Shown here: piece by piece, positions 1 to 64,000 of the stretch
How positions within the stretch are numbered: the first letter of the stretch is position 1
Layout of the letters: every line of letters begins with the position of its first letter
Position numbers and translations under genes: made by a program
Notes under the pieces: model-generated
Told to the model about the DNA's origin: nothing
The model's input: the letters and a program-made list of their open reading frames with translations, nothing else
Database searches by the model: none
Assembly: GCA_032252755.1 (NCBI GenBank)
Contig: JAVUPY010000052.1
Coordinates: 62,001 to 126,000 of the forward strand
Reading direction: 5' to 3'
Length of the DNA stretch: 64,000 nt
DNA from: Terriglobia bacterium
Lineage (GTDB): Bacteria > Acidobacteriota > Terriglobia > Terriglobales > Acidobacteriaceae

Positions 1-276
1 AATGAAACGCTCGCCCTGTCAACAACCAGGAAGAAAACCCAAGCACCACAACCAGCGCCGCTCTCCGGCGCACAGCTTTGGCTTTCCAGGAGTTTGAAGG
101 CGTGAACTTTGGTTAAACCGTATCACAGGAGATGTGCGGTGACAATGAGGGAGAGTTACTAAAGACATGAGGAAATTGGACAATGGGAAAATTGGGCAAA
201 AATGACGAAGGACCGATAACAAATCTTCATTCGGAAATGGCACTCGGAAAGACGCTTCTGGCGAGGGGTGCGCGAA
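1..276. other. Left-edge non-coding stretch
   Basis: I see no convincing gene here. Short open frames exist on both strands but lack a ribosome-binding site and recognisable protein features. The stretch around 165-215 is AT-rich and purine-rich, with repeated GGAAATTGG/GGAAAATTGGG words. It vaguely resembles the AT-rich GACGATT repeats near 47.1, 48.8 and 59.1 kb. The region lies directly downstream of holB. Confidence 0.5.
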
Positions 277-1398
277 TCAGCCCTCTAGTGAGAGGGTTAG
301 GGAGTCCAGGGAGAGGGAGCGCAGCAAGTTGCGGCGCATTCCGGATTGAACATCGGAGATGCGGTCGGTGGCGGTGGTGATCCAGTCGAAACTGGCGGAT
401 TGCGCCAACTTCCGCAGCTCCGGTTCGATGTCCACGTTACGGAGCATATCCGGCGTGTTCGAGCGAAGGAAAAGCAGGTCTTCCAGCAGGCCATAAAGAG
501 CGGCTATCAGAGCATCGATCTTTTGTTTACCCTCGGCTCCGGCGCGATAGGCTTCGGTGGCCTTGAACAGCGCCGAGTGGTCGTTGGCGTCGATGGCGGT
601 CTTGAGCATAGTGAGGGCATCGTTGCGTGCGGCGAGATAGACGTTCAGGTCGAAGCTGCGGGCGCGCCCTATGGCGCCGCCGCTGAGCCGGGCTACCAGT
701 TGGCGCTGCTTCGCGTTCCAATCGGGGCGTTGTGAAAGGTCGTTTTCGATTTCGGCCAGAGGCAATGGCGCGAGATGCAGGGTCACGCAGCGCGAGCGGA
801 TGGTAGGGAGCAGCGAGGAGGCATTTTCGGCGAGGAGGAAGATCGTCGCAAATTCCGGCGGCTCTTCCAAGACTTTCAATAAGGCGTTAGCCGCCTCTTT
901 CATGAACGCCGAGTCGGTGAAGATGTAGACCTTGTGGCGTCCTTCGCTTGGCCGGAAATAGATGGAATGAATCAGGTGCCGGACCTGGTCGACCTTGATC
1001 ATCATCTGCGGCGGATCGGGCGGAATGATGAGCACGTCGGGGAAGGTCTGGACGAGGATTCTGGTTTCTTTCTTGTCAGTTTCTCGAAGGCTGTCGCGGA
1101 CCTCTACGGCTTCGGCGCAACGAGATTCGAGATCGTCGGCCTGAGCGATGCGAACGCAATTGGAGCACCTTCCGCAGAAATCAGGCAGGTCGTCGGCTGG
1201 AACCGCGGCGCTGAATAATCCGCCCGGTTCGGGGCGGTCGAGGCAGTTCATCGCCTTTGCAACCATTTGCGCGAGAGTGTATTTGCCCGAGCCTCGCGTG
1301 CCGGTGAGGATCACCGCATGCGGGAAGCGGTCGTGGGCGAGCATTTCGCGGAGGCGAAGGACGATGTCGGCGTTGCCGTGGAAATCGGAAAAGGGCAA
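277..1398 (-). CDS. holB: DNA polymerase III subunit delta prime
   Basis: This is the clamp-loader subunit that, with tau/gamma and delta, opens the sliding clamp for chromosome replication. The 373-residue protein has a Walker A motif, TGTRGSGKYT, at about residues 32-41. Cysteines at about 52, 75, 78 and 81 (CGRCSNC) form the family's zinc module. An SRC arginine-finger motif lies near residue 202. A C-terminal helical region completes the usual architecture. The start is a TTG (complement of 1396-1398) preceded by a GAGG five bases upstream. That GAGG lies in a palindromic repeat at 1404-1422. The gene follows tmk on the same strand, a common tmk-holB arrangement. The family call is firm; only the start codon is uncertain. 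Confidence 0.93.
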   Translation of the reverse strand: MPFSDFHGNADIVLRLREMLAHDRFPHAVILTGTRGSGKYTLAQMVAKAMNCLDRPEPGGLFSAAVPADDLPDFCGRCSNCVRIAQADDLESRCAEAVEVRDSLRETDKKETRILVQTFPDVLIIPPDPPQMMIKVDQVRHLIHSIYFRPSEGRHKVYIFTDSAFMKEAANALLKVLEEPPEFATIFLLAENASSLLPTIRSRCVTLHLAPLPLAEIENDLSQRPDWNAKQRQLVARLSGGAIGRARSFDLNVYLAARNDALTMLKTAIDANDHSALFKATEAYRAGAEGKQKIDALIAALYGLLEDLLFLRSNTPDMLRNVDIEPELRKLAQSASFDWITTATDRISDVQSGMRRNLLRSLSLDSLTLSLEG

Positions 1399-1403
1399 AT
1401 GGA

Positions 1404-1507
1404 CCTCAGGGGCTAAAGCCCCGTTTGCTTTTGGGTGATTCTCAATGCAGTCCTAGAGGCTTCTCCACCCGACCACATTCAAAGCGAAGCCTCAAGGCCG
1501 CTGAGGC
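1404..1507. repeat. Pair of inverted GC-rich palindromic repeats
   Basis: The gap between tmk and holB holds two related palindromes in opposite orientation. The first is GGGGCT-AA-AGCCCC at 1409-1422, preceded by CCTCA. The second is GCCTCA-N7-TGAGGC at 1489-1507. Read on the minus strand, the second shares a CCTCAGNGGC core with the first. They could be the ends of a small MITE-like element of about 105 bp. The CCTGAGG of the first copy lies where the holB ribosome-binding site is expected. Confidence 0.55.
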
Positions 1508-1604
1508 AGAATCATTCAAAGTATAGAGCATCATGGTAAAGATCATCGGGGCTGGCGAGGCCCCGGCTCTCGAACCGCCGCCGTCGGGGGGGCCAATCCG
1601 AGGT

Positions 1605-2285
1605 CTAGTCAAGGACGGGTTCGAGGAGGCGTTGGCGGACGGCCTGGACGATGCGGGTGTGGGTGATGTCGGCAGCGGGTCGGGCGTCGATGATGGCGAC
1701 CCGGTTGGGTTCGCGAGCGGCGATCTCGAGGTACTTCTCGTGGACTCGGGTGAAGAATGCGCGACTCTCGGTCTCGAAGCGATTCTCGTCGCCCTGCGAG
1801 ACACTTCCCTTCTGCTGCTGGTTGCGGCGGCGCGCACGATTGACGCTGGCGGAGACGTCGGAATCCATAAGAATCGTCAGATCAGGTTGAAGATTGCCGC
1901 AGAGGACGCGGTGGAGAGTGAGCACGGATTCGCTGCCGAGACCGCGTCCGGCGCCCTGGTAGGCTTCCGAGGAATCGGTAAAGCGGTCGCAGAGGACCCA
2001 GACGCCGCGGTCGAGCGCAGGGACAATGTTTTCCTGAATCTGTTGGGCGCGTGAGGCGAACATCAGGGCCAGTTCGGCGAGCGGGGCAAGTCCGCGGGTG
2101 CGCGAATCGAGGACGACGGAGCGAATGCGGTCACCAATGGCAGTCCCCCCGGGCTCGCGCGTCGTCATCACCTCGAGGCCTTCCTGCTGCTGGAGCACTT
2201 TTACGAGACGCTCCATCTGGGTGCTTTTGCCGCACCCATCGAGACCTTCAAAGGTGATGAACTTGCCACGTTTTCGGGGACTCAC
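1605..2285 (-). CDS. tmk: Thymidylate kinase
   Basis: The enzyme phosphorylates dTMP to dTDP with ATP, an essential step of dTTP synthesis in the cytoplasm. The 226-residue protein has the P-loop FEGLDGCGKST at residues 12-22 and the DRFTDSSEAYQGAGRGLG substrate/lid-side motif near residue 100, both typical of bacterial Tmk. Its length is normal for the family. It is followed by holB after a 206-base gap that holds inverted repeats. The assignment is secure. Confidence 0.95.
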   Translation of the reverse strand: MSPRKRGKFITFEGLDGCGKSTQMERLVKVLQQQEGLEVMTTREPGGTAIGDRIRSVVLDSRTRGLAPLAELALMFASRAQQIQENIVPALDRGVWVLCDRFTDSSEAYQGAGRGLGSESVLTLHRVLCGNLQPDLTILMDSDVSASVNRARRRNQQQKGSVSQGDENRFETESRAFFTRVHEKYLEIAAREPNRVAIIDARPAADITHTRIVQAVRQRLLEPVLD

Positions 2286-2424
2286 AGGTGAATTCTAGCA
2301 TTCGCTTTGCGGTCGCCGAAGCAGACGAAAGCACTGCGGGTCTTCGGCTCGCGGGCTGCGGCTGTGTTCGCAAGGACAGAACCGGGGCAGGTATTGTGCT
2401 ATTCTCCGCCGATTGGAGGTTCTT

Positions 2425-2679
2425 ATGCGGCTCGGCGATTATGTTGACGATTACTGCTCGCGGTGCAAGAGAACGACCGATCATTCGGTCGTGGCGTTGG
2501 TCGATGATCAACCCGCGAAGGTGTTGTGCCGCACGTGCAACAACGAGCACAAGTATCGCGGGAATCGAGGCAAGAAAGAGATGACGGCGCAGGAGGCTTT
2601 CCAGAAAGTCATGGCAAGCGTAACCGGGCAGATTGATGCGCTCACACCTGCGAAGCCGGGGCGAAAGAAGAAGAGCTAG
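2425..2679 (+). CDS. Small zinc-ribbon protein, function unknown
   Basis: This is an 84-residue basic protein. Two CxxC knuckles, YCSRC and CRTC, are separated by about 22 residues and would form a zinc ribbon. A lysine-rich tail (GRKKKS) follows. I place the start at the ATG at 2425 because a GGAGG lies five bases upstream. A TTG twelve bases earlier in the same frame overlaps that site and is less likely. It may bind nucleic acid or act as a structural ribbon, but no specific function can be assigned. It is divergent from tmk. Confidence 0.75.
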   Translation: MRLGDYVDDYCSRCKRTTDHSVVALVDDQPAKVLCRTCNNEHKYRGNRGKKEMTAQEAFQKVMASVTGQIDALTPAKPGRKKKS

Positions 2680-3011
2680 AGGAAGCAAGCTGCTGGCCCG
2701 CGAGCATTCACTCGATTCGTGAGTCACTAAGTTCAGCGCTGCACGATTTCCATTTCAGCTCCGGCAGAGTTTCTGCTCCGCCGACCGGGTGTTCGCAAAG
2801 ACTCTCGTGCCGCAGTCAAAATGCGCTTCTCCCCCGCCGCTGACGTTGAGTTGATCATCGAAGTGATCAAGAAACGAAGAAGGTCGCCTGAGTCACTGCA
2901 AGCGTGAGCCGCAGCCGACCAGTGTTTATCTCCTGCATTTTCACAGTTAACCAAAGAGCAGACAGCCACCCAATCGAAAATGCGGGACATCCTAAAAGAT
3001 GAGGTTACGAA
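2680..3011. other. Intergenic region, no gene seen
   Basis: About 330 bases lie between the zinc-ribbon gene and the pyruvate oxidase-like gene. Both strands have open frames, but none has a plausible start and ribosome-binding site. The last bases contain GATGAGG about eight bases before the ATG at 3012, which is the ribosome-binding site of the next gene. I cannot identify a clear promoter consensus. Confidence 0.4.
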
Positions 3012-4763
3012 ATGACAGCAGCAGACGTGTTGGTAGAAACACTCATCGACTGGGGTGTCGAATACATCTTTGGCCTTCCCGGAGACGGAATCAACGGAGT
3101 CTTTGAATCGCTTCGAACTCATGCCGACAAGATTCATTTTGTCCAGGTGAGACACGAAGAAGCTGCGGCATTCATGGCAACCGGCTACGCGAAGTTCACC
3201 GGAAAGCTTGGCTGTTGCATCGCCACCTCTGGCCCGGGGGGCATTCACCTGCTGAATGGACTATACGATGCAAAAATGGACGGCCAGCCGGTGCTTGCGA
3301 TTACTGGAATGGCTTTCCACGATTTGATCGGTACACACGGGCAGCAGGACGTGGAAATGGATAAGTTGTACATGGACGTCGCCATTTACAACGAGCGCGT
3401 CATGGGCCCAACGCACGTGAAAAACATCACTGAGATCGCCTGCCGCACAGCCACGGCATTCCGAGGCGTCGCGCACATCGCGTTTCCGAAGGACCTGCAG
3501 GATACGGAGGTCCACTGGAAGTCACAGAGTTCCGAGCGCAATGTCAAGAACCACGTTTCCACGGTGCACGCCTGCTCTCTGCCAGTGCCACCTGAAGGCA
3601 GCCTGCATCAAGCGGCGGAGTTGCTGAACAATGCAAAGAGAGTTTGCATCCTTGCTGGGCGAGGCGCGCTCCATGCAACCGACGAATTGGAGCAAACAGC
3701 GGAGATTCTCGGGGCGCCGATTGTCAAAGCCCTGCTCGGAAAGGCAGCCGTTCCCGATGACAGTCCGTATACAACCGGTGGGATCGGTCTGCTCGGAACC
3801 AAGCCCTCTGAGGAAGCCGTCAAGAACTGCGATCTGCTGTTCATGATCGGAACGGCATTTCCCTATATAGAATTTTTGCCCAAGCCTGGGCAGGCGAAGT
3901 CGGTACAGATCGAGTTGAATCCCGCACGTATCTCGCTGCGTTATCCGGCTGACGTCGGTTTGGTTGGCGATAGTCGCGAGACGTTGCGCCGCCTGATGCC
4001 TATGTTGAAGCGAAAGAAGGACCGCAGCTTCCTGAAGAAAGCACAAGACGGCATGCGCGAGTGGTGGCAGTACATGGAGAACCTCGGAACATCGGACCAC
4101 ATGCCGATGAAGCCGCAGGTTGTCGCATGGCACCTTGGCAAGCGGCTCCGAAATGATGCGATTGTGTGCTGCGACAGCGGAACGATTGCGACATGGTGGG
4201 CGCGGCAGATCCCCGTTAAACGCGGACAGATGCATAGCCTGTCGGGCAATCTCGCCACGATGGCTCCCGGGCTGCCATATGCAATTGCTGCCCAAATAGC
4301 GTATCCCGACCGACAGGTGATCGCGTTCGTGGGCGATGGCGGATTCAGCATGCTCGGGTTCGAGATGCTTACGGCGGTGAAGTACAACCTTCCCGTTAAG
4401 GTGGTTGTAATCAAGAACGACTACCTCGGGCAGATCAAGTGGGAGCAGATGGTGATGGAGGGCAATCCTGAATTCGGAGTCAAGCTGCAGCCGATGGACT
4501 TCAAGATGTTCGCGGCGGCATGCGGCGCGAGCAGCCTCCGGGTGGATAACCCTGCCGACATCGCTGACGCGTTAGACCATCTGCTGGAGAGTCCGGGCCC
4601 GGCACTACTGGAAGCAGTTGTGGATCCGCTCACGGCTCCTCTGCCACCGTCGATCAAGGCCAGCCAGGCGATCAAGTTTGCAGAGTCGCTCGCCCGGGGA
4701 GAACCGAAGGCGCGGAAGATCATGCAGGAAGCGTTTATGGATCGTGCCCGCGAGCTCGTTTAA
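3012..4763 (+). CDS. poxB: ThDP-dependent pyruvate oxidase/dehydrogenase-type enzyme
   Basis: This 583-residue protein has the three-domain layout of the pyruvate oxidase/acetolactate synthase family. The N-terminal pyrimidine-binding domain has the catalytic glutamate in RHEEAAAF. The central domain is Rossmann-like. The C-terminal domain carries the ThDP/Mg motif GDGGFSMLGFEM ending in IKND. By family knowledge PoxB-type members oxidise pyruvate to acetate and CO2 and pass electrons to quinone. The acetolactate synthase alternative is less likely because of the PoxB-like active-site loop and the absence of a regulatory-subunit gene. A FAD/Fe-S dehydrogenase gene follows after a 62-base gap with a strong hairpin, which suggests joint use of quinone-linked oxidation. 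The substrate is not proven by sequence. Confidence 0.8.
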   Translation: MTAADVLVETLIDWGVEYIFGLPGDGINGVFESLRTHADKIHFVQVRHEEAAAFMATGYAKFTGKLGCCIATSGPGGIHLLNGLYDAKMDGQPVLAITGMAFHDLIGTHGQQDVEMDKLYMDVAIYNERVMGPTHVKNITEIACRTATAFRGVAHIAFPKDLQDTEVHWKSQSSERNVKNHVSTVHACSLPVPPEGSLHQAAELLNNAKRVCILAGRGALHATDELEQTAEILGAPIVKALLGKAAVPDDSPYTTGGIGLLGTKPSEEAVKNCDLLFMIGTAFPYIEFLPKPGQAKSVQIELNPARISLRYPADVGLVGDSRETLRRLMPMLKRKKDRSFLKKAQDGMREWWQYMENLGTSDHMPMKPQVVAWHLGKRLRNDAIVCCDSGTIATWWARQIPVKRGQMHSLSGNLATMAPGLPYAIAAQIAYPDRQVIAFVGDGGFSMLGFEMLTAVKYNLPVKVVVIKNDYLGQIKWEQMVMEGNPEFGVKLQPMDFKMFAAACGASSLRVDNPADIADALDHLLESPGPALLEAVVDPLTAPLPPSIKASQAIKFAESLARGEPKARKIMQEAFMDRARELV

Positions 4764-4772
4764 TTGCATCCC

Positions 4773-4800
4773 GCCGATGCTGCCTCCCGGCAGCATCGGC
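4773..4800 (+). terminator. Strong intergenic hairpin
   Basis: There is a perfect 12-bp stem (GCCGATGCTGCC / GGCAGCATCGGC) with a TCCC loop, nine bases after the stop of the pyruvate oxidase-like gene. No T-run follows (CTTACC). It may therefore be an attenuator or an mRNA-stabilising hairpin rather than a full intrinsic terminator between two same-strand genes. Confidence 0.55.
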
Positions 4801-4825
4801 CTTACCTGCCCAGGAGAGCCCCGCC

Positions 4826-7800
4826 ATGAGTACACTTCGTATTCTTTCGCCCAACCTTGAGAAGCGCCATCATGCTCCTCGCGCCACCAAAGTTGACACT
4901 AAGGGATTGCAACATGAACTCGAAAAGAGCGTCGAAGGCGAAGTCCGTTTCGATCGTGCCAGCCTGGGGCTCTATGCGGTCGACGCTTCGAACTATCGTC
5001 AGGTACCGATCGGCGTTGTTGTGCCGAAGACGGTGGAAGACGTCGTCCAGACGGTTCGTGTCGCGCGAGAATTCGGTGCACCTATTCTCTCGAGAGGCGG
5101 CGGAACCAGCCTCGCCGGCCAGTGCTGCAATACGGCGATCGTTATGGACTGGAGCAAGTACGCGAACGAGATTCTAGAGATCGATCCGGTCCGGCGAATT
5201 GCGCGCGTCCATCCCGGCTGCGTGCTGGACAAGCTGCGAAAGGCTGCAAACGCTTACGGGCTGACGTTCGGTCCTGATCCAGCCACTCACGATCACTGCA
5301 CGCTCGGTGGAATGCTCGGCAATAACTCTTGCGGTGTTCACGCGCAAATGAATGGCGCAGTCTCGAACAACGTGGAATCGATGGAGGTTCTGCTCTATGA
5401 CGGAACTCGGATGAAAGTGGGGTGGATGACCGAGCAGGAGATGGATCGCGATATAGAGCGCGGCGGCAGGGTCGGTGAGATTCTTGCCGCGCTGAAGCGG
5501 CTGCGGATGCGTTACGAGAAACAAATACGCGACAAATATCCGCCAATTCCCCGCCGAATTTCCGGCTACAACCTTGACCAACTCATCCCTAATGCCGAAG
5601 GAAAGATCAATCTCGCGCGTGCCCTTGTCGGCTCCGAGTCAACCCTCGTGACGATTCTCGAAGCTGAACTCGAACTGATTCATAATCCGCCGTTTCAAAC
5701 TCTTGTCGTTCTCGGGTATCCGGACGTGTATCAGGCCGGCGATCACATTCCCGAGGTTCTCGAGTTCAAGCCCATGGGACTTGAGGGCATCGATCAAATG
5801 CTGATCGACAATATGAAAAAGAAGGGCATGCACACGAAGTACCTGAACAAGCTGCCGCCGGGTAAGGGCTTTCTCGTTGTCCAGTTCCCGGGCGAGACCC
5901 GAGAAGAAGCCGATTCGCGGGCACACGCGTTGATGGACAAATTGAAGCACAAACGAAATCCGCCGTCGATGAAGCTCTATGACGATCCCAAGGAGGAGAA
6001 GGCCGTCTGGGAGGTTCGCGAGTCCGGATTGGGTGCAACTGCATTCGTTCCGGGACAGCCCGCGTCCTGGCCTGGCTGGGAAGATGCTGCTATCCCGCCT
6101 GACCAGGTGGGCGATTACCTTCGGGATTTCTGCAAGCTCATGCAGAAGCATGGCTACAAGGCCGCGCTGTATGGACATTTTGGCCAAGGCTGCATCCATT
6201 GCCGCATTACGTTCGACCTGACGAGCAAGGCAGGGATCAAGAACTGGCGATCGTTTTTGACGCAGGCGGCGGAACTTGTCACGGGTTATGGCGGGTCGCT
6301 CTCTGGAGAGCACGGCGATGGGCAGGCGCGCGCCGAACTGCTTCCCATTATGTTCGGGAAGGAGATCATCAACGCCTTTAGAGAGTTCAAGACTATCTGG
6401 GATCCGGATTGGAAGATGAATCCCGGCAAGGTGGTGGATCCCTATCCGATCGATTCGAACCTCCGCCTCGGCGCGAATTACAACCCGTGGGAACCGAAGA
6501 CGCACTTCAAGTATCCCGAAGACGACGGCAGCTTCGCACATGCGACGCTGCGTTGCGTCGGAGTGGGCAAGTGTCGCCGGCACGAGTCCGATGTTCCGAA
6601 CAACCAGACGATGTGTCCGAGTTACATGGCAACACACGAGGAGCGGCACACGACTCGCGGGCGGGCGCACCTGCTTTGGGAAATGCTGCAGGGAGATCTC
6701 ATTAACAAAGGCTGGCGCGATGACAACGTCAAGGAAGCGCTCGACCTGTGTCTCTCGTGCAAAGGCTGCAAGGGCGACTGTCCCGTAAACGTGGACATGG
6801 CCACGTATAAGGCTGAGTTCCTCTCGCACTATTGGGAAGGCCGCGTTCGCCCGCGGTATGCATATGCTTTCGGCTGGATCGATAAATGGGCGCAGCTCGC
6901 TTCAATCTGGCCGGGCCTGGTAAACCTGGCTGCGACGACGCCTGGGGTTCGCGAACTGATGAAGTCGGCGGCGGGAATGGCACAGCAGCGTTCGATTCCC
7001 GAGTTTGCACCGGAGACTTTCAAGGCGTGGTTCCGGAAGCATTCCTCGCCCAAAACTCACGGGAACAAACGCGTCGTTCTCTTCCCTGACACATTCAACA
7101 ACTTCCTGCTGCCTCGCACAGCACGTGCAGCCGTGCACGTTCTCGAAGACGCCGGGTACGAGGTCCTGGTACCAATGCAGCACGTCTGCTGTGGAAGACC
7201 GCTGTACGACTACGGCTTCCTGGACATGGCGAAGGAGTATCTCGAAAGGATTTTCCGCGTGCTGATGCCCTATGTCAGCCAGGGAATACCGATCGTGGTA
7301 CTCGAACCGAGCTGCTGGTCGGTGTTGCGCGACGAAATCAACGGGATGTTCCCGGAACGCAAAGAAACGCACATGATCATGGAGAACACTTTCCTGCTGA
7401 GCGAGTTCCTGATCTCGAAGGCTCAGTACCGCCCACCACAGTTGCGTCTCAATGCGGTAATGCATGGACATTGTCACCACAAGGCCATCATCAAGGACAT
7501 GGAGCACGAGGAGAAACTGCTCAACCAGATGGGAATGGGACTCCGGACGCTCGCCGATGGCTGCTGCGGATTGGCTGGATCGTTCGGCTACGAAGAGGGT
7601 CACTACGAGGTTTCGAAAAAGATTGCTGAGCATGCACTGGTTCCCGCCGTGGAGAAATCTGGACTGAACGAAGTGATCATTGCAGATGGGTTCAGTTGCC
7701 GCGAGCAGGTGACGCAGATGACGGAGCGGCATGCGTTGCACATCGCGGAAGTGCTCGACCTGGGGCTACGGCATGGTCCGGGCGGCCCCGGAGGAGTGCT

Positions 7801-7975
7801 CCCTGAAGCCGAATTGATTCGGGAGCATACGGCGGCATTGCGGAAATCGAAGTTGGAAGCCGTAGCGGTGCTGGGCGGAGTCGCGACCACCGTGGCGGCG
7901 TTGACCGCTATCTTCAAGAACTCCAACGGGAATGGCCGGGCGCGCGACCTGCACCCGGTGGACAAGATCGACTGA
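4826..7975 (+). CDS. FAD-binding/Fe-S 2-hydroxyacid dehydrogenase, YdiJ type
   Basis: A 1049-residue fusion. The N-terminal half is a PCMH-type FAD domain (SRGGGTSLAGQCCN near residue 90) plus a GlcD-type FAD-oxidase C-terminal domain. Then come two cysteine clusters for Fe-S binding (CVGVGKCRR...CPSYMATHEE and CLSCKGCKGDCPV). The C-terminal half has two CCG-type domains (HVCCGRPLYD, HCHHK, DGCCGLAGSFGYE). This order and length match the YdiJ family. E. coli YdiJ is about 1018 residues and is known as a D-2-hydroxyglutarate dehydrogenase; D-lactate is another possible substrate. It would oxidise a D-2-hydroxyacid and feed electrons to the respiratory chain. A GGAG lies upstream of the ATG. 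The last 60 residues include a hydrophobic alanine/valine stretch that could associate with the membrane. Confidence 0.85.
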   Translation: MSTLRILSPNLEKRHHAPRATKVDTKGLQHELEKSVEGEVRFDRASLGLYAVDASNYRQVPIGVVVPKTVEDVVQTVRVAREFGAPILSRGGGTSLAGQCCNTAIVMDWSKYANEILEIDPVRRIARVHPGCVLDKLRKAANAYGLTFGPDPATHDHCTLGGMLGNNSCGVHAQMNGAVSNNVESMEVLLYDGTRMKVGWMTEQEMDRDIERGGRVGEILAALKRLRMRYEKQIRDKYPPIPRRISGYNLDQLIPNAEGKINLARALVGSESTLVTILEAELELIHNPPFQTLVVLGYPDVYQAGDHIPEVLEFKPMGLEGIDQMLIDNMKKKGMHTKYLNKLPPGKGFLVVQFPGETREEADSRAHALMDKLKHKRNPPSMKLYDDPKEEKAVWEVRESGLGATAFVPGQPASWPGWEDAAIPPDQVGDYLRDFCKLMQKHGYKAALYGHFGQGCIHCRITFDLTSKAGIKNWRSFLTQAAELVTGYGGSLSGEHGDGQARAELLPIMFGKEIINAFREFKTIWDPDWKMNPGKVVDPYPIDSNLRLGANYNPWEPKTHFKYPEDDGSFAHATLRCVGVGKCRRHESDVPNNQTMCPSYMATHEERHTTRGRAHLLWEMLQGDLINKGWRDDNVKEALDLCLSCKGCKGDCPVNVDMATYKAEFLSHYWEGRVRPRYAYAFGWIDKWAQLASIWPGLVNLAATTPGVRELMKSAAGMAQQRSIPEFAPETFKAWFRKHSSPKTHGNKRVVLFPDTFNNFLLPRTARAAVHVLEDAGYEVLVPMQHVCCGRPLYDYGFLDMAKEYLERIFRVLMPYVSQGIPIVVLEPSCWSVLRDEINGMFPERKETHMIMENTFLLSEFLISKAQYRPPQLRLNAVMHGHCHHKAIIKDMEHEEKLLNQMGMGLRTLADGCCGLAGSFGYEEGHYEVSKKIAEHALVPAVEKSGLNEVIIADGFSCREQVTQMTERHALHIAEVLDLGLRHGPGGPGGVLPEAELIREHTAALRKSKLEAVAVLGGVATTVAALTAIFKNSNGNGRARDLHPVDKID

Positions 7976-8084
7976 CGACTGCTTGCGGAGAATTGCTGGC
8001 GTCTCGTCCGCGTGAATGGAAAACGATCTCAGTATCCCGTAAACTTCGACGGGAGCACCGAGATCCAGCACGACGAGGGCGAGC

Positions 8085-8579
8085 GTGGCGGAAATCCGTT
8101 CTGACGAAAATTCCAAGCGCAAGCCGGCGACACCGCACCATTTATCCCTGCAGGAAACCAGGAAGCTGGAAGTTGACGCCGGAATTGTCTGGAAAACCGG
8201 CATTGCCAGCGTGGTAGTGATCGCCGCGAATGTGATCGGAAGTTACGCGCTGACGCGCGGCTTGCGAAATGTGGGCGTCATCGAGAGTTGGTCGCCCGTA
8301 CCGTACATAAGAGCGTTCGCGAATCCATGGGTGTTGGCGGGTGTCATCTTCATGGTTGGCTGGCTGGTCTCACGACTGGCCCTGCTCAGTTGGGCTGACC
8401 TGAGCTATGTCCTTCCTGTAACTGCTCTTTCGTATGTTCTTAGCGCCATCACCGGGGCCGTGTATTTGAAAGAGAAGGTCACTTATCTGCACTGGGTTGG
8501 GATTTCGCTGATCGCGTTGGGAGTCGCGCTGGTCGCACTCACGCCTCCGGAAACGCTTAAGGAGAACGAAAAAGAATGA
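8085..8579 (+). CDS. Half-size EamA/DMT-type membrane protein (first of three)
   Basis: This 164-residue protein has a polar N-terminus of about 40 residues and four hydrophobic segments. It ends in the EamA-repeat signature YLKEKVTYLHWVGISLIALG. It is one EamA repeat, half the usual ten-helix DMT transporter, as in SMR- or ArnE/ArnF-like proteins that work as dimers. Its stop overlaps the start of the next EamA-like gene by four bases (ATGA), so the two are probably co-translated and may heterodimerise. The substrate is unknown. Confidence 0.75.
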   Translation: MAEIRSDENSKRKPATPHHLSLQETRKLEVDAGIVWKTGIASVVVIAANVIGSYALTRGLRNVGVIESWSPVPYIRAFANPWVLAGVIFMVGWLVSRLALLSWADLSYVLPVTALSYVLSAITGAVYLKEKVTYLHWVGISLIALGVALVALTPPETLKENEKE

Positions 8580-8938
8580 TTCCCCTGCTCGTGGCACTGG
8601 TGGTGATACCGGGCACAATTGGCGACTTGATGAATAGCGCCGGGATGAAGCGCCAGGGAGAGATCACCGACTGGAGTTTCCGCGGCTTGCTGCGGGTGGC
8701 CCGGAGCCTGCTGAACAACTTCTACATTATGGCGGGCATCCCGGCGATGGCAGTGTCGTTCTTTGCACTGATGGCATTGCTCTCGACCAGCGCTATGAGT
8801 TTCGCAGTTCCTATTACCGCCAGCAGCTACATCCTGGAGACTGCCCTGGCTAAGTACCTTCTGCATGAAGACGTCGAGTGGCATCGCTGGGCTGGAGCAA
8901 GCCTGGTAGCCATCGGAGTTGCACTGCTGGCCATCTAA
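8576..8938 (+). CDS. Half-size EamA/DMT-type membrane protein (second of three)
   Basis: This 120-residue protein has four predicted membrane helices and ends with an EamA-repeat motif, LHEDVEWHRWAGASLVAIG, parallel to that of the upstream gene. The start overlaps the preceding stop by four bases. With the upstream gene it looks like a two-subunit small DMT transporter. Conserved glycines and the acidic-aromatic loop before the last helix support a real protein. The substrate is not inferable. Confidence 0.75.
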   Translation: MIPLLVALVVIPGTIGDLMNSAGMKRQGEITDWSFRGLLRVARSLLNNFYIMAGIPAMAVSFFALMALLSTSAMSFAVPITASSYILETALAKYLLHEDVEWHRWAGASLVAIGVALLAI

Positions 8939-8946
8939 AGAAACTC

Positions 8947-9954
8947 TTGTTCGACTTCATAAAGAACGGCATCTTTATCGCGATCATCGCGCACGGACTG
9001 ATCGGCATATCGCTCATCTGGGATAAGGTGCTGCTCAAGAACCCCGGAACCAAGAACCTGTTCAGCTATGTCTTCTGGCTGGGAGCGATTAGCGTCTTCG
9101 GCGTCCTGTTAGTTCCGTTCGGGTATAACTCACCTTCGTGGGCGGTGATCGGGATCGGGTTTGGAGCGGGAGTGGTTCACCTCATAGGCGTCTTTTTTTA
9201 TTATGCCGCGCTCAAACGAGGCGAAGCCTCCGAGTCTTTGGCAATCATGGGCGGGTTCTCGCCGGTTGCTACGGCCGGAATCTCGTATGTGATGCTGTCG
9301 CGGGTGATGGCCTCGGGCGAACTCATCGGATTCGCCCTGATGACATTCGGCGGATTCGTCATGTTCTTCTCAGAGAAACTTCCAATGAAAAGGCTACTTC
9401 CGCCAGTGCTGCTCGCTTCCGGACTCCTTGGATTGGTCAATGTGCTGGAGAAGGTAGTTTACGACCGAACGAACTTCGTCAGCGGATATGTATGGTTCAC
9501 GGTCGGAACTTTCGCCGCTGCTCTTGCGCTCCTCATCCGCCGGTCGTGGCGCGAACAGATATTTTCCGAGTCCAGCCAAGATAAGCCAAAGAACCGCTTC
9601 TGGTACTTCGTAAACCGGTTCCTTTCGGGTGTGGGATCTTTCCTGATTTTCTACGCGATTAGCCTGGCACATCCCGCGATTGTCGACGCAATCTCGGGAG
9701 TGCGATACGCGGTGATTTTCATCGGCGCTTACATGCTCACCAAAATGCGACCCAACTGGCTGAGGGAGAACTTTCGCGGCGGACAATTGGTGACGAAGCT
9801 AGTCGCTACGTGCCTTGTCGTGGCGGGCCTTGTGATGGTGGGACTCCGGGGGAGAGGAAATGGCGCAAGCAGCCAAACAGCAGGAGTAAGCACCGCTCAC
9901 AGCGATCGCATCCAACTGTCTGAAATCTCCAGAGTCGAACAAAAACGAAAGTAG
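8947..9954 (+). CDS. Full-length EamA/DMT-family transporter
   Basis: About 335 residues with roughly ten hydrophobic helices in two repeats, the full DMT architecture. The open frame extends back to a GTG at 8878, but that would overlap the previous gene by 60 bases and give a non-membrane N-terminus. The TTG at 8947 starts directly at a short charged N-terminus before the first helix and lies nine bases after the previous stop, so I prefer it. The conserved segment is YYAALKRGEASESLAIMGGFSPV. The last 30 residues are hydrophilic. It forms an operon with two half-size EamA genes. Substrate unknown. Confidence 0.75.
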   Translation: MFDFIKNGIFIAIIAHGLIGISLIWDKVLLKNPGTKNLFSYVFWLGAISVFGVLLVPFGYNSPSWAVIGIGFGAGVVHLIGVFFYYAALKRGEASESLAIMGGFSPVATAGISYVMLSRVMASGELIGFALMTFGGFVMFFSEKLPMKRLLPPVLLASGLLGLVNVLEKVVYDRTNFVSGYVWFTVGTFAAALALLIRRSWREQIFSESSQDKPKNRFWYFVNRFLSGVGSFLIFYAISLAHPAIVDAISGVRYAVIFIGAYMLTKMRPNWLRENFRGGQLVTKLVATCLVVAGLVMVGLRGRGNGASSQTAGVSTAHSDRIQLSEISRVEQKRK

Positions 9955-9965
9955 GGGGATCACCA

Positions 9966-10208
9966 ATGAAGTTCCTGCTTGGATTAGGGATTGGGGTTGC
10001 GCTTGGAACAGTTTTCGCACCAGCGTCCGGGGTGGAAACGCGCCGTTGGCTCAAGCAGCAAAGCCGTGAGATATCCAGACTACCGATACGGAAGGTGCGC
10101 GAGGCGTTCGAAAACACACGCGAGAAGGCTGGAGAGATGGGTGCGCGAGCCGGGCGTAAGGCCACCGAGTCAGCAATTGAGGCTGTCGAAAACAAGATCG
10201 TCGGCTAA
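9966..10208 (+). CDS. YtxH-like membrane-anchored helical protein
   Basis: This 80-residue protein has an N-terminal glycine/alanine-rich hydrophobic segment (LLGLGIGVALGTVFAPASG) followed by a basic helical tail with regular charged residues. The pattern, including the APxSGxETRRWL turn, is that of YtxH/gas-vesicle-like small proteins linked to envelope stress. GGGG lies seven bases before the ATG. It starts 11 bases after the transporter stop and is likely in the same operon. Its role is unknown. Confidence 0.7.
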   Translation: MKFLLGLGIGVALGTVFAPASGVETRRWLKQQSREISRLPIRKVREAFENTREKAGEMGARAGRKATESAIEAVENKIVG

Positions 10209-10271
10209 GGCGCGAGCGCCTGTACCGGAATACCAAGAACAGACGCAGGCACGGCCCGAGAACATCTTCCG

Positions 10272-11786
10272 TCAGTCCATACCGGCGCCTGTGTGGCAAT
10301 CGCTGCACGTCACTTGCGACAGATCGCCGATATCAACAGGGTGCTTAAATGGCTGAGATGGCGCGGTAGCCGTAACTGGCAATTGCGTTTCTGACTGTGC
10401 CAGTACGGAGTGGCAAGTATTGCAATCCTTCGGAATCACCTTGCCGTCTGCGCTGACGTGATCCCCATCGTGGCACCGGAAGCATCCAGGGAAGTAGTAA
10501 TGCCCGATATTGTTCGGGTGCGTGCGCCAATCGACCTTCATGTAAGGGAAGATCGTGGTGTTGTACACACGTTCAACTTCACTAATAGCCTGCTGCAGCA
10601 CCGGCGACGATGCGGAATACTGGGATGAATACTTCTGTGAATAGAAGTCCGTCAGCGATTTTGCGATGCCGGCGTCCGCCTGCTGATCGCTCTTGTAGGT
10701 TGCGGTCAGCGCGGCGACTGCCTGCTGCTTGATATAAGGCATCGAGGGATCGAGTCGATGTGCCAGAAGCGAGCTGTCGATCGATTGATCCGGCGGGGTA
10801 AAGATGTGCGACGGCCGGGTGTGGCAAGAGATGCAATCCACAAGGTGCTTCGTCCCGTTCTTCACCTGCTGCGGAGTTAAGGGCGAAGTCTTTGATTGGT
10901 AGATAGTAATGTGCCCCTGGCGGTCTTCGATCTGCACCCAGGGGATCACCTGTTGCTGCGGGTCCTTGGCAATGTACGTCACCTTGTTGCCGATGTTCAT
11001 GTGCCAGTGAATACCCGAGGGCATACCGGCGCTCGGTTCCGCTCCCCCGATGTTAATCAGCATCTGGATCTGACGCGGCGTGTTCTTCTCGTCATAGCCA
11101 AAATGCGTGAAAACCTTGAGTTGCGCGCCGTAAAAGCGGCGCGGCCAATGACACTGTTCGCAGGTTTGCTGAGCTGGACGAAGGTTTGCTACTGGCGTCG
11201 GTATCGGTCGCGGATACTTATCGAATGCGGCGGCATAGACCTGGTAGGCACCGGAGAGTTTCGATCGGACGTACCAGCCCGCGCCGGGACCGACATGGCA
11301 CTCAACGCAGGCGACGCGCGCGTGAGGAGACTGTAGGTACGTGGTGTACTCCGGTTTCATCACCGTGTGACAGGTCAATCCGCAGAATCGCACCGAATCC
11401 GAATATTGATATGCGCGATAGCTGCCGGCAGCGCTCAAGGCGACGAAGACGATTGCAAAGACGAAGAACGTGACGACGGATCGCCGTACCGCAGGCGAGT
11501 TCAGGTCTAATTGCGGGTAGGCCGAAACCTCGCCTGGGCGCAATCGGTGGCGCCGGCGGCGCTCCAATGCCATTCCGACCGGAATCAGCACCAGTCCGCT
11601 GATCATGATGGCCGGCCAAATCATGTAAGCGAATATCCCGACGTAAGGGCTCGGATGGAAGTAGTCTACGAACACCAGGAAGACGATGTTGATGGCAGCC
11701 AGCGACGCAATACAGATTCCAACGATTGTGATGGCGTTCCGGATAAGACTTGGCTCTCGCCCGGAGTTATTCGTTTCTTCGCTCAA
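10272..11786 (-). CDS. Heptaheme NapC/NirT-type inner-membrane cytochrome c
   Basis: This 504-residue protein has three hydrophobic segments (about 19-42, 51-75 and 103-123) followed by a periplasmic multiheme part. Heme motifs lie at residues 135 (CGLTCH, a CX3CH form), 160 (CVECH), 209 (CEQCH), 318 (CISCH), 435 (CFRCH), 455 (CNTCH) and 494 (CSDCH). That makes six CXXCH motifs plus one CX3CH. NapC/NirT-family proteins take electrons from menaquinol and pass them to periplasmic cytochromes. The seven-heme size recalls ImcH of Geobacter (established family knowledge, not tested here). It is the last gene of the mtrA-mtrB operon, starting 20 bases after the barrel gene. Likely role: quinol oxidase of an extracellular electron-transfer chain. 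Confidence 0.88.
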   Translation of the reverse strand: MSEETNNSGREPSLIRNAITIVGICIASLAAINIVFLVFVDYFHPSPYVGIFAYMIWPAIMISGLVLIPVGMALERRRRHRLRPGEVSAYPQLDLNSPAVRRSVVTFFVFAIVFVALSAAGSYRAYQYSDSVRFCGLTCHTVMKPEYTTYLQSPHARVACVECHVGPGAGWYVRSKLSGAYQVYAAAFDKYPRPIPTPVANLRPAQQTCEQCHWPRRFYGAQLKVFTHFGYDEKNTPRQIQMLINIGGAEPSAGMPSGIHWHMNIGNKVTYIAKDPQQQVIPWVQIEDRQGHITIYQSKTSPLTPQQVKNGTKHLVDCISCHTRPSHIFTPPDQSIDSSLLAHRLDPSMPYIKQQAVAALTATYKSDQQADAGIAKSLTDFYSQKYSSQYSASSPVLQQAISEVERVYNTTIFPYMKVDWRTHPNNIGHYYFPGCFRCHDGDHVSADGKVIPKDCNTCHSVLAQSETQLPVTATAPSQPFKHPVDIGDLSQVTCSDCHTGAGMD

Positions 11787-11806
11787 TGTGTGCGGCCTCA
11801 GTCAGT

Positions 11807-14014
11807 CTAGAATGCATACCTCGCGGACAAGAACGTGCGGTTATCGTGGAAATACCTTGGCAAAGTCGGTCCTACGAATGAGTTCTCATTGTATTGATCG
11901 TAATGCCAGTAGGCATTCAGACTTACGTTCTTGGTGACATCATAGCTGACCGAGCCGTTTGGCTGGTGATAAGTGAATGCCAGCGTTCCCAGCGGTTGCA
12001 GCGGATTCAGGATCGTCGTTCCACCATCGTTCGTTTTAACCAGTCCATAGCCGAGGCTAAGCCTGACCCGCTTCATTGGGTTCGTAATTACGCTGGCGTT
12101 GAAGTAATGCGTGTTGTCCGCGTACTTCGAGTAGATCCAGTTTGGATTGGGGTTGTCAGAAACGGCGGTCGGGTCGTAGGTCGGGCATCCCAGCGCAACT
12201 GTTCCCGGCGCGAGATACGTCCCGTTGTAACAGATGTAGGCGCTCTGCAGCGAGTCCGTATAGTTGTAGGAGAGGTCGAGGTTAAACTTCGCGCTTGGCA
12301 GCAACATCACTTCAAAACCAGCATTGCGGTAATGTTGCTTATATTCCGTGTCTGCCTCCCCGTTCCGCGATTCCCAGAAGTTCACCGATCCCGTCAGGGT
12401 GGCCGTCCGCGCGGCCTTGTAGGTTACACGCACGCGATAATTCTGCTGCTGTCGCGGGCTGATTCGCGTATAGAAGTTGTCCGCGGTAGTGAGCTCCACA
12501 TCGGCGTTCGCCCGTAATTTTTCCGTCGGACGGAACCACACGCCAATGAGGCCAGTACTGTCATTCACGTCTATCGAGTCGCCCTCAAATCCTTCAAAAG
12601 GTGCTTCGGGATCCACAGTTTCGGGTTCGGACTTGAAGAGGTGCCGGTGGTAGAACCTGTATCCGATATGACCGCCTATGTGTTTCGACGGCGCATAGTC
12701 GAACTGTATCTGGTTGTAATAGGACTTCATCCCCATGAAGTTCAGGATGAAGTCGCTGGTGACGGTCGTCGGACCGAGACCGCTCAACAGTGTCGCCGGA
12801 GGAATGGCTGCGGTAGCGGTCGAGGTCGAATTCCACTGTCCTGGAATTCGGAAATTGTAGAGCCGGAAAGTATCATTCAGATTGAGGGAGTCGGTAAGCT
12901 TATAGGTGGCGCTCAACTCGGCCATCGTGGATATACGCCGTATGGAGGCTGGACCACTGAACGTGAACTGTCGTTCGCTGGTTCGAGTCACCAGACCGTC
13001 GAAGAATTCGTTGTAAGGCGAATCGCTATTTCCGGAGCTGTAGCTTGCACTTGCCACAATGTTGAGGCGTCGGAAGTAATTTGAGATGACGTTTACGCGC
13101 TCCGTGGGAGTTGTCGTGCGTACGCGTTGTGTGCGGGTGTAGGCGAAGTATCCGTTGCAGGAAGGATTGACGGTCGTGCCGATGAATGGGGTGCTGCAGG
13201 GGGAGCCCGCCAAGGGGTTCCACGGCAGTCCGAGCTCGACCGGTGTTCCGTTCGGCAATAGATACGTCGTGAATGACGCGAGCGAGTAGTCAGTGTCGTT
13301 CTTGTCGGTCATGACGAACTGGTCGTAACTGATCGTCGTTGCGCGCAAGCCGCGATAGTCAAAGCCGATCCGATACTCGTTGCTCGTGAAATTCCAAGGC
13401 TGGTTCAGAAGGACATCGGTTCCCTCGTGGAAGGTCGAATACGTTGGCCCCTCGGCGCGATTGCGCGAAAATCCAAGCCGGATACGGAACTTCGATTGCG
13501 GCAGGATCGTCAGTCCGAAGTCATACATCCTGCGGGTCGTGAACATCGAGTGCGGCGAAAAATCGACCGGGATGCTGGGTGTTGCGGTGGGCGTGTTCAG
13601 CGGATTCGCGAAGAGATTGTAATCGAAGTAGTTCTTGTCGCGTCGGAACAGAGCGGTGAAATCGTACTTCCCGTACTTCGACATGCGAGCTCGCGCCACG
13701 TTCTCCGGATCGCCGCCCCAGCCAAAGCTACTGACCGATAGATCGTCGAACAACGCACCAGTGTGCTCCGGCGAGATCATAGTCAAGCTTTGGTCGAGGA
13801 TTCGGGGACCCTGATGCTCGTTCAGGAAGGTGTTATACATTTGGCTGCTGCCAGTCACATCGGTGAAGCGGTAGCCCAGTTCGATGCTCTGCTGCACCTG
13901 GTACCCGCCGAATTGACCAGCATCGTCACCGGAGGCCGAACTCTGGGACTGCGCAACTGCCGCAGCCGAGAGGGAGATCGCTAGAATTCCGCACGATAAA
14001 AACTTCCAACGCAT
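11807..14014 (-). CDS. mtrB: MtrB/PioB-type outer-membrane beta-barrel protein
   Basis: This 735-residue protein has a signal peptide ending near AVAQS. A long series of alternating beta-strand segments (RIRLGFSRNRAEG, GHIGYRFYHRHLF and others) follows. The C-terminus is ...FLSARYAF, with the final phenylalanine typical of BAM-inserted barrels. MtrB/PioB proteins form the sheath through which a decaheme MtrA-type cytochrome crosses the outer membrane. The upstream neighbour is exactly such a cytochrome. The N-terminal CXXC found in some Shewanella MtrB proteins is absent from the mature N-terminus. A GGAGG lies six bases from the ATG at 14014. The family call rests on length, strand pattern and context. 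Confidence 0.85.
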   Translation of the reverse strand: MRWKFLSCGILAISLSAAAVAQSQSSASGDDAGQFGGYQVQQSIELGYRFTDVTGSSQMYNTFLNEHQGPRILDQSLTMISPEHTGALFDDLSVSSFGWGGDPENVARARMSKYGKYDFTALFRRDKNYFDYNLFANPLNTPTATPSIPVDFSPHSMFTTRRMYDFGLTILPQSKFRIRLGFSRNRAEGPTYSTFHEGTDVLLNQPWNFTSNEYRIGFDYRGLRATTISYDQFVMTDKNDTDYSLASFTTYLLPNGTPVELGLPWNPLAGSPCSTPFIGTTVNPSCNGYFAYTRTQRVRTTTPTERVNVISNYFRRLNIVASASYSSGNSDSPYNEFFDGLVTRTSERQFTFSGPASIRRISTMAELSATYKLTDSLNLNDTFRLYNFRIPGQWNSTSTATAAIPPATLLSGLGPTTVTSDFILNFMGMKSYYNQIQFDYAPSKHIGGHIGYRFYHRHLFKSEPETVDPEAPFEGFEGDSIDVNDSTGLIGVWFRPTEKLRANADVELTTADNFYTRISPRQQQNYRVRVTYKAARTATLTGSVNFWESRNGEADTEYKQHYRNAGFEVMLLPSAKFNLDLSYNYTDSLQSAYICYNGTYLAPGTVALGCPTYDPTAVSDNPNPNWIYSKYADNTHYFNASVITNPMKRVRLSLGYGLVKTNDGGTTILNPLQPLGTLAFTYHQPNGSVSYDVTKNVSLNAYWHYDQYNENSFVGPTLPRYFHDNRTFLSARYAF

Positions 14015-14044
14015 GCATCGCCTCCAACAGTAACCCTGTATAAC

Positions 14045-15013
14045 TCAGGGCTTGAAGAACACTTCACTGAAGTTGGACCCATGAATGAACGCGTGGCACA
14101 TGGTGCACGCCTGATATTTCATCGTTTGGTTGTGCGCTGGGCCGATTGGAGGCTGCGAGGGAACGTTGCTCATGGCGAGCGTGTGGCACTGGAGGCACAG
14201 CATATTGACCTGCGCCACGCGCAACATTCGCGGATTCGTTGATCCGTGCGGCATGTGGCAGCTCGTGCATCCTTCCGTCTTCACCGGCAGGTGCTCATAG
14301 ACAAACGGGCCGCGAACGTCGGTATGACACTTGACGCAAACCTGGTCCCCGGTTGAACTGGTTCGCAACTGTTTCGGAATAACGCTTCCGTGCGGGTTAT
14401 GACAATCACTGCATTCGAGCAGGCCCGCTTTGATGCGGTGGCGAAATGGCCGACTGAACTCGGCGATCTGCTGCGTGTGGCATCCGAAACACAGGTCGGG
14501 CTGCTGTTGCTTCAGCAAGCTTCGCTCGATCTTCGCCTGGTGCGGCGAGTGGCACGTGATGCACCCCACACCATTCGTGAAATGGACAGAGCGCAGGAAA
14601 TTCGACTGCTCCATTGCGCCTTCATGGCACGTCAGGCAGATCTTGCTTGCATCCTGGGTGCTGAGCCGCTTGAAACTGATGATTTTCGAGACGTCGCCGC
14701 CGCCCTCCACGTGCGCCGAGCCAGGACCGTGGCAATCCTCGCAGCCATGCTTTCCATTCTTGATCAGGGCATAATGCGGGGTGCCTTCGAAGTGCTTGGT
14801 ATAGATATCCTCGTGGCAGGTCTTGCAAGTATCGGCGCCCACATAATGCGCATTCGGTGCGGGACTCAGAGCCAGCACGGCATTCTGCGGTGGCGACGGC
14901 TTGGGCGCTTGCGAGAGACTATTAGAAGACGCGACGAGAAAGAAGATTACGACACTCGCCAAGATGGGAATTCTTCCGTATCTGCTAAATCGGGGCCCAC
15001 GATGCTCTCTCAT
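14045..15013 (-). CDS. mtrA: Decaheme c-type cytochrome, MtrA/DmsE family
   Basis: This 322-residue protein has an N-terminal hydrophobic signal (residues 14-34) and ten CXXCH motifs, at residues 63, 91, 126, 151, 175, 201, 226, 249, 273 and 303. Ten hemes in about 320 residues is the MtrA/PioA/DmsE size class. These proteins form a heme wire threaded through an MtrB-type barrel and carry electrons between the periplasm and the cell exterior. AGGAG lies eight bases before the ATG. The gene leads the operon mtrA-mtrB-heptaheme cytochrome. No outer-surface MtrC-type cytochrome gene lies in the window, so the layout is closer to a PioAB conduit. Direction of electron flow cannot be read from sequence. 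Confidence 0.93.
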   Translation of the reverse strand: MREHRGPRFSRYGRIPILASVVIFFLVASSNSLSQAPKPSPPQNAVLALSPAPNAHYVGADTCKTCHEDIYTKHFEGTPHYALIKNGKHGCEDCHGPGSAHVEGGGDVSKIISFKRLSTQDASKICLTCHEGAMEQSNFLRSVHFTNGVGCITCHSPHQAKIERSLLKQQQPDLCFGCHTQQIAEFSRPFRHRIKAGLLECSDCHNPHGSVIPKQLRTSSTGDQVCVKCHTDVRGPFVYEHLPVKTEGCTSCHMPHGSTNPRMLRVAQVNMLCLQCHTLAMSNVPSQPPIGPAHNQTMKYQACTMCHAFIHGSNFSEVFFKP

Positions 15014-15241
15014 CGGCGAGTCTCCTGTCAGTGAGAGTGGTTCTGTGGTTAGCCGCTACTTCAAGGATAGACTACTTCTCTGATCCCGGGACATAGATGC
15101 CGCGACACTTGGGACGGTTGCGCATTTTGTCGTTCCATTCAATTTTTTCATTTACAACAAATGTCCCTTTAGCTTACCCCACCTTGCGTGTAAACGCCCC
15201 AGGCTTTAAGAATGAATATATATCTTACGCCGGAGTCCCTG

Positions 15242-16327
15242 ATGTTGCGTTGGTTGTGCTTCGTCCTGGTATTTCTTTCTTTTTCATCACGTAGTTTTGG
15301 TGACCGGATTCTGCTCAGGAATGGCGATTCCCTTTCTGGAACAGTAATTGCATGGCAAGACGGTAATTTTGACATCAAGACTGCGTTGCTCGGAGATGTG
15401 AAAGCTCCCTGGAGCGCTATCGCCTCCATTGAGGCAGAGAGTCCCCTCTATATTGTCCTCAAGGATCACTCATATCAGTGCGCCCGGATAACGGTCGAGG
15501 ACAATGGGGTTCACCTTACTGGCCCTGATTGCGACGATCAGTTCATCGAAAAGACCGCGATTCGATCCATTCGGTCGGAGGCCACGGAGCGCGAAGAGGA
15601 GCACCTGGAGCATGCAGACATCCTGCAGCTCTGGAACACCGCTTTTGACCTGGGCGTGAGCGAAGCGAGCAGCAACGCCAGCAGCACCAACGTGAATGTC
15701 GGTATGAATGCAGCTCGGGCAACCCCGACCGATAGAATCACCGTGAACGCGACGTCAATCTATTCTCAGACCACCGCTGCCAATAACCAGCAACTGGAAA
15801 CTACCGCCGTTCGTGCGGGCGCCCGCTATGCTCGGAACATCAGCCTCCGGTTATTCAGTTTTGGTTTCGCTGATTTCGAAACGGATGAGTTGCAACTGCT
15901 GGATCTACGTCGCGTTATGGGCTCAGGTCTTGGTTACCAGGTTACGAATTCGCCGCACGTACGCTTCGATGTGTTCTCGGGTGGGTCGTTCCTGCAGGAG
16001 TCATTTTCCGGACAGCCGCAGCGCACTGCCGGGGAACTCCTTTTCGGACAGGAACTTGCCTTCAAGCCAAAGAAGACCCAATTCGCGGAAACGTTCACCT
16101 TCTACCCGAATCTTACGGATCGGGGCGAATACCGGGCTTCGCTCGACTCATCCACGACCATAGCGTTAAACAAATGGCTGGGCTGGCATACGACCCTCAG
16201 CGAGATTTTCATTACCAACCCACCTCTCGCCACTCCCGGAAACACATTTCTCCTGACGACTGGATTGCAAGTGAAGATCGGGAAGGAACGCACGTTCAAA
16301 CCGAACGCTAAGGTAGAAGGATTTTAG
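15242..16327 (+). CDS. DUF481-like secreted/outer-membrane protein
   Basis: About 361 residues with a signal peptide (LCFVLVFLSFSSRSFG). A small N-terminal domain (DRILLRNGDSLSGTVIAW) recalls repeats that precede DUF481/YdiY barrels. The C-terminal two thirds show alternating strands, fitting an outer-membrane barrel. I place the start at the ATG at 15242, with a GGAG six bases upstream, rather than the ATG at 15212. It is divergent from the mtrA operon, sharing the 15014-15241 region. Family function is poorly known. The neighbourhood suggests an envelope role, possibly linked to the electron conduit. Confidence 0.7.
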   Translation: MLRWLCFVLVFLSFSSRSFGDRILLRNGDSLSGTVIAWQDGNFDIKTALLGDVKAPWSAIASIEAESPLYIVLKDHSYQCARITVEDNGVHLTGPDCDDQFIEKTAIRSIRSEATEREEEHLEHADILQLWNTAFDLGVSEASSNASSTNVNVGMNAARATPTDRITVNATSIYSQTTAANNQQLETTAVRAGARYARNISLRLFSFGFADFETDELQLLDLRRVMGSGLGYQVTNSPHVRFDVFSGGSFLQESFSGQPQRTAGELLFGQELAFKPKKTQFAETFTFYPNLTDRGEYRASLDSSTTIALNKWLGWHTTLSEIFITNPPLATPGNTFLLTTGLQVKIGKERTFKPNAKVEGF

Positions 16328-16359
16328 GGAAGGTACGGGAGTACCAAGGGGATCGCGAG

Positions 16360-16812
16360 TCAATCAGTAGCATTCTGATTAGGATTTTTCTTTGCCATAT
16401 AGATGCCATGCTTAGCATGGCACTCCGTGTTGGGATCGTCCGTCGCGACGCCTCTCAGAGTGTCGGTAGTTGCCTCAAAGAAGAGTCCTCCGTCAACACT
16501 CTCCGGTAATCCGATGAAGCGGGCCCTGCCGTGGGAATCTGTCGCGACTTGCAGGTCCAATTGACGCCCGCCGAGAAAACCGTAACTGACATGCACACGG
16601 ATCCGCGCATTGCTGACAGGCGCACCGTTTGGGCCGGTTGCCGTGAATTCGACGGTGCATGGGCCCGCGGCGCCGTCGACGGTCGGAACCGTATCCTGGG
16701 CGGAAGCGTTCGTTGACCCTCCGCAGACTATCAAGGCCGCGAAGATGGCGCCGAGGCGAATTATGTGCAGGGCTTTCGTTTTCAGAGCTCCTTCTAAATT
16801 GTATGGATGCAT
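16360..16812 (-). CDS. Secreted hypothetical protein with Ig/CNA-B-like fold
   Basis: This 150-residue protein has a hydrophobic signal segment (IIRLGAIFAALIVCGGS) ending near ASAQ. The mature region resembles carboxypeptidase-regulatory or Ig-like beta-sandwich domains (FTATGPNGAPVSNARIRVHV, TDSHGRARFIGLP). The start is uncertain: an AAGGAG lies inside the first dozen codons, so translation may begin after it at a rare start codon instead of the ATG at 16812. ECHAKHG near the C-terminus is not a heme motif because it lacks the second cysteine. Function unknown. Confidence 0.55.
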   Translation of the reverse strand: MHPYNLEGALKTKALHIIRLGAIFAALIVCGGSTNASAQDTVPTVDGAAGPCTVEFTATGPNGAPVSNARIRVHVSYGFLGGRQLDLQVATDSHGRARFIGLPESVDGGLFFEATTDTLRGVATDDPNTECHAKHGIYMAKKNPNQNATD

Positions 16813-16893
16813 GACAACCAGTTCACGTTACTCAACGGCACTTTGCGGACCATTATGGCAATCTGTTGCGTTCGTGACCCGCGAAATCTGCCA

Positions 16894-17712
16894 CTAAAGC
16901 TGGATTTCCATGCCTTCGCTGGCGGCGCGAACCTTTGGGTAGTGATCGCGCGCAGCCTTCACAATCGAATCGATACAGGCGTCATCATGGTCGGGATCAT
17001 GATGAAATAACACCAGTTCTTTCGCCCCACTCTCCATCACTATGTTTACCGCTTCGCGCCAGTGACTGTGTCCCCAGCCGCGCTTCTTGGCTTCGTACTG
17101 GTCGGGCAAGTACTGCGCGTCATAAATGAGAAGGTCGGCGCCTTCCGCGAGTTTGCGAACGCTCTTGTCAAAGACCGGGTGGCCCGGCTCATTGTCGGTG
17201 GCGTAAACCAGTACGCCCTCATCCGTCTCCAGGCGGAACCCGAGGCAGCCCTGCGGGTGATTCAACCAGCGCGATTGGATCACGCAATCGTCGAAGGCGA
17301 TGCGATCCTCTTCAATGTCATAAAAGTGGCGGTGCCCCGCCATCTCCGTCATATCTACCGGGAAATACGGGTCGGCCATCTGCTCTTCCAGTGCGCGCTG
17401 CAGGCCGCGCGTCCGACTGGACGAATGGAAGAAGAAGTAGTTTTCGGGCGAATCGTAAAGAGGAGAGAAGAACGGGATGCCCTGGATGTGGTCCCAGTGG
17501 AAATGCGAGATGAAGATATGGGCATAGAGCGGCTTGCCGGCGAACTCTTGGGTTAATTGCTTGCCAAGGTTCCGGAACCCCGTGCCGCAATCGAACACGT
17601 AGATGTGCCCGTTGACACGCACCTCGACACACGAGGTATTGCCACCGTACCGCATGTTCTCGAGCTGTGGGGTGGGCGTCGAACCGCGGACACCCCAGAA
17701 CTTCACATGCAT
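16894..17712 (-). CDS. MBL-fold metallo-hydrolase
   Basis: This 272-residue protein of the metallo-beta-lactamase fold has the metal motif HFHWDH near residue 90. Other ligand positions follow in the ATDNEPGHP and YDAQY segments, and a late histidine pair is LFHHDPDHDD. The N-terminus MHVKFWGVRGSTPTP is typical of a phosphodiesterase/RNase Z-like subgroup found widely in environmental bacteria. Cytoplasmic, with no signal peptide. The substrate is unknown; a cyclic-nucleotide or RNA phosphodiester is possible. It is transcribed away from trpE. Confidence 0.82.
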   Translation of the reverse strand: MHVKFWGVRGSTPTPQLENMRYGGNTSCVEVRVNGHIYVFDCGTGFRNLGKQLTQEFAGKPLYAHIFISHFHWDHIQGIPFFSPLYDSPENYFFFHSSSRTRGLQRALEEQMADPYFPVDMTEMAGHRHFYDIEEDRIAFDDCVIQSRWLNHPQGCLGFRLETDEGVLVYATDNEPGHPVFDKSVRKLAEGADLLIYDAQYLPDQYEAKKRGWGHSHWREAVNIVMESGAKELVLFHHDPDHDDACIDSIVKAARDHYPKVRAASEGMEIQL

Positions 17713-17897
17713 GCGTTACCCGCCAGAATAAGAGCTAGAGGTTGGCAAAGTATACGACATCCCTCGCCCAACCCGCTAATCATAAGGGTTTTACACGAGA
17801 CCACCTCAGTGCGCCATTGGTTAGAAGGGTTCCCGTGAAACGTGCGTGGATACGGCTGTTTTACTGAAAAGTTAAAGTTTCCGATGCCACCTCAATT

Positions 17898-17903
17898 TAT
17901 AAT
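17898..17903 (+). promoter_or_regulatory. Possible -10 box upstream of trpE
   Basis: A perfect TATAAT lies 60 bases upstream of the trpE ATG. The matching -35 region is weak: TTAAAG at 17872-17877 would give a 20-base spacing. This is a tentative sigma-70-type call. I saw no leader peptide with tandem Trp codons and no clear attenuator. Confidence 0.3.
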
Positions 17904-17962
17904 GAACCTTCCGAACCATTCTTCATGAAGACCCGCTGGTAAATCCTCGAAGCCGCCCCGCT

Positions 17963-19444
17963 ATGACATCCGAGTATTCCCAGTTCGCCGAGCTCGCCAA
18001 GACCCACACGCTTATACCCGTGGTGCGCACGTTGCACGCCGACCTTCTCACGCCGGTCTCGGCATTCCTCGCCATCGCCGGGCACGAGACCCAATCGTTC
18101 CTCCTCGAGTCCGTCGAGCGCGGCGAACATGTTGGCCGTTACACCTTCCTTGGCGCACGGCCGTACATGGTGATGACCGCCACCGGCGACGAAATTACGC
18201 TTCAGCGTGGGCGCAAGAAAGAAATCCGCCGTGGACAGATATTGCCCATCGTGCGTGAACTCCTGGGCGAGTACAAACCGGCGCACATTCCCGGACTTCC
18301 ACCCTTCCTCAGCGGCGCTGTCGGGTACATGGCTTACGATGTCGTCCGCCAATTCGAGCGGCTTCCTGACAATGCGAAGCAGGGCGTCAAAGTTCCCGAC
18401 TGCGTACTGATGTTCTTCAATCGCGTGCTCGCCTTCGATCACGTGCGGCACCAGATTCATCTCGTCGTCTCGGCCGATGTGCGCGGCACTACTCCTAAGA
18501 AGGCATACGCACGGGCCACCCGCGAACTCGATCGGCTGCAGAAGCAACTGATCAGCGGGTTGCGGACGCAACGAATCGCACTGGAAGATCGCGCAAGTTC
18601 CGCGCCGATCCGTCCGAACTCGCGAACGAAGCAGGCTGCTTTCGAAAAAGCGGTGGAGCAATCGAAAGAGTACATTGCGGCCGGCGATATCTTCCAAGTC
18701 GTGCTATCGCAGCGCCTGGATTTCCGTCCCAAGGCCGAGCCGTTCGAGATTTATCGCACACTGCGCATGGTCAACCCTTCGCCATACATGTATTACCTGC
18801 GCCTCGGCCCTGACTTTCACATCCTTGGTTCGTCGCCGGAGATGCTGGTGCGCGTAACCGGCAGAAGGATCGAGTACGCGCCAATTGCTGGGACGCGTTG
18901 GCGCGCCGAATCGCCGGAAGAAGACCTTCGCCTAGAGCAGGAATTGCGGAATGATGAAAAGGAGCGTGCCGAACACGTGATGCTGGTCGATCTCGGGCGC
19001 AACGACGTCGGACGCGTCAGCCGCTACGGTTCCGTCCGCGTGACGGATCTCATGCGGGTTGAGCGCTACTCGCACGTCATGCATCTCGTATCTTCCATTG
19101 AAGGCGAGTTGCGCAACGATCTCGATGCGCTCGACGCTTTCGCCTCATGCTTCCCGGCAGGAACTCTTACTGGGGCACCGAAAGTTCGGGCGATGGAGAT
19201 CATCGATGAGCTTGAACCGGTGCGGCGCGGCGTCTACGGCGGGTCGATCCTGTACGCCGACTTCGCAGGCAATCTCGACTCCTGCATTGCCATCCGCACC
19301 ATGGTGTTGAATCGCGGGAAAGCCTACGTGCAAGCGGGCGCCGGGATAGTCGCCGACTCCGTACCGCGCAAGGAGTTCGAAGAATCCATGAACAAGGCCG
19401 GAGCACTGGTTCGGGCGGCGGAATTGGCCGGAAGAAGGAAGTAA
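17963..19444 (+). CDS. trpE: Anthranilate synthase component I
   Basis: The 493-residue chorismate-utilising subunit converts chorismate and ammonia to anthranilate, the first step of tryptophan synthesis. The N-terminal region has the LLESVERGEHVGRYTFLG segment, whose LLES corresponds to the tryptophan feedback site. The C-terminal chorismate-binding domain has IAGTRWRAESPEEDLRLE, DLGRNDVGRV and FPAGTLTGAPKVRAME. Its stop overlaps the trpG start by one base (TAATG), so the two subunits are probably co-translated. The LLES motif suggests feedback inhibition by tryptophan. Confidence 0.95.
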   Translation: MTSEYSQFAELAKTHTLIPVVRTLHADLLTPVSAFLAIAGHETQSFLLESVERGEHVGRYTFLGARPYMVMTATGDEITLQRGRKKEIRRGQILPIVRELLGEYKPAHIPGLPPFLSGAVGYMAYDVVRQFERLPDNAKQGVKVPDCVLMFFNRVLAFDHVRHQIHLVVSADVRGTTPKKAYARATRELDRLQKQLISGLRTQRIALEDRASSAPIRPNSRTKQAAFEKAVEQSKEYIAAGDIFQVVLSQRLDFRPKAEPFEIYRTLRMVNPSPYMYYLRLGPDFHILGSSPEMLVRVTGRRIEYAPIAGTRWRAESPEEDLRLEQELRNDEKERAEHVMLVDLGRNDVGRVSRYGSVRVTDLMRVERYSHVMHLVSSIEGELRNDLDALDAFASCFPAGTLTGAPKVRAMEIIDELEPVRRGVYGGSILYADFAGNLDSCIAIRTMVLNRGKAYVQAGAGIVADSVPRKEFEESMNKAGALVRAAELAGRRK

Positions 19445-20025
19445 TGCGCGTCTTCGTACTCGATAACTACGATTCGTTCACCTACAACCTCGTTCAGTAT
19501 CTGGGCGAGTTGGGCGCCGAAGTCGAGGTGCGTCGAAATGACCAAATCTCTCCCGAACAGATCGAAGAGCTTCATCCCGACCGCATCCTGATTTCCCCCG
19601 GGCCTTGCACTCCGCAGGAAGCCGGACAGAGCATTCCGATCATTCGTCACTTTGCTGCGAAGACTCCAATCTTGGGCGTATGTCTTGGACACCAGGCGAT
19701 TGGTGCGGCGTTCGGCGGTGAAGTCGTTCGCGCTGCAAATCTTATGCATGGCAAGACCAGCGAGATCGAGCACGACGGCCGGACGATCTTCCGCGGCATT
19801 GCTTCCCCAATGACCGCAACTCGTTATCACTCGCTCATCATTTCGGAAGAATCTCTCCCGGAAGACCTCGAGATCAGCGCCCGCACAGTTGACCGCGATG
19901 GGCGCACCGTCATCATGGGCCTTCGCCACCGCAAGTTCCTGGTGGAGGGCGTCCAGTTCCACCCTGAGAGCGTCCTGACTGTCGATGGCAAACAGTTGAT
20001 CGGTAACTTTCTTCGAGGCCGGTAA
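19444..20025 (+). CDS. trpG: Anthranilate synthase component II, glutamine amidotransferase
   Basis: The 193-residue class I amidotransferase supplies ammonia from glutamine to TrpE. The catalytic cysteine is in GVCLGHQAIGAAFGG and the histidine-glutamate pair is in VQFHPESV near the C-terminus. HGKTSEI is the family's HGK motif. The start overlaps the trpE stop by one base. TrpG can double as PabA for folate synthesis in some bacteria; sequence alone does not settle this. No further trp genes follow. Confidence 0.95.
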   Translation: MRVFVLDNYDSFTYNLVQYLGELGAEVEVRRNDQISPEQIEELHPDRILISPGPCTPQEAGQSIPIIRHFAAKTPILGVCLGHQAIGAAFGGEVVRAANLMHGKTSEIEHDGRTIFRGIASPMTATRYHSLIISEESLPEDLEISARTVDRDGRTVIMGLRHRKFLVEGVQFHPESVLTVDGKQLIGNFLRGR

Positions 20026-20158
20026 CCCCTATCGGTAACCACTTTTTCGCGTTACTCCACATTTGGGAACCCCTACCGCGAAACCTCCACTAATTCGTTG
20101 ACATTGTTGAGTATGAGGCCGCATTCTTCTCTCACTTACCAGGTTCTTGGAGGAATTC

Positions 20159-20491
20159 ATGGTCCCGGGGCAGGAACAGAGGGCCACGCGCCGCTTTCCG
20201 CTCAAGTTGCCCGTCACCGTTAAGTCGCCCATCGGCGGCGTCGAAGCGGCGGCGATGACGCGTGATGTCAGCGCTCGCGGTGTCTGCTTCTTCCTTGAAA
20301 CTGCGATCGTTGAAAAGGGATCGTTCATCGAGTTCACGCTTACGCTCCCGCCTGAGATCACGATGACCGATTCGATTCGCGTACGTTGTCGAGGCCGCGT
20401 GGTTCGCGTGGAAAGCACCGCTTACGAGGGCCGCACGGCTGTAGCTGCGCAGATCGAAAAGTACGAGTTCCTCAGCGAGCACAACGCGTAG
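20159..20491 (+). CDS. PilZ-domain protein
   Basis: This 110-residue single PilZ domain has the c-di-GMP-binding signature: an arginine-rich N-terminal RATRR followed by DVSARGVCFF (the D/NxSxxG part). It would act as a cytoplasmic c-di-GMP effector. The start is the ATG at 20159 with GGAGG five bases upstream; a TTG at 20147 overlaps the ribosome-binding site and is unlikely. It stands alone between trpG and a secreted protein, so its target is not indicated by context. Confidence 0.82.
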   Translation: MVPGQEQRATRRFPLKLPVTVKSPIGGVEAAAMTRDVSARGVCFFLETAIVEKGSFIEFTLTLPPEITMTDSIRVRCRGRVVRVESTAYEGRTAVAAQIEKYEFLSEHNA

Positions 20492-20619
20492 TCCCAAATT
20501 TCATCACACGGGTTGAAGGTTCGCCCCCGGAGTAGTTCCCCGCCTGGCTTCGGAAGGCGATTCGTCCACCCACGTGCCCGTGCCTTCCGTCTATTTTTGT
20601 GGTTCAATAGACCCTTCCC

Positions 20620-21525
20620 ATGCGGCGGGTCCTGCTCACCATCGCTGTTTGCGTGTTCGCGTTCACCACGCTGGCAAATGCCCAGGGACCTGTCGGCGAG
20701 GTCTTCGCCTCCGATGCCTCCGTGCATGGTTCGGTAACTCTCGCCGCCGGTGGCGCCCAAGTCATGAGCGGATCGCAGGTCGCTGCTGGCGACCGACCCG
20801 CCCTTCTGAGGCTTGCGCGCGGTGGAACCGTGCGCATCTGCCCAAAGACGATCGTCACGGTATCATCATCGCTAAGCGGACGGAGTCTCCTCTACAGCCT
20901 GAGCAAGGGCCAGATTGAATTCCATTTCGATCTTTCGTCGGAAGCAGATGCGGTACAAACACCCGACTACCGGGTTCAGTTCATTGGCCCAGGGCATTTC
21001 GATCTTGCGATGTGCGCTAACGATCGCGGCGAACTCCGACTGCGCGGGAAGAACAGCAGTGCCGCCATCATTATCAGTGAGATGCTCGGCGACGGCGTCT
21101 ACCAGGCTCCCGCCGGCAGCTCGCTCGATTTCCACGGCGGGTCGGTACGCGACGTGACACCGCCGGATGGCACTCTTTGCGGTTGTGACGAGCCACCGGT
21201 GATCAAACCGGAAATGCCTCCGGTAGAAGTGGCGAAGCAAGAACCTCCCTCACCGCCGGCAGCAGTTGAGTTGCCACCTGAGACCCACGTCCAGGTGGAC
21301 GCACCATTCGTTTACCGCGGTGACGAACCCAACGACGAAATGATGTACACGCTCGCGAAGTTGGGCACCGACGATTCTCTGGTCGCGAAACTGGCACCCA
21401 CCGTTCTACCGCCGAAAAGAGGAGCCAAACTCCAGGCGGTTAGTGACACAGTCCCGCAGAAGCCAAAATCACGCGGGTTCTTCCGTAAGATTGGAAGATT
21501 CTTCGGCAAGATCTTCGGCGCGTAA
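20620..21525 (+). CDS. Secreted FecR-like protein with basic C-terminal tail
   Basis: This 301-residue protein has a clear signal peptide (LLTIAVCVFAFTTLANAQ). A beta-rich domain follows (residues about 25-165) resembling FecR/DUF-type sandwich domains: GSVTLAAGGAQVMSGSQV, LLRLARGGTVRICPKT. A proline-rich linker (about 190-235) leads to a short basic amphipathic C-terminus, FFRKIGRFFGKIFGA, that could bind membrane or nucleic acid. It has no partner sigma factor gene. Function unknown. Confidence 0.55.
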   Translation: MRRVLLTIAVCVFAFTTLANAQGPVGEVFASDASVHGSVTLAAGGAQVMSGSQVAAGDRPALLRLARGGTVRICPKTIVTVSSSLSGRSLLYSLSKGQIEFHFDLSSEADAVQTPDYRVQFIGPGHFDLAMCANDRGELRLRGKNSSAAIIISEMLGDGVYQAPAGSSLDFHGGSVRDVTPPDGTLCGCDEPPVIKPEMPPVEVAKQEPPSPPAAVELPPETHVQVDAPFVYRGDEPNDEMMYTLAKLGTDDSLVAKLAPTVLPPKRGAKLQAVSDTVPQKPKSRGFFRKIGRFFGKIFGA

Positions 21526-21595
21526 GCTCGCTTCAAGAAGCGGGAACAGTCAGTGCGAACGTTTCGCAGCCTTTTTACCCGGCTTTGTTCGCACA

Positions 21596-22144
21596 CTACC
21601 GTTCCTTGTTGCCCGCAGCGTAGACCAGTTCCGTTACCCCGCCTTTGTATTGCTTACACTCAAGTAGTCGAAGCTTCGTCTCCGGAAATCCTGTTGCAAA
21701 CGTTTGTATGCCGCTGCCGATCAGGATCGGGATCACTGCCACTCTGATCTCATCCAGGGCACCTTCTCGCAACGCTTCTCTCGCAAGTTCTCCGCCCCCG
21801 CAGAGCCAGATATCCTTGCCTGGTTTCTTCTTCAATCCCGCGAGCAAGTCCCCCACGCCGTCTGCTACGAAGGTGACTCCATCTCGCTGGCCGGCCGGCA
21901 AGGTTCTTGAGAAGACATAGTTTGCCAGTCCCGGCATTCCGCTCTTTTCCATGCCCATCTTGAGCGCGATCTCGTAGGTCTTGCGCCCCATCAGCACCGT
22001 GTCGACGGTTTTGAAGAACGCTGTCATTCCGAAGTCCTCGCCCGGAACATCTTCCCGGAATCGATTCAGCCAATCCACCGAGCCATTGGAAGCGGCGATG
22101 TAGCCATCCAGGCTCGCGGCAACGGAATATCGCACTTTACGCAT
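21596..22144 (-). CDS. RibD-C/dihydrofolate reductase-like protein
   Basis: About 182 residues of the DHFR-like RibD C-terminal family (YwjB/YyaP-type). The N-terminus RKVRYSVAASLDGYIAASNG, a middle DTVLMGRKTYEIAL and a late DIWLCGGGELARE match the NADPH-binding fold. I start it at the ATG at 22144, ten codons inside the longest frame, because GGAGG lies five bases upstream. These proteins are often annotated as riboflavin or folate reductases, but most single-domain members have no proven substrate. Confidence 0.8.
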   Translation of the reverse strand: MRKVRYSVAASLDGYIAASNGSVDWLNRFREDVPGEDFGMTAFFKTVDTVLMGRKTYEIALKMGMEKSGMPGLANYVFSRTLPAGQRDGVTFVADGVGDLLAGLKKKPGKDIWLCGGGELAREALREGALDEIRVAVIPILIGSGIQTFATGFPETKLRLLECKQYKGGVTELVYAAGNKER

Positions 22145-22281
22145 GACTACCTCCACGGCGAAGCTGGTGGTCACAAATGGTATCGGGAAGCACGTCGTTG
22201 GGCTAGGTCCCCGGAGGCAATTCGTTGGGGGCTTTCCACTCTCGTTATAATCACGACTTCTTCTGATTGAGGCGTGTTTCG

Positions 22282-23490
22282 ATGCGACGCGTAGCCATTA
22301 CCGGTCTTGGTGTCGTTTCGGCGCTGGGCAACAACGTGCGCGAGTTTTGGGACAACCTCTCGCACGGTGTTTCGGGGATCGCGCCGATACGCCAGGTCGA
22401 CTGCTCCCGCATGAAGTTTGGCAACGGGGCCGAGGTCAAGAATTTTGATCCTGCTAATCACTTCGATCCCTCGAAGCTCGCGCTGCTCGATCGCTTTGCC
22501 CAGTTCGCGCTCGTGGCGGCACGAGAGGCCATCCGGGACTCCGGAATCGAATTTGACGCCGAAACGAAGAGGCGGACTGCGATCGTCACAGGTTCGTCGC
22601 TAGGCGGGCAAAGCACGCAAGACGAACAGTTCGTTGAAATTTACCGAAATTCTCGCGACCGTGTTCATCCCTTTACTATTGCTCGGACCATGGCGAATGC
22701 CGGGGCGAGCCAGATTTCGATGGAGTTTGGCATCACCGGCCCTGTCCTCAACATTTCGACCGCATGCTCTTCTTCCAACCACGCCATCGGGAACGCCCTC
22801 TGGATGATTCGTAATGGCCAGGCCGACGTGGCAATCACAGGTGGCAGCGAATGCCCGTTCAGCTACGGTCTGTTGAAAGGATGGGAATCGGTCCGGGTAG
22901 TTTCACCGGATACTTGCAGGCCATTTTCAAAGAATCGTTCAGGCATGATTCTCGGTGAAGGTGGCGCGATGCTCGTGCTGGAAGACTTCGAACACGCCCA
23001 AGCGCGTGGCGCGAAGGTTTATGCGGGGGTCGCCGGGGTCGGCATGTCGTCGGACGCGGGGCACATCATGGCTCCCTCGGCAGATGGAGCAGCCGCCGCC
23101 ATACTACGAACCATCGAAGATGCGGGAATACCGGCGGATGCGATTGGCTATATCAATGCTCATGGTACGGCCACGCCTGCCAACGATTCCGTGGAAACCC
23201 ACGCAATTCGCAAAGCGTTGGGAAACCGCGCGGACAAGTTGGCGGTCAGCTCCACGAAGTCCATGCACGGACATGCGCTTGGGGCGGCAGGCGCCATAGA
23301 GGCGGTCGCCACTGTCCTTGCAATCAAGAACGGGGTGATCCCACCCACCGCAAATTACGATGAGCGAGATCCCGAATGCGACCTGGACTACGTTCCCAAC
23401 ATTGCACGCAAGTTGGCGGTGGAGTATGCGCTCTCGAACTCATTTGCGTTCGGAGGTTTGAACGCAGTGCTTGTCTTTCGCGCCTTGTAG
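22282..23490 (+). CDS. fabF: Beta-ketoacyl-ACP synthase II
   Basis: This 402-residue condensing enzyme elongates acyl-ACP with malonyl-ACP in fatty acid synthesis. It has the catalytic cysteine in STACSSSNHA and the histidines in NAHGTATPANDS and KSMHGHALGAAGA. The start is the ATG at 22282 with GAGG at 22269-22272; an in-frame TTG at 22267 overlaps that site. It ends 51 bases inside the convergent acyltransferase gene. FabF from a non-fab locus next to acyltransferases may provide specialised acyl chains for the neighbouring lipid genes (inference). Confidence 0.92.
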   Translation: MRRVAITGLGVVSALGNNVREFWDNLSHGVSGIAPIRQVDCSRMKFGNGAEVKNFDPANHFDPSKLALLDRFAQFALVAAREAIRDSGIEFDAETKRRTAIVTGSSLGGQSTQDEQFVEIYRNSRDRVHPFTIARTMANAGASQISMEFGITGPVLNISTACSSSNHAIGNALWMIRNGQADVAITGGSECPFSYGLLKGWESVRVVSPDTCRPFSKNRSGMILGEGGAMLVLEDFEHAQARGAKVYAGVAGVGMSSDAGHIMAPSADGAAAAILRTIEDAGIPADAIGYINAHGTATPANDSVETHAIRKALGNRADKLAVSSTKSMHGHALGAAGAIEAVATVLAIKNGVIPPTANYDERDPECDLDYVPNIARKLAVEYALSNSFAFGGLNAVLVFRAL

Positions 23491-24219
23491 CTGCCGGTGC
23501 AGCGCCGCGACATCGGTATGCAGCAGCTTTGCCGCTGTCTTGCGGTCCTTCAAGCCGTCGCGTGATGTTCCGAAGACGATTTGAGCGTGAACGTTGCCTT
23601 TCCCCAGCAAGCCCAGGAAGTGCGTCGCAAAGGTCATCTCTCCCCAATAACAGACATCCCGTTTTGGATCGCCGCCGTCGATCGCGTAGGCGATAGCGGC
23701 TGGCGTGCTTGGAGAGCGGGCGCTGATGGCGCTTTCCAGCAGCGGCGCATGGAATGGAAGAACGGTGTCGCCGCCGGAACTGGTCCCTTCCGGAAATAGT
23801 ACGACACGCATGCAGCTGCGCAGTGCATCCTCGATGGCCTTCGCTGCTCGCACCGCATCCGTCCGGCTCTTTCGATCAACATAGATCGTGCCGCCGTTCG
23901 TCGCAAGACGTCCGAAGACTGGCCAGCTACGCACCTCGGATTTGGCGACGAAAAGGCAGGGGGCAATCGAGGCGTAGCAAAGAATGTCGAGATAACTGAG
24001 ATGGTTCGAGACAATGAGTCCGCGGGCCGGCATTGAGCCCTCTGTGGAGACCGTTACACCGAGGCTGGCGAGAACTCCCCGGCAGGACTCAGTCAACCAC
24101 TCGGCACGTTCCGGCAAACCGGGTGGCTGCTTCGCGGTCCTGATTCCCCGGTTAAATTCGCGAAATGATTTATGAATTGCGTGCGCGAACATGGAGCCGC
24201 GCCGCAGACGCTTCCTCAT
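23440..24219 (-). CDS. 1-acylglycerol-3-phosphate-type acyltransferase, OlsA-like
   Basis: This 259-residue PlsC-family acyltransferase has the catalytic motif NHLSYLD (NHX4D) near residue 93 and the phosphate/lipid motif FPEGTSSGG. It lies ten bases downstream of an OlsB-like N-acyltransferase gene. In ornithine-lipid pathways OlsB makes lyso-ornithine lipid and OlsA, a PlsC homologue, adds the second acyl chain. The pairing supports that role, but ordinary phosphatidic acid synthesis is possible. Its 3' end overlaps the convergent fabF by 51 bases. Confidence 0.82.
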   Translation of the reverse strand: MRKRLRRGSMFAHAIHKSFREFNRGIRTAKQPPGLPERAEWLTESCRGVLASLGVTVSTEGSMPARGLIVSNHLSYLDILCYASIAPCLFVAKSEVRSWPVFGRLATNGGTIYVDRKSRTDAVRAAKAIEDALRSCMRVVLFPEGTSSGGDTVLPFHAPLLESAISARSPSTPAAIAYAIDGGDPKRDVCYWGEMTFATHFLGLLGKGNVHAQIVFGTSRDGLKDRKTAAKLLHTDVAALHRQLQGAKDKHCVQTSERK

Positions 24220-24229
24220 GGCCTATACA

Positions 24230-25030
24230 CTAACGCAGGAAGCGCGTTTTTGCCGCCGCCGACATCTTCTCGAAATCGAGCACGGTAAGGAAATCGATCG
24301 TCTTGAACTCGCGGTCCAGACCAGGCGTACCGCAAATCTGAGACCCAACAGCGAGATAGGCCCGCAACAACCGCGGCACTTTCGCACCTGGCTTTGGGGA
24401 CCCTAACGGCATCGAAAATTCTGGTGTCGGCACAGTCTGGAGTTCCGGGTCAGACTGGAACATCGTCAGCTGCTGGTGCACAGACCAACCTTCGCCGGGA
24501 TCCTGCGACGTCAGAGATGAGCAGCCGAGCAGGTAGCGCGCATCGAGGGTTTTGGCATAGATGACCAGTCCGCGCCACAGCAGATTCAGAACTTCGAAGC
24601 TGCGGTGATTGCGCTGAATGCACGCCCGGCCAAGTTCCACTATTTCGGCTCGCCTCGACTCGAATGGCGTCAGCACAAACTCACGCTCGCTGTAATAGCC
24701 AAGGTTCGCCGCCGCTGTAAGGCCGGACTGCACACGATAGGTTCCGACCACTTCGCCGGTGATCCGATGCTGCACGTACAAGTGGTCGCAAACCGAGTCG
24801 AACTCGTCCTTGTCTTCGCCGGTGGCGAATGACGCGTCCAGCCCCTCGTTCAGTTCGAGGTTGAAGACTCGAAAGCGCAGGCGATAGATCGCCGAGCGCT
24901 CCTCGTCGCTAGCGGCGAGCAGAACACTGTACTGCGGGCAGGCTGCCAGTTCTCGGGGATTCCTGGGTGTAACGACTGGTAAGGCCAGAGACTGTGATGT
25001 GATGGGGCCTGAGGGTGCCGCTGTGGTCAT
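24230..25030 (-). CDS. olsB: OlsB-type N-acyltransferase (ornithine lipid synthesis)
   Basis: This 266-residue GNAT-fold protein of the OlsB/hemolysin-like acyltransferase class has YRLRFRVFNLEL, a charged CDHLYV strand, GEVVGTYRVQ, and the signature VELGRACIQRNHRSFEVLNL followed by YLLGCSSLTS. OlsB transfers 3-hydroxyacyl chains from ACP to the alpha-amino group of ornithine. A PlsC-type gene follows at ten bases, matching an olsB-olsA pair. A GGAG lies six bases before the ATG at 25030. The amino acid acceptor could differ, as in N-acyl amino acid synthases. Ornithine lipids often replace phospholipids under phosphate limitation. Confidence 0.78.
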   Translation of the reverse strand: MTTAAPSGPITSQSLALPVVTPRNPRELAACPQYSVLLAASDEERSAIYRLRFRVFNLELNEGLDASFATGEDKDEFDSVCDHLYVQHRITGEVVGTYRVQSGLTAAANLGYYSEREFVLTPFESRRAEIVELGRACIQRNHRSFEVLNLLWRGLVIYAKTLDARYLLGCSSLTSQDPGEGWSVHQQLTMFQSDPELQTVPTPEFSMPLGSPKPGAKVPRLLRAYLAVGSQICGTPGLDREFKTIDFLTVLDFEKMSAAAKTRFLR

Positions 25031-25370
25031 TCCGGTCTCCGACGGCGTGAGTTGGCGGAACTGGGCTGAGTGTAAAACGAACTCTTGGCCTGGTTCTCAT
25101 TCGTGACGCGCATTTCACGGGCTTTTCACGTCCGTGCAACCACAACTTCACGCCACGTTCACAAACCGTCTCTTCCGCAACCTCTGGATACTTTGGTTCG
25201 CACGATATAGGCTAATCCACCAGAGTTCCGAAACCCAGAGTACCCTGAAGCGGGTGCCCTGACATCACACAAAGGTACATGTCACTTGCTGGTCATGCGC
25301 CGTGGATGATCTAAGAATGCCTATTTTCTGAGCCTTGGGGCCGGGCTGACCATCTGATAATGCAGGAGAT
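25031..25370. promoter_or_regulatory. Divergent intergenic region olsB/cysE
   Basis: The 340 bases separate the divergent olsB-like gene and cysE and must contain both promoters. I see no coding frame with a convincing ribosome-binding site and no strong -35/-10 pair. GCAGGAG just before 25371 is the cysE ribosome-binding site, with a short spacing to the ATG. Confidence 0.4.
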
Positions 25371-26138
25371 ATGGGATTTTTCGAGTCAATGCGCGAAGAC
25401 ATAGGCTCGGTATTCGAGCGCGACCCGGCAGCTACGTCCGTGTTTGCGGTACTCCTATGCTACCCGGGAATCCACGCCCTCTGGGTGCATCGGTTCAACC
25501 ACTGGTTATGGACGCACAACCTCCGGCTTCTTGCGCGTTGGGGATCGCAGATTGCGCGATTTTTTACCGGCATTGAAATTCATCCGGGAGCGCGCATTGG
25601 ACGGCGGTTATTCATCGATCATGGGATGGGAGTGGTGATCGGCGAGACAGCGATTGTCGGGAACGACGTTACGCTTTACCAGGGCGTGACGCTCGGCGGA
25701 ACCGGCAAAGAGAAGGGCAAACGACATCCCACGCTTCTCGATGGAGTCTTCGTCGGCAACAATGCCAACATCCTTGGCAACATCACCATCGGCGAGAACT
25801 CGCGGGTCGGCGCTGGATCGGTGGTGCTGAGGGACGTCCCGCCGAATTCCACGGTGGTTGGCGTTCCGGCGCACGTGGTTTATCGCGACGGCCAGCGCGT
25901 TCTCATCACCGATCCCCGTGATATCCAGGACCCGCTGTCAAACGTGATCGTTGCGCTGGCGGAACGCGTGAACGAAATTTGCGACAAGCTTGGAATCATG
26001 GCGGCTGAGTCGGAAGCGGTGCGAAGAGAAATTTCGGCGGTTCGGGCGCTCGCTACCGAGGACGAAGAACGGGAGCAATATCGACAGAATCAGTTGACAG
26101 AGTCCGACGCCCTTCACAATTTCGGCGGTGGAATCTAG
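25371..26138 (+). CDS. cysE: Serine O-acetyltransferase
   Basis: This 255-residue enzyme makes O-acetylserine from serine and acetyl-CoA, the entry to cysteine synthesis. An N-terminal helical part leads to left-handed beta-helix hexapeptide repeats with the motifs [32 protein letters not shown] and [19 protein letters not shown]. The C-terminal 55 residues are charged and helical. The family normally forms a complex with CysK and is feedback-inhibited by cysteine. There is no adjacent cysK. Confidence 0.93.
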
Positions 26139-26262
26139 ACCAGACCTATCCTCGAAGCCACGAATGCACCGTGAGTACTCACCGAGGTACACCGACCGCC
26201 GATTGCGCCAGTTCAACACGGTCGAGAGTACAATTCTGCAAAATCCTATCGGAGGATAGACA

Positions 26263-26913
26263 ATGAAGAGCCTGGCTCGCTTCGTTGCCGCTGCACTGCT
26301 CGGAGTGCTCGCAAGTTCAGCGGCATGGGCACAGTTTGGAAATACCCGCCCGAATTCCGGCGCGTGTTTCTATGTTGATTACAATTTCCGCGGCGAGTCC
26401 TTCTGCATGAATGCGGGACAAGAAGCCGCCAGGTTACCACCGGGGTTTGGTGACAGGATCCGGTCGATACGCGTTTTCGGCCGCGCACAAGTGACATATT
26501 TCAATGATTCCGATTTTGGGGGCGCGAATGGCACAACCTCCAGCGACATCAATGACCTTCGCCAGTTCCCGCTTCCCAATGTGCCGAGCAAGAATTGGAA
26601 TACGCGAATTTCGTCAGTGCGAGTTAGCGGCGGGCAGGGGAATTGGGATCGCGACCGAGGACGGGATTATGACTATCGGGGCGGCGCCCGAGATGATCGT
26701 CGGTGGCACAGCAACGATCCCATAACTACGGTTACCTGCGCGTCAGACTACGACCGCGATCGTGACTGGTGCAGAACTCCGGGGCGGATCAATAGCGTCC
26801 GTCTGGTTGAGGAGAACGGGCGTCGTGACTGCATCTGGAATCAGACCTTTGGGATTGATAATGGCCGCCTGTGGACCTCACGGGGGTGCGCGGGAACATT
26901 TGAGGTCAGATAG
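26263..26913 (+). CDS. Secreted crystallin-like / peptidase inhibitor I36-type protein
   Basis: This 216-residue protein has a signal peptide (LARFVAAALLGVLASSAAWA). Its beta/gamma-crystallin-like motif is ACFYVDYNFRGESFCMNAG...LPPGFGDRIRSIRVFG, the pattern of streptomycete inhibitor family I36. The second half is arginine/aspartate-rich with YDRDRDW repeats and four cysteines that may form disulfides. A GGAGG lies seven bases before the ATG. It is followed by a good intrinsic terminator. Possibly an envelope or protease-inhibitor protein; exact role unknown. Confidence 0.7.
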   Translation: MKSLARFVAAALLGVLASSAAWAQFGNTRPNSGACFYVDYNFRGESFCMNAGQEAARLPPGFGDRIRSIRVFGRAQVTYFNDSDFGGANGTTSSDINDLRQFPLPNVPSKNWNTRISSVRVSGGQGNWDRDRGRDYDYRGGARDDRRWHSNDPITTVTCASDYDRDRDWCRTPGRINSVRLVEENGRRDCIWNQTFGIDNGRLWTSRGCAGTFEVR

Positions 26914-26941
26914 GGATCCAGAAGTTGATGGGCGAGTCATG

Positions 26942-26968
26942 AGACGCCAGCAATTCGCGCTGGCGTCT
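26942..26968 (+). terminator. Intrinsic terminator after the crystallin-like gene
   Basis: A perfect 10-bp stem (AGACGCCAGC / GCTGGCGTCT) with a 7-base loop is followed by TTCTCTCGTTCTT on the plus strand. It lies 28 bases after the stop of the secreted protein gene and 21 bases before the end of the convergent permease gene. On the minus strand it could also help end the ABC operon. Confidence 0.75.
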
Positions 26969-26989
26969 TTCTCTCGTTCTTCGAGCCAT

Positions 26990-28159
26990 CTAAGCTTCGC
27001 GCAAGGCGATAGTAATCGGTAGGCGTGCGGCTCGAAGTGCCGGCAGCAAGCCGCCAACCAGACCCATCACGGCTGAGAACACCACACCTGCGACCAGGAT
27101 TGTCGGCGTCACTCTAAACGCGAATGACAACTCGGCGAAGGCGGCCGTGTTTCCGGTCGCACCGGTGAAGCCGTTCATCGGGATCGCCAGCAGGCAGCCG
27201 AGCACGCCGCCGAGGATGGCGATCATCACAGATTCGATCAAAAACGAGAAGAGGATGCTCAGCCGGGAGAATCCGAGTGCACGCAGAGTTCCGACTTCGC
27301 GGGTGCGCGCGGCCACGATGCCGTACATGGTGTTCATGGCGCCGAAAACCGCGCCAATACCCATAACGATGGCCACGAATCCCGCCAAGGCCAACAGCGC
27401 TGTTGCGACTGGACCAGCCTGATCCGCGTAATACTTCCGCTCGCTGTCCATCTGCACCTGCATCTGGGGGTTGGCGCGCAGGTCCTTGTCGAACTGCGAC
27501 AGCACATCTTTGTTCGTCAAGCGAACGGTCAGGGATTCGCAGCCGCCGTTACGGTCGAAAGCTGTGTTCATGACGTTGAAGTCGCCCCAGATTTCGCTTT
27601 CGAATGAACTGTCTCCGGCGGTGAATATCCCGACGATCTTCCAGTTACGCTTCTGCATCCAGACGTTAGAGCCGAGGTCGAATCCGCGAATGCGGTCAGC
27701 CGCTTTCTTCCCGACAATAATCTCGTTGAGACCGGGCTGGAAATTCCGGCCCTCCACGATCTGGATACCCCTTCGGACCTGGAATGCGACCTGTTGTACA
27801 CCACGGACGGTGATATTCGTCATCTCGCCGTCGCTGCGACGAGGTTTGCCGGTGATGACGACGATATCGCACGCCGCGAGCGGCTGGCCGTCAGGGCCTC
27901 GCGCGACGCGCGAATCCATTATGATGGTGTTCGCATTGCTGCGGTTCATCCACGAGGTCAGTTCCGATGCTGAGCCGCGCTGCACCACGATTCCATTGTC
28001 ATCCGAACCCGTCGCCGCTAGCGCGATGCGGAACCCCGAAGCCATTGCCGCGAGGCTCACGAAGACAGCGACGACCAGGGCGATACCGCCAATGGCGAGC
28101 AGCGTGGTCTTCCAGCGCTCGCGGATGTTTCGCAAGGTGTACGTGATGGGCAGTGCCAT
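26990..28159 (-). CDS. FtsX/MacB-type ABC permease (second)
   Basis: This 389-residue protein has one N-terminal helix, a periplasmic MacB-PCD-like domain and three C-terminal helices with the FtsX signature (MYGIVAARTREVGTLRALGFS). It starts directly where the previous permease ends (overlap at 28159), so the two permeases probably form a heterodimer with the shared ATPase and the HlyD-type adaptor. MacB-like systems export peptides, lipids or macrolides. The cargo is unknown. Confidence 0.88.
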   Translation of the reverse strand: MALPITYTLRNIRERWKTTLLAIGGIALVVAVFVSLAAMASGFRIALAATGSDDNGIVVQRGSASELTSWMNRSNANTIIMDSRVARGPDGQPLAACDIVVITGKPRRSDGEMTNITVRGVQQVAFQVRRGIQIVEGRNFQPGLNEIIVGKKAADRIRGFDLGSNVWMQKRNWKIVGIFTAGDSSFESEIWGDFNVMNTAFDRNGGCESLTVRLTNKDVLSQFDKDLRANPQMQVQMDSERKYYADQAGPVATALLALAGFVAIVMGIGAVFGAMNTMYGIVAARTREVGTLRALGFSRLSILFSFLIESVMIAILGGVLGCLLAIPMNGFTGATGNTAAFAELSFAFRVTPTILVAGVVFSAVMGLVGGLLPALRAARLPITIALREA

Positions 28160-29337
28160 TACAGTTGCCTCAACATGTCTGTGATTCGCGCCCGGTACGC
28201 TAGTAACGCCGGAACGAATCCCGCCAGAAGTCCGAGCAGTACGGCTCCCGAGAGTCCCAGGACGACGATGCGCGGCTGAAGGCCGAAATCGGGGAAGCCA
28301 CGCACCACGTCGCCGATGAATGGAATTCCGGGAAGCGCAGTGATTGCACCGCGGCTCAGAAAGACGCCAAGGGCACCGCCGATGATTGCCATTGCCAACG
28401 CTTCGGCAAGTATCAACGCCATTACCAGCCCGCCCGAGAAGCCCAGCGTCTTGAGCACGGCGATTTCGTTGCGACGCTCGCGAACCGACATGCTCATTGT
28501 GTTGGCCGTGACCAGTAGAATTGTGAAGGTCACGGCGAGCCCGATACCGCGCAACAGCAGGGCCAGGTTCCCTGCCATCGCGACGAACCCGGCGCGGAAT
28601 GCAGCCTCGGTTTCCGTCCGCGTCTGCACGGCGCTGTTCTCGAACATCGCGTCGATCTTCTTGCTGATCTCTCCCGCCTTGCTGGGATCATCGACCTGCA
28701 CGACGTAAATTCCGGTCTGCACCCGGCGGCCGGTGGATTCGTACAGGTATTTGTGATGGAAGTACATCATTGTCAGATCGGTACCCGGGTTTTTCTGAAG
28801 ATCCGCGTCGTAGATGCCGCGAATGACAAATTCGAAGGGATGGCCGATGCGGTAGGGCGGAATAGCGCTTTCCATCTGGAAGGTGTCGCCGACCTTCCAT
28901 CCCCAGCGCTCGGCGGTCTTGCGGCCGACGATACAGCCGCGCATGTCTTCGAGGAAAGCCTGTTTCTGGTCTGCCGGAAGCTGGAACTCGGGATACATCG
29001 CCAGGAAGGGTTCGGCCTCGACGGCTAGATTGGGGAAGAAATACTTGAAATCGCCTTTGTAAACGCCCATGAACCAGGATTCGCGTGCAACCGATTTCAC
29101 GCCGGGAATGGTTGCGATCTCCTGTTCGTATTTCAGTGGCAATTCAAAGGCGAGGCTAACCTGGTGACGCGTAACCAACCGAGCGGCGCTTGCGCTCTTC
29201 AAACTCCAACTCACAGCAGCGAGAACCGACTCCAGCGTGCAGAGCAGGAAAATGCACAGGGCCAGTGCCAGTATCGTGCTAGTGGTGCGCACCCAGTTGC
29301 GCCGCAGATGCTTGAGGACAAACGGTAGGAAACGCAT
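28159..29337 (-). CDS. FtsX/MacB-type ABC permease (first)
   Basis: This 392-residue permease has an N-terminal helix (TILALALCIFLLCTLESV), a large extracytoplasmic domain and three C-terminal helices. The cytoplasmic loop SVRERRNEIAVLKTLGFSG is typical of FtsX-like permeases. It starts one base beyond the ATPase gene end and ends in a one-base overlap with the second permease. The two permeases are clearly different in sequence, which suggests a heterodimer. Confidence 0.88.
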   Translation of the reverse strand: MRFLPFVLKHLRRNWVRTTSTILALALCIFLLCTLESVLAAVSWSLKSASAARLVTRHQVSLAFELPLKYEQEIATIPGVKSVARESWFMGVYKGDFKYFFPNLAVEAEPFLAMYPEFQLPADQKQAFLEDMRGCIVGRKTAERWGWKVGDTFQMESAIPPYRIGHPFEFVIRGIYDADLQKNPGTDLTMMYFHHKYLYESTGRRVQTGIYVVQVDDPSKAGEISKKIDAMFENSAVQTRTETEAAFRAGFVAMAGNLALLLRGIGLAVTFTILLVTANTMSMSVRERRNEIAVLKTLGFSGGLVMALILAEALAMAIIGGALGVFLSRGAITALPGIPFIGDVVRGFPDFGLQPRIVVLGLSGAVLLGLLAGFVPALLAYRARITDMLRQL

Positions 29338-29338
29338 A

Positions 29339-30037
29339 TCAGTTCGTCAGCACGCCCTTCTCGAGATGATGCTGAACGTGTGCCCTTGCGGCCGCGCGCG
29401 GGTCGTGCGTGACCATCAGAATTGTCTTCTGGAACTCGCGATTCAGGACCTCCATTAGCGCAAGAATTTCCTCCGCGCTCTTGGCGTCGAGATCGCCGGT
29501 AGGCTCGTCGGCGACGACGATCTGCGGATCGGTGACGACGGCGCGCGCAATGGCGACGCGCTGCTCCTCACCGCCGGACAATTGCCGCGGATAATGTTTG
29601 GCTCGGTGCTCCAACCCCACCACCTTGAGCGCGAGCATGGCGCGTTCGCGGCGCTGCTTACGCGAAAGGTGTGTCAGCAGGAGCGGCAGTTCGATGTTCT
29701 CAAGGGCATTGAGAACCGGAATGAGGTTGTAGAACTGGAAGATAAATCCCACGGTGCGGGTCCGCCACCTCGCGAGTTCTCCCTCGGAGAGGCGCGACAG
29801 TTCCGTGCCGGCGATGTGGAGATTGCCCGAGGTCGGCCGGTCGATGCCGGCGATCAGGTTCAGCAGCGTCGTCTTGCCCGACCCGGAGGGCCCCATAAGA
29901 GCCACGAATTCGCCCTGTTGCACCTGCAGGTTGAGCCCGTCGAGCACGGTCAGACGAATGCTGTCGCGCGTGTAGACCTTGCGCAAATCGCGCACGTCGA
30001 CTGCAACTGCCCTGGTTTGTGCCCCGGTGTCAGGCAT
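29339..30037 (-). CDS. MacB/LolD-type ABC transporter ATP-binding protein
   Basis: This 232-residue ATPase has Walker [11 protein letters not shown], signature [14 protein letters not shown] and Walker [12 protein letters not shown] followed by the H-loop VTHDP. It belongs to the class that energises MacB/LolCDE-type mechanotransmission transporters. It lies six bases after the adaptor gene and one base before the first permease gene. It would hydrolyse ATP at the cytoplasmic face of the two permeases. Confidence 0.93.
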
Positions 30038-30043
30038 GAATTC

Positions 30044-31243
30044 TCATCCTTTCAGGTGAACGCGGTCGCCGCTCTTCAGTGAATCCGGCGGCTTGCTCAC
30101 GAGCAGTTCCGAACCGGTGAGCCCGCCCTTGATGACGACGTTTCCGCCGCGTTCTCCGCCAAGCGTCACTGGTTTCTCCTGCACGGTTCCGTTCGAGATC
30201 TCAAATACGATTGGGTTTCCGTCCCGGGTTGCGACGGACTCTTTGGGCAAATACATCACCGGTTGCGGCTTGTCGTCTTTCGCAACAGGCCTGGTCTTCT
30301 CAAGGAAAGTGACATTTGCGCTCATCTCCGGCTTGAGGTCCTTGTCACGATCGAGGAACGCAACCTTCACAGTGACGGTGGCCTTGGTCCGGTCAGCCGT
30401 CGGAATGATCTGGCGCAACTCACCCCGGAAGCGGCGATCGCCGAAGGCCTGGACCACGATTTCGGCCGGTTGGTGCGGCTTCAGTTTCGAGACATTCGCT
30501 TCGTTGACATCAACCTCGACTTCGAGGGAGTTCATATCTGCCATCGCGACGATGGCGCCTGAAGAGGTTGAGATATTCACACCGGGAGGAATGGGGGCGA
30601 CGCTCTCGCCGACCTCCGCCATCTTCTTTACAACCACGCCGGAGAAGGGCGCGCGTATCAGAGTGAAGTCGTACAGAGACCGGTTATAGGCGAGATCGGC
30701 TTTTGCCTGCGCCAGCGCGGCTTGCGCCAACCGTACCCGACTTTCGGCCGCGTCACGCTGGTCGGTGGAGAGGACCTTTTCATGCGCCAGCTTTTCGGCG
30801 ATTCCGGCCTGGCGCTGCGCCTCGCCAAGATCGGCCTCCGCGTGGAGAATAGCGGCCTTGGAGCGTTCTATGTTGGCGCTGTAGTCTTCACTTTCAAGAC
30901 GCGCGATCACCTCGCCTTCGCTGACGCGACTGCCTTCTTCGACACGGAGTTCCGCCAGGCGGCCTTGGATCTTCGCCGAGACGACCGCCTTGCGCCGAGC
31001 AACAACGTATCCGGAGGCGGCAAGGACGGGAGCGGCCGGTTGCGGTCCGTTCACGGTCTGAATCGACGGACGAACCACCTCCACCTCGGTGCCCGTGTGG
31101 GCGTCCCGATACTGGAGTCCAAAGCGGACTCCCGCCCCGAGCAGCATCAGGACAACTAACCAGATGAGCCATTTCCAACGGTTCGAGGGCGGCGGATTAC
31201 GATCAATCTTTAATGATTGCAGTTGCTGCTTAAGGTCTTCCAC
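30044..31243 (-). CDS. HlyD/RND-type periplasmic adaptor
   Basis: This 399-residue membrane-fusion protein has one N-terminal helix (WLIWLVVLMLLGAGVRF), a lipoyl-like half (GRLAELRVEEGSRVSEGEVIARLE), a coiled-coil hairpin (about 125-190) and beta-barrel and membrane-proximal domains. It begins with a GTG (31243) preceded by GAGAAGG. It leads an operon with an ATPase and two FtsX-type permeases and probably bridges them to an outer-membrane channel encoded elsewhere. A two-component system lies just upstream on the same strand. Confidence 0.88.
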   Translation of the reverse strand: MEDLKQQLQSLKIDRNPPPSNRWKWLIWLVVLMLLGAGVRFGLQYRDAHTGTEVEVVRPSIQTVNGPQPAAPVLAASGYVVARRKAVVSAKIQGRLAELRVEEGSRVSEGEVIARLESEDYSANIERSKAAILHAEADLGEAQRQAGIAEKLAHEKVLSTDQRDAAESRVRLAQAALAQAKADLAYNRSLYDFTLIRAPFSGVVVKKMAEVGESVAPIPPGVNISTSSGAIVAMADMNSLEVEVDVNEANVSKLKPHQPAEIVVQAFGDRRFRGELRQIIPTADRTKATVTVKVAFLDRDKDLKPEMSANVTFLEKTRPVAKDDKPQPVMYLPKESVATRDGNPIVFEISNGTVQEKPVTLGGERGGNVVIKGGLTGSELLVSKPPDSLKSGDRVHLKG

Positions 31244-31476
31244 AACCTTCTCCCGATGGCGAACATGCTAGCAAGCATCCGACGGTTTGGCACGAAAGTG
31301 TAATAACTCAAAAGCTGAGCCTCCGAGGCTGGTTAGAACTATGGATTTAGGTAAATGGCAGGGCGTTACCGGCGAAAGGAATCGCTCCACCGTCACCTGC
31401 AAAGGACATGCGCCGAGTCGAAAACCGTTTTCGTGGTAGCTCTAAGGCCTCACGCGCAGGCCAACTCAATTGGGGA

Positions 31477-32217
31477 TCAGTTCTTTTGCGGTTCCGAAAC
31501 AAAGCGATACCCCACCCCCCGAACGGTAAGCAGGTGCTTGGGGCTGGAGGGCTGGTCTTCCAGATACCGCCGGAGGCGGACGATGAAGTTGTCGATTGCG
31601 CGGGTGTCGGTGTCTTCGCGCAGACCCCAGACTTCGTCGAGAATCTGCTTGCGCGAGACGGCGCGGCCTTCGTTCTTGATCAGGTAGCGCAGGAGTTCGG
31701 CTTCCATCAGGGTAAGGTGCGTCTTCTGCTTGCGCGCGGTGAGTTCGAGCGCTCCGAAATCGATCTTTCGTCCGTTGAATGTGATGATCTCGGGCACGCC
31801 GTTCTTGGCGGCCTCGGGTACGCCGTTCGGAACAGAATGGCGCATCCATTCGGTGCGTCGCAGAAGGCCATTGACGCGCGCCATCAGGATGGAAAGATCG
31901 AATGGCTTGGGGAGGTAATCGTCGGTCCCGGATTCGAATCCCTTGAGCACATCTTCAGGGCGTCCGCGGGCGGTAAGCATCAGGACAGGAACGTAGTTCT
32001 TCTTGCGGCGAAGTTCACTCGCGAGCCAAAAGCCATCTTTGCCGGGGAGCATGACATCGAGCACGATGACGTCCGCGGCTTGAGGTTGGTTCGAGAGTAT
32101 CTGCCAGGCGGCTTCCGCGGTCTCAAATACCTTGACTTCGTGCCCGTCGGCCTCCAGGTTGAACTGCAATCCCTGCGCCAGGTGCATTTCATCCTCAACG
32201 ACGAAGACGCGGCTCAA
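31477..32217 (-). CDS. OmpR-family response regulator
   Basis: This 246-residue protein has a receiver domain (phospho-acceptor aspartate in VIVLDVMLPGKDG, and lysine in DYLPKPFD) followed by a winged-helix DNA-binding domain (EDTDTRAIDNFIVRLRRYLE, TVRGVGYRF). It overlaps the kinase gene by four bases (ATGA). It is upstream of the MacB-type operon on the same strand, so that operon is a likely target (inference). Confidence 0.93.
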   Translation of the reverse strand: MSRVFVVEDEMHLAQGLQFNLEADGHEVKVFETAEAAWQILSNQPQAADVIVLDVMLPGKDGFWLASELRRKKNYVPVLMLTARGRPEDVLKGFESGTDDYLPKPFDLSILMARVNGLLRRTEWMRHSVPNGVPEAAKNGVPEIITFNGRKIDFGALELTARKQKTHLTLMEAELLRYLIKNEGRAVSRKQILDEVWGLREDTDTRAIDNFIVRLRRYLEDQPSSPKHLLTVRGVGYRFVSEPQKN

Positions 32218-33128
32218 GCTTTCACCCTCGGCAATCGAATTGTCACTGTTGCTCCTTTGCCTTCACCATCGCTCTCCGCCCACGCGGCACCGCCATGGCG
32301 CTCAGCGATCGCACGCACGATGAACAGGCCAAGCCCCGTCCCCTTCACTTTCGCGATTGTGCGCAATGGCACACGATAAAAACGTTTGAATATTCGCTTC
32401 AACTCACCGCGGGGAATGCCGACACCGTGGTCGGCAACGCGCACCAACGACTGACCGCCTTCGCTTATGAGCACAGCTTTAATTCGCTTTTGCTGTGGCG
32501 AATACTTGACCGCGTTCTCCAGCAGGTTGGTAATCGCCGTCCGGAGATCGTCAAGATCTCCACGTACAACCGATTCTTCCTGGCTGACGAAATGATTCTC
32601 GATATTCATCTCATCGGTGCTCAGGTGGTTACGCACGCGCGAAACTTCGACGCACTCCGCTGTCAGTTCTGCCAGGTCGATTTCCTGCCAATGCTCCTGG
32701 CCGCGCTTGTGCCCGGCCTTGCTGGCTCGGAGAACCTGCTCGACCGTGGACATTAGGCGATCGGTGTCGTCCAACATGATGTCGTAGAACTTCTTGCGCT
32801 GGACTTCGTCGAGCTTCCGGCTCTGCAAGGTTTCGAGATAAAGGCGGATGGAAGCGACCGGTGTCTTTAACTCGTGCGTGACCGCGTTGATGAAGCTGTC
32901 GTGTTGCTCGTTGCGCCGGATTTCGCGGACGAGAAAGATGGTGTTCCAGACGACGCCGGCAATCAGGATGGCGAAGAAGATGATTCCCAGCACGAGCGGA
33001 ACAATTTCGCGCCAGTGGATGATCCACGAAATGTTCAGGACAACGGCGGTCGCGACCAGGCAAGCGCCCAGTACGATTGCGAACGCCATCGCTTTTCGCC
33101 GGCTGGTAATTTGCATAGAAAAGCCCAT
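32214..33128 (-). CDS. Sensor histidine kinase with minimal sensor loop
   Basis: This 304-residue kinase has two N-terminal helices (about 14-34 and 43-66) separated by only about eight residues, so there is practically no periplasmic sensor domain. A HisKA domain (THELKTPVASIRLYL) and a HATPase domain (NLLENAVKYSP, DHGVGIPRGEL, GTGLGLFIV) follow. Intramembrane-sensing kinases of this form often respond through ABC transporters. The start ATG (33128) lies within a perfect 10-bp hairpin whose loop contains part of the ribosome-binding site. Confidence 0.9.
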   Translation of the reverse strand: MGFSMQITSRRKAMAFAIVLGACLVATAVVLNISWIIHWREIVPLVLGIIFFAILIAGVVWNTIFLVREIRRNEQHDSFINAVTHELKTPVASIRLYLETLQSRKLDEVQRKKFYDIMLDDTDRLMSTVEQVLRASKAGHKRGQEHWQEIDLAELTAECVEVSRVRNHLSTDEMNIENHFVSQEESVVRGDLDDLRTAITNLLENAVKYSPQQKRIKAVLISEGGQSLVRVADHGVGIPRGELKRIFKRFYRVPLRTIAKVKGTGLGLFIVRAIAERHGGAAWAESDGEGKGATVTIRLPRVKA

Positions 33129-33151
33129 GGAAATTTTACTCCCATGGGCTT
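33121..33151 (-). promoter_or_regulatory. Hairpin covering the histidine kinase start
   Basis: A perfect inverted repeat, AAGCCCATGG / CCATGGGCTT (33121-33130 and 33142-33151), has an 11-base loop. On the mRNA the GGGAG ribosome-binding site spans the first arm and the loop, and the ATG sits in the second arm. The hairpin could limit translation of the kinase gene. Regulation is inference from the structure. Confidence 0.45.
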
Positions 33152-33224
33152 AAATCACTGAGCAGAGCCGATCTTCCGGCCTGCTGGAAAATGGCAGAAA
33201 GTTCAGGTGTTTGGGGCCTGAACG

Positions 33225-34112
33225 CTAGTCGTACGCTTGTGCGAGTCCTTCGTCTGCAACCTTAAGCTTGGGCTGTATTCGGCTATCTGGGCGAGGCAGC
33301 TTGATGTTCTTCGCCAGGCCGAGCACCCTCATTGCCTGGATTCCGTACCAGTTCAAGTCGATCTCCCACCAACGCAGCCCGTGGCGAGCCGAACTCGGAT
33401 GAGCGTGGTGATTGTTGTGCCAGCCTTCACCGAAGGTGAGCACAGCGATCAACATGTTGTTCGTGGAGTCGTCGCCAGTCTCGAAGCGCTGCGAGCCCCA
33501 CAGGTGCGTCGCCGAATTCACAAGCCAAGTGGCGTGCAGCCCGACGGTCGTTCGCAGGAAGATGCCCCAGAGCACGGCCTGCCAACCCATCGTGAGCAAT
33601 ATCACGATCCCGAGCACGGTCAATGGAACCCAGTGCCACTTGCTGATCCAGACGTGAAACTTGTCTTTGCGAAGGTCTGGGACATATGGCGCCAGTTCCG
33701 TCGTGGACTGGTGCATGGCCTTGCCCATCAGGATCCAGCCCATGTGCGACCACCACTTGCCGTCGCGTGGAGAGTGCGGATCGCCGGGCTTGTCGGTAAG
33801 CTGATGGTGGATGCGATGCGTCGCCACCCAGAATATGGGACCGCCTTCCAGCGCCAGCGTTCCGCAAAGCGTCAGGAAATATTCCATCCACTTCGGCGTG
33901 GTGTATCCGCGATGCGTCAGCAGGCGGTGATAGCCCATGCCGATTCCGAGGCTTCCGGAAACCCACCACAAGAATGCTGCGAGCGCGGCAGCTTTCCATG
34001 AGAAAAAGAAGAGCGCGATGACCGCGCCGACGTGGAAAGCCACCATGAAAGATGTCGTGATCCAGTTTATCTGGTTGCGTTCAGGACTATTCTGATCGAA
34101 TACCATTGCCAT
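33225..34112 (-). CDS. Acyl-CoA/fatty acid desaturase (delta-9 type)
   Basis: This 295-residue integral-membrane desaturase has the three histidine boxes that bind the di-iron centre: HRLLTHRG, HRIHHQLTD and HNNHHAHPS. Two pairs of hydrophobic helices (about 20-50 and 150-190) separate them. It would introduce a cis double bond in fatty acyl chains, adjusting membrane fluidity. Transcribed alone. Length and box spacing match bacterial stearoyl-CoA-desaturase-like enzymes. Confidence 0.93.
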   Translation of the reverse strand: MAMVFDQNSPERNQINWITTSFMVAFHVGAVIALFFFSWKAAALAAFLWWVSGSLGIGMGYHRLLTHRGYTTPKWMEYFLTLCGTLALEGGPIFWVATHRIHHQLTDKPGDPHSPRDGKWWSHMGWILMGKAMHQSTTELAPYVPDLRKDKFHVWISKWHWVPLTVLGIVILLTMGWQAVLWGIFLRTTVGLHATWLVNSATHLWGSQRFETGDDSTNNMLIAVLTFGEGWHNNHHAHPSSARHGLRWWEIDLNWYGIQAMRVLGLAKNIKLPRPDSRIQPKLKVADEGLAQAYD

Positions 34113-34323
34113 CCTTACCCAAACAAGCAGTGCGGCACGTCTTCACCCGCCGTGCCTCTTGATGTAAAGATATATTTCTTAAAGCTCACGGTTTGTAATA
34201 GTTGTGTAAGTTAGGAGAACGAAAGTAGTAGCCCAGGTTCCGCCGCTGCTTGCGGGCGCAACTGGACGAAGTGCCCCGGGTTATTTCCAGTGCTCCCATC
34301 CGAGTTGCCGCTCCTCCCTCGAG

Positions 34324-34350
34324 AAGTTGCAAACGCGAATCGAGCAACTT
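34324..34350 (+). promoter_or_regulatory. Small leader hairpin before the DUF5666-like gene
   Basis: A 7-bp inverted repeat (AAGTTGC / GCAACTT, 34324-34330 and 34344-34350) ends two bases before the AAGGAG ribosome-binding site. It could influence translation start. Short stem, so chance is possible. Confidence 0.3.
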
Positions 34351-34363
34351 GCAAGGAGATTTG

Positions 34364-35080
34364 ATGACCCGCAAACTTACTGTTCTTCTCCTGTTCACAG
34401 CTGCCATGGCGTGGGCTCAGTCCGAGCCCGCCGCTCCGCGCGAACACTATTCCTGGCAACAGCAAGACACAACCCACACCCAGGTCGTTCGCGGACCATT
34501 CTGCGGCACGGGCGGCACGATCACCGCCATTGAAGGCGACACCATCACCATCAAGACCATGGACGGCAAGCAGGCCACGGTGAAGGTCACGCCCGAAACG
34601 CGCTATCGCCGTGACCGACAGGAAGCCAAGCTCTCCGACTTCAAAGTCGGCGACACGGTTTTCGTTCGCGGCGAACCCAGCGGCGAGAACACCTGGACGG
34701 CGCAGGGCATCATGTCTAACCAGAATATGGGTCGGGGCATGATGATGCGCGAGGAAATGGGCAAGAAGGTCATCGCGGGAGAGGTCGCGAAAATCGATGG
34801 CACCAGCCTGACGATCAATCGTCCCGATGGGCAGACGCAGGTCATCCAGGTCGATGAGACTACATCGTTCCGTAACGCGAAGCGCGAAAGCATCACGCTC
34901 GCGGATATCAAAGTTGGCGACCGTGTGTTCGGCCGAGGTGAACTGAAGGACGGCGTTTTCGTTCCCGCGGTGTTGAACGTCGGCGCTCCGGGCGAAATGC
35001 GCATGAGGCGTCGTGGAGGACCTGAGGGCCAAGGCCAGAATCCGCCACCACCCCAGGGCGGGGAGCAGCAGCCCCAGTAA
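34364..35080 (+). CDS. Secreted DUF5666-like protein
   Basis: About 238 residues with a signal peptide (TVLLLFTAAMAWAQ) and two similar beta-rich repeats, GTITAIEGDTITIKTMDGKQ...FKVGDTVFVRGE and GEVAKIDGTSLTINRPDGQ...IKVGDRVFGRGE, the DUF5666 type. Methionine-rich (MGRGMMMREEM) and glycine/proline/glutamine-rich segments lie between the repeats and at the C-terminus. The start is the ATG at 34364 with AAGGAG five bases upstream; an upstream extension to 34250 is not likely. It precedes the TonB-type receptor by seven bases and is probably co-transcribed with it. Confidence 0.75.
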   Translation: MTRKLTVLLLFTAAMAWAQSEPAAPREHYSWQQQDTTHTQVVRGPFCGTGGTITAIEGDTITIKTMDGKQATVKVTPETRYRRDRQEAKLSDFKVGDTVFVRGEPSGENTWTAQGIMSNQNMGRGMMMREEMGKKVIAGEVAKIDGTSLTINRPDGQTQVIQVDETTSFRNAKRESITLADIKVGDRVFGRGELKDGVFVPAVLNVGAPGEMRMRRRGGPEGQGQNPPPPQGGEQQPQ

Positions 35081-35087
35081 GTTGCCC

Positions 35088-38000
35088 ATGACGCTTCGCT
35101 CCATCGTTCGCCACGCAGCTTTGCTGATGTGCGCCTGTGCAGCTGGTTTTGCGCAGGCATCCCCGCCGGCCGAAGTCCAGGCCTCGACGGCTGCACCCGC
35201 GCCAGCGGCAACCCAGGAGTTTGAAATCCACGGAACGGTCGTCTCTGGGAAGATGCCTCTTCCAGGGGTCACGATCAGCGCCGCGAATTCGCTCACCGGC
35301 AAGAAGGTCACGACCTCAACCGATCCGGACGGCCGCTACGTACTCAAAGTGCCGGGACGAGGCCGCTATGTCGTGCGGGCGGAATTGACCGCATTTGCAG
35401 CCGCTACTTCGGAAGTCATCATTAACCCAACAACGCCACAGCAGAAAGTCGATCTCCAGATGGTTCTGCTCTCTCGCGTTCCAAAGGAGAACACCGACGA
35501 AACTGCCACGGCGGCGCAGCAATTGGCCGGGGCGTTGATGGGACGCAACGCACAGACTCTCTCACTTAGTGCCGACCTCGGCGCCAGCCAGAACGGTAGT
35601 GAGGGCGAAGCACCGTTGCCGGGCATGAATCCACTCGCCAGCACGGCGGATGCCGGCAATGATTCCGTATCCGTTTCAGGGCAGATGGGGAACACGCAGG
35701 ATTTCGGCGTGCACAACATGGACGAACTGCGCGAACGCATTCAGGAGATGCGCGACCGAGGGGAACTCCCACAAAACGGAATGGGCCGGGGCGGCATGAT
35801 GGGCGGACCCGGGGGTGGTTTCGGTGGACCAATCATGATCATGGGTGGCCCGGGAATCATGCGGGGTGGTCGCGGCGGATTCAATATCAACCGTCCGCAC
35901 GGAATGGTTTATTACTCCATGGGCAATTCCGCCCTCGATGCAGCGCCCTACTCGCTAAGCGGAATTCCCGCGGATAAGCCGCAATATGGCTCGGGTCGAT
36001 TCGGTGGGGTCGTCGGAGGTCCGCTGAATATACCGCACGTTTACGAGGGTGGGATGAAGACGATGTTCTTCGGCGGATACACGGGCACGCGTTCGACGAC
36101 GCCGTATGACGTCTTTTCCCATGTCCCCACGCAGGAAGAACGCGCCGGCAACTTCGGCGACACAACCTACACGTCAGGGCCGAACAAAGGACTGCCGGTC
36201 CAACTGTTTGATCCGCTCACAGGCGCTCCGCTGGGCAGCAACATCAACGGCATGATCAATCCCGCGGCGACCGGGTTGCTCGCGTACATTCCCGAGCCCA
36301 ACCAGACCGGCAATCCAGCTCAGAACTTCCGCTATTCTTCTTCCGCGCAGAGCAACAGCGACTCCGTTTTCTTCCGCTTGATCCACAACTTCGGCGAGAT
36401 GCCAACGTTCGGCGGACCGTTCCGCATAGGCCCCAGTGGAGCGGGTGGCCCTGGCCGTGGTCGGCACGCCCGCAACAACATCGCGTTCGGCTTCAACTGT
36501 CAGCGCAGCAAGAGCGATGACCTGGTACCGTTCCCTTCCCTGCACGGCACCAATTCGACGGATGGGTACAACGGGAACGTCGCGTACAGCCTGAGCCGCG
36601 GGCACTTCAACAACCGAATCACGGCCAGCTACAACGTGCAGCGCGTGAATGTGTCGAATATTTTCGCGGGACTCACCGATGTAGCGGGAAATCTCGGCAT
36701 CACTGGTGTGTCCAGCAATCCGGCCGACTACGGAGTTCCCGGCCTCTCCTTCTCCGATTACAGCAGCCTGCGCGACATCACACCGCAATACCGTTACGAT
36801 CGCACATTCCGGCTTGGGGACATGTTCTTCGTGTCGCACGGAAAACATAACCTGCGCTTTGGGGGCGATTTCCGGCGACTGATGTCCAACATCCGCTCGG
36901 ACAACAATCCCAACGGAACTTTTACCTTCAGCGGTTATGCCGCGGCAGCACGCGACGCGAATGGCAACCCCATCGCCGGCACCGGGTACGATCTAGCCGA
37001 TTTCCTGCTTGGTTATGCGCAGCAGACGACGATCCAGTACAGCCCGCATACATTCAACCTTTCCGCAAACTCGTACGATTTTTTCGCGATGGACGACTGG
37101 CGTGCTCGTGGAAACCTGACTCTGCAACTTGGGCTGCGTTACGAATACCTCGGCCTCTACCGGGAAGCGCACAACCGGATCGTCAATCTGGCCCCGGCTC
37201 CCGGGTTCACGGCGGTCGTGCCTGTCTATCCTGACACGACGGCTCAGTATGGCGGATTCTATCCGGCCTCTCTGATCAATCCTGATCGCAACAATTTTGC
37301 CCCTCGGCTGGGCATTGCGTGGAGGCCGTTCGGCGAGAAGACCGTCGTACGCGCCGGATACGGAATCAACTACAACCTCGGACAGTACCGGCAGATGGTG
37401 ACGAACCTGGCCTATCAGCCGCCGTTCTCGTTTACGCAGACCAACATCGCGAATTCACCGACAGACCTCAGCCTGCAGAACGGGTTTCCTCCGCCGAACT
37501 CCAGCACGCTCACCAACAACTATGGCGTGGATAAGAATTACCGGCTCGGGTATGTGCAGGTATGGGACCTGAACGTCCAGCGCGAAATCTTCCGCAACGT
37601 CATTCTCAACGTCGGGTACAGCGGCAGCAAAGGAACGCGACTCGATATGGTCCGCGCGCCGAATCGCGGTCCCGAGGGCTTGCTCATCCCGAACGTGCAA
37701 CCCTTCCTCTGGGAGTCGTCTGAGGGTTCGTCGATCCTGCACGCGGGCACCGTAAGCCTGCGCAAGCGGATGACGAACGGTGTCTCGATCGGCGGACGAT
37801 ACACGTTCTCGAAATCGATCGATAACGCGTCCTCGATCGGAGGCGGAACTACGATCGTCGCGCAGAATGACCTGGATCTCGCGGCAGAGCGCGGCCTCTC
37901 CAGCTTTGACCAGCGGCAGAAGTTCACAGGCGATTTCATGTACGAACTTCCGTTTGGAACCGGCCGCCACTGGATGGCGAATCCGGGCGTGATGGAAACG

Positions 38001-38453
38001 ATTTTTGGCGCGTGGACATGGAGCGGGAGCTTCACGCTTGCCAGTGGAAATCCTTTCACGGCTCGAGTGGTCGGCGCATTCACCGATGTGGCGCGTGGCA
38101 CGAGCGGCAGTCTGCGAGCAGACTACAACGGCGCACCGATTTCGCTTACGAATCCATCGGTCGCACAGTGGTTCAACACCGCGGCATTCACGGTTCCGCC
38201 CGCGGGACAGTTCGGCACAGCAGGTCGCAACACCATCGAAGGTCCGGGCACAATCCTGTTCAACTTCGCGCTGTCGAAAGACATTCCGCTGCACGACATG
38301 ATGGCCTTTGAGATACGCGCCGAGGCCAACAACGTCTTCAATCATGCGAACTTCACAGGGATTGATACGAATGTGAACTCGCCGACCTACGGCCAGGTAA
38401 TTTCTGTGGGCAGCATGAGAAAGCTGCAGATCTTTACGAGGTTCCGCTTCTAG
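35088..38453 (+). CDS. Oar-like TonB-dependent receptor with CarboxypepD_reg domain
   Basis: This 1121-residue outer-membrane protein has a signal peptide (ALLMCACAAGFAQA) and a carboxypeptidase-regulatory-like domain at about 45-130 (EIHGTVVSGKMPLPGVTISA). A glycine/methionine-rich segment lies around 229-265, a plug region follows, and a large beta-barrel ends in ...LQIFTRFRF. Oar-type receptors are strongly expanded in acidobacteria and are thought to import or sense large substrates. I start it at the ATG at 35088, eight bases after the upstream stop and directly before the signal peptide; the longer frame from 35013 overlaps the upstream gene. The VWFA-like frame starts at the very next base after its stop. 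Confidence 0.88.
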   Translation: MTLRSIVRHAALLMCACAAGFAQASPPAEVQASTAAPAPAATQEFEIHGTVVSGKMPLPGVTISAANSLTGKKVTTSTDPDGRYVLKVPGRGRYVVRAELTAFAAATSEVIINPTTPQQKVDLQMVLLSRVPKENTDETATAAQQLAGALMGRNAQTLSLSADLGASQNGSEGEAPLPGMNPLASTADAGNDSVSVSGQMGNTQDFGVHNMDELRERIQEMRDRGELPQNGMGRGGMMGGPGGGFGGPIMIMGGPGIMRGGRGGFNINRPHGMVYYSMGNSALDAAPYSLSGIPADKPQYGSGRFGGVVGGPLNIPHVYEGGMKTMFFGGYTGTRSTTPYDVFSHVPTQEERAGNFGDTTYTSGPNKGLPVQLFDPLTGAPLGSNINGMINPAATGLLAYIPEPNQTGNPAQNFRYSSSAQSNSDSVFFRLIHNFGEMPTFGGPFRIGPSGAGGPGRGRHARNNIAFGFNCQRSKSDDLVPFPSLHGTNSTDGYNGNVAYSLSRGHFNNRITASYNVQRVNVSNIFAGLTDVAGNLGITGVSSNPADYGVPGLSFSDYSSLRDITPQYRYDRTFRLGDMFFVSHGKHNLRFGGDFRRLMSNIRSDNNPNGTFTFSGYAAAARDANGNPIAGTGYDLADFLLGYAQQTTIQYSPHTFNLSANSYDFFAMDDWRARGNLTLQLGLRYEYLGLYREAHNRIVNLAPAPGFTAVVPVYPDTTAQYGGFYPASLINPDRNNFAPRLGIAWRPFGEKTVVRAGYGINYNLGQYRQMVTNLAYQPPFSFTQTNIANSPTDLSLQNGFPPPNSSTLTNNYGVDKNYRLGYVQVWDLNVQREIFRNVILNVGYSGSKGTRLDMVRAPNRGPEGLLIPNVQPFLWESSEGSSILHAGTVSLRKRMTNGVSIGGRYTFSKSIDNASSIGGGTTIVAQNDLDLAAERGLSSFDQRQKFTGDFMYELPFGTGRHWMANPGVMETIFGAWTWSGSFTLASGNPFTARVVGAFTDVARGTSGSLRADYNGAPISLTNPSVAQWFNTAAFTVPPAGQFGTAGRNTIEGPGTILFNFALSKDIPLHDMMAFEIRAEANNVFNHANFTGIDTNVNSPTYGQVISVGSMRKLQIFTRFRF

Positions 38454-40602
38454 ATGTCGAGACTGACGGAATTCGCGAAGCAGTGGACGACGGCGGCGCT
38501 GAGTGCCGCGATGCTCCTGAGCTCGCTCTCGGCGCAGCAATCGTCAGCGCCGCAGGAGCCGACGCGAACGCACGAGGGTCTCTATAAGTTCCATGTCACC
38601 AGTGATCTCGTCCTCGTCAGTATCACCGCCCGAGATAAGTCTGGCCAGCTCGTTCGCGATCTCAAGCAATCAGACTTCACGGTACGTGAGGATGGCAAGC
38701 CACAGCACATACTCAGTTTCGACACAGAGAATGTCGATAACTACGCCGAGAACACCGGGCCTTCGCAGACTGAATCGCAAGGTCCGATTCCGGCGGGTCT
38801 GCTCACGTCCAAGAATGTTGCAAAAGACGTTTTCCGGGACCGGCGTTTCATTGTGCTCTTTTTTGATTTCAGTGCGATGGAAGCCGATGAGGTTGAGCGC
38901 GCGATGAACTCTGCTCAGAACTTCGTAGACAAGCTAATGACACCCCGCGGATCTCGTTGCAATCGTCTCGCTGGATACGTCGCTCGTAGTGAACCAGGAC
39001 TTTACGAACGACAAGGCTCAACTGGCTGCGGTTCTCCGCGGAATGCAGGGGCTCGACGCTAACGGGCAGGAACAGACGAACACGAGTGACGTTCAGGAAG
39101 ATACAGGCGCGGCCTTCTCACCCGACGACTCCGAGTACAACATCTTCAACACCGATCTGCGCTTGCAGGCGATTGCGCAGGTCTCGCAGGTGTTGTCGCG
39201 GATCGACCAGAAGAAGTCGATCCTTTACTTCAGTGGCGGCATTCAGAAGACAGGCGTCGAGAACCAGGCGCAGTTGCGCGCCGCCATCAACGCCGCCGTA
39301 CGTTCGAACGTTTCTTTGTACACCGTCGATACGCGAGGCTTGGAAGCGTTCGCGGCTGGCGGAAGCGCTACTTCAGCAAGTCTTCGAGGGACCGCGGCTT
39401 ACTCAGGCCGAGCGGTCGAACAGCAATTCGACTCCAATTTCCAGACGCAGGAAACCCTGGCGACGCTCGCCACCGACACCGGCGGCCGCGCGTTCTTCGA
39501 CACCAACGATTTCACGAAGGCTTATCAGCGCGTGCAGGATGATACCGCCCTCTACTACGTTCTCGGATATCGCAGTTCCAATCCCCGCATGGATGGCCGC
39601 TACCGTCACATTTCGGTGAAGGTGAACCGGCCTGGTGTGAAGCTCGAGTACCGCAGTGGATACTACGGCCCCCGTGACTTCCAGCACTTCACGAAAGAGG
39701 ATCGCGAGCAGCAACTGGAAGACGAAATGGCATCCGATCTCCCGGATACCGATCTTCCCGTCTATCTCTCGACCGAGCTTTTCCGAGCCCAGAACGACAA
39801 ATACTTTGTGCCCCTGTCCGTCGTGGTGCCCGGCTCGGCGATTCCGTTTACGCCGGCGACGGAGAAGGACAAGTCATCGCTCGACGTTCTGGGTATCGTT
39901 CGCGAAAAGAAGACCAAGTTTCCGGTAGGCACTATTCGCGACACGGTAAAGGTTCCGCTCGCTGGCATGCAGGCGCCGCATCGGCAAAACGTTCAGTACA
40001 ACACAGGATTCCTGCTCGCAGCGGGCACGTATCACCTCAAACTGGTGGTTCGCGAGAACCAGAACGGCGTGCTCGGATCCTTCGAGACCGACCTGACCGT
40101 GCCCGATCTCAAGAAGGCGCCGCTTCGCATGAGTACAGTTGTTCTTGCGAATCAGAAGGAGCCCGCGCCGAAAAAGAGAACGCCGAATCCGCTCATACGC
40201 GACGGAGTCGAGCTCATCCCCAACGTCGCGCATGTGTTCCGCACCAACCAGGACCTCTACTTGTATTACGAGGTGTACGATCCCACGAAGGCGAAAATCG
40301 AAGAGAATGGCAAGTCGGTCGAAGGCATCCGTGTCATCAGCAGCGTTCAGTTCTTCCGCGGAAAAGTGAAGGCGTATGAAACACCGGCGGTCGAGGCGAA
40401 AGAACTGAACACCCCGGAGCGCAAGGCGGCCGCCTTCCAGCTCGACGTTCCGCTCTCAAAGCTTAAGCCCGGCTGGTACACCTGCCAGATCAACGTTATC
40501 GACGATGCCGGCGGCACATTCGCATTCCCGCGCTTGCCGATCCTCGTCCGCCCGGCTTCTACCCTGAAGCCGAGTCCGGCCACAGCTACTCCCGGAAACT
40601 GA
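38454..40602 (+). pseudogene. VWFA-domain secreted protein, interrupted by one-base frameshift
   Basis: Two overlapping frames together encode about 715 residues of one acidobacterial VWFA-type protein. Frame one (from 38454) gives the signal peptide and N-terminal domain up to KLMTPRGSR. Frame two continues the expected sequence ADLVAIVSLDTSLVVNQDF. The switch is at a CCCC run (38943-38946): removing one C restores a continuous reading frame. The rest contains ILYFSGG, YYVLGYRSSNPRMDG and a C-terminal beta domain. It may be a recent mutation, a sequencing error, or a +1 shift at CCC-C. The start directly follows the receptor stop codon, and prolyl oligopeptidase follows. Confidence 0.8.
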
Positions 40603-40652
40603 CGGCGGAAGCCTGTGCGGTTTATCATGTCCTTTCGTCTCAAGGACCAACC

Positions 40653-42809
40653 ATGTTCCGTCGAATCGTACTCATGCTCATCAGTGTTCTTGCGCTCGCC
40701 TCCCTTGGAGTTCTCACCCTCAGCGTTTACGCCGGTCAGGAAAATCTGAAATACCCAGTCGCGAAAAAAGTCGCACAGGTTGACGATTACCACGGTGTCA
40801 AGGTCGCAGACCCGTATCGTTGGCTCGAGGACCCCGACGCGGCCGACAGCCGGGCATGGATCGAGGCCGAGAACAAGCTCACGTTCGGATACCTCGAACA
40901 GATCCCCGCGCGAAAAGCTATTCAAGACCGTCTCACCCAGCTTTGGAATTACGAGCGGTATGGCGTTCCCAAGCAGCAGAACGGCCGTTATTTCTACACG
41001 CACAACACCGGCCTGCAGAACCAGAATCCCGTGTATTGGCTCGACAGCTTGCAGGGCAAGCCCAAACTTCTCATCGATCCGAACACGCTTTCGTCCGACG
41101 GAACCGTCGCCCTGACGACGACTGCGGTTTCGAATGACGGCAAGCTGTTTCTTTATGGCGAATCCGCTTCGGGTTCCGACTGGCAGGAGTTCCATGTTCG
41201 TGACGTTGATACCGGCAAGGACCTTCCGGACGTAATCAAGTGGGTGAAATTCTCGGGCGCCTCCTTCACTCATGACGACAAGGGGTTCTTCTACAGCCGC
41301 TACGACGAACCGAAGCCGGACGCCATGTTGCGCGCGGCCAACTATTTTCAGAAGCTGTATTTTCACCGACTCGGCACGCCACAGTCGGAAGACGTGCTCG
41401 TATACGACCGGCCGGATGCGAAAGAGATGGGCTTTGGCGGACAAGTCACGGATGACGGGCACTACCTCATCATCAGCGTCTGGGAAGGCACCAGCCCGAA
41501 GAATCGGCTCTACTACAAAGACCTGACGCAGAAAGATGCGCCAGTCGTAAAGCTGCTCGACAACTTTGACGCCAGGTATCAGTTCATCGACAACGACGGA
41601 CCGATCTTCTGGATCATGACTGACCGGGATGCGCCGCGTCAGAGAGTAATCGCGATTGACATCCGTCACCCAGAACCCGCGAACTGGAAGGTGGTCATCC
41701 CCGAATCGAGCGACAAGCTCGAAAAAATCAACATCGTCGATGACAAATTCATCGCGAGCTACCTGAAGGACGCGCACTCTGAGGTCCGCGTGTTTGATCT
41801 CGATGGAAAATTTCTGCGGGACGTCGATCTTCCAGGAATCGGAACCGTCGAAGGCCTTGACGGCAAGCGCACCGACAAGGAAACGTTCTACTCCTACACC
41901 AGTTTCACGACTCCGGCGACGATTTATCGCTACGATCCCGCCACGGGAAAGAGTTCCCTGTTTCGCGCGCCTAAGCTCAACTTCAACCCCGCCGAATACG
42001 AGACCAAACAGGTGATGTACACGAGCAAGGACGGCACGCGTGCGCCGCTCTTCATCACCTACAAGAAAGGCACCAAGTTGAATGGCCAGAACCCGACCTT
42101 GCTCTATGGCTATGGCGGCTTCGACGTCAACATGACTCCGGCGTTCCGAGTGGCACAGATCGTCTGGCTGGAGATGGGCGGCGTCTACGCGCAGGCAGTG
42201 ACGCGTGGTGGCGGCGAATACGGCGAGGAATGGCACCTCGCCGGAACCAAGCTGCACAAGCAGAACGTGTTCGACGATTTCATTGCTGCGGCCGAATGGC
42301 TCGAGAAGAACGGGTACAGTTCGCGCGAAAACCTCGCTATCCAGGGCGCATCAAACGGCGGCCTGCTCATCGGCGCCTGTATCACCCAGCGTCCCGATCT
42401 GTTCGGCGCAGCGCTTCCGGCGGTCGGGGTGATGGACATGCTGCGCTTCCAGAAATTCACCATTGGCTGGGCGTGGACGAGCGATTACGGATCATCGGAC
42501 GATCCCGAGCAGTTCACGGCGCTCTACGCTTATTCGCCGCTGCACAACCTGAAGCATGGAACGAAATATCCGCCGACACTGATCACCACCGCCGATCATG
42601 ACGATCGCGTTGTCCCGGCGCACAGCTTCAAGTTCGCGGCTACGATGCAAGCCGACCAGGCCGGTGACGCACCCGTGCTGATCCGGATTGAAACCAAGGC
42701 CGGCCACGGCGCCGGCAAGCCGATCAGCAAATCGATCGAAGAGATCACGGATCAGTGGGCGTTCCTGGTGCGCAACCTCAACATGCATCCAACATTTGCT
42801 GCAAAGTGA
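40653..42809 (+). CDS. Prolyl oligopeptidase family serine peptidase
   Basis: This 718-residue secreted S9A peptidase has an N-terminal signal segment (IVLMLISVLALASLGVLTL). A seven-bladed propeller region starts after YPVAKKVAQVDDYHGVKVADPYRWLED, and the alpha/beta-hydrolase domain is C-terminal. The catalytic serine is in IQGASNGGLLIG, the aspartate in TADHDDRVVP, and the histidine in ETKAGHGAGKP. It would cleave short peptides after proline in the periplasm. It follows the receptor and VWFA genes, fitting peptide uptake and degradation (inference). Confidence 0.93.
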   Translation: MFRRIVLMLISVLALASLGVLTLSVYAGQENLKYPVAKKVAQVDDYHGVKVADPYRWLEDPDAADSRAWIEAENKLTFGYLEQIPARKAIQDRLTQLWNYERYGVPKQQNGRYFYTHNTGLQNQNPVYWLDSLQGKPKLLIDPNTLSSDGTVALTTTAVSNDGKLFLYGESASGSDWQEFHVRDVDTGKDLPDVIKWVKFSGASFTHDDKGFFYSRYDEPKPDAMLRAANYFQKLYFHRLGTPQSEDVLVYDRPDAKEMGFGGQVTDDGHYLIISVWEGTSPKNRLYYKDLTQKDAPVVKLLDNFDARYQFIDNDGPIFWIMTDRDAPRQRVIAIDIRHPEPANWKVVIPESSDKLEKINIVDDKFIASYLKDAHSEVRVFDLDGKFLRDVDLPGIGTVEGLDGKRTDKETFYSYTSFTTPATIYRYDPATGKSSLFRAPKLNFNPAEYETKQVMYTSKDGTRAPLFITYKKGTKLNGQNPTLLYGYGGFDVNMTPAFRVAQIVWLEMGGVYAQAVTRGGGEYGEEWHLAGTKLHKQNVFDDFIAAAEWLEKNGYSSRENLAIQGASNGGLLIGACITQRPDLFGAALPAVGVMDMLRFQKFTIGWAWTSDYGSSDDPEQFTALYAYSPLHNLKHGTKYPPTLITTADHDDRVVPAHSFKFAATMQADQAGDAPVLIRIETKAGHGAGKPISKSIEEITDQWAFLVRNLNMHPTFAAK

Positions 42810-42822
42810 TTGGGTAATTCAA

Positions 42823-42877
42823 GAGGGGTACCCTGCTCTTTGCGCGGATTGTTGGCGCGAAGGACGGGGCCTTTTTG
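42823..42877 (+). repeat. REP-like imperfect palindrome
   Basis: The stretch from GAGGGGTACCC through TTTGCGC-N9-GCGCGAA to GGGGCC forms an imperfect hairpin and is followed by CTTTTTG. It resembles the palindromes at 47036-47069, 50075-50111 and 57786-57825. The T-run makes it a possible terminator for the upstream peptidase gene. Confidence 0.5.
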
Positions 42878-42895
42878 TTTGTGAATGGAATTCCC

Positions 42896-42920
42896 GGTGC
42901 CTCTGTGTCTCTGTGGTGAA
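42896..42920 (-). repeat. CACAGAGG-type short repeat
   Basis: On the minus strand this reads TTCACCACAGAGACACAGAGG, starting seven bases after the glcF stop. Related copies lie at 56378-56407 and 51352-51373, all in the same orientation. The motif is a run of CACAGAG/CGCAGAG units. Function unknown. Confidence 0.6.
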
Positions 42921-42926
42921 TTGGCT

Positions 42927-44228
42927 CTAGAACGCCCGATCCAGCAGTTCAACTACGTGAACCACCTCGGCGTTGAGGCGGGCGCGCTTTTCGCCGGCTT
43001 TCAACTGCAGCATGCAGCCGACATTCGCCGTGGCTATTATTTCCGGCTTCACGCTCGCAACATTCGCCATCTTCTCGTCCAGGATCTTCATCGACAACTC
43101 GTTCTGCACGATGTTGTAGGTGCCGGCGCTGCCGCAGCAATCGTCAGCGCGCGGCATCTCCACTACCTCGATCCCAATCGCCTTCATCAACTCGCGCGGG
43201 GCACTCCGCACCTTCTGCCCGTGCGCGAGATGACACGGATCCTGGTAGGTTACGCGTGATGCAAGTTTTCGCGCCGGCGCCCGCAGGCCCACCTCATAAA
43301 GGTATTCATTGACATCCCGGACCCTCGCCGCGAAATCCGCTGCCTTCACCGAATACTCCGGATCGTGTTCCAGCAGTTCGCCGTACTCTTTCAACATGCA
43401 GCCGCAACCGGCGGCGTTGCTGATGACGGCATCTACGCCGGGCGCCATCATGGCATCGATATTCTTCTTCGCCAACTCTCGGGCCTTCGGCAGTTGGCCG
43501 GCATGTGCATGCAAAGCGCCGCAGCACGTCTGTTCTTTTGGGACGACCACTTCAATCCCGTTCTTCGTTAGGACGCGCACTGTGGCACGATTCAACTCCG
43601 CGAAAGCAACGCTCGCGATACAACCGGCCAGCAGCGCCACTCGTCCGCGCCGTTCACCCACGGCGGCATAGACATTACCGAACTCCCGGAAGTAGAAATC
43701 CGACTCAATCTTCGGCGAGAGTGCATCCAGTTCTGCTACGCCGAACAGTTTCAGCAACCCTGTGGCGCGAAGCACGGCCTGGAGGCCCGAGCGCTGGTAG
43801 AACCCTACCCACTTCGCATATCGGGCCAGCTTCTTGAAATCATGCAACACCGAGCCGTAGAAATGCTCCCGCAGCTTGCGGTCGAGCCACGGCCGTTTGT
43901 AGTTCTGCTCGATCTCCGCACGCGCCCGTTCCAGGATGCGGCCGTACGATACGCCCGACGGGCATGCCGTCTCGCACGCGCGACACCCGAGACAGCGGTC
44001 AAGGTGAGTCACAAATGACTCGTCGATTGTCAGACGCCCCGCGTCTACCTGCAGGATCTGGTAAATCCGCCCACGTGGCGAATCCGCCTCGCGTCCCAGC
44101 ACCCGATACGTGGGACACTGCTGCAAACACAATCCGCAGTGAATGCACCGCGAATACAATTCCCACGTGGGACGATCCGGCGTCGTGTAATTCGATCGCG
44201 TTTCGGTCTTGATCCCGGCTGTGCTCAG
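42927..44228 (-). CDS. glcF: Glycolate oxidase iron-sulfur subunit
   Basis: About 433 residues with two ferredoxin-type clusters (CIHCGLCLQQCP and CLGCRACETACP) and two CCG-type domains (TCCGALHAHAG, NAAGCGCMLKE, CHLAHG, DDCCGSAGTYNI). GlcF transfers electrons from the GlcD/E flavoproteins to the membrane. No ATG, GTG or TTG stands at a suitable place in this frame. A CTG at 44228 overlaps the glcE stop (CTGA) and has GGAGG eight bases upstream, so I propose a CTG start. A 475-residue extension from 44354 would lie inside glcE and is unlikely. Confidence 0.85.
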   Translation of the reverse strand: MSTAGIKTETRSNYTTPDRPTWELYSRCIHCGLCLQQCPTYRVLGREADSPRGRIYQILQVDAGRLTIDESFVTHLDRCLGCRACETACPSGVSYGRILERARAEIEQNYKRPWLDRKLREHFYGSVLHDFKKLARYAKWVGFYQRSGLQAVLRATGLLKLFGVAELDALSPKIESDFYFREFGNVYAAVGERRGRVALLAGCIASVAFAELNRATVRVLTKNGIEVVVPKEQTCCGALHAHAGQLPKARELAKKNIDAMMAPGVDAVISNAAGCGCMLKEYGELLEHDPEYSVKAADFAARVRDVNEYLYEVGLRAPARKLASRVTYQDPCHLAHGQKVRSAPRELMKAIGIEVVEMPRADDCCGSAGTYNIVQNELSMKILDEKMANVASVKPEIIATANVGCMLQLKAGEKRARLNAEVVHVVELLDRAF

Positions 44229-45556
44229 AACAAAAACCTCCCGCGATTCATGATCCCGTTCGGGTCCAACGCGCGCTTCACGGCTTTCATGGCTTCCATG
44301 TCGTTTGCGGTCTCGCCCCAAACGGAAAAGTACGGTTTCGCTTCGCGCGGACATCGCACCACTACGGCCGACCCATCTTTCGGCATCGACTTCCGTATGG
44401 CTGTAACCACGCTCGCATACTGGCTGACCACCGGCGGATCGACCGAGAGTGGCACCAGGGCGACAATCAGCGACGCTAACCCAGCCCGGCCCACACTGGC
44501 GAACAAGAAGTTGTGGTCTGTCGCAGCCTGCTCTGCCGCTCCCAACACTTCACAAACCGCACTCGATCGCAAATGTACTTCCATCAACATCGCATTCTGA
44601 TGCTTCCTCGGCACTGCCTCGGCGAACTCCCGCACGCCATTGCAGAACCGTTTCTCTTCTGCCCCCACCAACTCCCGGTTCGTGTTCGCGCTCAACTCTC
44701 GCCGATATCGCTCGAGCACCGCGTCCGATCCCGCCGCTCGAGTCAGAACCGACCAGGCTTCGCTCGAATCCCCGATGTACTCGAGCGCCCGCGGAGAGAT
44801 CACTTCCATGCAGATGGGACTCAGCGGCGAACGCCTCACGGCGCCGCAGAACTCCATCGCGGACTCACAATCCTCGAATTCTCCGATAAACGTCGCCGTC
44901 TGCTTCGGCGCTGGAAACAGCCTGAAATTCGCCGAAGTGATCACCCCGAGCGTCCCTTGGCTGCCGATCATCAACTTCATCAAATCGTAGCCGGCGACGT
45001 TCTTCACCACGCGGCCACCGGCTTTCGCGATTCGACCATCGCCGGTAACGAACGACACTCCTATGCAGTACTCACGCGCGCCGCCAAACCCGTTTTTCAA
45101 GGGTCCAAAGGACGACGTCGCCAGCGAGCCGCCTATCGTGGCCTGCGCTGCGTTCGGGGGATCAAGCGGCAGCAGCAGACCTTTTTCCGCCACGCGCACA
45201 AGGATTTCACCGAGCTTGCAGCCTGCCTCCATTCCGATTGTCAGGTCACCGGGATCGAAGTGCAGAACGCGAGTGAGGCGATGAGTGCGAAGGAGAATAT
45301 TCACCTGCTCCGGAACCTTCCCGATGGATTGCCTCGTGAACCCACCCGCGACAGTAACACTCGCGTCGCGCTCGTTCGCTAGCCGAAGAATCGCAGCAAT
45401 CTCTTCCGCCGACGCCGGGACCACCCACATTCCTGGCCGCACGCCGTCGATGGCAAACCCTGTCAGCGCGCCGGGATCGTCGCATACGTACGCGTCGCCG
45501 ACAATCGCTGCCAGTTCGCGTCCGAGTTGGGCCGTCGCTGTGCTTGCCACCGTCAT
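44225..45556 (-). CDS. glcE: Glycolate oxidase FAD-binding subunit GlcE
   Basis: This 443-residue PCMH-type FAD protein has an N-terminal FAD domain (VTVAGGFTRQSIGKVPEQV, ATIGGSLATSSFGP, AGYDLMKLMIGSQGTLG) and a shorter FAD-oxidase C-terminal region. It is the second flavoprotein of glycolate oxidase, which oxidises glycolate to glyoxylate. It overlaps glcD by four bases (ATGA) and glcF by a CTGA. Lactate is an alternative substrate in this family. Confidence 0.88.
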   Translation of the reverse strand: MTVASTATAQLGRELAAIVGDAYVCDDPGALTGFAIDGVRPGMWVVPASAEEIAAILRLANERDASVTVAGGFTRQSIGKVPEQVNILLRTHRLTRVLHFDPGDLTIGMEAGCKLGEILVRVAEKGLLLPLDPPNAAQATIGGSLATSSFGPLKNGFGGAREYCIGVSFVTGDGRIAKAGGRVVKNVAGYDLMKLMIGSQGTLGVITSANFRLFPAPKQTATFIGEFEDCESAMEFCGAVRRSPLSPICMEVISPRALEYIGDSSEAWSVLTRAAGSDAVLERYRRELSANTNRELVGAEEKRFCNGVREFAEAVPRKHQNAMLMEVHLRSSAVCEVLGAAEQAATDHNFLFASVGRAGLASLIVALVPLSVDPPVVSQYASVVTAIRKSMPKDGSAVVVRCPREAKPYFSVWGETANDMEAMKAVKRALDPNGIMNRGRFLF

Positions 45557-46986
45557 CGTTTCCTAAGCTCTGGCGGAATCGCGGCCGCGCCCGTTTCCCG
45601 GCAACTTCTCGTGGTTGGGAAAATCTTCCGCGGGTTGAAAAGCGAATCAGGATTGAAAGCTTCGCGCAGGCTCTTCATCACGTCCATATCGGTTTCGGTG
45701 AACAGCAGCGGCATCAGCTTGTCCTTCTCCATGCCCACGCCGTGTTCGCCCGTAATGGTGCCTCCCACGCTCACGCAGTAGCCCAGGATTTCCCCGCTGG
45801 CGGCGATCGTCTTTTCCAACTGCGCCGGATCTCGCAAGTCGAACAGGATCGCCGGGTGCATGTTGCCGTCGCCCGCGTGAAAGATGTTTGCGATACGCAT
45901 TCCGTACTTCTCGCTGACCTTGGCGATGAACTTCAGCGTCTCCGGAATCTTCGTTCGCGGCACCACGCCATCCTGCGTGTAATACGAAGGTGCGAGCCGC
46001 CCGATCGCGGCAAACGCGTTCTTCCTTCCCTTCCACAGCAGCGCCCGCTCCGCGTCATCCTTTGCGCGCCGAACTTCCCGCGCACCGTTCACCGCGCATA
46101 GCCGCCGCACCGCCTCGGCCTGTTCTTCCACCGCTTCGCGCAACCCTTCCAGTTCGATCAGCAGCACGGCCCCGGCGTCCATCGGATACCCGGCATGCGT
46201 CGCTTCTTCCACCGTGCGCAGCGTCAGGCCATCGAACATCTCCAGCGCCGTCGGAGTAATCCCCTCCCGGGTAATGTCGACGACAGTGTTCGCGCCATCA
46301 TCAATCGTGTCGTAGATCGCCAGCAGGGTCGCGATCGTTTCAGCTTTTCGTGTCAGTTTGACGGTGATCTTCGTGACGATTCCGACGGTGCCTTCCGTGC
46401 CAGTGAAGAATCCGCACATGTCATAGCCACAGGTATCGACCGACTTGCCCCCGAATTGCGCGACGCGGCCGTCGCCAAGCACAACTTCCAGGCCCGTCAC
46501 GTGATTCACGGTCACGCCATGCGCCAGCGTGTGCGGGCCGCCCGAGTTCTCGCCCACGTTGCCGCCAATGGTCGACGCTTTCTGGCTCGAAGGGTCCGGC
46601 GCGAAGTACAACCCATGCTTCTCCACAGCATTCGACAATTCGAGATTCACGACGCCCGGCTGCACCGTCGCCCTCTGGTTTTCCAGATCGATCTCAAGGA
46701 TCCTGTTCATGCGCGTGAAGACGAGGACGATGCCGCCATCGCGAGCGATCGACCCGCCGCTCAGCCCCGTTCCCGCACCACGCGGCACAATCGAAACCCC
46801 TTCCGCCGCCGCAATCTTCACAATCGCCGAAACATCCTCAGTCGTCGCCGGAAACACCACGGCACCCGGCGTCCCCTTGTCCACCCCCGCGTCATACTCG
46901 TAGAGCATCACGTCCCCGGCTTTATCCAGGACGTTCCCACTCCCCAGCGCTTTCCTGAGTTTCGCGATTGCCTCAACCAAGGCCAT
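45553..46986 (-). CDS. glcD: Glycolate oxidase subunit GlcD
   Basis: About 477 residues of a GlcD/D-lactate-type FAD-linked oxidase: PCMH domain (VPRGAGTGLSGGSI, ATIGGNVGENSGGPHT, YDMCGFFTGTEGTVG) and FAD-oxidase C-terminal domain with IFHAGDGNMHP and TGEHGVGMEKDKL. I prefer the ATG at 46986, five bases after AGATAGG, over the GTG at 46992, which touches that site. It leads glcDEF, separated from citF by a 198-base gap with a hairpin. Such enzymes feed electrons from 2-hydroxyacids into the quinone pool. Confidence 0.9.
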   Translation of the reverse strand: MALVEAIAKLRKALGSGNVLDKAGDVMLYEYDAGVDKGTPGAVVFPATTEDVSAIVKIAAAEGVSIVPRGAGTGLSGGSIARDGGIVLVFTRMNRILEIDLENQRATVQPGVVNLELSNAVEKHGLYFAPDPSSQKASTIGGNVGENSGGPHTLAHGVTVNHVTGLEVVLGDGRVAQFGGKSVDTCGYDMCGFFTGTEGTVGIVTKITVKLTRKAETIATLLAIYDTIDDGANTVVDITREGITPTALEMFDGLTLRTVEEATHAGYPMDAGAVLLIELEGLREAVEEQAEAVRRLCAVNGAREVRRAKDDAERALLWKGRKNAFAAIGRLAPSYYTQDGVVPRTKIPETLKFIAKVSEKYGMRIANIFHAGDGNMHPAILFDLRDPAQLEKTIAASGEILGYCVSVGGTITGEHGVGMEKDKLMPLLFTETDMDVMKSLREAFNPDSLFNPRKIFPTTRSCRETGAAAIPPELRKR

Positions 46987-47035
46987 GGACACCTATCTTA
47001 CTCCGTCACGGTGTCGCGTCCCACATGTACGGGTG

Positions 47036-47069
47036 CTCCATCCAACGCCCTTTTGGCGTTAGGGTGCGG
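47036..47069. repeat. REP-like imperfect palindrome between citF and glcD
   Basis: CTCCATCCAACGCC and GGCGTTAGGGTGCGG form an imperfect stem around CTTTT. The flanking GGGTGCTCCATCC is very similar to GGGTGCCCCATCC at 50069-50081. It lies upstream of glcD and downstream of citF. Confidence 0.6.
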
Positions 47070-47099
47070 CAGGTCAATCTTCTGCGGACGTCAACAACA

Positions 47100-47123
47100 G
47101 AGCGCGCCTTCTCAGGCGCGCTC
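47100..47123 (-). terminator. Hairpin downstream of citF
   Basis: A perfect 9-bp stem (GAGCGCGCC / GGCGCGCTC) has a 6-base loop. On the minus strand it is followed by TGTTGTTG, a weak T-rich run. It lies about 60 bases after the citF stop and could separate the citrate-lyase-type operon from glcDEF. Confidence 0.55.
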
Positions 47124-47131
47124 GACTTCAA

Positions 47132-47180
47132 GCGTCAATAAGAAAATCGTCAATCGAAAATTGCTTTTCCCATTCGTCAT
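47132..47180. repeat. AT-rich GACGATT-type repeat (copy A)
   Basis: Contains AGCGTCAATAAGAAAATCGT followed by CAATCG, and then CATTCGTCATT. The same words occur at 48772-48838 and 59061-59112. On the minus strand the core reads CGATTGACGATTTTC. It begins only five bases beyond the citF stop. Confidence 0.65.
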
Positions 47181-47184
47181 TCCT

Positions 47185-48771
47185 TCATTCTTGCTTCTGC
47201 TTCCAAATCGTATCGAGCACCGTCCCATCCACCCACTTCACCACGGCCACTGGTTCGTCGGTGAGTCTCGGTTTGGCCGATTTTCCGCCGCAGATTTTCT
47301 CGACTTCTTCCTTGATCTGCTCAAGTTTGCGGACGGGCAGGCCGCTCCCCTTCACCGCATCCAGCAAATCCTGCCGTCTCGGGTTGATCGCAATTCCGCG
47401 CTCCGTCACGATCACGTCGATCAACTCTCCCGGTCCGGTCAGGGTCGTAACTTCGTCGACGATCACCGGAATACGGTCGCGGAACGAGGGCAGCGCCAGT
47501 ATTGTGCATCCCGCAAAAAGGCAATTCTGCCAGCCACCGATTCCATGCAGCATCCGCCCATCCGAATGCGTTACGACGTTGCCGTTGAAATTGACGTCCA
47601 CTTCCGTAGCCCCAAGAATCACTGCGTCGACCATCGACGCGAAGTTTCCCTTCCCGTGAAAGTTGTAGGACGTGAACGGCGAGGTCGGAACATGCCGCGG
47701 GTCAGTGGCAATCGACTTCACCGCATCGAGGTCGAACGTCTGCCCGTCCAGGATGTAACTCGTTAATCCTTCCTGCAGCATCTCGACCAAGTATTTCGTA
47801 GAACCGCCGCGCACGAACCGTGCCTTTACTCCGGCCTCGCGCATGTAGCGCCGCAGGTAATCGACGAACGCCAGTGCGATTCCTCCGGCGCCTGCCTGGA
47901 ACGAGAACCCGTCGCGCATGATTCCCGTCACTTTCAGGAACCGCGCGACCATCTCGGCAATTCGCAACCGGTCGGGCGACCGCGTGATCTGCGTCGTCCC
48001 GCTGACGATCTTTGCCGGATCGCCGATGCTCGGCACTTCGACAACGTGGTCGACGTTATTCCCCTGGATCTGCCACGGAATACATGGAAACGGCACCAGG
48101 TTGTCGGTCACCACGATCACCTTGTCCGCATACATAGAGTCCGCCAGCGCAAATCCCAGCGACCCGCAAGCCGAGGGCCCATGCGACCCATTCGCGTTAC
48201 CGAACGGGTCCGCCGTGGGCGCGGCGATCACCGCGATGTCAACGTGAACCTCGCCATCCTGGATCGCCTGCCATCGCCCGCCATGCGACCGCAGCACACC
48301 GTATCCGCGCATCTTCCCGTGCGAGCAGTAATCCCCGAGCGGCCCATTCATTGACCCCTCGATGTGGTGCACCGCGCCTTTTTCCATCAGGTCGATGACG
48401 GGCTCATGACATGGGAATGAGGCGCTGGGGAACCAGCGTAGATCCTTAACGCCCATTCGCGCGGCAACTTCCAGCGCAGGCAGCGCTACGCGATCACCTT
48501 CGCGAAGATGGTGATGCGACGAAATTGTCATTCCATCGCTCAACCCGCACAGCCGCAGCGCCGTCTCGAGATCGGGCACACGCTTGTCACCGTTCTCCGG
48601 GAAATCCGCATTCGTGCGCACCGGTGGAGATGCCTTCCGTCCAGATGGCTTGTACTTGCCGACTCCCTGGTACGCAACCTGTTCGCACCCATTCACGAAT
48701 GTGGGCACCTTGCGCCCCGCCGCATTCTTGACCAACTCGACCTGCTGCTTCGCTTCAACTGTCATAGTCAT
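47185..48771 (-). CDS. citF: Citrate lyase alpha subunit (citrate CoA/ACP-transferase)
   Basis: This 528-residue CitF-type CoA transferase has EGSMNGPLGDYCSHGKMRGYG, SHGPSACGSLGFALADSMYA, FSFQAGAGGIALAFVDYLRR and a late SFRDRIPVIVDEVTTLTGPGE. In citrate lyase CitF exchanges acetyl for citryl on the acyl carrier CitD, and CitE then cleaves citryl-ACP to oxaloacetate and acetyl-ACP. It follows a CitD-CitE fusion gene with a 65-base gap filled by an AT-rich repeat. Length is near that of E. coli CitF. No citC, citX or citG lies nearby. Confidence 0.9.
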   Translation of the reverse strand: MTMTVEAKQQVELVKNAAGRKVPTFVNGCEQVAYQGVGKYKPSGRKASPPVRTNADFPENGDKRVPDLETALRLCGLSDGMTISSHHHLREGDRVALPALEVAARMGVKDLRWFPSASFPCHEPVIDLMEKGAVHHIEGSMNGPLGDYCSHGKMRGYGVLRSHGGRWQAIQDGEVHVDIAVIAAPTADPFGNANGSHGPSACGSLGFALADSMYADKVIVVTDNLVPFPCIPWQIQGNNVDHVVEVPSIGDPAKIVSGTTQITRSPDRLRIAEMVARFLKVTGIMRDGFSFQAGAGGIALAFVDYLRRYMREAGVKARFVRGGSTKYLVEMLQEGLTSYILDGQTFDLDAVKSIATDPRHVPTSPFTSYNFHGKGNFASMVDAVILGATEVDVNFNGNVVTHSDGRMLHGIGGWQNCLFAGCTILALPSFRDRIPVIVDEVTTLTGPGELIDVIVTERGIAINPRRQDLLDAVKGSGLPVRKLEQIKEEVEKICGGKSAKPRLTDEPVAVVKWVDGTVLDTIWKQKQE

Positions 48772-48838
48772 TCGTCATTTCGACATTCGTAATTTCGTCA
48801 TTACTTTTCAATCGTCAATGCGAAAATCGCCAATCGTC
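48772..48838. repeat. AT-rich GACGATT-type repeat (copy B)
   Basis: Fills the citDE-citF gap: CATTCGTCATTTCG, TTTTCAATCGTCAATGCGAA, then AATCGCCAATCGTCAATT. On the minus strand it is a run of ATTGACGATT/AATGACGAA words directly upstream of the citF ATG. Matches copies A and C in order and wording. Confidence 0.65.
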
Positions 48839-50045
48839 AATTCACGAGACCCATTCTTCTCGCCCGCTCCACCAGTTTCACCGCCCGATTCACCACCGGC
48901 GGATCAATCATCTTCGAGCCCAGACTTACTACTCCGAGTCCCTTCGCCTTCGCGTCCTCGAATGCCGCCACGATCTTCAGCGCCTTTTCGATCTCCGTTT
49001 TCGACGGCGCATACGCTTCGTGGATGACTTGGATCTGCAGCGGATGGATGCAGCCCATGCCCTCGAATCCCATCGCCCGCGACTGCTCGCCCCAACGGCG
49101 CAGGCCGTCCATATCGGCGACGTCCCCGAATACAGAATCGATCGCCTGCACGCCAGCGGCTTTTGCGGCATTCACTACGCGGAACCGCGCAAAAAGCGTC
49201 TCTTCACCGGTCCGCGTTCTCACGATTCCGAGATCAGCGGTGTAATCTTCCAGTCCGATGGTCAGCGCGCAAACGCGATCCGACGCCGTCGCAATCGCGA
49301 ACGCATTCTCAATTCCCAGCGCCGACTCGAGGATCGGCATGATCCAGATCGGCTGCTTGATCCCCTCGCGTGTCTCGATCTCCGAAATCTTCCGATCGAC
49401 CTCGAGCACTTCGCGCGCATGCTCGACCTTGGGAATGAGAATGACGTCCGGCCGCTCCGGCACGACCTCTTCCAGATCCTGGTACCCCAGCGGCAACTGA
49501 TTAATCCTCACCATCCGCTCCGCCGCGCCGAAATCGACCCCCCACAGGGTGTTGCGCACCAGCACTCGCGCTGAATCCTTTTCGCTCGCGTGGACGGAAT
49601 CTTCAAGATCGAGAATCACCGCGTCAGGCTCATGCAGTCCGGCATTGATGAAGTACTTGGGCTCGCTCCCCGGCAGATACAATCGCGAGCGCCGCAAACG
49701 ATCCTTCGTGGAGTGCTCCGGATGCGGCACGGGTTCCGGCAACCATCGCTTCCCATTCCCCAGGCCCGACCGTCGTACCGCCGCCTCGGTCCGTGCCGCG
49801 ATGACAAACGGCAAGGCGCCTTCATCAATGATCGTGAGTTTGCCGATTGTGACTCCCAGCGATGCAAGAACATTCTTCGCCTGTTCGCGAATTTGCTCGC
49901 CATAGTAAAGGCCAACCCTAGACTGCAACTCGATTTCCAGGGGCCTCTCGCCGGGTTCATAGCGGACGAACAGATCACTCCGCACGTCTGTTCCCTGCCG
50001 CCCAGCCTCACCAATCCTTGCCCTAACTTCCGCCGTCATCGCCAT
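48837..50045 (-). CDS. citE: CitD-CitE fusion: acyl carrier plus citryl-ACP lyase
   Basis: About 402 residues. Residues 1-95 match CitD: GTDVRSDLFVRYEP contains the serine that carries the phosphoribosyl-dephospho-CoA group in known citrate lyases, and the domain ends with IDEGALPFVIAARTEAAV. After a short linker comes CitE: RSRLYLPGSEPKYF, AVILDLEDSVH, IMPILESALGIENAF, IGLEDYTADLG and GCIHPLQIQVIHEAY. CitD and CitE are normally separate, so this is a gene fusion. I start at the ATG at 50045 because the upstream extension has no CitD-like content. It lies between an IDH-family gene and citF. Confidence 0.88.
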   Translation of the reverse strand: MAMTAEVRARIGEAGRQGTDVRSDLFVRYEPGERPLEIELQSRVGLYYGEQIREQAKNVLASLGVTIGKLTIIDEGALPFVIAARTEAAVRRSGLGNGKRWLPEPVPHPEHSTKDRLRRSRLYLPGSEPKYFINAGLHEPDAVILDLEDSVHASEKDSARVLVRNTLWGVDFGAAERMVRINQLPLGYQDLEEVVPERPDVILIPKVEHAREVLEVDRKISEIETREGIKQPIWIMPILESALGIENAFAIATASDRVCALTIGLEDYTADLGIVRTRTGEETLFARFRVVNAAKAAGVQAIDSVFGDVADMDGLRRWGEQSRAMGFEGMGCIHPLQIQVIHEAYAPSKTEIEKALKIVAAFEDAKAKGLGVVSLGSKMIDPPVVNRAVKLVERARRMGLVN

Positions 50046-50074
50046 AGTTATCTCGTCTTCACCACTGTGGGTGC

Positions 50075-50111
50075 CCCATCCTAACGCGCGTTTTGTGCGC
50101 GTCAGGGTGGG
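50075..50111. repeat. REP-like palindrome between IDH-family gene and citDE
   Basis: CCCATCCTAACGCGC (50075-50089) and GCGCGTCAGGGTGGG (50097-50111) pair over 15 positions with one mismatch and one wobble. It sits in the 85-base gap upstream of the CitD-CitE fusion. It is the clearest member of the palindrome family also seen at 47036-47069 and 57786-57825. Confidence 0.7.
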
Positions 50112-50130
50112 ATAGTTTCCTCGGTTGACC

Positions 50131-51339
50131 CTACGCACCAACTCCGACGCCCGCCTCAACCTTCGCCAGGATCGCATCCGTCATCTGGTTCGTCGATGCC
50201 GCTCCCTGCGCAATCGACTTTCCGCCACCGGAGAGCCGCATCATGTCGTACGTCCGAATCTTGCCTTCGGCGACGACATCCGCGATTGCCTTCCGAATGC
50301 GATTCGCCTTCTCGGTCTCGCCCACGTGGTCCAGCATCATCGCCGCCGAAAGAATCATTGCGATCGGGTTCACGATTGGCGGATGAAGTTCGGCGTACTT
50401 CGGAGCCGACCCATGCGTCGGCTCAAATACCGCAACTTCCTCGCCGATATTGCCGCTCGCCGCAAAGCCCAGTCCGCCAATCAATCCCGCAAAGGCGTCC
50501 GAGATCACGTCGCCGAACAAATTGGACGCAACGATCACGCCATACTCTTCCGGATTCTTCGTCAGCCACATCGTTTGGGCGTCGATATTCGTCGACCACA
50601 GCGCCACGCCGGGATACTGCTTGCTGACTTCCTTCGCGACCTCTTCCATCATCCCCGAGGTCTCGCGCAGCACATTCGGCTTCTCGCAAATGGTCACCGA
50701 CTTGTAGCCGAACTTCTTCGCGTATTCGAACGCCGCCACGCAGATCCGCCGCGCATTCTTCCGCGTGATAACCCGAACGCTCACTGCAAGGTCCTCGCCC
50801 GGCACATCCGCAAACGGCTTGAACTTCGAGTGTGTCGCCAGCGCCGTTCGCACGTTCGCCGGAGGATTTGTCCACTCCACGCCCGCGTACAGACCCTCGG
50901 TGTTCTGCCGGAACACGACGACGTTCACCTGCGGTTCCTCGAACCCGCCATCCCCGCGTTTGCGAATGAAGTTCAGCGGATTGCCCGGGAACCCGATGCA
51001 CGGCCGCATGCAGATATCGAGATTGAAAATCTGCCGCATCGAAACGATCGGACTGAAATACGAGAACCCCTTGCCCTGCAACTCCGGCTTCAACTCCGCC
51101 TCAGCAGCCTTCTTCGGCTTCGACGTAATCGCGCCAAAAAGCCCAAGCTTATGCTTCCGCAGCAACTCCACCGTGCGCTCCGGCAGCGCGTTGCCCTCGT
51201 TGCACCACGCCTCCCAGCCAATGTCCGCATGCACGTATTCGGCGTCGAATCCAACCGCATTCAGTACCCGGATCGCCTCCGGCAGGACCTGGTTCCCAAT
51301 CCCATCGCCCGGCATCGTCACAACCGTGTATTTCGCCAT
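50131..51339 (-). CDS. Isocitrate/isopropylmalate-type dehydrogenase
   Basis: This 402-residue beta-decarboxylating dehydrogenase has the N-terminal MPGDGIGNQVLPEAI, the substrate-side segment MRQIFNLDICMRP, VFRQNTEGLYAGVEW, DAFAGLIGGLG and the cofactor region THGSAPKYAE followed by NPIAMILSAAMML. The NPIAMILSAAMML part is like isopropylmalate dehydrogenase, whereas the NTEGLYAGVEW part is isocitrate-dehydrogenase-like. The preferred acid (isocitrate, homoisocitrate, isopropylmalate, tartrate) cannot be fixed by eye. Upstream sits an aconitase-family gene, downstream citDE. Ribosome-binding purines come from a CGCAGAGG repeat. Confidence 0.85.
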   Translation of the reverse strand: MAKYTVVTMPGDGIGNQVLPEAIRVLNAVGFDAEYVHADIGWEAWCNEGNALPERTVELLRKHKLGLFGAITSKPKKAAEAELKPELQGKGFSYFSPIVSMRQIFNLDICMRPCIGFPGNPLNFIRKRGDGGFEEPQVNVVVFRQNTEGLYAGVEWTNPPANVRTALATHSKFKPFADVPGEDLAVSVRVITRKNARRICVAAFEYAKKFGYKSVTICEKPNVLRETSGMMEEVAKEVSKQYPGVALWSTNIDAQTMWLTKNPEEYGVIVASNLFGDVISDAFAGLIGGLGFAASGNIGEEVAVFEPTHGSAPKYAELHPPIVNPIAMILSAAMMLDHVGETEKANRIRKAIADVVAEGKIRTYDMMRLSGGGKSIAQGAASTNQMTDAILAKVEAGVGVGA

Positions 51340-51351
51340 AACCTTCGCGAC

Positions 51352-51373
51352 CTCCGCGTTCCTCTGCGTTAAT
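51352..51373 (-). repeat. CGCAGAGG-type short repeat supplying a ribosome-binding site
   Basis: On the minus strand GATTAACGCAGAGGAACGCG leads into GAGGTCGCGAAGG before the ATG at 51339. It repeats the CRCAGAGG unit seen after glcF and after the acyl-ligase gene. Its GGAGG/GAAGG lie where the ribosome-binding site of the IDH-family gene must be. Confidence 0.55.
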
Positions 51374-51386
51374 CTTTTGATACTCT

Positions 51387-53345
51387 CTACTTCGCAATCA
51401 CTTCCGGCACTAAGCCCAGCCTCCTCGCGACGAGTTTCTCCACTCCGCCCGCGACGACCAGCGATTGCGGCACTGCTCCCATCGCTGGAAACTGGAACTT
51501 CTCATCCATGCACGTTATCGTTCCGGTAGTGAAATCAATCGCGACTTCAATCCCTGGAATAATCGTCTTCTCTTTCGCCGCAACCCTCGGCGCGAAGACC
51601 TGCTTCAACCACTTCACGTACTCCGGCGACTCAATGCACAGGAAACCGTTGTTAAATGCATTCCGCAGATACGTCTGCGAGAAACTCCCCGCGATCACCA
51701 GCGGCAACCCCTTCGCCTGCAGCGCCGTCACCGCCTGCTCGCGGCTCGACCCCGTACCAAAGTTGAATCCGCCTACGATCACATCGCCCGCCTGCGTGCG
51801 CGACGCAAATTGCGGATCGTAGTTCTCAAACACCACCTTCGCCATCAGCTCGCGCGTCATGTCCTCGCGATAGGTGTAGTCCTTGCCGTAGATCCCGTCG
51901 GTGTTCAGATTGTCCTGCGGCACGAAAATTAGCCGGCCCTTCACCACCGCCGGGAAACCCGGAAGAATCTCGACCTTCTCCGCCGTAGCAGCTTTCGGGG
52001 TTAGCTCCACGAACTCCCGTTTCGGAATCTCCTGTGCAAACTCCACCGGCCCCGTTATGTACCCAGCTACAGCACTCGCTGCGACCACGGCCGGCGACCC
52101 GAGATAGCATTTCGCATCGCGCGAGCCCATCCGGCCCTTGAAATTACGGTTCGTCGCCGAAATCCCGACCTCGCCCGCCTCGAGCAATCCCGTCCCGAGT
52201 CCGATGCACATACCGCAACTCGGCGGAAGCGCAATCGCGCCTGCTTCCATCAGCGTCTTCCAATAACCCTTCGCCTCGGCACGCGATTGAACATCCTTCG
52301 AGGCCGCTGCCACATAGAAGCTCACGGTCGGTGCGACTTTCCTTCCCTTGAGCACCTCGGCCGCGGCAGCCAAATCCTCCAGCCGTGAATTCACGCAGCT
52401 CACCAGGTACGCCCTCTGGATCGCAACCTTCTTCGGCGCGATCTCTGCCACCGACGCCATCGTCTGCACCGTATCCGGCCCGCTCACATGCGGCGTCACC
52501 GTGCTCAGATCGAGGATGATCTTCGCCGCATACTCCGCTTCCGGATCTGGCATCGGTGGATTCGCTTCCAGGTTGCGCAACTCATCTTCCGATATCCGCT
52601 CCGCCGTCGCTCCGACCGCCCGGCGCTCGCGCAAGTATGCGAAGGTCTTCGCATCCGGGGGGAACCACCCAACCAGAGCGCCCCATTCGGTGGACATATT
52701 GGCGATCGACATCCGCTCTTCCATCGAGAGCGCCGCCACGCCCTCGCCCGCGAACTCCGCCGCCGCGTTAAGCACCTCTTCCTGGTTGTAGAGCCCGCAC
52801 AAGGTGATGATCACGTCCTTGCCACTCACGCCTTTGCGCAGACTGCCCGTTAGCTTTACCTGCACCGTGCGCGGAATCTGCCACCAGAACTCACCGGTCG
52901 CCCAGATCGCCGCCGCGTCCGTTCGTACCACCGGAGTTCCAATCGCCCCCAGCGCGCCATACATGTTGGAATGCGAATCGCTCGCGACAACAAAGCTCCC
53001 CGGCAGCACGTATCCCTTTTCCATCATCAACTGGTGACCGATGCCTGTGCCCGCCGGATAGAAATCGATCCCCTGCTCCTTGGCGAATGCCTCAATGGAC
53101 GCATACTGCTTCAGGTTCTGCTCGCTCGTGTTCTGGATGTCGTGGTCAAGCGCAAATACTGGCTGCCGCGCATCCAGGACCTTCTTCACGCCAATCGCCT
53201 TAAACTTCTTCAGCACTGCCGCCGTGTTGTCGTGCGTCATCACGTGCTTCGGCCGGATCGACAGAAAATCTCCCGCGCGCAATGCCCGCTTCGGCCCTTC
53301 CGCCATATGCGCCTGCGCCAGCTTCTCCACAATCGTCTGTGCCAT
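51387..53345 (-). CDS. Aconitase/homoaconitase-family hydratase, fused large and small domains
   Basis: This 652-residue [4Fe-4S] hydro-lyase has PKHVMTHDNTAAVLKKF, GTGIGHQLMMEKGYVLPGS, VASDSHSNMYGALGAIGTPV, and cluster cysteines in VSCVNSRLED and PPSCGMCIGLGTG. A C-terminal swivel domain has VGGFNFGTGSSREQAVTAL. The covalently joined LeuC/LeuD-type layout and the swivel motif resemble homoaconitase (Lys4) more than standard AcnA/AcnB. It would interconvert a tricarboxylate and its isomer via the cis-aconitate-type alkene. It lies between PrpD- and IDH-family genes. Confidence 0.85.
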   Translation of the reverse strand: MAQTIVEKLAQAHMAEGPKRALRAGDFLSIRPKHVMTHDNTAAVLKKFKAIGVKKVLDARQPVFALDHDIQNTSEQNLKQYASIEAFAKEQGIDFYPAGTGIGHQLMMEKGYVLPGSFVVASDSHSNMYGALGAIGTPVVRTDAAAIWATGEFWWQIPRTVQVKLTGSLRKGVSGKDVIITLCGLYNQEEVLNAAAEFAGEGVAALSMEERMSIANMSTEWGALVGWFPPDAKTFAYLRERRAVGATAERISEDELRNLEANPPMPDPEAEYAAKIILDLSTVTPHVSGPDTVQTMASVAEIAPKKVAIQRAYLVSCVNSRLEDLAAAAEVLKGRKVAPTVSFYVAAASKDVQSRAEAKGYWKTLMEAGAIALPPSCGMCIGLGTGLLEAGEVGISATNRNFKGRMGSRDAKCYLGSPAVVAASAVAGYITGPVEFAQEIPKREFVELTPKAATAEKVEILPGFPAVVKGRLIFVPQDNLNTDGIYGKDYTYREDMTRELMAKVVFENYDPQFASRTQAGDVIVGGFNFGTGSSREQAVTALQAKGLPLVIAGSFSQTYLRNAFNNGFLCIESPEYVKWLKQVFAPRVAAKEKTIIPGIEVAIDFTTGTITCMDEKFQFPAMGAVPQSLVVAGGVEKLVARRLGLVPEVIAK

Positions 53346-53379
53346 ACCTTCCCTTCGTGCTCGTGGTGATTAGCTTTTC

Positions 53380-54798
53380 TTACGCGTGCACCGCCAACCC
53401 GACCGACATCAACTCCATCAACTCCGACACACTCTTCTGTTTCTCCAGGCCCCAGATCGCCCCACTCAACTTCTTCCGCTTTTCGGCCCCCATGATCGGC
53501 TCCGCCAACGCATGGAACTTCTCCTCGATCTCCCGATCGCTCAGCGGATTCCGCGGGTCTCCCTTCGGGAAATCCATAGTCTTCTCGAACACTCGCCCGT
53601 CAGTCGTCGAGATCTTCACGCCGACCCGTTGCAGCGCCGGAAACACCTTCTCGATCTCCGGATCCGCGACGACTTTCACTTTCTGCAGTTGCGCACGAAT
53701 CGTCGGGTCCATGATCTTTCCCATAGTGAACTGGAGCGGCGTCACCTGCCGCTCCGCCACCGCCGCCGCAATGCAATAGGGCAGCGAATGATCCGCCGTC
53801 TCTTTCGTGCGCGGATCGTACTTGCTCGGGTCGCTCAGGATGTCCGCGCCACGCGCCGTCGTCCTGATATGAACTTCCTTCACCATCTCCGGCCGCAGGT
53901 CATTCGACTTCACCAGGTCCAGCACGCATGAAATCGGCGTATGCGTCAGCGCCTCCGTCGGGAAGAACTTCATCCCGCACTGCGTGATTCGCCACGATTC
54001 GCCGAGCCCATCGGTCAAGATGTTCAGCTTCCATTCCGGCCCAAACACGTGCACCAGGCCCTCTTTGCCGTCGATCACGTGTTCCGGCCCCGTATATCCC
54101 TTTTCCGCCAGCAGCGCCGCCAGCACACCGCTCTCGGTTGCCATCGGATCGACCGTGTTCTTCATCATCGTCAGTTTGCCCGCCGTCACCGCGCCCAGCG
54201 TGCACCGTGCCGACGCTGAAATCCCTATCGCGTGCTGAATCTTTTCCCATGTCAGCCCGAGCATCCGCCCCGCAACGATTGGCGAGACGAACGCCGTCAG
54301 CGTTGCATGATGCCAACCTCGTTCCCGAACCCCCGGGAACGCCACCTCGCACATGCGCTGCTCGAACTCGTGTCCTAGAACCAGGCCGACGATCAGTTCG
54401 CGCCCATCGCTCTTCGCGCGCTCGGCGCACGCCAGCGCCGCCGGAAAAATATCCGAGGGATGCGACGGATCCTGTTTCCAATAAATATCGTTGTAGTCCA
54501 TGCAGCGAATCATCAGCGCGTTCGCCAGCGCCGCATGAACCACGTCCATCTTCGCTCCCGACCCGATCACCGTCGCCGGGCCGCTCTTCGCGACTTCCTC
54601 CAGCACTTCCAGCGCGATCTTCACGTCGTGCTGCTGATACCCGCCCAGCGCGCACCCAATCGAATCCAGCAGAAACCGTTTCGCCTGGTACACCGCGTCT
54701 TGCGACAAATCCTCGAACCGCACGCCCGCCGCCCACCGCGCCATCACCGCCGTAATCGTTTCCTGTTTCTCCGCCATCGCTAACTCCGCCTCCGCCAT
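53380..54798 (-). CDS. MmgE/PrpD family protein
   Basis: This 472-residue protein of the 2-methylcitrate dehydratase / cis-aconitate decarboxylase family. Typical segments are RFLLDSIGCALGGY, NALMIRCMDYNDIYWKQDPSHPSD and GWHHATLTAFVSPIVAGRMLGL, plus a C-terminal domain starting near IRTTARGADILSD. Known members act on 2-methylcitrate, aconitate or iminodisuccinate. No prpB or prpC is nearby, so classical methylcitrate cycling is not indicated by context. It overlaps the upstream small membrane protein gene by 19 bases and precedes the aconitase-family gene by 34. Confidence 0.88.
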   Translation of the reverse strand: MAEAELAMAEKQETITAVMARWAAGVRFEDLSQDAVYQAKRFLLDSIGCALGGYQQHDVKIALEVLEEVAKSGPATVIGSGAKMDVVHAALANALMIRCMDYNDIYWKQDPSHPSDIFPAALACAERAKSDGRELIVGLVLGHEFEQRMCEVAFPGVRERGWHHATLTAFVSPIVAGRMLGLTWEKIQHAIGISASARCTLGAVTAGKLTMMKNTVDPMATESGVLAALLAEKGYTGPEHVIDGKEGLVHVFGPEWKLNILTDGLGESWRITQCGMKFFPTEALTHTPISCVLDLVKSNDLRPEMVKEVHIRTTARGADILSDPSKYDPRTKETADHSLPYCIAAAVAERQVTPLQFTMGKIMDPTIRAQLQKVKVVADPEIEKVFPALQRVGVKISTTDGRVFEKTMDFPKGDPRNPLSDREIEEKFHALAEPIMGAEKRKKLSGAIWGLEKQKSVSELMELMSVGLAVHA

Positions 54799-55091
54799 TT
54801 GTCTTCGAGCCTCGAGCTACCCGGCCGCTTCTTCTCCGGAAGGCTGACAATCCCTGAACCCGACTTCTTCGCCGTCGTAATCGCCAGGGCTACTGCCGTG
54901 ATCACAAAGCCAATCCCGAATGCGATAACGACATACAGGTTCTGTTCATCGCCGTTGAGAGTAACCAGCGCCTGCGCATCCAAAGCCCAGCGATAGAGCC
55001 AAAGGCCCACAATCGCCACGCCCAAAACCACGAAACCACCCAGAACAGAGAGCAGTACGATCTCCCCCCAAGGCACATAGTTCTTCGCCAT
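54780..55091 (-). CDS. Small two-helix membrane protein
   Basis: About 103 residues with two hydrophobic helices (IVLLSVLGGFVVLGVAIVGL and LYVVIAFGIGFVITAVALAI) and a basic C-terminus. I start at the ATG at 55091, preceded by AAGGATGAGG, rather than the longer frame from 55199. Its end overlaps the PrpD-family gene by 19 bases, which suggests co-transcription. No family recognised. Confidence 0.6.
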   Translation of the reverse strand: MAKNYVPWGEIVLLSVLGGFVVLGVAIVGLWLYRWALDAQALVTLNGDEQNLYVVIAFGIGFVITAVALAITTAKKSGSGIVSLPEKKRPGSSRLEDKWRRRS

Positions 55092-55212
55092 CCTCAACCT
55101 CATCCTTAAAACTTTTCCCGGCTTTTCCCCGGGCTTGAGCAACACGCCGCTGCGCCACCCCGGCGCAACAACGTCCGACTTCTTCATCTCAACAATCACT
55201 GCAACATCCGCG

Positions 55213-55815
55213 TCACGACTTTTGGGCTACGACTTTCGACTTTTCTGGGAACTTCACATTCTTGAACGGCAGATAGGCCATGAAATCCGCGTGGTGCACG
55301 ATATATGCTTCCGTCGTGCGCTTGACCAGGTCGCCCTCCGCCGCATGGGCCGCGATGATGTGGCACACCGCATCCGGCAACCCGCATTCCATGGCAAGGG
55401 CTACTCCCGTGAACGGATGCCGCAGCAACTCGCCGCGTTCGCTCTGCACCGTCTTGCCATCCCGGTTCTCGTACTCCAGCAACTTACCAACGTCAGCGAG
55501 GATGGCTCCCGCAATCACGGTGTCGAAATCGATCTTCAGCGCATTGCCCATGAACTCCCGCATCGACTCCGCCGCGCCCCGCGCAATATGCACCACGCAC
55601 CGCTTGTGCTCCATGAAAGTCGTAGGGCAATTCGGAATCAGCAGCGTGAAAGGAATTTCGTTCAGGTCGTCTGGCTTGAGTGGACTTAACTCGAAGGCGC
55701 GCTCCCAACAGCGCGTCGTCTTCTCCCGAAGCTCCGCATCCTGAATCCAGGCAAGCTCCGGCCATAGACGTAAAACGTCTTCGCGGATCAAGTTGTCCTC
55801 CACGTCATGACTCAT
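55213..55815 (-). CDS. HD-domain phosphohydrolase-like protein
   Basis: About 200 residues with an HD-type metal pattern: FMEHKRCVVHIARGA, AGAILADVGKLLEYE, LRHPFTGVALA, CHIIAAHAAEG and YIVHHADFMAY. The HD doublet is seen here as AD in AILADVG, so metal binding may be altered. I start at the ATG at 55815; a GTG 12 codons upstream is possible. First gene of the run leading to prpD, aconitase and cit genes. Might be a nucleotide or second-messenger hydrolase; substrate unknown. Confidence 0.65.
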   Translation of the reverse strand: MSHDVEDNLIREDVLRLWPELAWIQDAELREKTTRCWERAFELSPLKPDDLNEIPFTLLIPNCPTTFMEHKRCVVHIARGAAESMREFMGNALKIDFDTVIAGAILADVGKLLEYENRDGKTVQSERGELLRHPFTGVALAMECGLPDAVCHIIAAHAAEGDLVKRTTEAYIVHHADFMAYLPFKNVKFPEKSKVVAQKS

Positions 55816-56038
55816 CTCAAGGAGTCTCTGACGGAGGCTCGTGGCCCACACGTCGCCGCCTCGGTTGTGACGATATGTGGGGTCTTTCCGGCGGACTATC
55901 CCGCCATACGAGCTATTCCATTCCTAATGGAGGTGCAATCGACCCGCTGTGACCGAAATCACGAGTAGTGGTGAGGAGATAGCTTGAATAAATATGCAGT
56001 ATGCAGCGGCGAACTGTATGTCTATATTGGTCAGCCTT

Positions 56039-56371
56039 TTAGAGCGGAACGAACTCGCGCGCAAAACCGTCCGGCCAGAGTACTTCGATCGAATCCTCGA
56101 CAGTAATTGCGATGACAGCGCCTTCTTGGAGGCTTGCTGTTGCCAGGGCCTGCACCATCGCTGGGAGAGCCCGCTCAACGCTGTTCACGAAACAGAATAC
56201 GTTCATCGACCGGTCGCCCATGTCGCCTCCATCACAATAGCCAAGCCCTTCCCGGCCGAGGCATTCGATCATCAGTTCTTCGACGCGAACACGTCTATCG
56301 AAATCGTCCACCGTTCCGGTTCCAAGCCTGTATTGAATAATCAGTTGATGAACTCGATCGGGTGTTGCCAT
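56039..56371 (-). CDS. Hypothetical protein
   Basis: A 110-residue acidic soluble protein (MATPDRVHQLIIQYRLGTG ... VIAITVEDSIEVLWPDGFAREF). No membrane helix or signal peptide. I recognise no family. An AGAGGACGG just before the ATG belongs to a CACAGAGG-type repeat. It follows the acyl-ligase fusion on the same strand. Confidence 0.5.
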   Translation of the reverse strand: MATPDRVHQLIIQYRLGTGTVDDFDRRVRVEELMIECLGREGLGYCDGGDMGDRSMNVFCFVNSVERALPAMVQALATASLQEGAVIAITVEDSIEVLWPDGFAREFVPL

Positions 56372-56377
56372 TTCCGT

Positions 56378-56407
56378 CCTCTGTGCTCTCTGCGTCTCTA
56401 TGGTGAA
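56378..56407 (-). repeat. CACAGAGG-type short repeat
   Basis: On the minus strand TTCACCATAGAGACGCAGAG continues into AGCACAGAGG. It starts about seven bases after the acyl-ligase stop and its last AGAGG lies where the ribosome-binding site of the following 110-residue gene should be. Confidence 0.6.
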
Positions 56408-56413
56408 CCGGTC

Positions 56414-58993
56414 CTAAAGGTTTCTGACTCTCCGCTCCAGATCCCTCGCGATGCTCTCCGCAGCCGCATTCGCCGGATACTTCACCGGCTCCCCAATCCG
56501 AACCGTGATCGTTCCCTTCCGCGAGAACCGCTGCTTCTTCAGGCGTAGCTCATACAGCCCGTCGATCCGCATCGGCAGCACTGGTAAATCCAGCTTCTGC
56601 GCGAGCAGTCCGACGCCTGATTGGAACGGCTGCATCTCGCCCGTATCCGTCCGGCGACCTTCCGGAAAGACGACGACGCTATACCCCCGATCCACGGCTT
56701 CGCCGGCGAACGCGAAGCTCTCGCGGAACCCGTACTTCTGGAATATCGGAAACACGTTGAACAACGTGACGACGAGCCCGTAGTCGAGTTTCTCGCGAAT
56801 CCGCTGGAACCAGTTCATCTCTTTCGGCGGATGCCGCATAGCGACCAGCAACTCCCCGAGCATCGCCACCGCCAGGCGCGTCCGATACCGCCAAGGTAAG
56901 GCCCACAGCAGGAACCCGATATCCAAATACGCGACGTGATTGGAGATGATCAGCAGCGGCCCCTCGACGCCCTTCAGTTTGTCGCGCGCGATCACGCGCG
57001 GCCAGGTCATCAGCAGCGTCGCCGGCCACGTCACGCCCTGGTACACTAGCGCTCGCAACCACCGCAGCGGCGCCGCCAGCGCCCACGTCGGAAACTCGTA
57101 GCGAGGCCGCTCCTGCGGCGACTCGCGCAGCATCTTCTCGACCTGCGCCACCGTGGTCGCGTTCGAAAACGTCTGCTCGTTCAGCGAGACCTGGTACCGG
57201 TCCTCAATCGCCGACATCAACTCCACGCGATCGATCGAGCTCAAATTCAAATCGCTCTCCAACTTCGCGTCCGGAGCCAGCGCCTCCACCGGCTTCCGTG
57301 TGACCCGCCCAATCAGTTCCGCCAGCGCGCTCTGTGGAGTCTCACCCGTCGGCCCCGCCCCAAACTTCGCCCTTGCATACGCCTCGATCTCACCGATCTT
57401 CGGCTTCTGTGTCGACGTTCTTGGGAAATCCTCATCCGGCCACACCAGCCATCGCCGAATCTGCTGAAACTCCGCGAGCCGCGCATTCGCCGCCGCTACC
57501 GCCTGCTTGCCGTCACTCCCATCCTGCATCAGCAGCACCGCGCAAGGCTCCGCATTTCCCTCTACCGGCAGAGCGACAACAACGCAATCGCGAACCTCCG
57601 GCTGCGCCCGCAGCGCCCCTTCCAAATCCTCCGGATAAACCTTCATCCCCGCCGGCGTAACGATCACGTTCTTTCGCCGGCCCTTGAAATAAAGGTTCCC
57701 CTCGGCATCCAGTTCTCCGAGATCGCCGGTGTGGAACCATCCCTCTTCCCCGCCCACCGGCTCAAACTGTGCCCCGCTCTCGGTTGCCCTACCCTTGTCG
57801 CCGTCTTTAGGCGACAAGGTGGGGCTTTTCGCTGTCCAATACCCCGCCGCCAAATTCGCTCCGCGCACCAGGATCTCGCCGTTCTCGTCGAGCTTCATCT
57901 CCCGTCCCGGCAGCACCTTCCCAATCGATCGCTGCCCGACTTTGAACGGATGATTCAGACTGATCAGCGAAGTCGTTTCGGTCAGACCATATCCCTGCAC
58001 GACGGCATACCCGAGCCGGTTCCAGAACTTCTCCGTATCAGCATCCAGCGCAGCACCGCCCGAGATGAACGCCCAGAACTTCCACCCAAGTTTTCGGTGC
58101 ACATCGCGGAAGCGCCACATGCGCTTCAAGAACTTCTTTCCCTCAGCTTCTGCAAACCGCCGCAGAAACCTTTCCAGTTTCCCTTCCGCCTCGAGATCGC
58201 GTTCGAGTTTCTGGCGCAATGACGCCAACATGCGCGGCACCGCAATCAGAGCCGAAACCTTCTCGTGCTTGATCACCTCCATGATCTCGCCCGGGCTCAG
58301 CGAGTTGTGGAAGACGACCGTCGCCCCGAGCGCCTGCGGGATGAACAGCCCAAGAAACTGTCCGAACACATGGCTCAGCGGAAGCAGATTCAGGAATGCC
58401 AGCGGATGAAACCACTTTTCGTACTTCCGATACTTCGCGATTTCGCGCTCGATCGGCTCCAGGTTCGCCAGCACGTTCCCATGTGAGATCACGACGCCCT
58501 TCGGCTCCGAAGTTGTCCCCGAAGTAAAGACGATCTCCAGCATGTCCTCGCGCCCGATCTCCGGACTCGCATACGGTCCGGAATCGTGCTTCGCCACCCG
58601 CTCGCGCAAATCTTCCATGACGAGCACATCGCGGGTGCCGCACAACCCGGCGATCTCCCTCGCAACCACCATCAGTTTGGCATCGACTTGCTCCGCCACC
58701 CGCATCGCGAAGTCGTCACTCGCCACTCGATCCATTGGAACCGATACCGCGCCACGCAGCACGCAGCCAAAAAAACCCGTCGCCCACTCCGCCGAGTTGT
58801 CCCCCCACAGCACCACGCGATCGCCCTTGGCGACTCCGCGCGCCTCCAATTCGCGAGCGAACTGCCGCGCCGTGCGCAACACCTCGCCATAGCTCCACCG
58901 CTCCGTGCGATAGCCCCGCCGATGCGCATACGCTGGCCCCTCACCCCACGAAGACAGCCCTTCCACCACCGCGACCAGCGACTTACGTTCCAT
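56414..58993 (-). CDS. Acyl ligase - acyl carrier - PlsC acyltransferase fusion
   Basis: An 859-residue three-domain protein. Residues 1 to about 530 are an AMP-forming fatty-acid ligase (VFTSGTTSEPKGVV at 155-168, VVQGYGLTETTSL, WFHTGDLG, GRRKNVIVTPAG). About 555-640 is an acyl carrier domain with the phosphopantetheine serine in LNLSSIDRVELM. About 660-859 is a PlsC-type acyltransferase (ISNHVAYLD and FPEGRRTDTGEMQPFQSG). It could activate a free fatty acid, load it on its own carrier and transfer it to a lipid acceptor, related to Aas but with an extra ACP. A palindromic repeat encodes an extra segment (about 390-403) before the WFHTGDLG motif. Confidence 0.88.
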   Translation of the reverse strand: MERKSLVAVVEGLSSWGEGPAYAHRRGYRTERWSYGEVLRTARQFARELEARGVAKGDRVVLWGDNSAEWATGFFGCVLRGAVSVPMDRVASDDFAMRVAEQVDAKLMVVAREIAGLCGTRDVLVMEDLRERVAKHDSGPYASPEIGREDMLEIVFTSGTTSEPKGVVISHGNVLANLEPIEREIAKYRKYEKWFHPLAFLNLLPLSHVFGQFLGLFIPQALGATVVFHNSLSPGEIMEVIKHEKVSALIAVPRMLASLRQKLERDLEAEGKLERFLRRFAEAEGKKFLKRMWRFRDVHRKLGWKFWAFISGGAALDADTEKFWNRLGYAVVQGYGLTETTSLISLNHPFKVGQRSIGKVLPGREMKLDENGEILVRGANLAAGYWTAKSPTLSPKDGDKGRATESGAQFEPVGGEEGWFHTGDLGELDAEGNLYFKGRRKNVIVTPAGMKVYPEDLEGALRAQPEVRDCVVVALPVEGNAEPCAVLLMQDGSDGKQAVAAANARLAEFQQIRRWLVWPDEDFPRTSTQKPKIGEIEAYARAKFGAGPTGETPQSALAELIGRVTRKPVEALAPDAKLESDLNLSSIDRVELMSAIEDRYQVSLNEQTFSNATTVAQVEKMLRESPQERPRYEFPTWALAAPLRWLRALVYQGVTWPATLLMTWPRVIARDKLKGVEGPLLIISNHVAYLDIGFLLWALPWRYRTRLAVAMLGELLVAMRHPPKEMNWFQRIREKLDYGLVVTLFNVFPIFQKYGFRESFAFAGEAVDRGYSVVVFPEGRRTDTGEMQPFQSGVGLLAQKLDLPVLPMRIDGLYELRLKKQRFSRKGTITVRIGEPVKYPANAAAESIARDLERRVRNL
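57786..57825. repeat. REP-like palindrome inside the acyl-ligase coding region
   Basis: GCCCTACCCTTGTCGCC (57786-57802) pairs with GGCGACAAGGTGGGGC (57810-57825) apart from one bulged base and one wobble. It resembles the intergenic palindromes at 47036-47069 and 50075-50111. It is translated in frame as part of SPTLSPKDGDKGRA. Confidence 0.65.
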
Positions 58994-59024
58994 GGGCTCT
59001 AGTGTAAACGTCTTTGCCGTTCTC

Positions 59025-59112
59025 TTACCCGATTACCGGATTTCCCGATTACTCGATTTTCATTCGTCATTTCCCTCAATCGTCAACGAGAAAATCGTCA
59101 ATCGTCAATTCG
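59025..59112. repeat. AT-rich GACGATT-type repeat (copy C) with CGATTAC tandem run
   Basis: From 59025 to 59058 an imperfect tandem run reads ACCCGATTACCGGATTTCCC and GATTACTCGATT. It is followed by CATTCGTCATT, CTCAATCGTCAACGAGAAAA and TCGTCAATCGTCAATT. The second part matches copies at 47132-47180 and 48772-48838. It lies between the divergent acyl-ligase gene and the plus-strand operon. Confidence 0.65.
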
Positions 59113-59220
59113 TTTTCCCCCACTCACCGGCCCCCACCCGCCACTCACCGAATAACCGCAGCGCCGGGCTCTTCATCCTCGTATCTTCGCCATGACAACG
59201 AAATTGCAAAGGAGTTCGTT

Positions 59221-59454
59221 ATGGCTCACCTGACCGGTATCCGACAGATCCTCTGGACCGAAGAGAACCTCAGCGGCGTACTCATGCTTGTCGTCGGTCT
59301 CGTCACGCTCCCAGTACACGCAAAGATTCTTGTCATGATGCTCATACAGCCCTCAAGCTATAGCTGGCTGCACTGGTGGCCCGTCGTGCTTATCGCTTCC
59401 GGACTCGCCGTACTGATCAGCGAAGTCCGTTTTCAGAAGCGGCTGAAGAACTGA
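59221..59454 (+). CDS. Small two-helix membrane protein
   Basis: A 77-residue protein with two hydrophobic helices (ENLSGVLMLVVGLVTLPVHA and HWWPVVLIASGLAVLIS). The ATG has AAAGGAG seven bases upstream. It is 23 bases ahead of the LiaF-like gene, in an operon with a LytS/LytTR pair. Its helix pattern recalls DUF5668/LiaI-like proteins. Function unknown. Confidence 0.65.
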   Translation: MAHLTGIRQILWTEENLSGVLMLVVGLVTLPVHAKILVMMLIQPSSYSWLHWWPVVLIASGLAVLISEVRFQKRLKN

Positions 59455-59477
59455 GCGGCCGAAAGAAAGGAACCGCC

Positions 59478-60263
59478 ATGATCACCCTGGTCTTCATCTT
59501 CTTAGCGATACTCATCGTGGCCGCCCTGTTCGCGCGAACGACACCGGTGGGTAAATCACCGGAGAAATCCACCTGCAAACCGGCCGTTACCAGTAGCCTC
59601 ATCACCGGCCTCGTGCTCATCGGCATCGGTGTTACGTTTCTTCTTGATCGCTTTGGACTCGTAAACGCCGAGCATATCTGGAACTTCTGGCCTCTAATCT
59701 TCGTGGTTCCCGGGCTCATCAAACTCACCGGTCCCGGCTCGGTCGGTGATCGCGTCTGGGGCGCTTTCCTCGTCCTCTTCGGAGCTGTCCTCATCCTCCA
59801 CGAATTTGGAAAGTTTCCTTACGGATGGAACTACCTGTGGCCTCTTTTCCTGATCGTCGCCGGTGGCCTCCTGATGTGGCAGTCCTACCAGACCAAGCGC
59901 GATGGCCTTTCTTTGTCCGGCGAAGACGATGTTCGCGTCTTCAGCGTGTTCGGGGGCAGCGAACAGCACGTCAACTCGCAGCGCTTTCGCGGAGGCCAAC
60001 TCGTCGCCGTCTTCGGCGGATACCAGCTTGACCTCACGCAGGCCGAAATTGAAGGCGAGCAGGCCGTTCTCGACGCCACCTCGATCTTTGGCGGCGGCGA
60101 AATCCGCATCCCTCGTCACTGGAACGTCCTGATCAAGGGCATCGGCGTCTTTGGCGGCTACGGTGATGAAACCGGAAAGTATCCGAAAGATACTTCCAAG
60201 CCCGCGAAAGCCCTGGTCGTCAAAGGCATCGCTATGTTCGGCGGAGTTTCCGTCAAGTACTAA
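59478..60263 (+). CDS. LiaF-like membrane protein
   Basis: About 261 residues with an N-terminal helix and four more hydrophobic segments up to about residue 130, including IWNFWPLIFVVPGLIKL and YLWPLFLIVAGGLLM. A beta-rich C-terminal domain has repeated FGG motifs (FSVFGGSEQHV, AVFGGYQLDL, SIFGGGEI, GVFGGYGD, AMFGGVSVKY). This is the LiaF/cell-wall-active antibiotic response fold. LiaF proteins modulate envelope-stress two-component systems. A LytS/LytTR pair follows within six bases. Confidence 0.8.
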   Translation: MITLVFIFLAILIVAALFARTTPVGKSPEKSTCKPAVTSSLITGLVLIGIGVTFLLDRFGLVNAEHIWNFWPLIFVVPGLIKLTGPGSVGDRVWGAFLVLFGAVLILHEFGKFPYGWNYLWPLFLIVAGGLLMWQSYQTKRDGLSLSGEDDVRVFSVFGGSEQHVNSQRFRGGQLVAVFGGYQLDLTQAEIEGEQAVLDATSIFGGGEIRIPRHWNVLIKGIGVFGGYGDETGKYPKDTSKPAKALVVKGIAMFGGVSVKY

Positions 60264-60268
60264 CACCT

Positions 60269-61339
60269 ATGCACCCGATACTCAGCCACCCACGACGTCT
60301 CGGCTTGTACTTGGCAGCGTGGACCCCGATCGTGTTCCTGCTGCTCTACCTGCTCTCCAGTCGTGGTGCCCTCAGTCCCACCGAAGCCCCAATCTTCGCC
60401 ATCCTGCTTTGCGTCGTCTACGCCTTCGTCTGCCTTTCCGCCTGGTACTCTTGCCGCGCCACTCCAGTTGAGTCATCCGGTTTCCTCCAATTGCTCGCCA
60501 CTCACTTTCTGGCCGCCATGCTCCTGAGCGGCCTATGGCTCGCATTCGCCCACGGCGTCGCCTACGGTCTCTCCTTCGTCCAAGTCTTCCGCGGCCTGAA
60601 TGAGCGTCTTCGCCAAGTATCGACGGTTCTCTGGACCATCGGCATTCTTCTCTATCTTCTATCTGTCGGACTCCACTACGTCCTGCTCGCCCTCGAACAT
60701 TCCCGTCAGGCCGAGCAGCGTGAAGCCGCCGCCCGCGTTCTCGCCCGCGACGCCGAACTTCGCGCCCTCAAGGCCCAGATCAATCCGCATTTCCTCTTCA
60801 ACAGCCTGCACTCCATCAGCGCTCTGACCTCGATCGACGCCGCCCGCGCCCGCGAAATGTGCATCTCGCTTTCTGACTTCCTCCGTATGACCCTCGGCCT
60901 CGGCGAGAAAACCAGCGTTCCCCTCAGCGAGGAGCTGTCCCTACTTCACAAATTTCTCGTCGTCGAAAAAATTCGGTTCGGCACCCGCCTCGACATGCAG
61001 GAACAGGTCGAGCCAGAGGTCCTCGACTGCATCGTCCCCCCGCTGCTGCTCCAGCCCCTGGTGGAGAACGCGGTCACACACGGCATCTCCGCCCTTCCCG
61101 AAGGCGGCTGGATCCGTTTGAACATCGCTCAGCCTTCCCCTGAAACCTTGCACGTCGAGGTCGAAAACACTTTTGATCCCGACGCCCCCGCACGCCGCAA
61201 GAGCGGCTTGGGCCTCAAGATCGTCCAGCAGCGCCTCGAAGCGCGCTACGGAACTCGCGCCGCCTTCGCCGTCGTCCGCGACAACAGCCACTTCCGCGTT
61301 ACCATGGACTTCCCCGCCGAAAGGACACCGCTCTCGTGA
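60269..61339 (+). CDS. LytS-type sensor histidine kinase
   Basis: This 356-residue kinase of the His_kinase (LytS/YehU) family has four N-terminal helices, a short coiled coil, then LKAQINPHFLFNSLHSISAL with the phospho-accepting histidine. The HATPase domain follows (LQPLVENAVTHG, SGLGLKIVQQRLEARYG). It overlaps the response regulator gene by four bases (GTGA). Located after a LiaF-like gene, so it is probably an envelope-state sensor. Confidence 0.92.
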   Translation: MHPILSHPRRLGLYLAAWTPIVFLLLYLLSSRGALSPTEAPIFAILLCVVYAFVCLSAWYSCRATPVESSGFLQLLATHFLAAMLLSGLWLAFAHGVAYGLSFVQVFRGLNERLRQVSTVLWTIGILLYLLSVGLHYVLLALEHSRQAEQREAAARVLARDAELRALKAQINPHFLFNSLHSISALTSIDAARAREMCISLSDFLRMTLGLGEKTSVPLSEELSLLHKFLVVEKIRFGTRLDMQEQVEPEVLDCIVPPLLLQPLVENAVTHGISALPEGGWIRLNIAQPSPETLHVEVENTFDPDAPARRKSGLGLKIVQQRLEARYGTRAAFAVVRDNSHFRVTMDFPAERTPLS

Positions 61340-62094
61340 ACGCCCCGGCAAGAATTCGCGCCATCATCGTCGACGACGAAGAACTCTCGCGCGCCGTCCT
61401 TCGCGAACTTGTCACCCCGCACGCCGACGTCGAAATCGTTGCCGAGTGCATCAACGGTTTCGATGCCGTCAAGGCCGTCAACGAACTCCACCCCGACCTC
61501 GTCTTCCTCGACATCCAGATGCCTAAACTCGACGGCTTCGAAGTCCTCGAACTCATCGGCAGTGATCACGTAGTCATCTTCGTCACCGCTTACGATCAGT
61601 ACGCGCTCCGGGCCTTCGAGGTCCACGCCGTCGACTACCTGCTCAAGCCTTTTGGCGCCGAGCGCTTCGAAGCCGCGCTCACGCGCGCCCGCCAGCGTAT
61701 GGGCCAACACCAACCCGTTCCCGCCGATCTGGCAACGGCCGCGCGCGCGCCTGGACAGCACGCCGACCGGATCGTCCTCCGCGACGGCAGCGATGTGCAC
61801 ATCATCCCAATCGCCAAACTCGACTATGCCGAAGCCCAGGACGATTACGTCGCGCTCGCCTCAGAAGGGAAGAAGCGCCTCAAGCAGCAAACCATCTCCA
61901 GCCTCGAGCAGTCGCTCGATCCCGCGCGTTTCCTGCGCATTCACCGCTCCTACATCCTCAACCTCGACCGCCTGAAGAAACTCGAACCCTACGGCAAGGA
62001 CACCCACGTCGCCATCCTCACGGATGGCACCCGCCTGCCGGTTTCGCGCAGCGGCTACTCACGCCTGCGCTCAATCCTGGACGCGAAGTCGTAA
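61336..62094 (+). CDS. LytTR-family response regulator
   Basis: This 252-residue regulator has an N-terminal receiver (LVFLDIQMPKLDGFE with the phospho-acceptor aspartate, KPFGAERFE). The C-terminal LytTR DNA-binding domain has FLRIHRSYILNLDRLKKLEP and TRLPVSRSGYSRLR. Starts with GTG overlapping the kinase stop. LytTR regulators act with LytS-type kinases on envelope or stress genes. Its own operon is a likely target. Confidence 0.93.
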   Translation: MNAPARIRAIIVDDEELSRAVLRELVTPHADVEIVAECINGFDAVKAVNELHPDLVFLDIQMPKLDGFEVLELIGSDHVVIFVTAYDQYALRAFEVHAVDYLLKPFGAERFEAALTRARQRMGQHQPVPADLATAARAPGQHADRIVLRDGSDVHIIPIAKLDYAEAQDDYVALASEGKKRLKQQTISSLEQSLDPARFLRIHRSYILNLDRLKKLEPYGKDTHVAILTDGTRLPVSRSGYSRLRSILDAKS

Positions 62095-62196
62095 CCTCTC
62101 CCTGAGCAAACCTTTCCTCAGCCTCTCGCAACGGATTTGCGGGGCCGGACGGTCCAATCGCTCGTCTTGTACAATCCGGAGTTCCAAGGAGATGAA

Positions 62197-62595
62197 GTGC
62201 GCTCAAAAATCCTAATGGTAACGAGCAGTATTCTCATGATCGCTGCCGGCCTCGTCGGCCTCTTCGGGCCTGCCGAAATCCTGCCCGCAATCGGATCGGC
62301 ACCGACGGCCTCGCTCGCCATCCTTCTGCAACTGTTCGGCGCACTGTACTTCGGCATGGGACTTATCAACTGGATCGCGAAAGACAACGCGATCGGTGGA
62401 ATCTACTCGAGGCCGCTCTGTGCGGGAAACTTCGCGCACTTCGGCATCGGCTCCCTGGTGCTGCTCCGCCCCATCTTTCACAATCCGGGAGTCGCCGTCA
62501 TGGTTGGGCTCGTAATCTATGCCGTCTTCGCCATCTTCTTCGGGTCGCTGCTGTTCAGCCAGGGCCCGGTCGGCACGACGGCACCAAACCGCTGA
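62197..62595 (+). CDS. Four-helix membrane protein, function unknown
   Basis: A 132-residue protein with four hydrophobic helices (ILMIAAGLVGLFGPAEIL, LAILLQLFGALYFGMGLINW, FAHFGIGSLVLL and VMVGLVIYAVFAIFFGSLLF). The start is a GTG at 62197 with AAGGAG five bases upstream. I recognise no specific family. It sits alone between the LytTR gene and a peptidase gene. Confidence 0.7.
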   Translation: MRSKILMVTSSILMIAAGLVGLFGPAEILPAIGSAPTASLAILLQLFGALYFGMGLINWIAKDNAIGGIYSRPLCAGNFAHFGIGSLVLLRPIFHNPGVAVMVGLVIYAVFAIFFGSLLFSQGPVGTTAPNR

Positions 62596-62666
62596 GCATG
62601 GATTCCTGACGCGCGGCTACTCTCATCTGGTAAGCTTTCCGGCACATTCCTATGGGAGGATGAGCG

Positions 62667-64000
62667 TTGCATCTACTGAAAAATCGACTTGCCTCGTATT
62701 TAGCATTCACTTCTCTCTGTCTTTTGATTTCCATTCCGGGAGCCGCTCAAAAGCATAAGAAGACCGCCCCGGCCCCGGAAGGCACCCAGGTAGCCCAGAC
62801 AGCCCCCTGGGAGGCTCCCCAGCCGGAAAAAGAAAAAATCGATTTACAGATGTATGACGAGATCCGCAACGAAGGTCTCGCGCACTCGCACGTGATGGAG
62901 TATGCCTCGGCGCTGATGGACGGCATCGGACCGCGCCTCACCGGCTCGCCCAACATGATGAAGGCCAACGAGTGGACGCGCGATCAACTCACCGCCATGG
63001 GCTGCTCCAACGCTCACCTCGAGGACTGGGGCGACTTCGGCATGGGCTGGCAGCAGCTCAATACTTGGGTGCGCATGACCTCACCCGATACCGCGGTGTT
63101 CATCGCGCAGGCCGCACCCTGGTCTCCGGCCACCAATGGCCCCATCCACGGCGATGCCGTCTGGATGGACGTTAAGTCGGAGAAGGACTTCGACAATTAC
63201 AGGGGCAAACTCGCCGGCAAGATCGTCTTCCTCGGCCCAATGCGCGACGTGAAGCCGGTCGACAAGCCGCTCTTCCGCCGCTATGACGACAAGGATCTCA
63301 GCGATCTCGAGAACTATCCCACGGAGCGTCCGCGCGATCTCCGCGAGCGCATCGCACCATTCCTCAAACGGCTCGAACTAATGCAGAAGCTTAATGACTT
63401 CCTTGCCAGCGAACACGTTGCCGCAGTGGTCGTTCCCAGCCGCGATGGCGCGAATTCCGGAGGGTCCGGCGGCACCATCTTCGATGACAGCGGCGCCGCT
63501 CTCGGCTGGTTCGTCTATAAGCGCGAAGATGCGATGAAGGTTCCCGTCGTCGTCACTGCGATCGAAAATTATGGGCGCGTTTATCGCCTGCTCCAGGAGC
63601 ACGTTCCGGTAACGATGGAAATGGACGTCCAAACCAAGTTCACCGGCGACCACCAGCACGGCTTCGATACCATTGCCGAAATTCCCGGCACTGATCCCAA
63701 CCTGAAGGACCAGGTTGTAATGGTCGGTGGCCACCTCGATTCTTGGGCTTCTGGCACTGGCGCCACCGATAACGGCGCCGGCAGTGTCGTCGCGATGGAA
63801 GTCATGCGCATCCTGAACGCTCTGCACGTCAAGCCGCGACGCACCATCCGCATCGGCCTTTGGAGCGGCGAAGAAGAAGGAATTTTCGGATCCGAAGGCT
63901 ACGTCAAGCAGCACTTCGGATATGCGCCTCGTTCAACCGCTCCGGACCAGATGGCATTGCCGGAGTTTATCCGCGACTATGCCGGTCCGTTGCAGTTGAA
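62667..64000 (+). CDS. Secreted M28-type zinc aminopeptidase (partial, cut by window end)
   Basis: An open frame of about 444 codons continues past the edge. It starts at a TTG (62667) with GGGAGG seven bases upstream; a TGA lies two codons before, so this is the only reasonable start. Residues 8-31 form a signal peptide (YLAFTSLCLLISIPGAAQ). The M28 core has VGGHLDSW near residue 356, GATDNGAGSVVAMEV, and SGEEEGIFGSEG near 400. The histidine, aspartate and glutamate are zinc ligands and catalytic base in this family. It would release amino acids from peptides outside the cytoplasm. The C-terminus is not in the window. Confidence 0.88.
   Translation, partial: MHLLKNRLASYLAFTSLCLLISIPGAAQKHKKTAPAPEGTQVAQTAPWEAPQPEKEKIDLQMYDEIRNEGLAHSHVMEYASALMDGIGPRLTGSPNMMKANEWTRDQLTAMGCSNAHLEDWGDFGMGWQQLNTWVRMTSPDTAVFIAQAAPWSPATNGPIHGDAVWMDVKSEKDFDNYRGKLAGKIVFLGPMRDVKPVDKPLFRRYDDKDLSDLENYPTERPRDLRERIAPFLKRLELMQKLNDFLASEHVAAVVVPSRDGANSGGSGGTIFDDSGAALGWFVYKREDAMKVPVVVTAIENYGRVYRLLQEHVPVTMEMDVQTKFTGDHQHGFDTIAEIPGTDPNLKDQVVMVGGHLDSWASGTGATDNGAGSVVAMEVMRILNALHVKPRRTIRIGLWSGEEEGIFGSEGYVKQHFGYAPRSTAPDQMALPEFIRDYAGPLQL

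Follow-up and report, generated by a model that had tools for sequence, protein, structure and literature searches.

Citrate lyase is a classic example of an enzyme that depends on a CoA derivative of its own, bound covalently, and on three proteins that mature it. According to PMC10798043, CitG and CitX make and attach this arm in the canonical system, CitC acetylates it, CitF exchanges the acetyl group for a citryl group and CitE cleaves the citryl-carrier. The 64,000-nucleotide stretch of DNA analysed here (the window), from a soil bacterium of the Terriglobia, encodes proteins of the same families, and raises the question of how such an enzyme could work when its carrier is joined to the lyase subunit and the window holds no citC, citG or citX, an absence that the original prediction had pointed out and that we can confirm.

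The fusion protein, CitDE, is encoded on the minus strand at 48837-50045 and comprises 402 residues from the ATG at 50045. An alternative in-frame ATG upstream, at 50177, would make the gene run into the preceding one, and a plus-strand reading of the interval was rejected. As originally proposed, the protein joins CitD to CitE: a CitD-type carrier domain at residues 18-92 (49770-49994, minus strand) matches the Pfam family PF06857 above its cut-off (E 6.7e-17) and is followed by a CitE-type lyase domain at about residues 116-397 (48855-49700, minus strand), within which the Pfam family HpcH_HpaI/CitE covers residues 119-335 (E 3.7e-55). The NCBIfam models citD and citE match at residues 17-94 and 116-396, both below their equivalog cut-offs. 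The same arrangement recurs in all 80 relatives' loci recovered by scanning the GTDB genome collection, one of which (L071) lacks the start, and the fusion is therefore no artefact of the frame or the assembly. Furthermore, canonical and fused sequences separate from each other in the trees of CitE, CitF and CitD, with support of 1.0, 1.0 and 0.999, respectively. The fusion is real and old, and forms a clade of its own apart from canonical CitD, CitE and CitF.

The carrier domain departs from canonical CitD at the attachment site. For comparison we used 13 stand-alone CitD proteins, namely that of E. coli, nine from plasmid-collection records and three encoded by genomes of the phylum to which the window belongs. 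All 13 contain the motif S-[S/G]-D, with the modified serine two residues before the aspartate (GTLES-S/G-D). We take this carrier serine to be the one numbered Ser14 in CitD of Klebsiella and E. coli. Where the stand-alone proteins have an E-S-[S/G]-D type of sequence, the CitDE protein of the window reads V-R-S-D, and in gap-free alignments Arg22 (codon at 49980-49982, minus strand) aligns with the serine that bears the prosthetic group in both CitD and MdcC, the carrier of malonate decarboxylase. In MdcC this is Ser25, the serine of GSGD in 5vit_C, which sits in the same setting as the CitD carrier serine and to which, according to PMC5534430, the prosthetic group is attached. We assembled 97 fused proteins (the window, the 80 GTDB loci and 16 from genomes of the phylum, with two pairs representing the same protein twice), of which 96 can be read at this position, the N-terminus of L071 being absent from the stretch read. 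The residue is arginine in 95 of them and lysine in one. None of the readable fused proteins thus has a carrier with the prosthetic-group serine in its E-S-[S/G]-D context.

A carrier serine within a GTxxxSD motif had earlier been reported for this protein, but that match was off by one residue: Arg22 aligns with the modified serine, and the serine of "SD" aligns with the position after it. Since this next position is already serine in 12 of the 13 canonical proteins, the exception being glycine in E. coli, it was the wrong serine that had been matched. The same fact bears on the idea that Ser23, one residue further on, has become the attachment site for a different prosthetic group, for example 4'-phosphopantetheine added by a general transferase. 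The carrier fold is retained and Ser23 is present in 95 of the 96 readable fused proteins, as the idea would predict. In the canonical proteins, however, the matching serine is common without being the modified residue, L041 has alanine there, and the surrounding gene block has no conserved transferase gene. We therefore regard a shifted attachment site as improbable.

The second line of evidence comes from the maturation genes, which the original prediction had suggested might lie elsewhere. For CitG and CitX this is refuted in the genome of the window, which is 99.98% complete and in which whole-genome searches found neither. The CitC profile, searched in this genome only, gave a single weak match of 21.5 bits, which from its sequence reads as coaD, the pantetheine-phosphate adenylyltransferase, so that CitC was not found as such. 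The original prediction was to fall if the genome held another, standard cit cluster that included a citD. This check did not refute it: the genome contains one CitD-family gene and one CitF, and a second, standard citD/citF set was accordingly rejected; a further weak match to the CitF profile looks like a protein of the acetyl-CoA hydrolase/transferase type.

The association between the fusion and the missing genes extends beyond this genome. Among 297 genomes of the phylum, 40 had a match to PF06857. Four of these encode separate carriers, three of the citrate-lyase type (G193, G292 and G097) and one MdcC-like (G202). In the other 36 the carrier match lies in long frames of 235-887 residues, apart from a 123-residue fragment in G136, where a second match lies in a frame of 353 residues; the window's own genome and 16 others of this group were read, and all have the fusion. 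CitG is present in exactly the four genomes with separate carriers and in none of the 36 (one-sided Fisher p 1.1e-5, uncorrected for shared ancestry), and CitX in three of the 40, all of them with separate carriers of the citrate-lyase type, and again in none of the 36. Likewise, no CitG was found in 41 further fusion-bearing genomes of unstated completeness, 39 of which are titled outside the Acidobacteria; these 41 are the part of the 80 GTDB genomes covered by the search, the other 39 all being titled Acidobacteria, Terriglobia or the like. Because the attachment residue is arginine or lysine throughout and the searches of fusion-bearing genomes turned up neither CitG nor CitX, we conclude that CitDE probably has no covalently attached group. 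The earlier proposal that the fusion uses another prosthetic group thus holds in part: the canonical arm does appear to have been abandoned, but the evidence points to no covalent group rather than to a substitute.

If the arm has been lost, what has become of the carrier domain? The model of the whole CitDE protein is confident (pLDDT 92, pTM 0.89), and the carrier domain alone (residues 1-102) models at pLDDT 87. Its nearest solved relative is MdcC in 5vit_C (Z 9.2, rmsd 2.1, 81 residues aligned, 27% identity), although this match is only 0.7 Z above unrelated folds of the RNase PH type (Z 8.5), and we count differences below 1 Z as ties; MdcC has the lower rmsd and the higher identity. A Foldseek search with the carrier domain alone listed ribosomal proteins and EF-G first, with MdcC not among the best 50 matches, and no solved CitD structure came up in a phmmer search with the E. 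coli protein. With unrelated folds at such scores, the modelled MdcC-like fold supports rather than proves the assignment to the CitD/MdcC carriers, and it is the sequence profile that carries the case. In the model, Arg22 is placed in a loop between the strands at residues 12-15 and 25-35, a placement resembling what PMC5534430 describes for Ser25 of MdcC, which bears the prosthetic group where CitDE has arginine.

The lost serine could also mean that the carrier domain is a dead relic, attached to a CitE part that acts as a stand-alone acyl-CoA lyase beside an independent CoA transferase, CitF. Stand-alone CoA-dependent lyases related to CitE do exist, and Foldseek with the whole CitDE protein listed malyl-CoA lyase, CLYBL and citramalyl-CoA lyases first. 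These proteins share the lyase fold and use a free acyl-CoA substrate, but judging by chain length they stand alone, unlike CitDE. None is known to be fused to a carrier fold or partnered by a CitF-type transferase. The structural likeness also speaks for the use of free CoA by CitDE, although as evidence it is weak, because no canonical carrier-dependent CitE could be recognised among the structures shown. Over such divergence a dead domain should have degenerated, whereas here the carrier fold is predicted with confidence, eight residues (D24, S42, D74, G76, A77, A84, R85 and A89) are invariant among 26 aligned proteins, Arg22 is almost invariant, and CitF accompanies CitDE in 77 of the 80 loci. 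We consider a dead relic very improbable. Since the domain is so strongly conserved, it probably still positions the substrate or the subunits.

We therefore favor the hypothesis that CitF and CitDE form a putative two-protein lyase of the citrate-lyase type that uses free CoA esters after loss of the covalent phosphoribosyl-dephospho-CoA arm, to which hypothesis we assign a probability of roughly 0.7. The use of free CoA is inferred from the loss of the carrier serine and of the genes that make the arm. In the mechanism that we envisage, CitF would release acetate from acetyl-CoA and place the CoA on a free hydroxy acid with two or three carboxyl groups. The CitE part would then split the resulting acyl-CoA into a 2-oxo acid and acetyl-CoA, which would prime the next turn. 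The carrier domain would stay on as a structural and possibly CoA-guiding element, with Arg22 in the place of the modified serine; our most specific guess is that Arg22 holds free CoA by its 3'-phosphate. With the arm gone and acetyl-CoA itself as the primer, all three maturation proteins would be unnecessary, which fits the pattern seen; CitC in particular would be pointless, because its role is to acetylate the bound thiol. PMC5534430 describes a comparable case in malonate decarboxylase, in which MdcD-MdcE uses malonyl-CoA rather than the bound arm.

How far, then, does the system resemble known citrate lyases? The CitDEF enzymes of E. coli, Klebsiella and the lactic acid bacteria, which work with CitC, CitG and CitX, consist of the same three catalytic and carrier families in the same D-E-F order, and here too a CitF-type transferase is encoded together with a CitE-type lyase subunit. 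CitF, the alpha subunit, lies directly downstream of CitDE (47185-48771, minus strand; PF04223, E 4.5e-129), with 482 bits to TIGR01584, below the cut-off of 501. Between fused and canonical systems CitF shows fixed differences in 11 columns, none of which could be linked to a function. The differences are the fusion of carrier and lyase, the exchange of serine for arginine, the absence of CitG and CitX, and the lack of a CitC in this genome. Given the replaced serine and the missing CitG, CitX and CitC, we do not file CitDE and CitF as a citrate lyase. They are best called a prosthetic-group-free, CoA-using relative of citrate lyase, whose substrate may not be citrate.

The neighbouring genes provide clues to that substrate. 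Upstream of CitDE and on the same minus strand are an isocitrate/homoisocitrate/isopropylmalate-type dehydrogenase (50131-51339; PF00180, E 4.9e-78; motif FSPIVSMRQ), a single-chain isomerase of the homoaconitase family (51387-53345), an MmgE/PrpD-family protein that is a candidate dehydratase (53380-54798; PF03972 and PF19305), a small gene (54780-55199) and an HD-domain protein (55213-55851; HDIG, TIGR00277), the first gene of the conserved block. The best solved relatives of the MmgE/PrpD protein are IDS-epimerase, IRG1/cis-aconitate decarboxylase and 2-methylcitrate dehydratase. Across the 80 loci, in which some genes are missing because contigs end, the dehydrogenase is present in 65, an aconitase-family gene in 46 and MmgE in 39, and all six genes of the window occur together in 35. 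Most of these loci belong by record title to Acidobacteriota, followed by Bacteroidota, Gemmatimonadota, Latescibacterota, Chlorobiota, Delongbacteria and a deltaproteobacterium. In 55 loci, which span several phyla, the dehydrogenase and CitDE are accompanied by the HD-domain protein. The small gene was rejected as a member of the block, since it occurs in none of the 80 loci, and so were the GlcD, GlcE and GlcF homologues that follow CitF on the same strand (42927-46992), which adjoin the block in the window and in none of the relatives. Upstream of the block, at 56414-58993 on the minus strand, lies an 859-residue protein with AMP-binding, phosphopantetheine-carrier and acyltransferase domains; a related adenylate-forming protein is encoded upstream in L007.

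The presence of aconitase-type and isocitrate-dehydrogenase-type genes in this order, and the membership of CitF and CitE in their families, could be taken to mean that the pair is a genuine citrate lyase, converting citrate to oxaloacetate and acetate in a branch resembling the reductive TCA cycle but running on free CoA. Such a reading bears on the substrate and does not conflict with the mechanism proposed above. Outside the block, however, the genome already encodes AcnA, as well as two dehydrogenases that carry the isocitrate motif S-x-N, one as RSLNVALRQ next to a malate-dehydrogenase-like frame and the other as SSINVELRK; the asparagine of this motif presumably corresponds to Asn115 of E. 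coli isocitrate dehydrogenase. The isomerase and dehydrogenase of the block are therefore extra copies. Moreover, all 70 homologues of the block dehydrogenase have SPIV, the motif of yeast Lys12, rather than S-x-N. The lyase itself also differs. Canonical CitE has an arginine (RLPK) in 12 of 13 proteins where the CitE part of the fusion has Leu203, found in 93 of the 94 full-length fused proteins, with one unreadable. We thus regard cleavage of citrate itself as possible but doubtful.

The one canonical exception, with methionine in place of the arginine, adjoins methylaspartate mutase genes in Peptoclostridium acidaminophilum and is presumably a citramalate lyase. This three-subunit relative also lacks the CitE arginine but, unlike CitDE, it keeps the carrier serine, citC and citX. 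Citramalate was considered as a substrate on the strength of this single control. The partner isomerase and dehydrogenase point to a homologue of citrate rather than to citrate itself, and together with the change from arginine to leucine in CitE they suggest a substrate other than citrate, possibly homocitrate. The isomerase of the window scores 707.6 bits against TIGR00139, well above the homoaconitase cut-off of 529.9, as do all four relatives tested (736.7-751.4), which favours homocitrate, whereas the dehydrogenase, whose best NCBIfam match is homoisocitrate dehydrogenase, reaches 275 bits against a cut-off of 540. Compared with the aminoadipate pathway, to which both enzymes are related, a lyase stands here in place of homocitrate synthase. 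TIGR02146, the model for the latter, was over its cut-off in none of the 13 genomes searched, ten of which carry the fusion, and we therefore infer that breakdown driven by the lyase is likelier than synthesis. Thermodynamics favour cleavage.

A broader scheme, which we consider rather unlikely, is that a pathway widespread in Acidobacteriota, Gemmatimonadota, Bacteroidota and other bacteria operates reactions of the aminoadipate type in reverse. It would begin with the reductive carboxylation of a 2-oxo acid, for example 2-oxoadipate, and the product would be isomerised by separate MmgE/PrpD and homoaconitase proteins, after which the arm-free lyase would convert the homocitrate-like acid to 2-oxoglutarate and acetate, with the arginine of the old carrier holding the phosphate of free CoA.

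We found no description of a CitD-CitE fusion or of a prosthetic-group-free citrate lyase in the literature searched, which excluded most subscription journals. A relative in several phyla that lacks the serine and the maturation genes but keeps the carrier fold offers a natural experiment on what the bound arm is for and how an enzyme can do without it. Furthermore, where such genes have been annotated as a "citrate lyase", citrate may not in fact be cleaved, a point that matters for predicting reductive TCA metabolism in Bacteroidota and soil Acidobacteriota.

Among the flanking genes of the relatives, those of L060, L065, L075, L076, L041, L035 and L053 gave unrelated families and no clue to the substrate. 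The blocks of the Bacteroidota differ from that of the window, in that MmgE was not found in most of those loci. In L075 (13570-17270) and L053 (1533-8637), where MmgE is missing, further genes of the aconitase/isopropylmalate-isomerase type adjoin the block; it looks as though each isomerase half-reaction had an enzyme of its own. Many Bacteroidota loci also have an operon of the methylmalonyl-CoA epimerase/decarboxylase type directly before CitDE, read in L054 (4756-8941) as a glyoxalase/epimerase-type protein, methylmalonyl-CoA decarboxylase-type subunits and a biotin carrier, hinting at a link with propionyl-CoA metabolism.

Follow-up and report, generated by a model that had tools for sequence, protein, structure and literature searches.

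Palindromic repeats that lie in frame within unrelated protein genes, and whose encoded peptide is compatible with the host protein, are described for Rickettsia as Rickettsia palindromic elements (RPEs; Ogata et al., 2000, 2002; PMC10969869, PMC3733652) with a length of approximately 150 bp (PMC10969869). GTAG- or CGTC-tagged REPs, in the account given in PMC3733652, are short hairpins that are mostly intergenic, with some located within ORFs, and the GTAG type is associated with RAYTs. The same account includes Y1 transposases from Acidobacteria with flanking inverted repeats (TIRYT), such as Koribacter versatilis ORF1552, and one set of these repeats constitutes a repeated family. In TnpA-REP subclass 2.4, a REP is inserted in its own transposase gene (PMC6006769).

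A related situation was found in a Terriglobia bacterium of the Acidobacteriaceae (GCA_032252755.1; 5.39 Mb of genome searched). The window, which is the whole stretch of DNA analysed, comprises 64,000 nt (contig JAVUPY010000052.1, forward strand, positions 62,001 to 126,000). It contains a gene for a fusion protein consisting of an AMP-forming acyl ligase, a phosphopantetheine carrier and a PlsC-type acyltransferase (Pfam PF00501, PF00550, PF01553), and a REP-like miniature element, probably mobilised by a RAYT, has very likely inserted into the ligase part of this gene and is tolerated there as a loop peptide. The relevant features of the window are as follows.

56414..58993, minus strand: host gene, 859 aa (ORF list; Pfam PF00501, PF00550, PF01553)
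57776..57832, minus strand: 57-nt insertion in its best placement, codons 388-406, AKSPTLSPKDGDKGRATES (alignments with 27 and 109 homologues; exact ends approximate)
57782..57831, plus strand: whole element with foot GGTT (family TYGT), hairpin and tail TTTTCG (cmsearch 53.7 bits, E 7.6e-13; borders conserved in 71 copies)
57785..57823, minus strand: codons 391-403, element-encoded peptide PTLSPKDGDKGRA (translation; pLDDT <50 at residues 391-406)
57786..57825, plus strand (canonical orientation of the family): 40-nt palindrome, the hairpin core of the repeat (sequence, folding, family pattern)
50069..50119, plus strand: weaker copy of the family, where no coding signal is present (28.6 bits, covariance model; codon-usage profile)
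42826..42876, plus strand: weak family member between convergent genes, likewise lacking coding signal (22.2 bits, covariance model; ORFs)
47031..47076, plus strand: marginal copy of the family, again where no coding signal is present (15.7 bits, E 0.035, covariance model; codon-usage profile)

The palindrome (GCCCTACCCTTGTCGCCGTCTTTAGGCGACAAGGTGGGGC) is indeed read in frame within the minus-strand ORF, as the original prediction had stated, and its orientation in the gene is antisense to the canonical orientation of the element. It folds stably both as single-stranded DNA (-16.4 kcal/mol, z -4.9) and on the mRNA strand (-27.6 kcal/mol, z -5.7), and none of 200 shuffled sequences equalled either value. 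The hairpin is asymmetric, so that a plain count of symmetric self-complementarity gave no information.

The repeat family and its candidate transposase

The palindrome had also been noted to match intergenic palindromes in layout, and genome-wide searches showed that it belongs to a repeat family. A strict pattern of the stem retrieved the window copy only; the family became apparent with a pattern for the outer stem and then with a covariance model. The strict outer-stem pattern matched 15 times in the genome and its reversed control did not match at all, and the covariance model, built from 21 copies, detected approximately 60 genomic copies at E <= 0.001 and the window copy at E = 7.6e-13 (search of the window). 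On these grounds the palindrome is not a product of chance. A compensatory exchange between C-G and G-C, affecting both sides of one stem pair, occurs in 7 of the 21 copies. Alignment of 71 copies from two genomes by their hairpins revealed conserved T, T/C, G and T upstream and N, G/T, T and T downstream, followed by near-random flanks. Since conservation stops approximately four bases before and four bases after the hairpin, the element is about 48 nt long and consists of a TYGT foot, a GC-rich hairpin of 34-40 nt and an NKTT tail; the foot is degenerate in the window copy (GGTT) and reads GGGT in some relatives. Across 100 genomes of this bacterial family, the model had matches in 60, some of which harbour many copies. 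In two copies (L165, G000:C25:187994-188078; L172, G000:C51:49665-49750), the loop of the hairpin holds a longer insertion, which resembles a second hairpin nested within the first.

Like REPs, the element is a short GC-rich hairpin with many, mostly intergenic copies, and 4 of 62 copies in the window genome are located in the interior of coding sequences. The conserved foot in the 71 aligned copies is TYGT instead of GTAG or GTGG, and the element is therefore REP-like but not a canonical GTAG REP. A further REP hallmark, inverted copies around a RAYT gene (HUH, single Tyr), was found on contig C88. Among the six Y1_Tnp matches in the genome, the gene on this contig (PF01797) encodes the RAYT-like motifs EHVH, WQ and YIHYNP and is flanked by inverted element copies (52 nt, 90% complementary), which are among the highest-scoring in the genome. 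We infer that the element is moved by a RAYT of this kind. The motifs observed here (EHVH, WQ, YIHYNP or YMHRNP, and a downstream SS) do not cleanly match a single TnpA-REP subclass. In genome G202, a RAYT gene (L370, G202:C91:1600-3171, ORF 851-1528, minus strand) carries an in-frame element between the HUH and Y motifs, which recalls the insertion into the own transposase gene known from subclass 2.4 (PMC6006769). The same ORF has a second element copy at its C-terminus.

The original prediction had drawn an analogy to RPEs. This analogy holds for the behaviour of the element; as regards lineage, the evidence favours a REP-like element with a link to a RAYT transposase. Judged by the description of RPEs (PMC10969869, PMC3733652), the likeness would lie in the insertion in frame into unrelated protein genes, mostly in one frame, and in the conserved peptide, whereas the element differs in its length (about 48 nt versus about 150 bp), in the phylum and in the RAYT gene flanked by copies. 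With the intragenic GTAG and CGTC REPs, as they are portrayed in PMC3733652, it shares the short hairpin, the mostly intergenic distribution with some copies in ORFs, and the association with RAYTs (GTAG type), but the foot is TYGT or GGGT rather than GTAG/GTGG or CGTC, and nearly all coding copies use one frame. The TIRYT of Koribacter belong to the same phylum, and there, too, a Y1 transposase gene is bordered by inverted repeats that are members of a repeated family; intragenic copies are not mentioned for that family in the description in PMC3733652 on which this comparison is based. The element family is thus new as set apart by these descriptions, and in-frame palindromes as such are already known from RPEs and intragenic REPs.

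Additional residues in the ligase and in other proteins

In the ligase, the loop between the GEILVRG and TGDL motifs comprises 54 residues, versus 23-45 and most often 35 residues in 109 homologues. None of these homologues, which were searched for a loop of the same length lacking the palindrome, reaches 54 residues, and approximately 19 additional residues are present in the window protein alone. The set of 109 was obtained by adding loci of named Acidobacteriota genomes to 27 usable homologues from relatives, and one locus (L052) was disregarded in the first alignment because of a misread frame. An insertion at residues ~385-415 had been anticipated; the alignments confirm the additional residues and refine their placement to ~388-406, where the extra segment (19 residues, 57 nt) exceeds the 40-nt palindrome. 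Neither an exact empty site nor a target duplication was definable with a closest homologue that is approximately 60% identical, and for the same reason the 57 nt might contain other indels.

The ligase domain as modelled by AlphaFold2 (30 sequences; mean pLDDT 84) has pLDDT values below 50 at residues 391-406, which are situated between predicted strands at 384-387 and 409-411. This fits a floppy, exposed loop formed by the inserted segment and agrees, at the level of a structural prediction, with the proposed tolerance of the palindrome in a surface loop. The ligase carrying the insert presumably still works. In three homologues from other genomes (L099, L101, L139), this loop contains another insertion, which is of the ADERIS-ARISDDQ type and approximately 10 residues long, and the site thus seems generally tolerant.

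PTLSPKD-like segments in other proteins, the search for which had been proposed as a check, were found both in the window genome and in relatives. The four in-protein copies of the window genome reside in the ligase, a radical-SAM protein, a Glycoamylase-domain protein (glucoamylase) and a GH2 mannosidase, and all four are antisense and share one frame that encodes the peptide PTLSPK.GDKGxA. The respective segment of the radical-SAM protein has 70 residues compared with 30-33 in 20 of 21 homologues and 52 in the remaining one, and that of the glucoamylase has 70 compared with 55-60. The GH2 mannosidase is a weaker case, because its loop varies among homologues. A search of 200 genomes of the bacterial family with a profile of the four peptides detected the same peptide in PurL, MurI, an aminotransferase, a GH5-like enzyme and RAYT proteins. 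At the element, PurL has approximately 21 residues more than the best-matching solved PurL (3viu), and solved glutamate racemases align with MurI until just before the element and resume after it. Two further in-frame copies are degenerate and contain an internal indel. One is in an arginyl-tRNA synthetase (L406, G202:C58), which at this point has approximately 24-29 residues more than solved structures, and the other is in a leucyl aminopeptidase (PepA; L398, G210:C131), a weak case without a clear insertion.

Most long ORFs overlapping other copies look like shadow ORFs or are preceded by the element, which then lies before the probable start codon, and these were not counted as coding insertions. 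They include genes that we take, from recognition of their sequences, to encode mannose-6-phosphate isomerase, thiolase, carbamate kinase, ribosomal protein L1 and CheR. Two side observations concern related loci. The radical-SAM homologue of genome G021 (L235) has a different insertion of approximately 21 residues in the loop that holds the element in the window genome. In genome G170, two unrelated ORFs (L366, L367) contain, near their C-terminal part, PTLSPPKAGGDKGGA followed by tandem GGDKGG-type repeats, which seem to be an expanded variant of the element.

Reading frame, synonymous changes and the fate of inserted copies

The reading frame was assessed for 169 copies from five genomes by the codon usage of the flanks and the absence of stops, ignoring the peptide. 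Ten copies were interior-coding. Eight of them lie fully in the PTLSP...DKGxA frame, two partly and none wholly in another frame. The two partial cases are the arginyl-tRNA synthetase, where the shared frame is kept at the start (PTLSPKDGERMGH), and the leucyl aminopeptidase, where it is kept at the end (DKGGAP). All ten copies have three to six of the six frames open. Assuming equal likelihood for all open frames, the product of the open-frame numbers gives a chance of ~6e-6 that the eight intact copies all fall in this given frame, a value to be read in light of a choice of genomes that was partly peptide-driven (three of the four added genomes were picked via matches of the peptide search); for the window genome alone, with three further copies, the chance of a shared frame is about 1 in 60. 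In G021, none of 67 copies is interior-coding, which suggests that most insertions into genes are purged.

Base changes within the element are biased in the same copies. In the stem codons of the eight intact coding copies, pairwise comparison yielded 64 synonymous and 14 nonsynonymous differences, versus 198 and 435 in 22 non-coding copies from four genomes (label permutation p = 3e-4; the pairwise counts are not independent). Two degenerate copies that do not fit the 39-nt core were omitted. Between the window copy and the radical-SAM copy, 4 of 39 bases have changed, and all four changes are synonymous, with 26% of single changes expected to be so. The element peptide is presumably translated and kept.

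These observations are best explained by the following scenario. A copy of the REP-like miniature element would have inserted, antisense to its canonical orientation, in the ligase loop preceding the FHTGDLG motif, with a RAYT-type HUH/Y1 transposase as the likely mobiliser, one such gene in this genome being flanked by inverted copies. Most insertions into genes would be purged, and the survivors within proteins would share one orientation and frame (PTLSPK.GDKGxA), which encodes a hydrophilic stretch rich in Pro, Gly, Asp and Lys that the host protein would accommodate as a disordered loop at its surface. From then on, a copy inside a gene would evolve as coding sequence. A stronger version, which we consider rather unlikely, holds that the element itself has been shaped for translation, so that its antisense frame serves as a portable, well-tolerated loop peptide and coding neutrality or usefulness aids its persistence across genera.

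It is improbable that the element is kept in coding genes as a useful functional module, for example as an mRNA hairpin that acts in regulation or as a peptide that has a function itself. Such a module might account for the single frame, the synonymous-biased divergence and the stable mRNA hairpin, but the hosts are unrelated enzymes, the insertion sites differ, orthologues in relatives do not have the element, and tolerance of one harmless frame would yield an identical pattern. Even less credence is due to a mature protein devoid of the element, through removal at the RNA or protein level or through ribosome bypass: a stable hairpin located exactly at the insertion and the presence of the element in housekeeping enzymes speak in its favour, but every interior copy is open, nearly always in the same frame, and its changes are mostly synonymous, all of which fits translation. 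Least plausible of all, ordinary length variation of a loop that does vary among homologues and bears other insertions in L099, L101 and L139, with the palindrome as a coincidence of codon use, is ruled out by the membership of this stretch in a genome-wide repeat family and by the same peptide in unrelated proteins.

Implications

Tolerated insertion of a REP-like element would extend the phenomenon known from Rickettsia, mobile palindromes becoming parts of proteins, to the Acidobacteriota, and a candidate transposase is encoded in the genome studied here. That coding copies share a frame and diverge mostly by synonymous changes suggests that selection acts on which insertions survive. If the element had indeed been shaped for translation, gene interiors would have been opened as landing sites, helping the family persist across genera. 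Repeats of this type call for caution in sequence analysis, as they can be mistaken for conserved protein motifs. For the organisms that harbour them, they may provide a route to new surface loops in enzymes with housekeeping roles, PurL and MurI among them.
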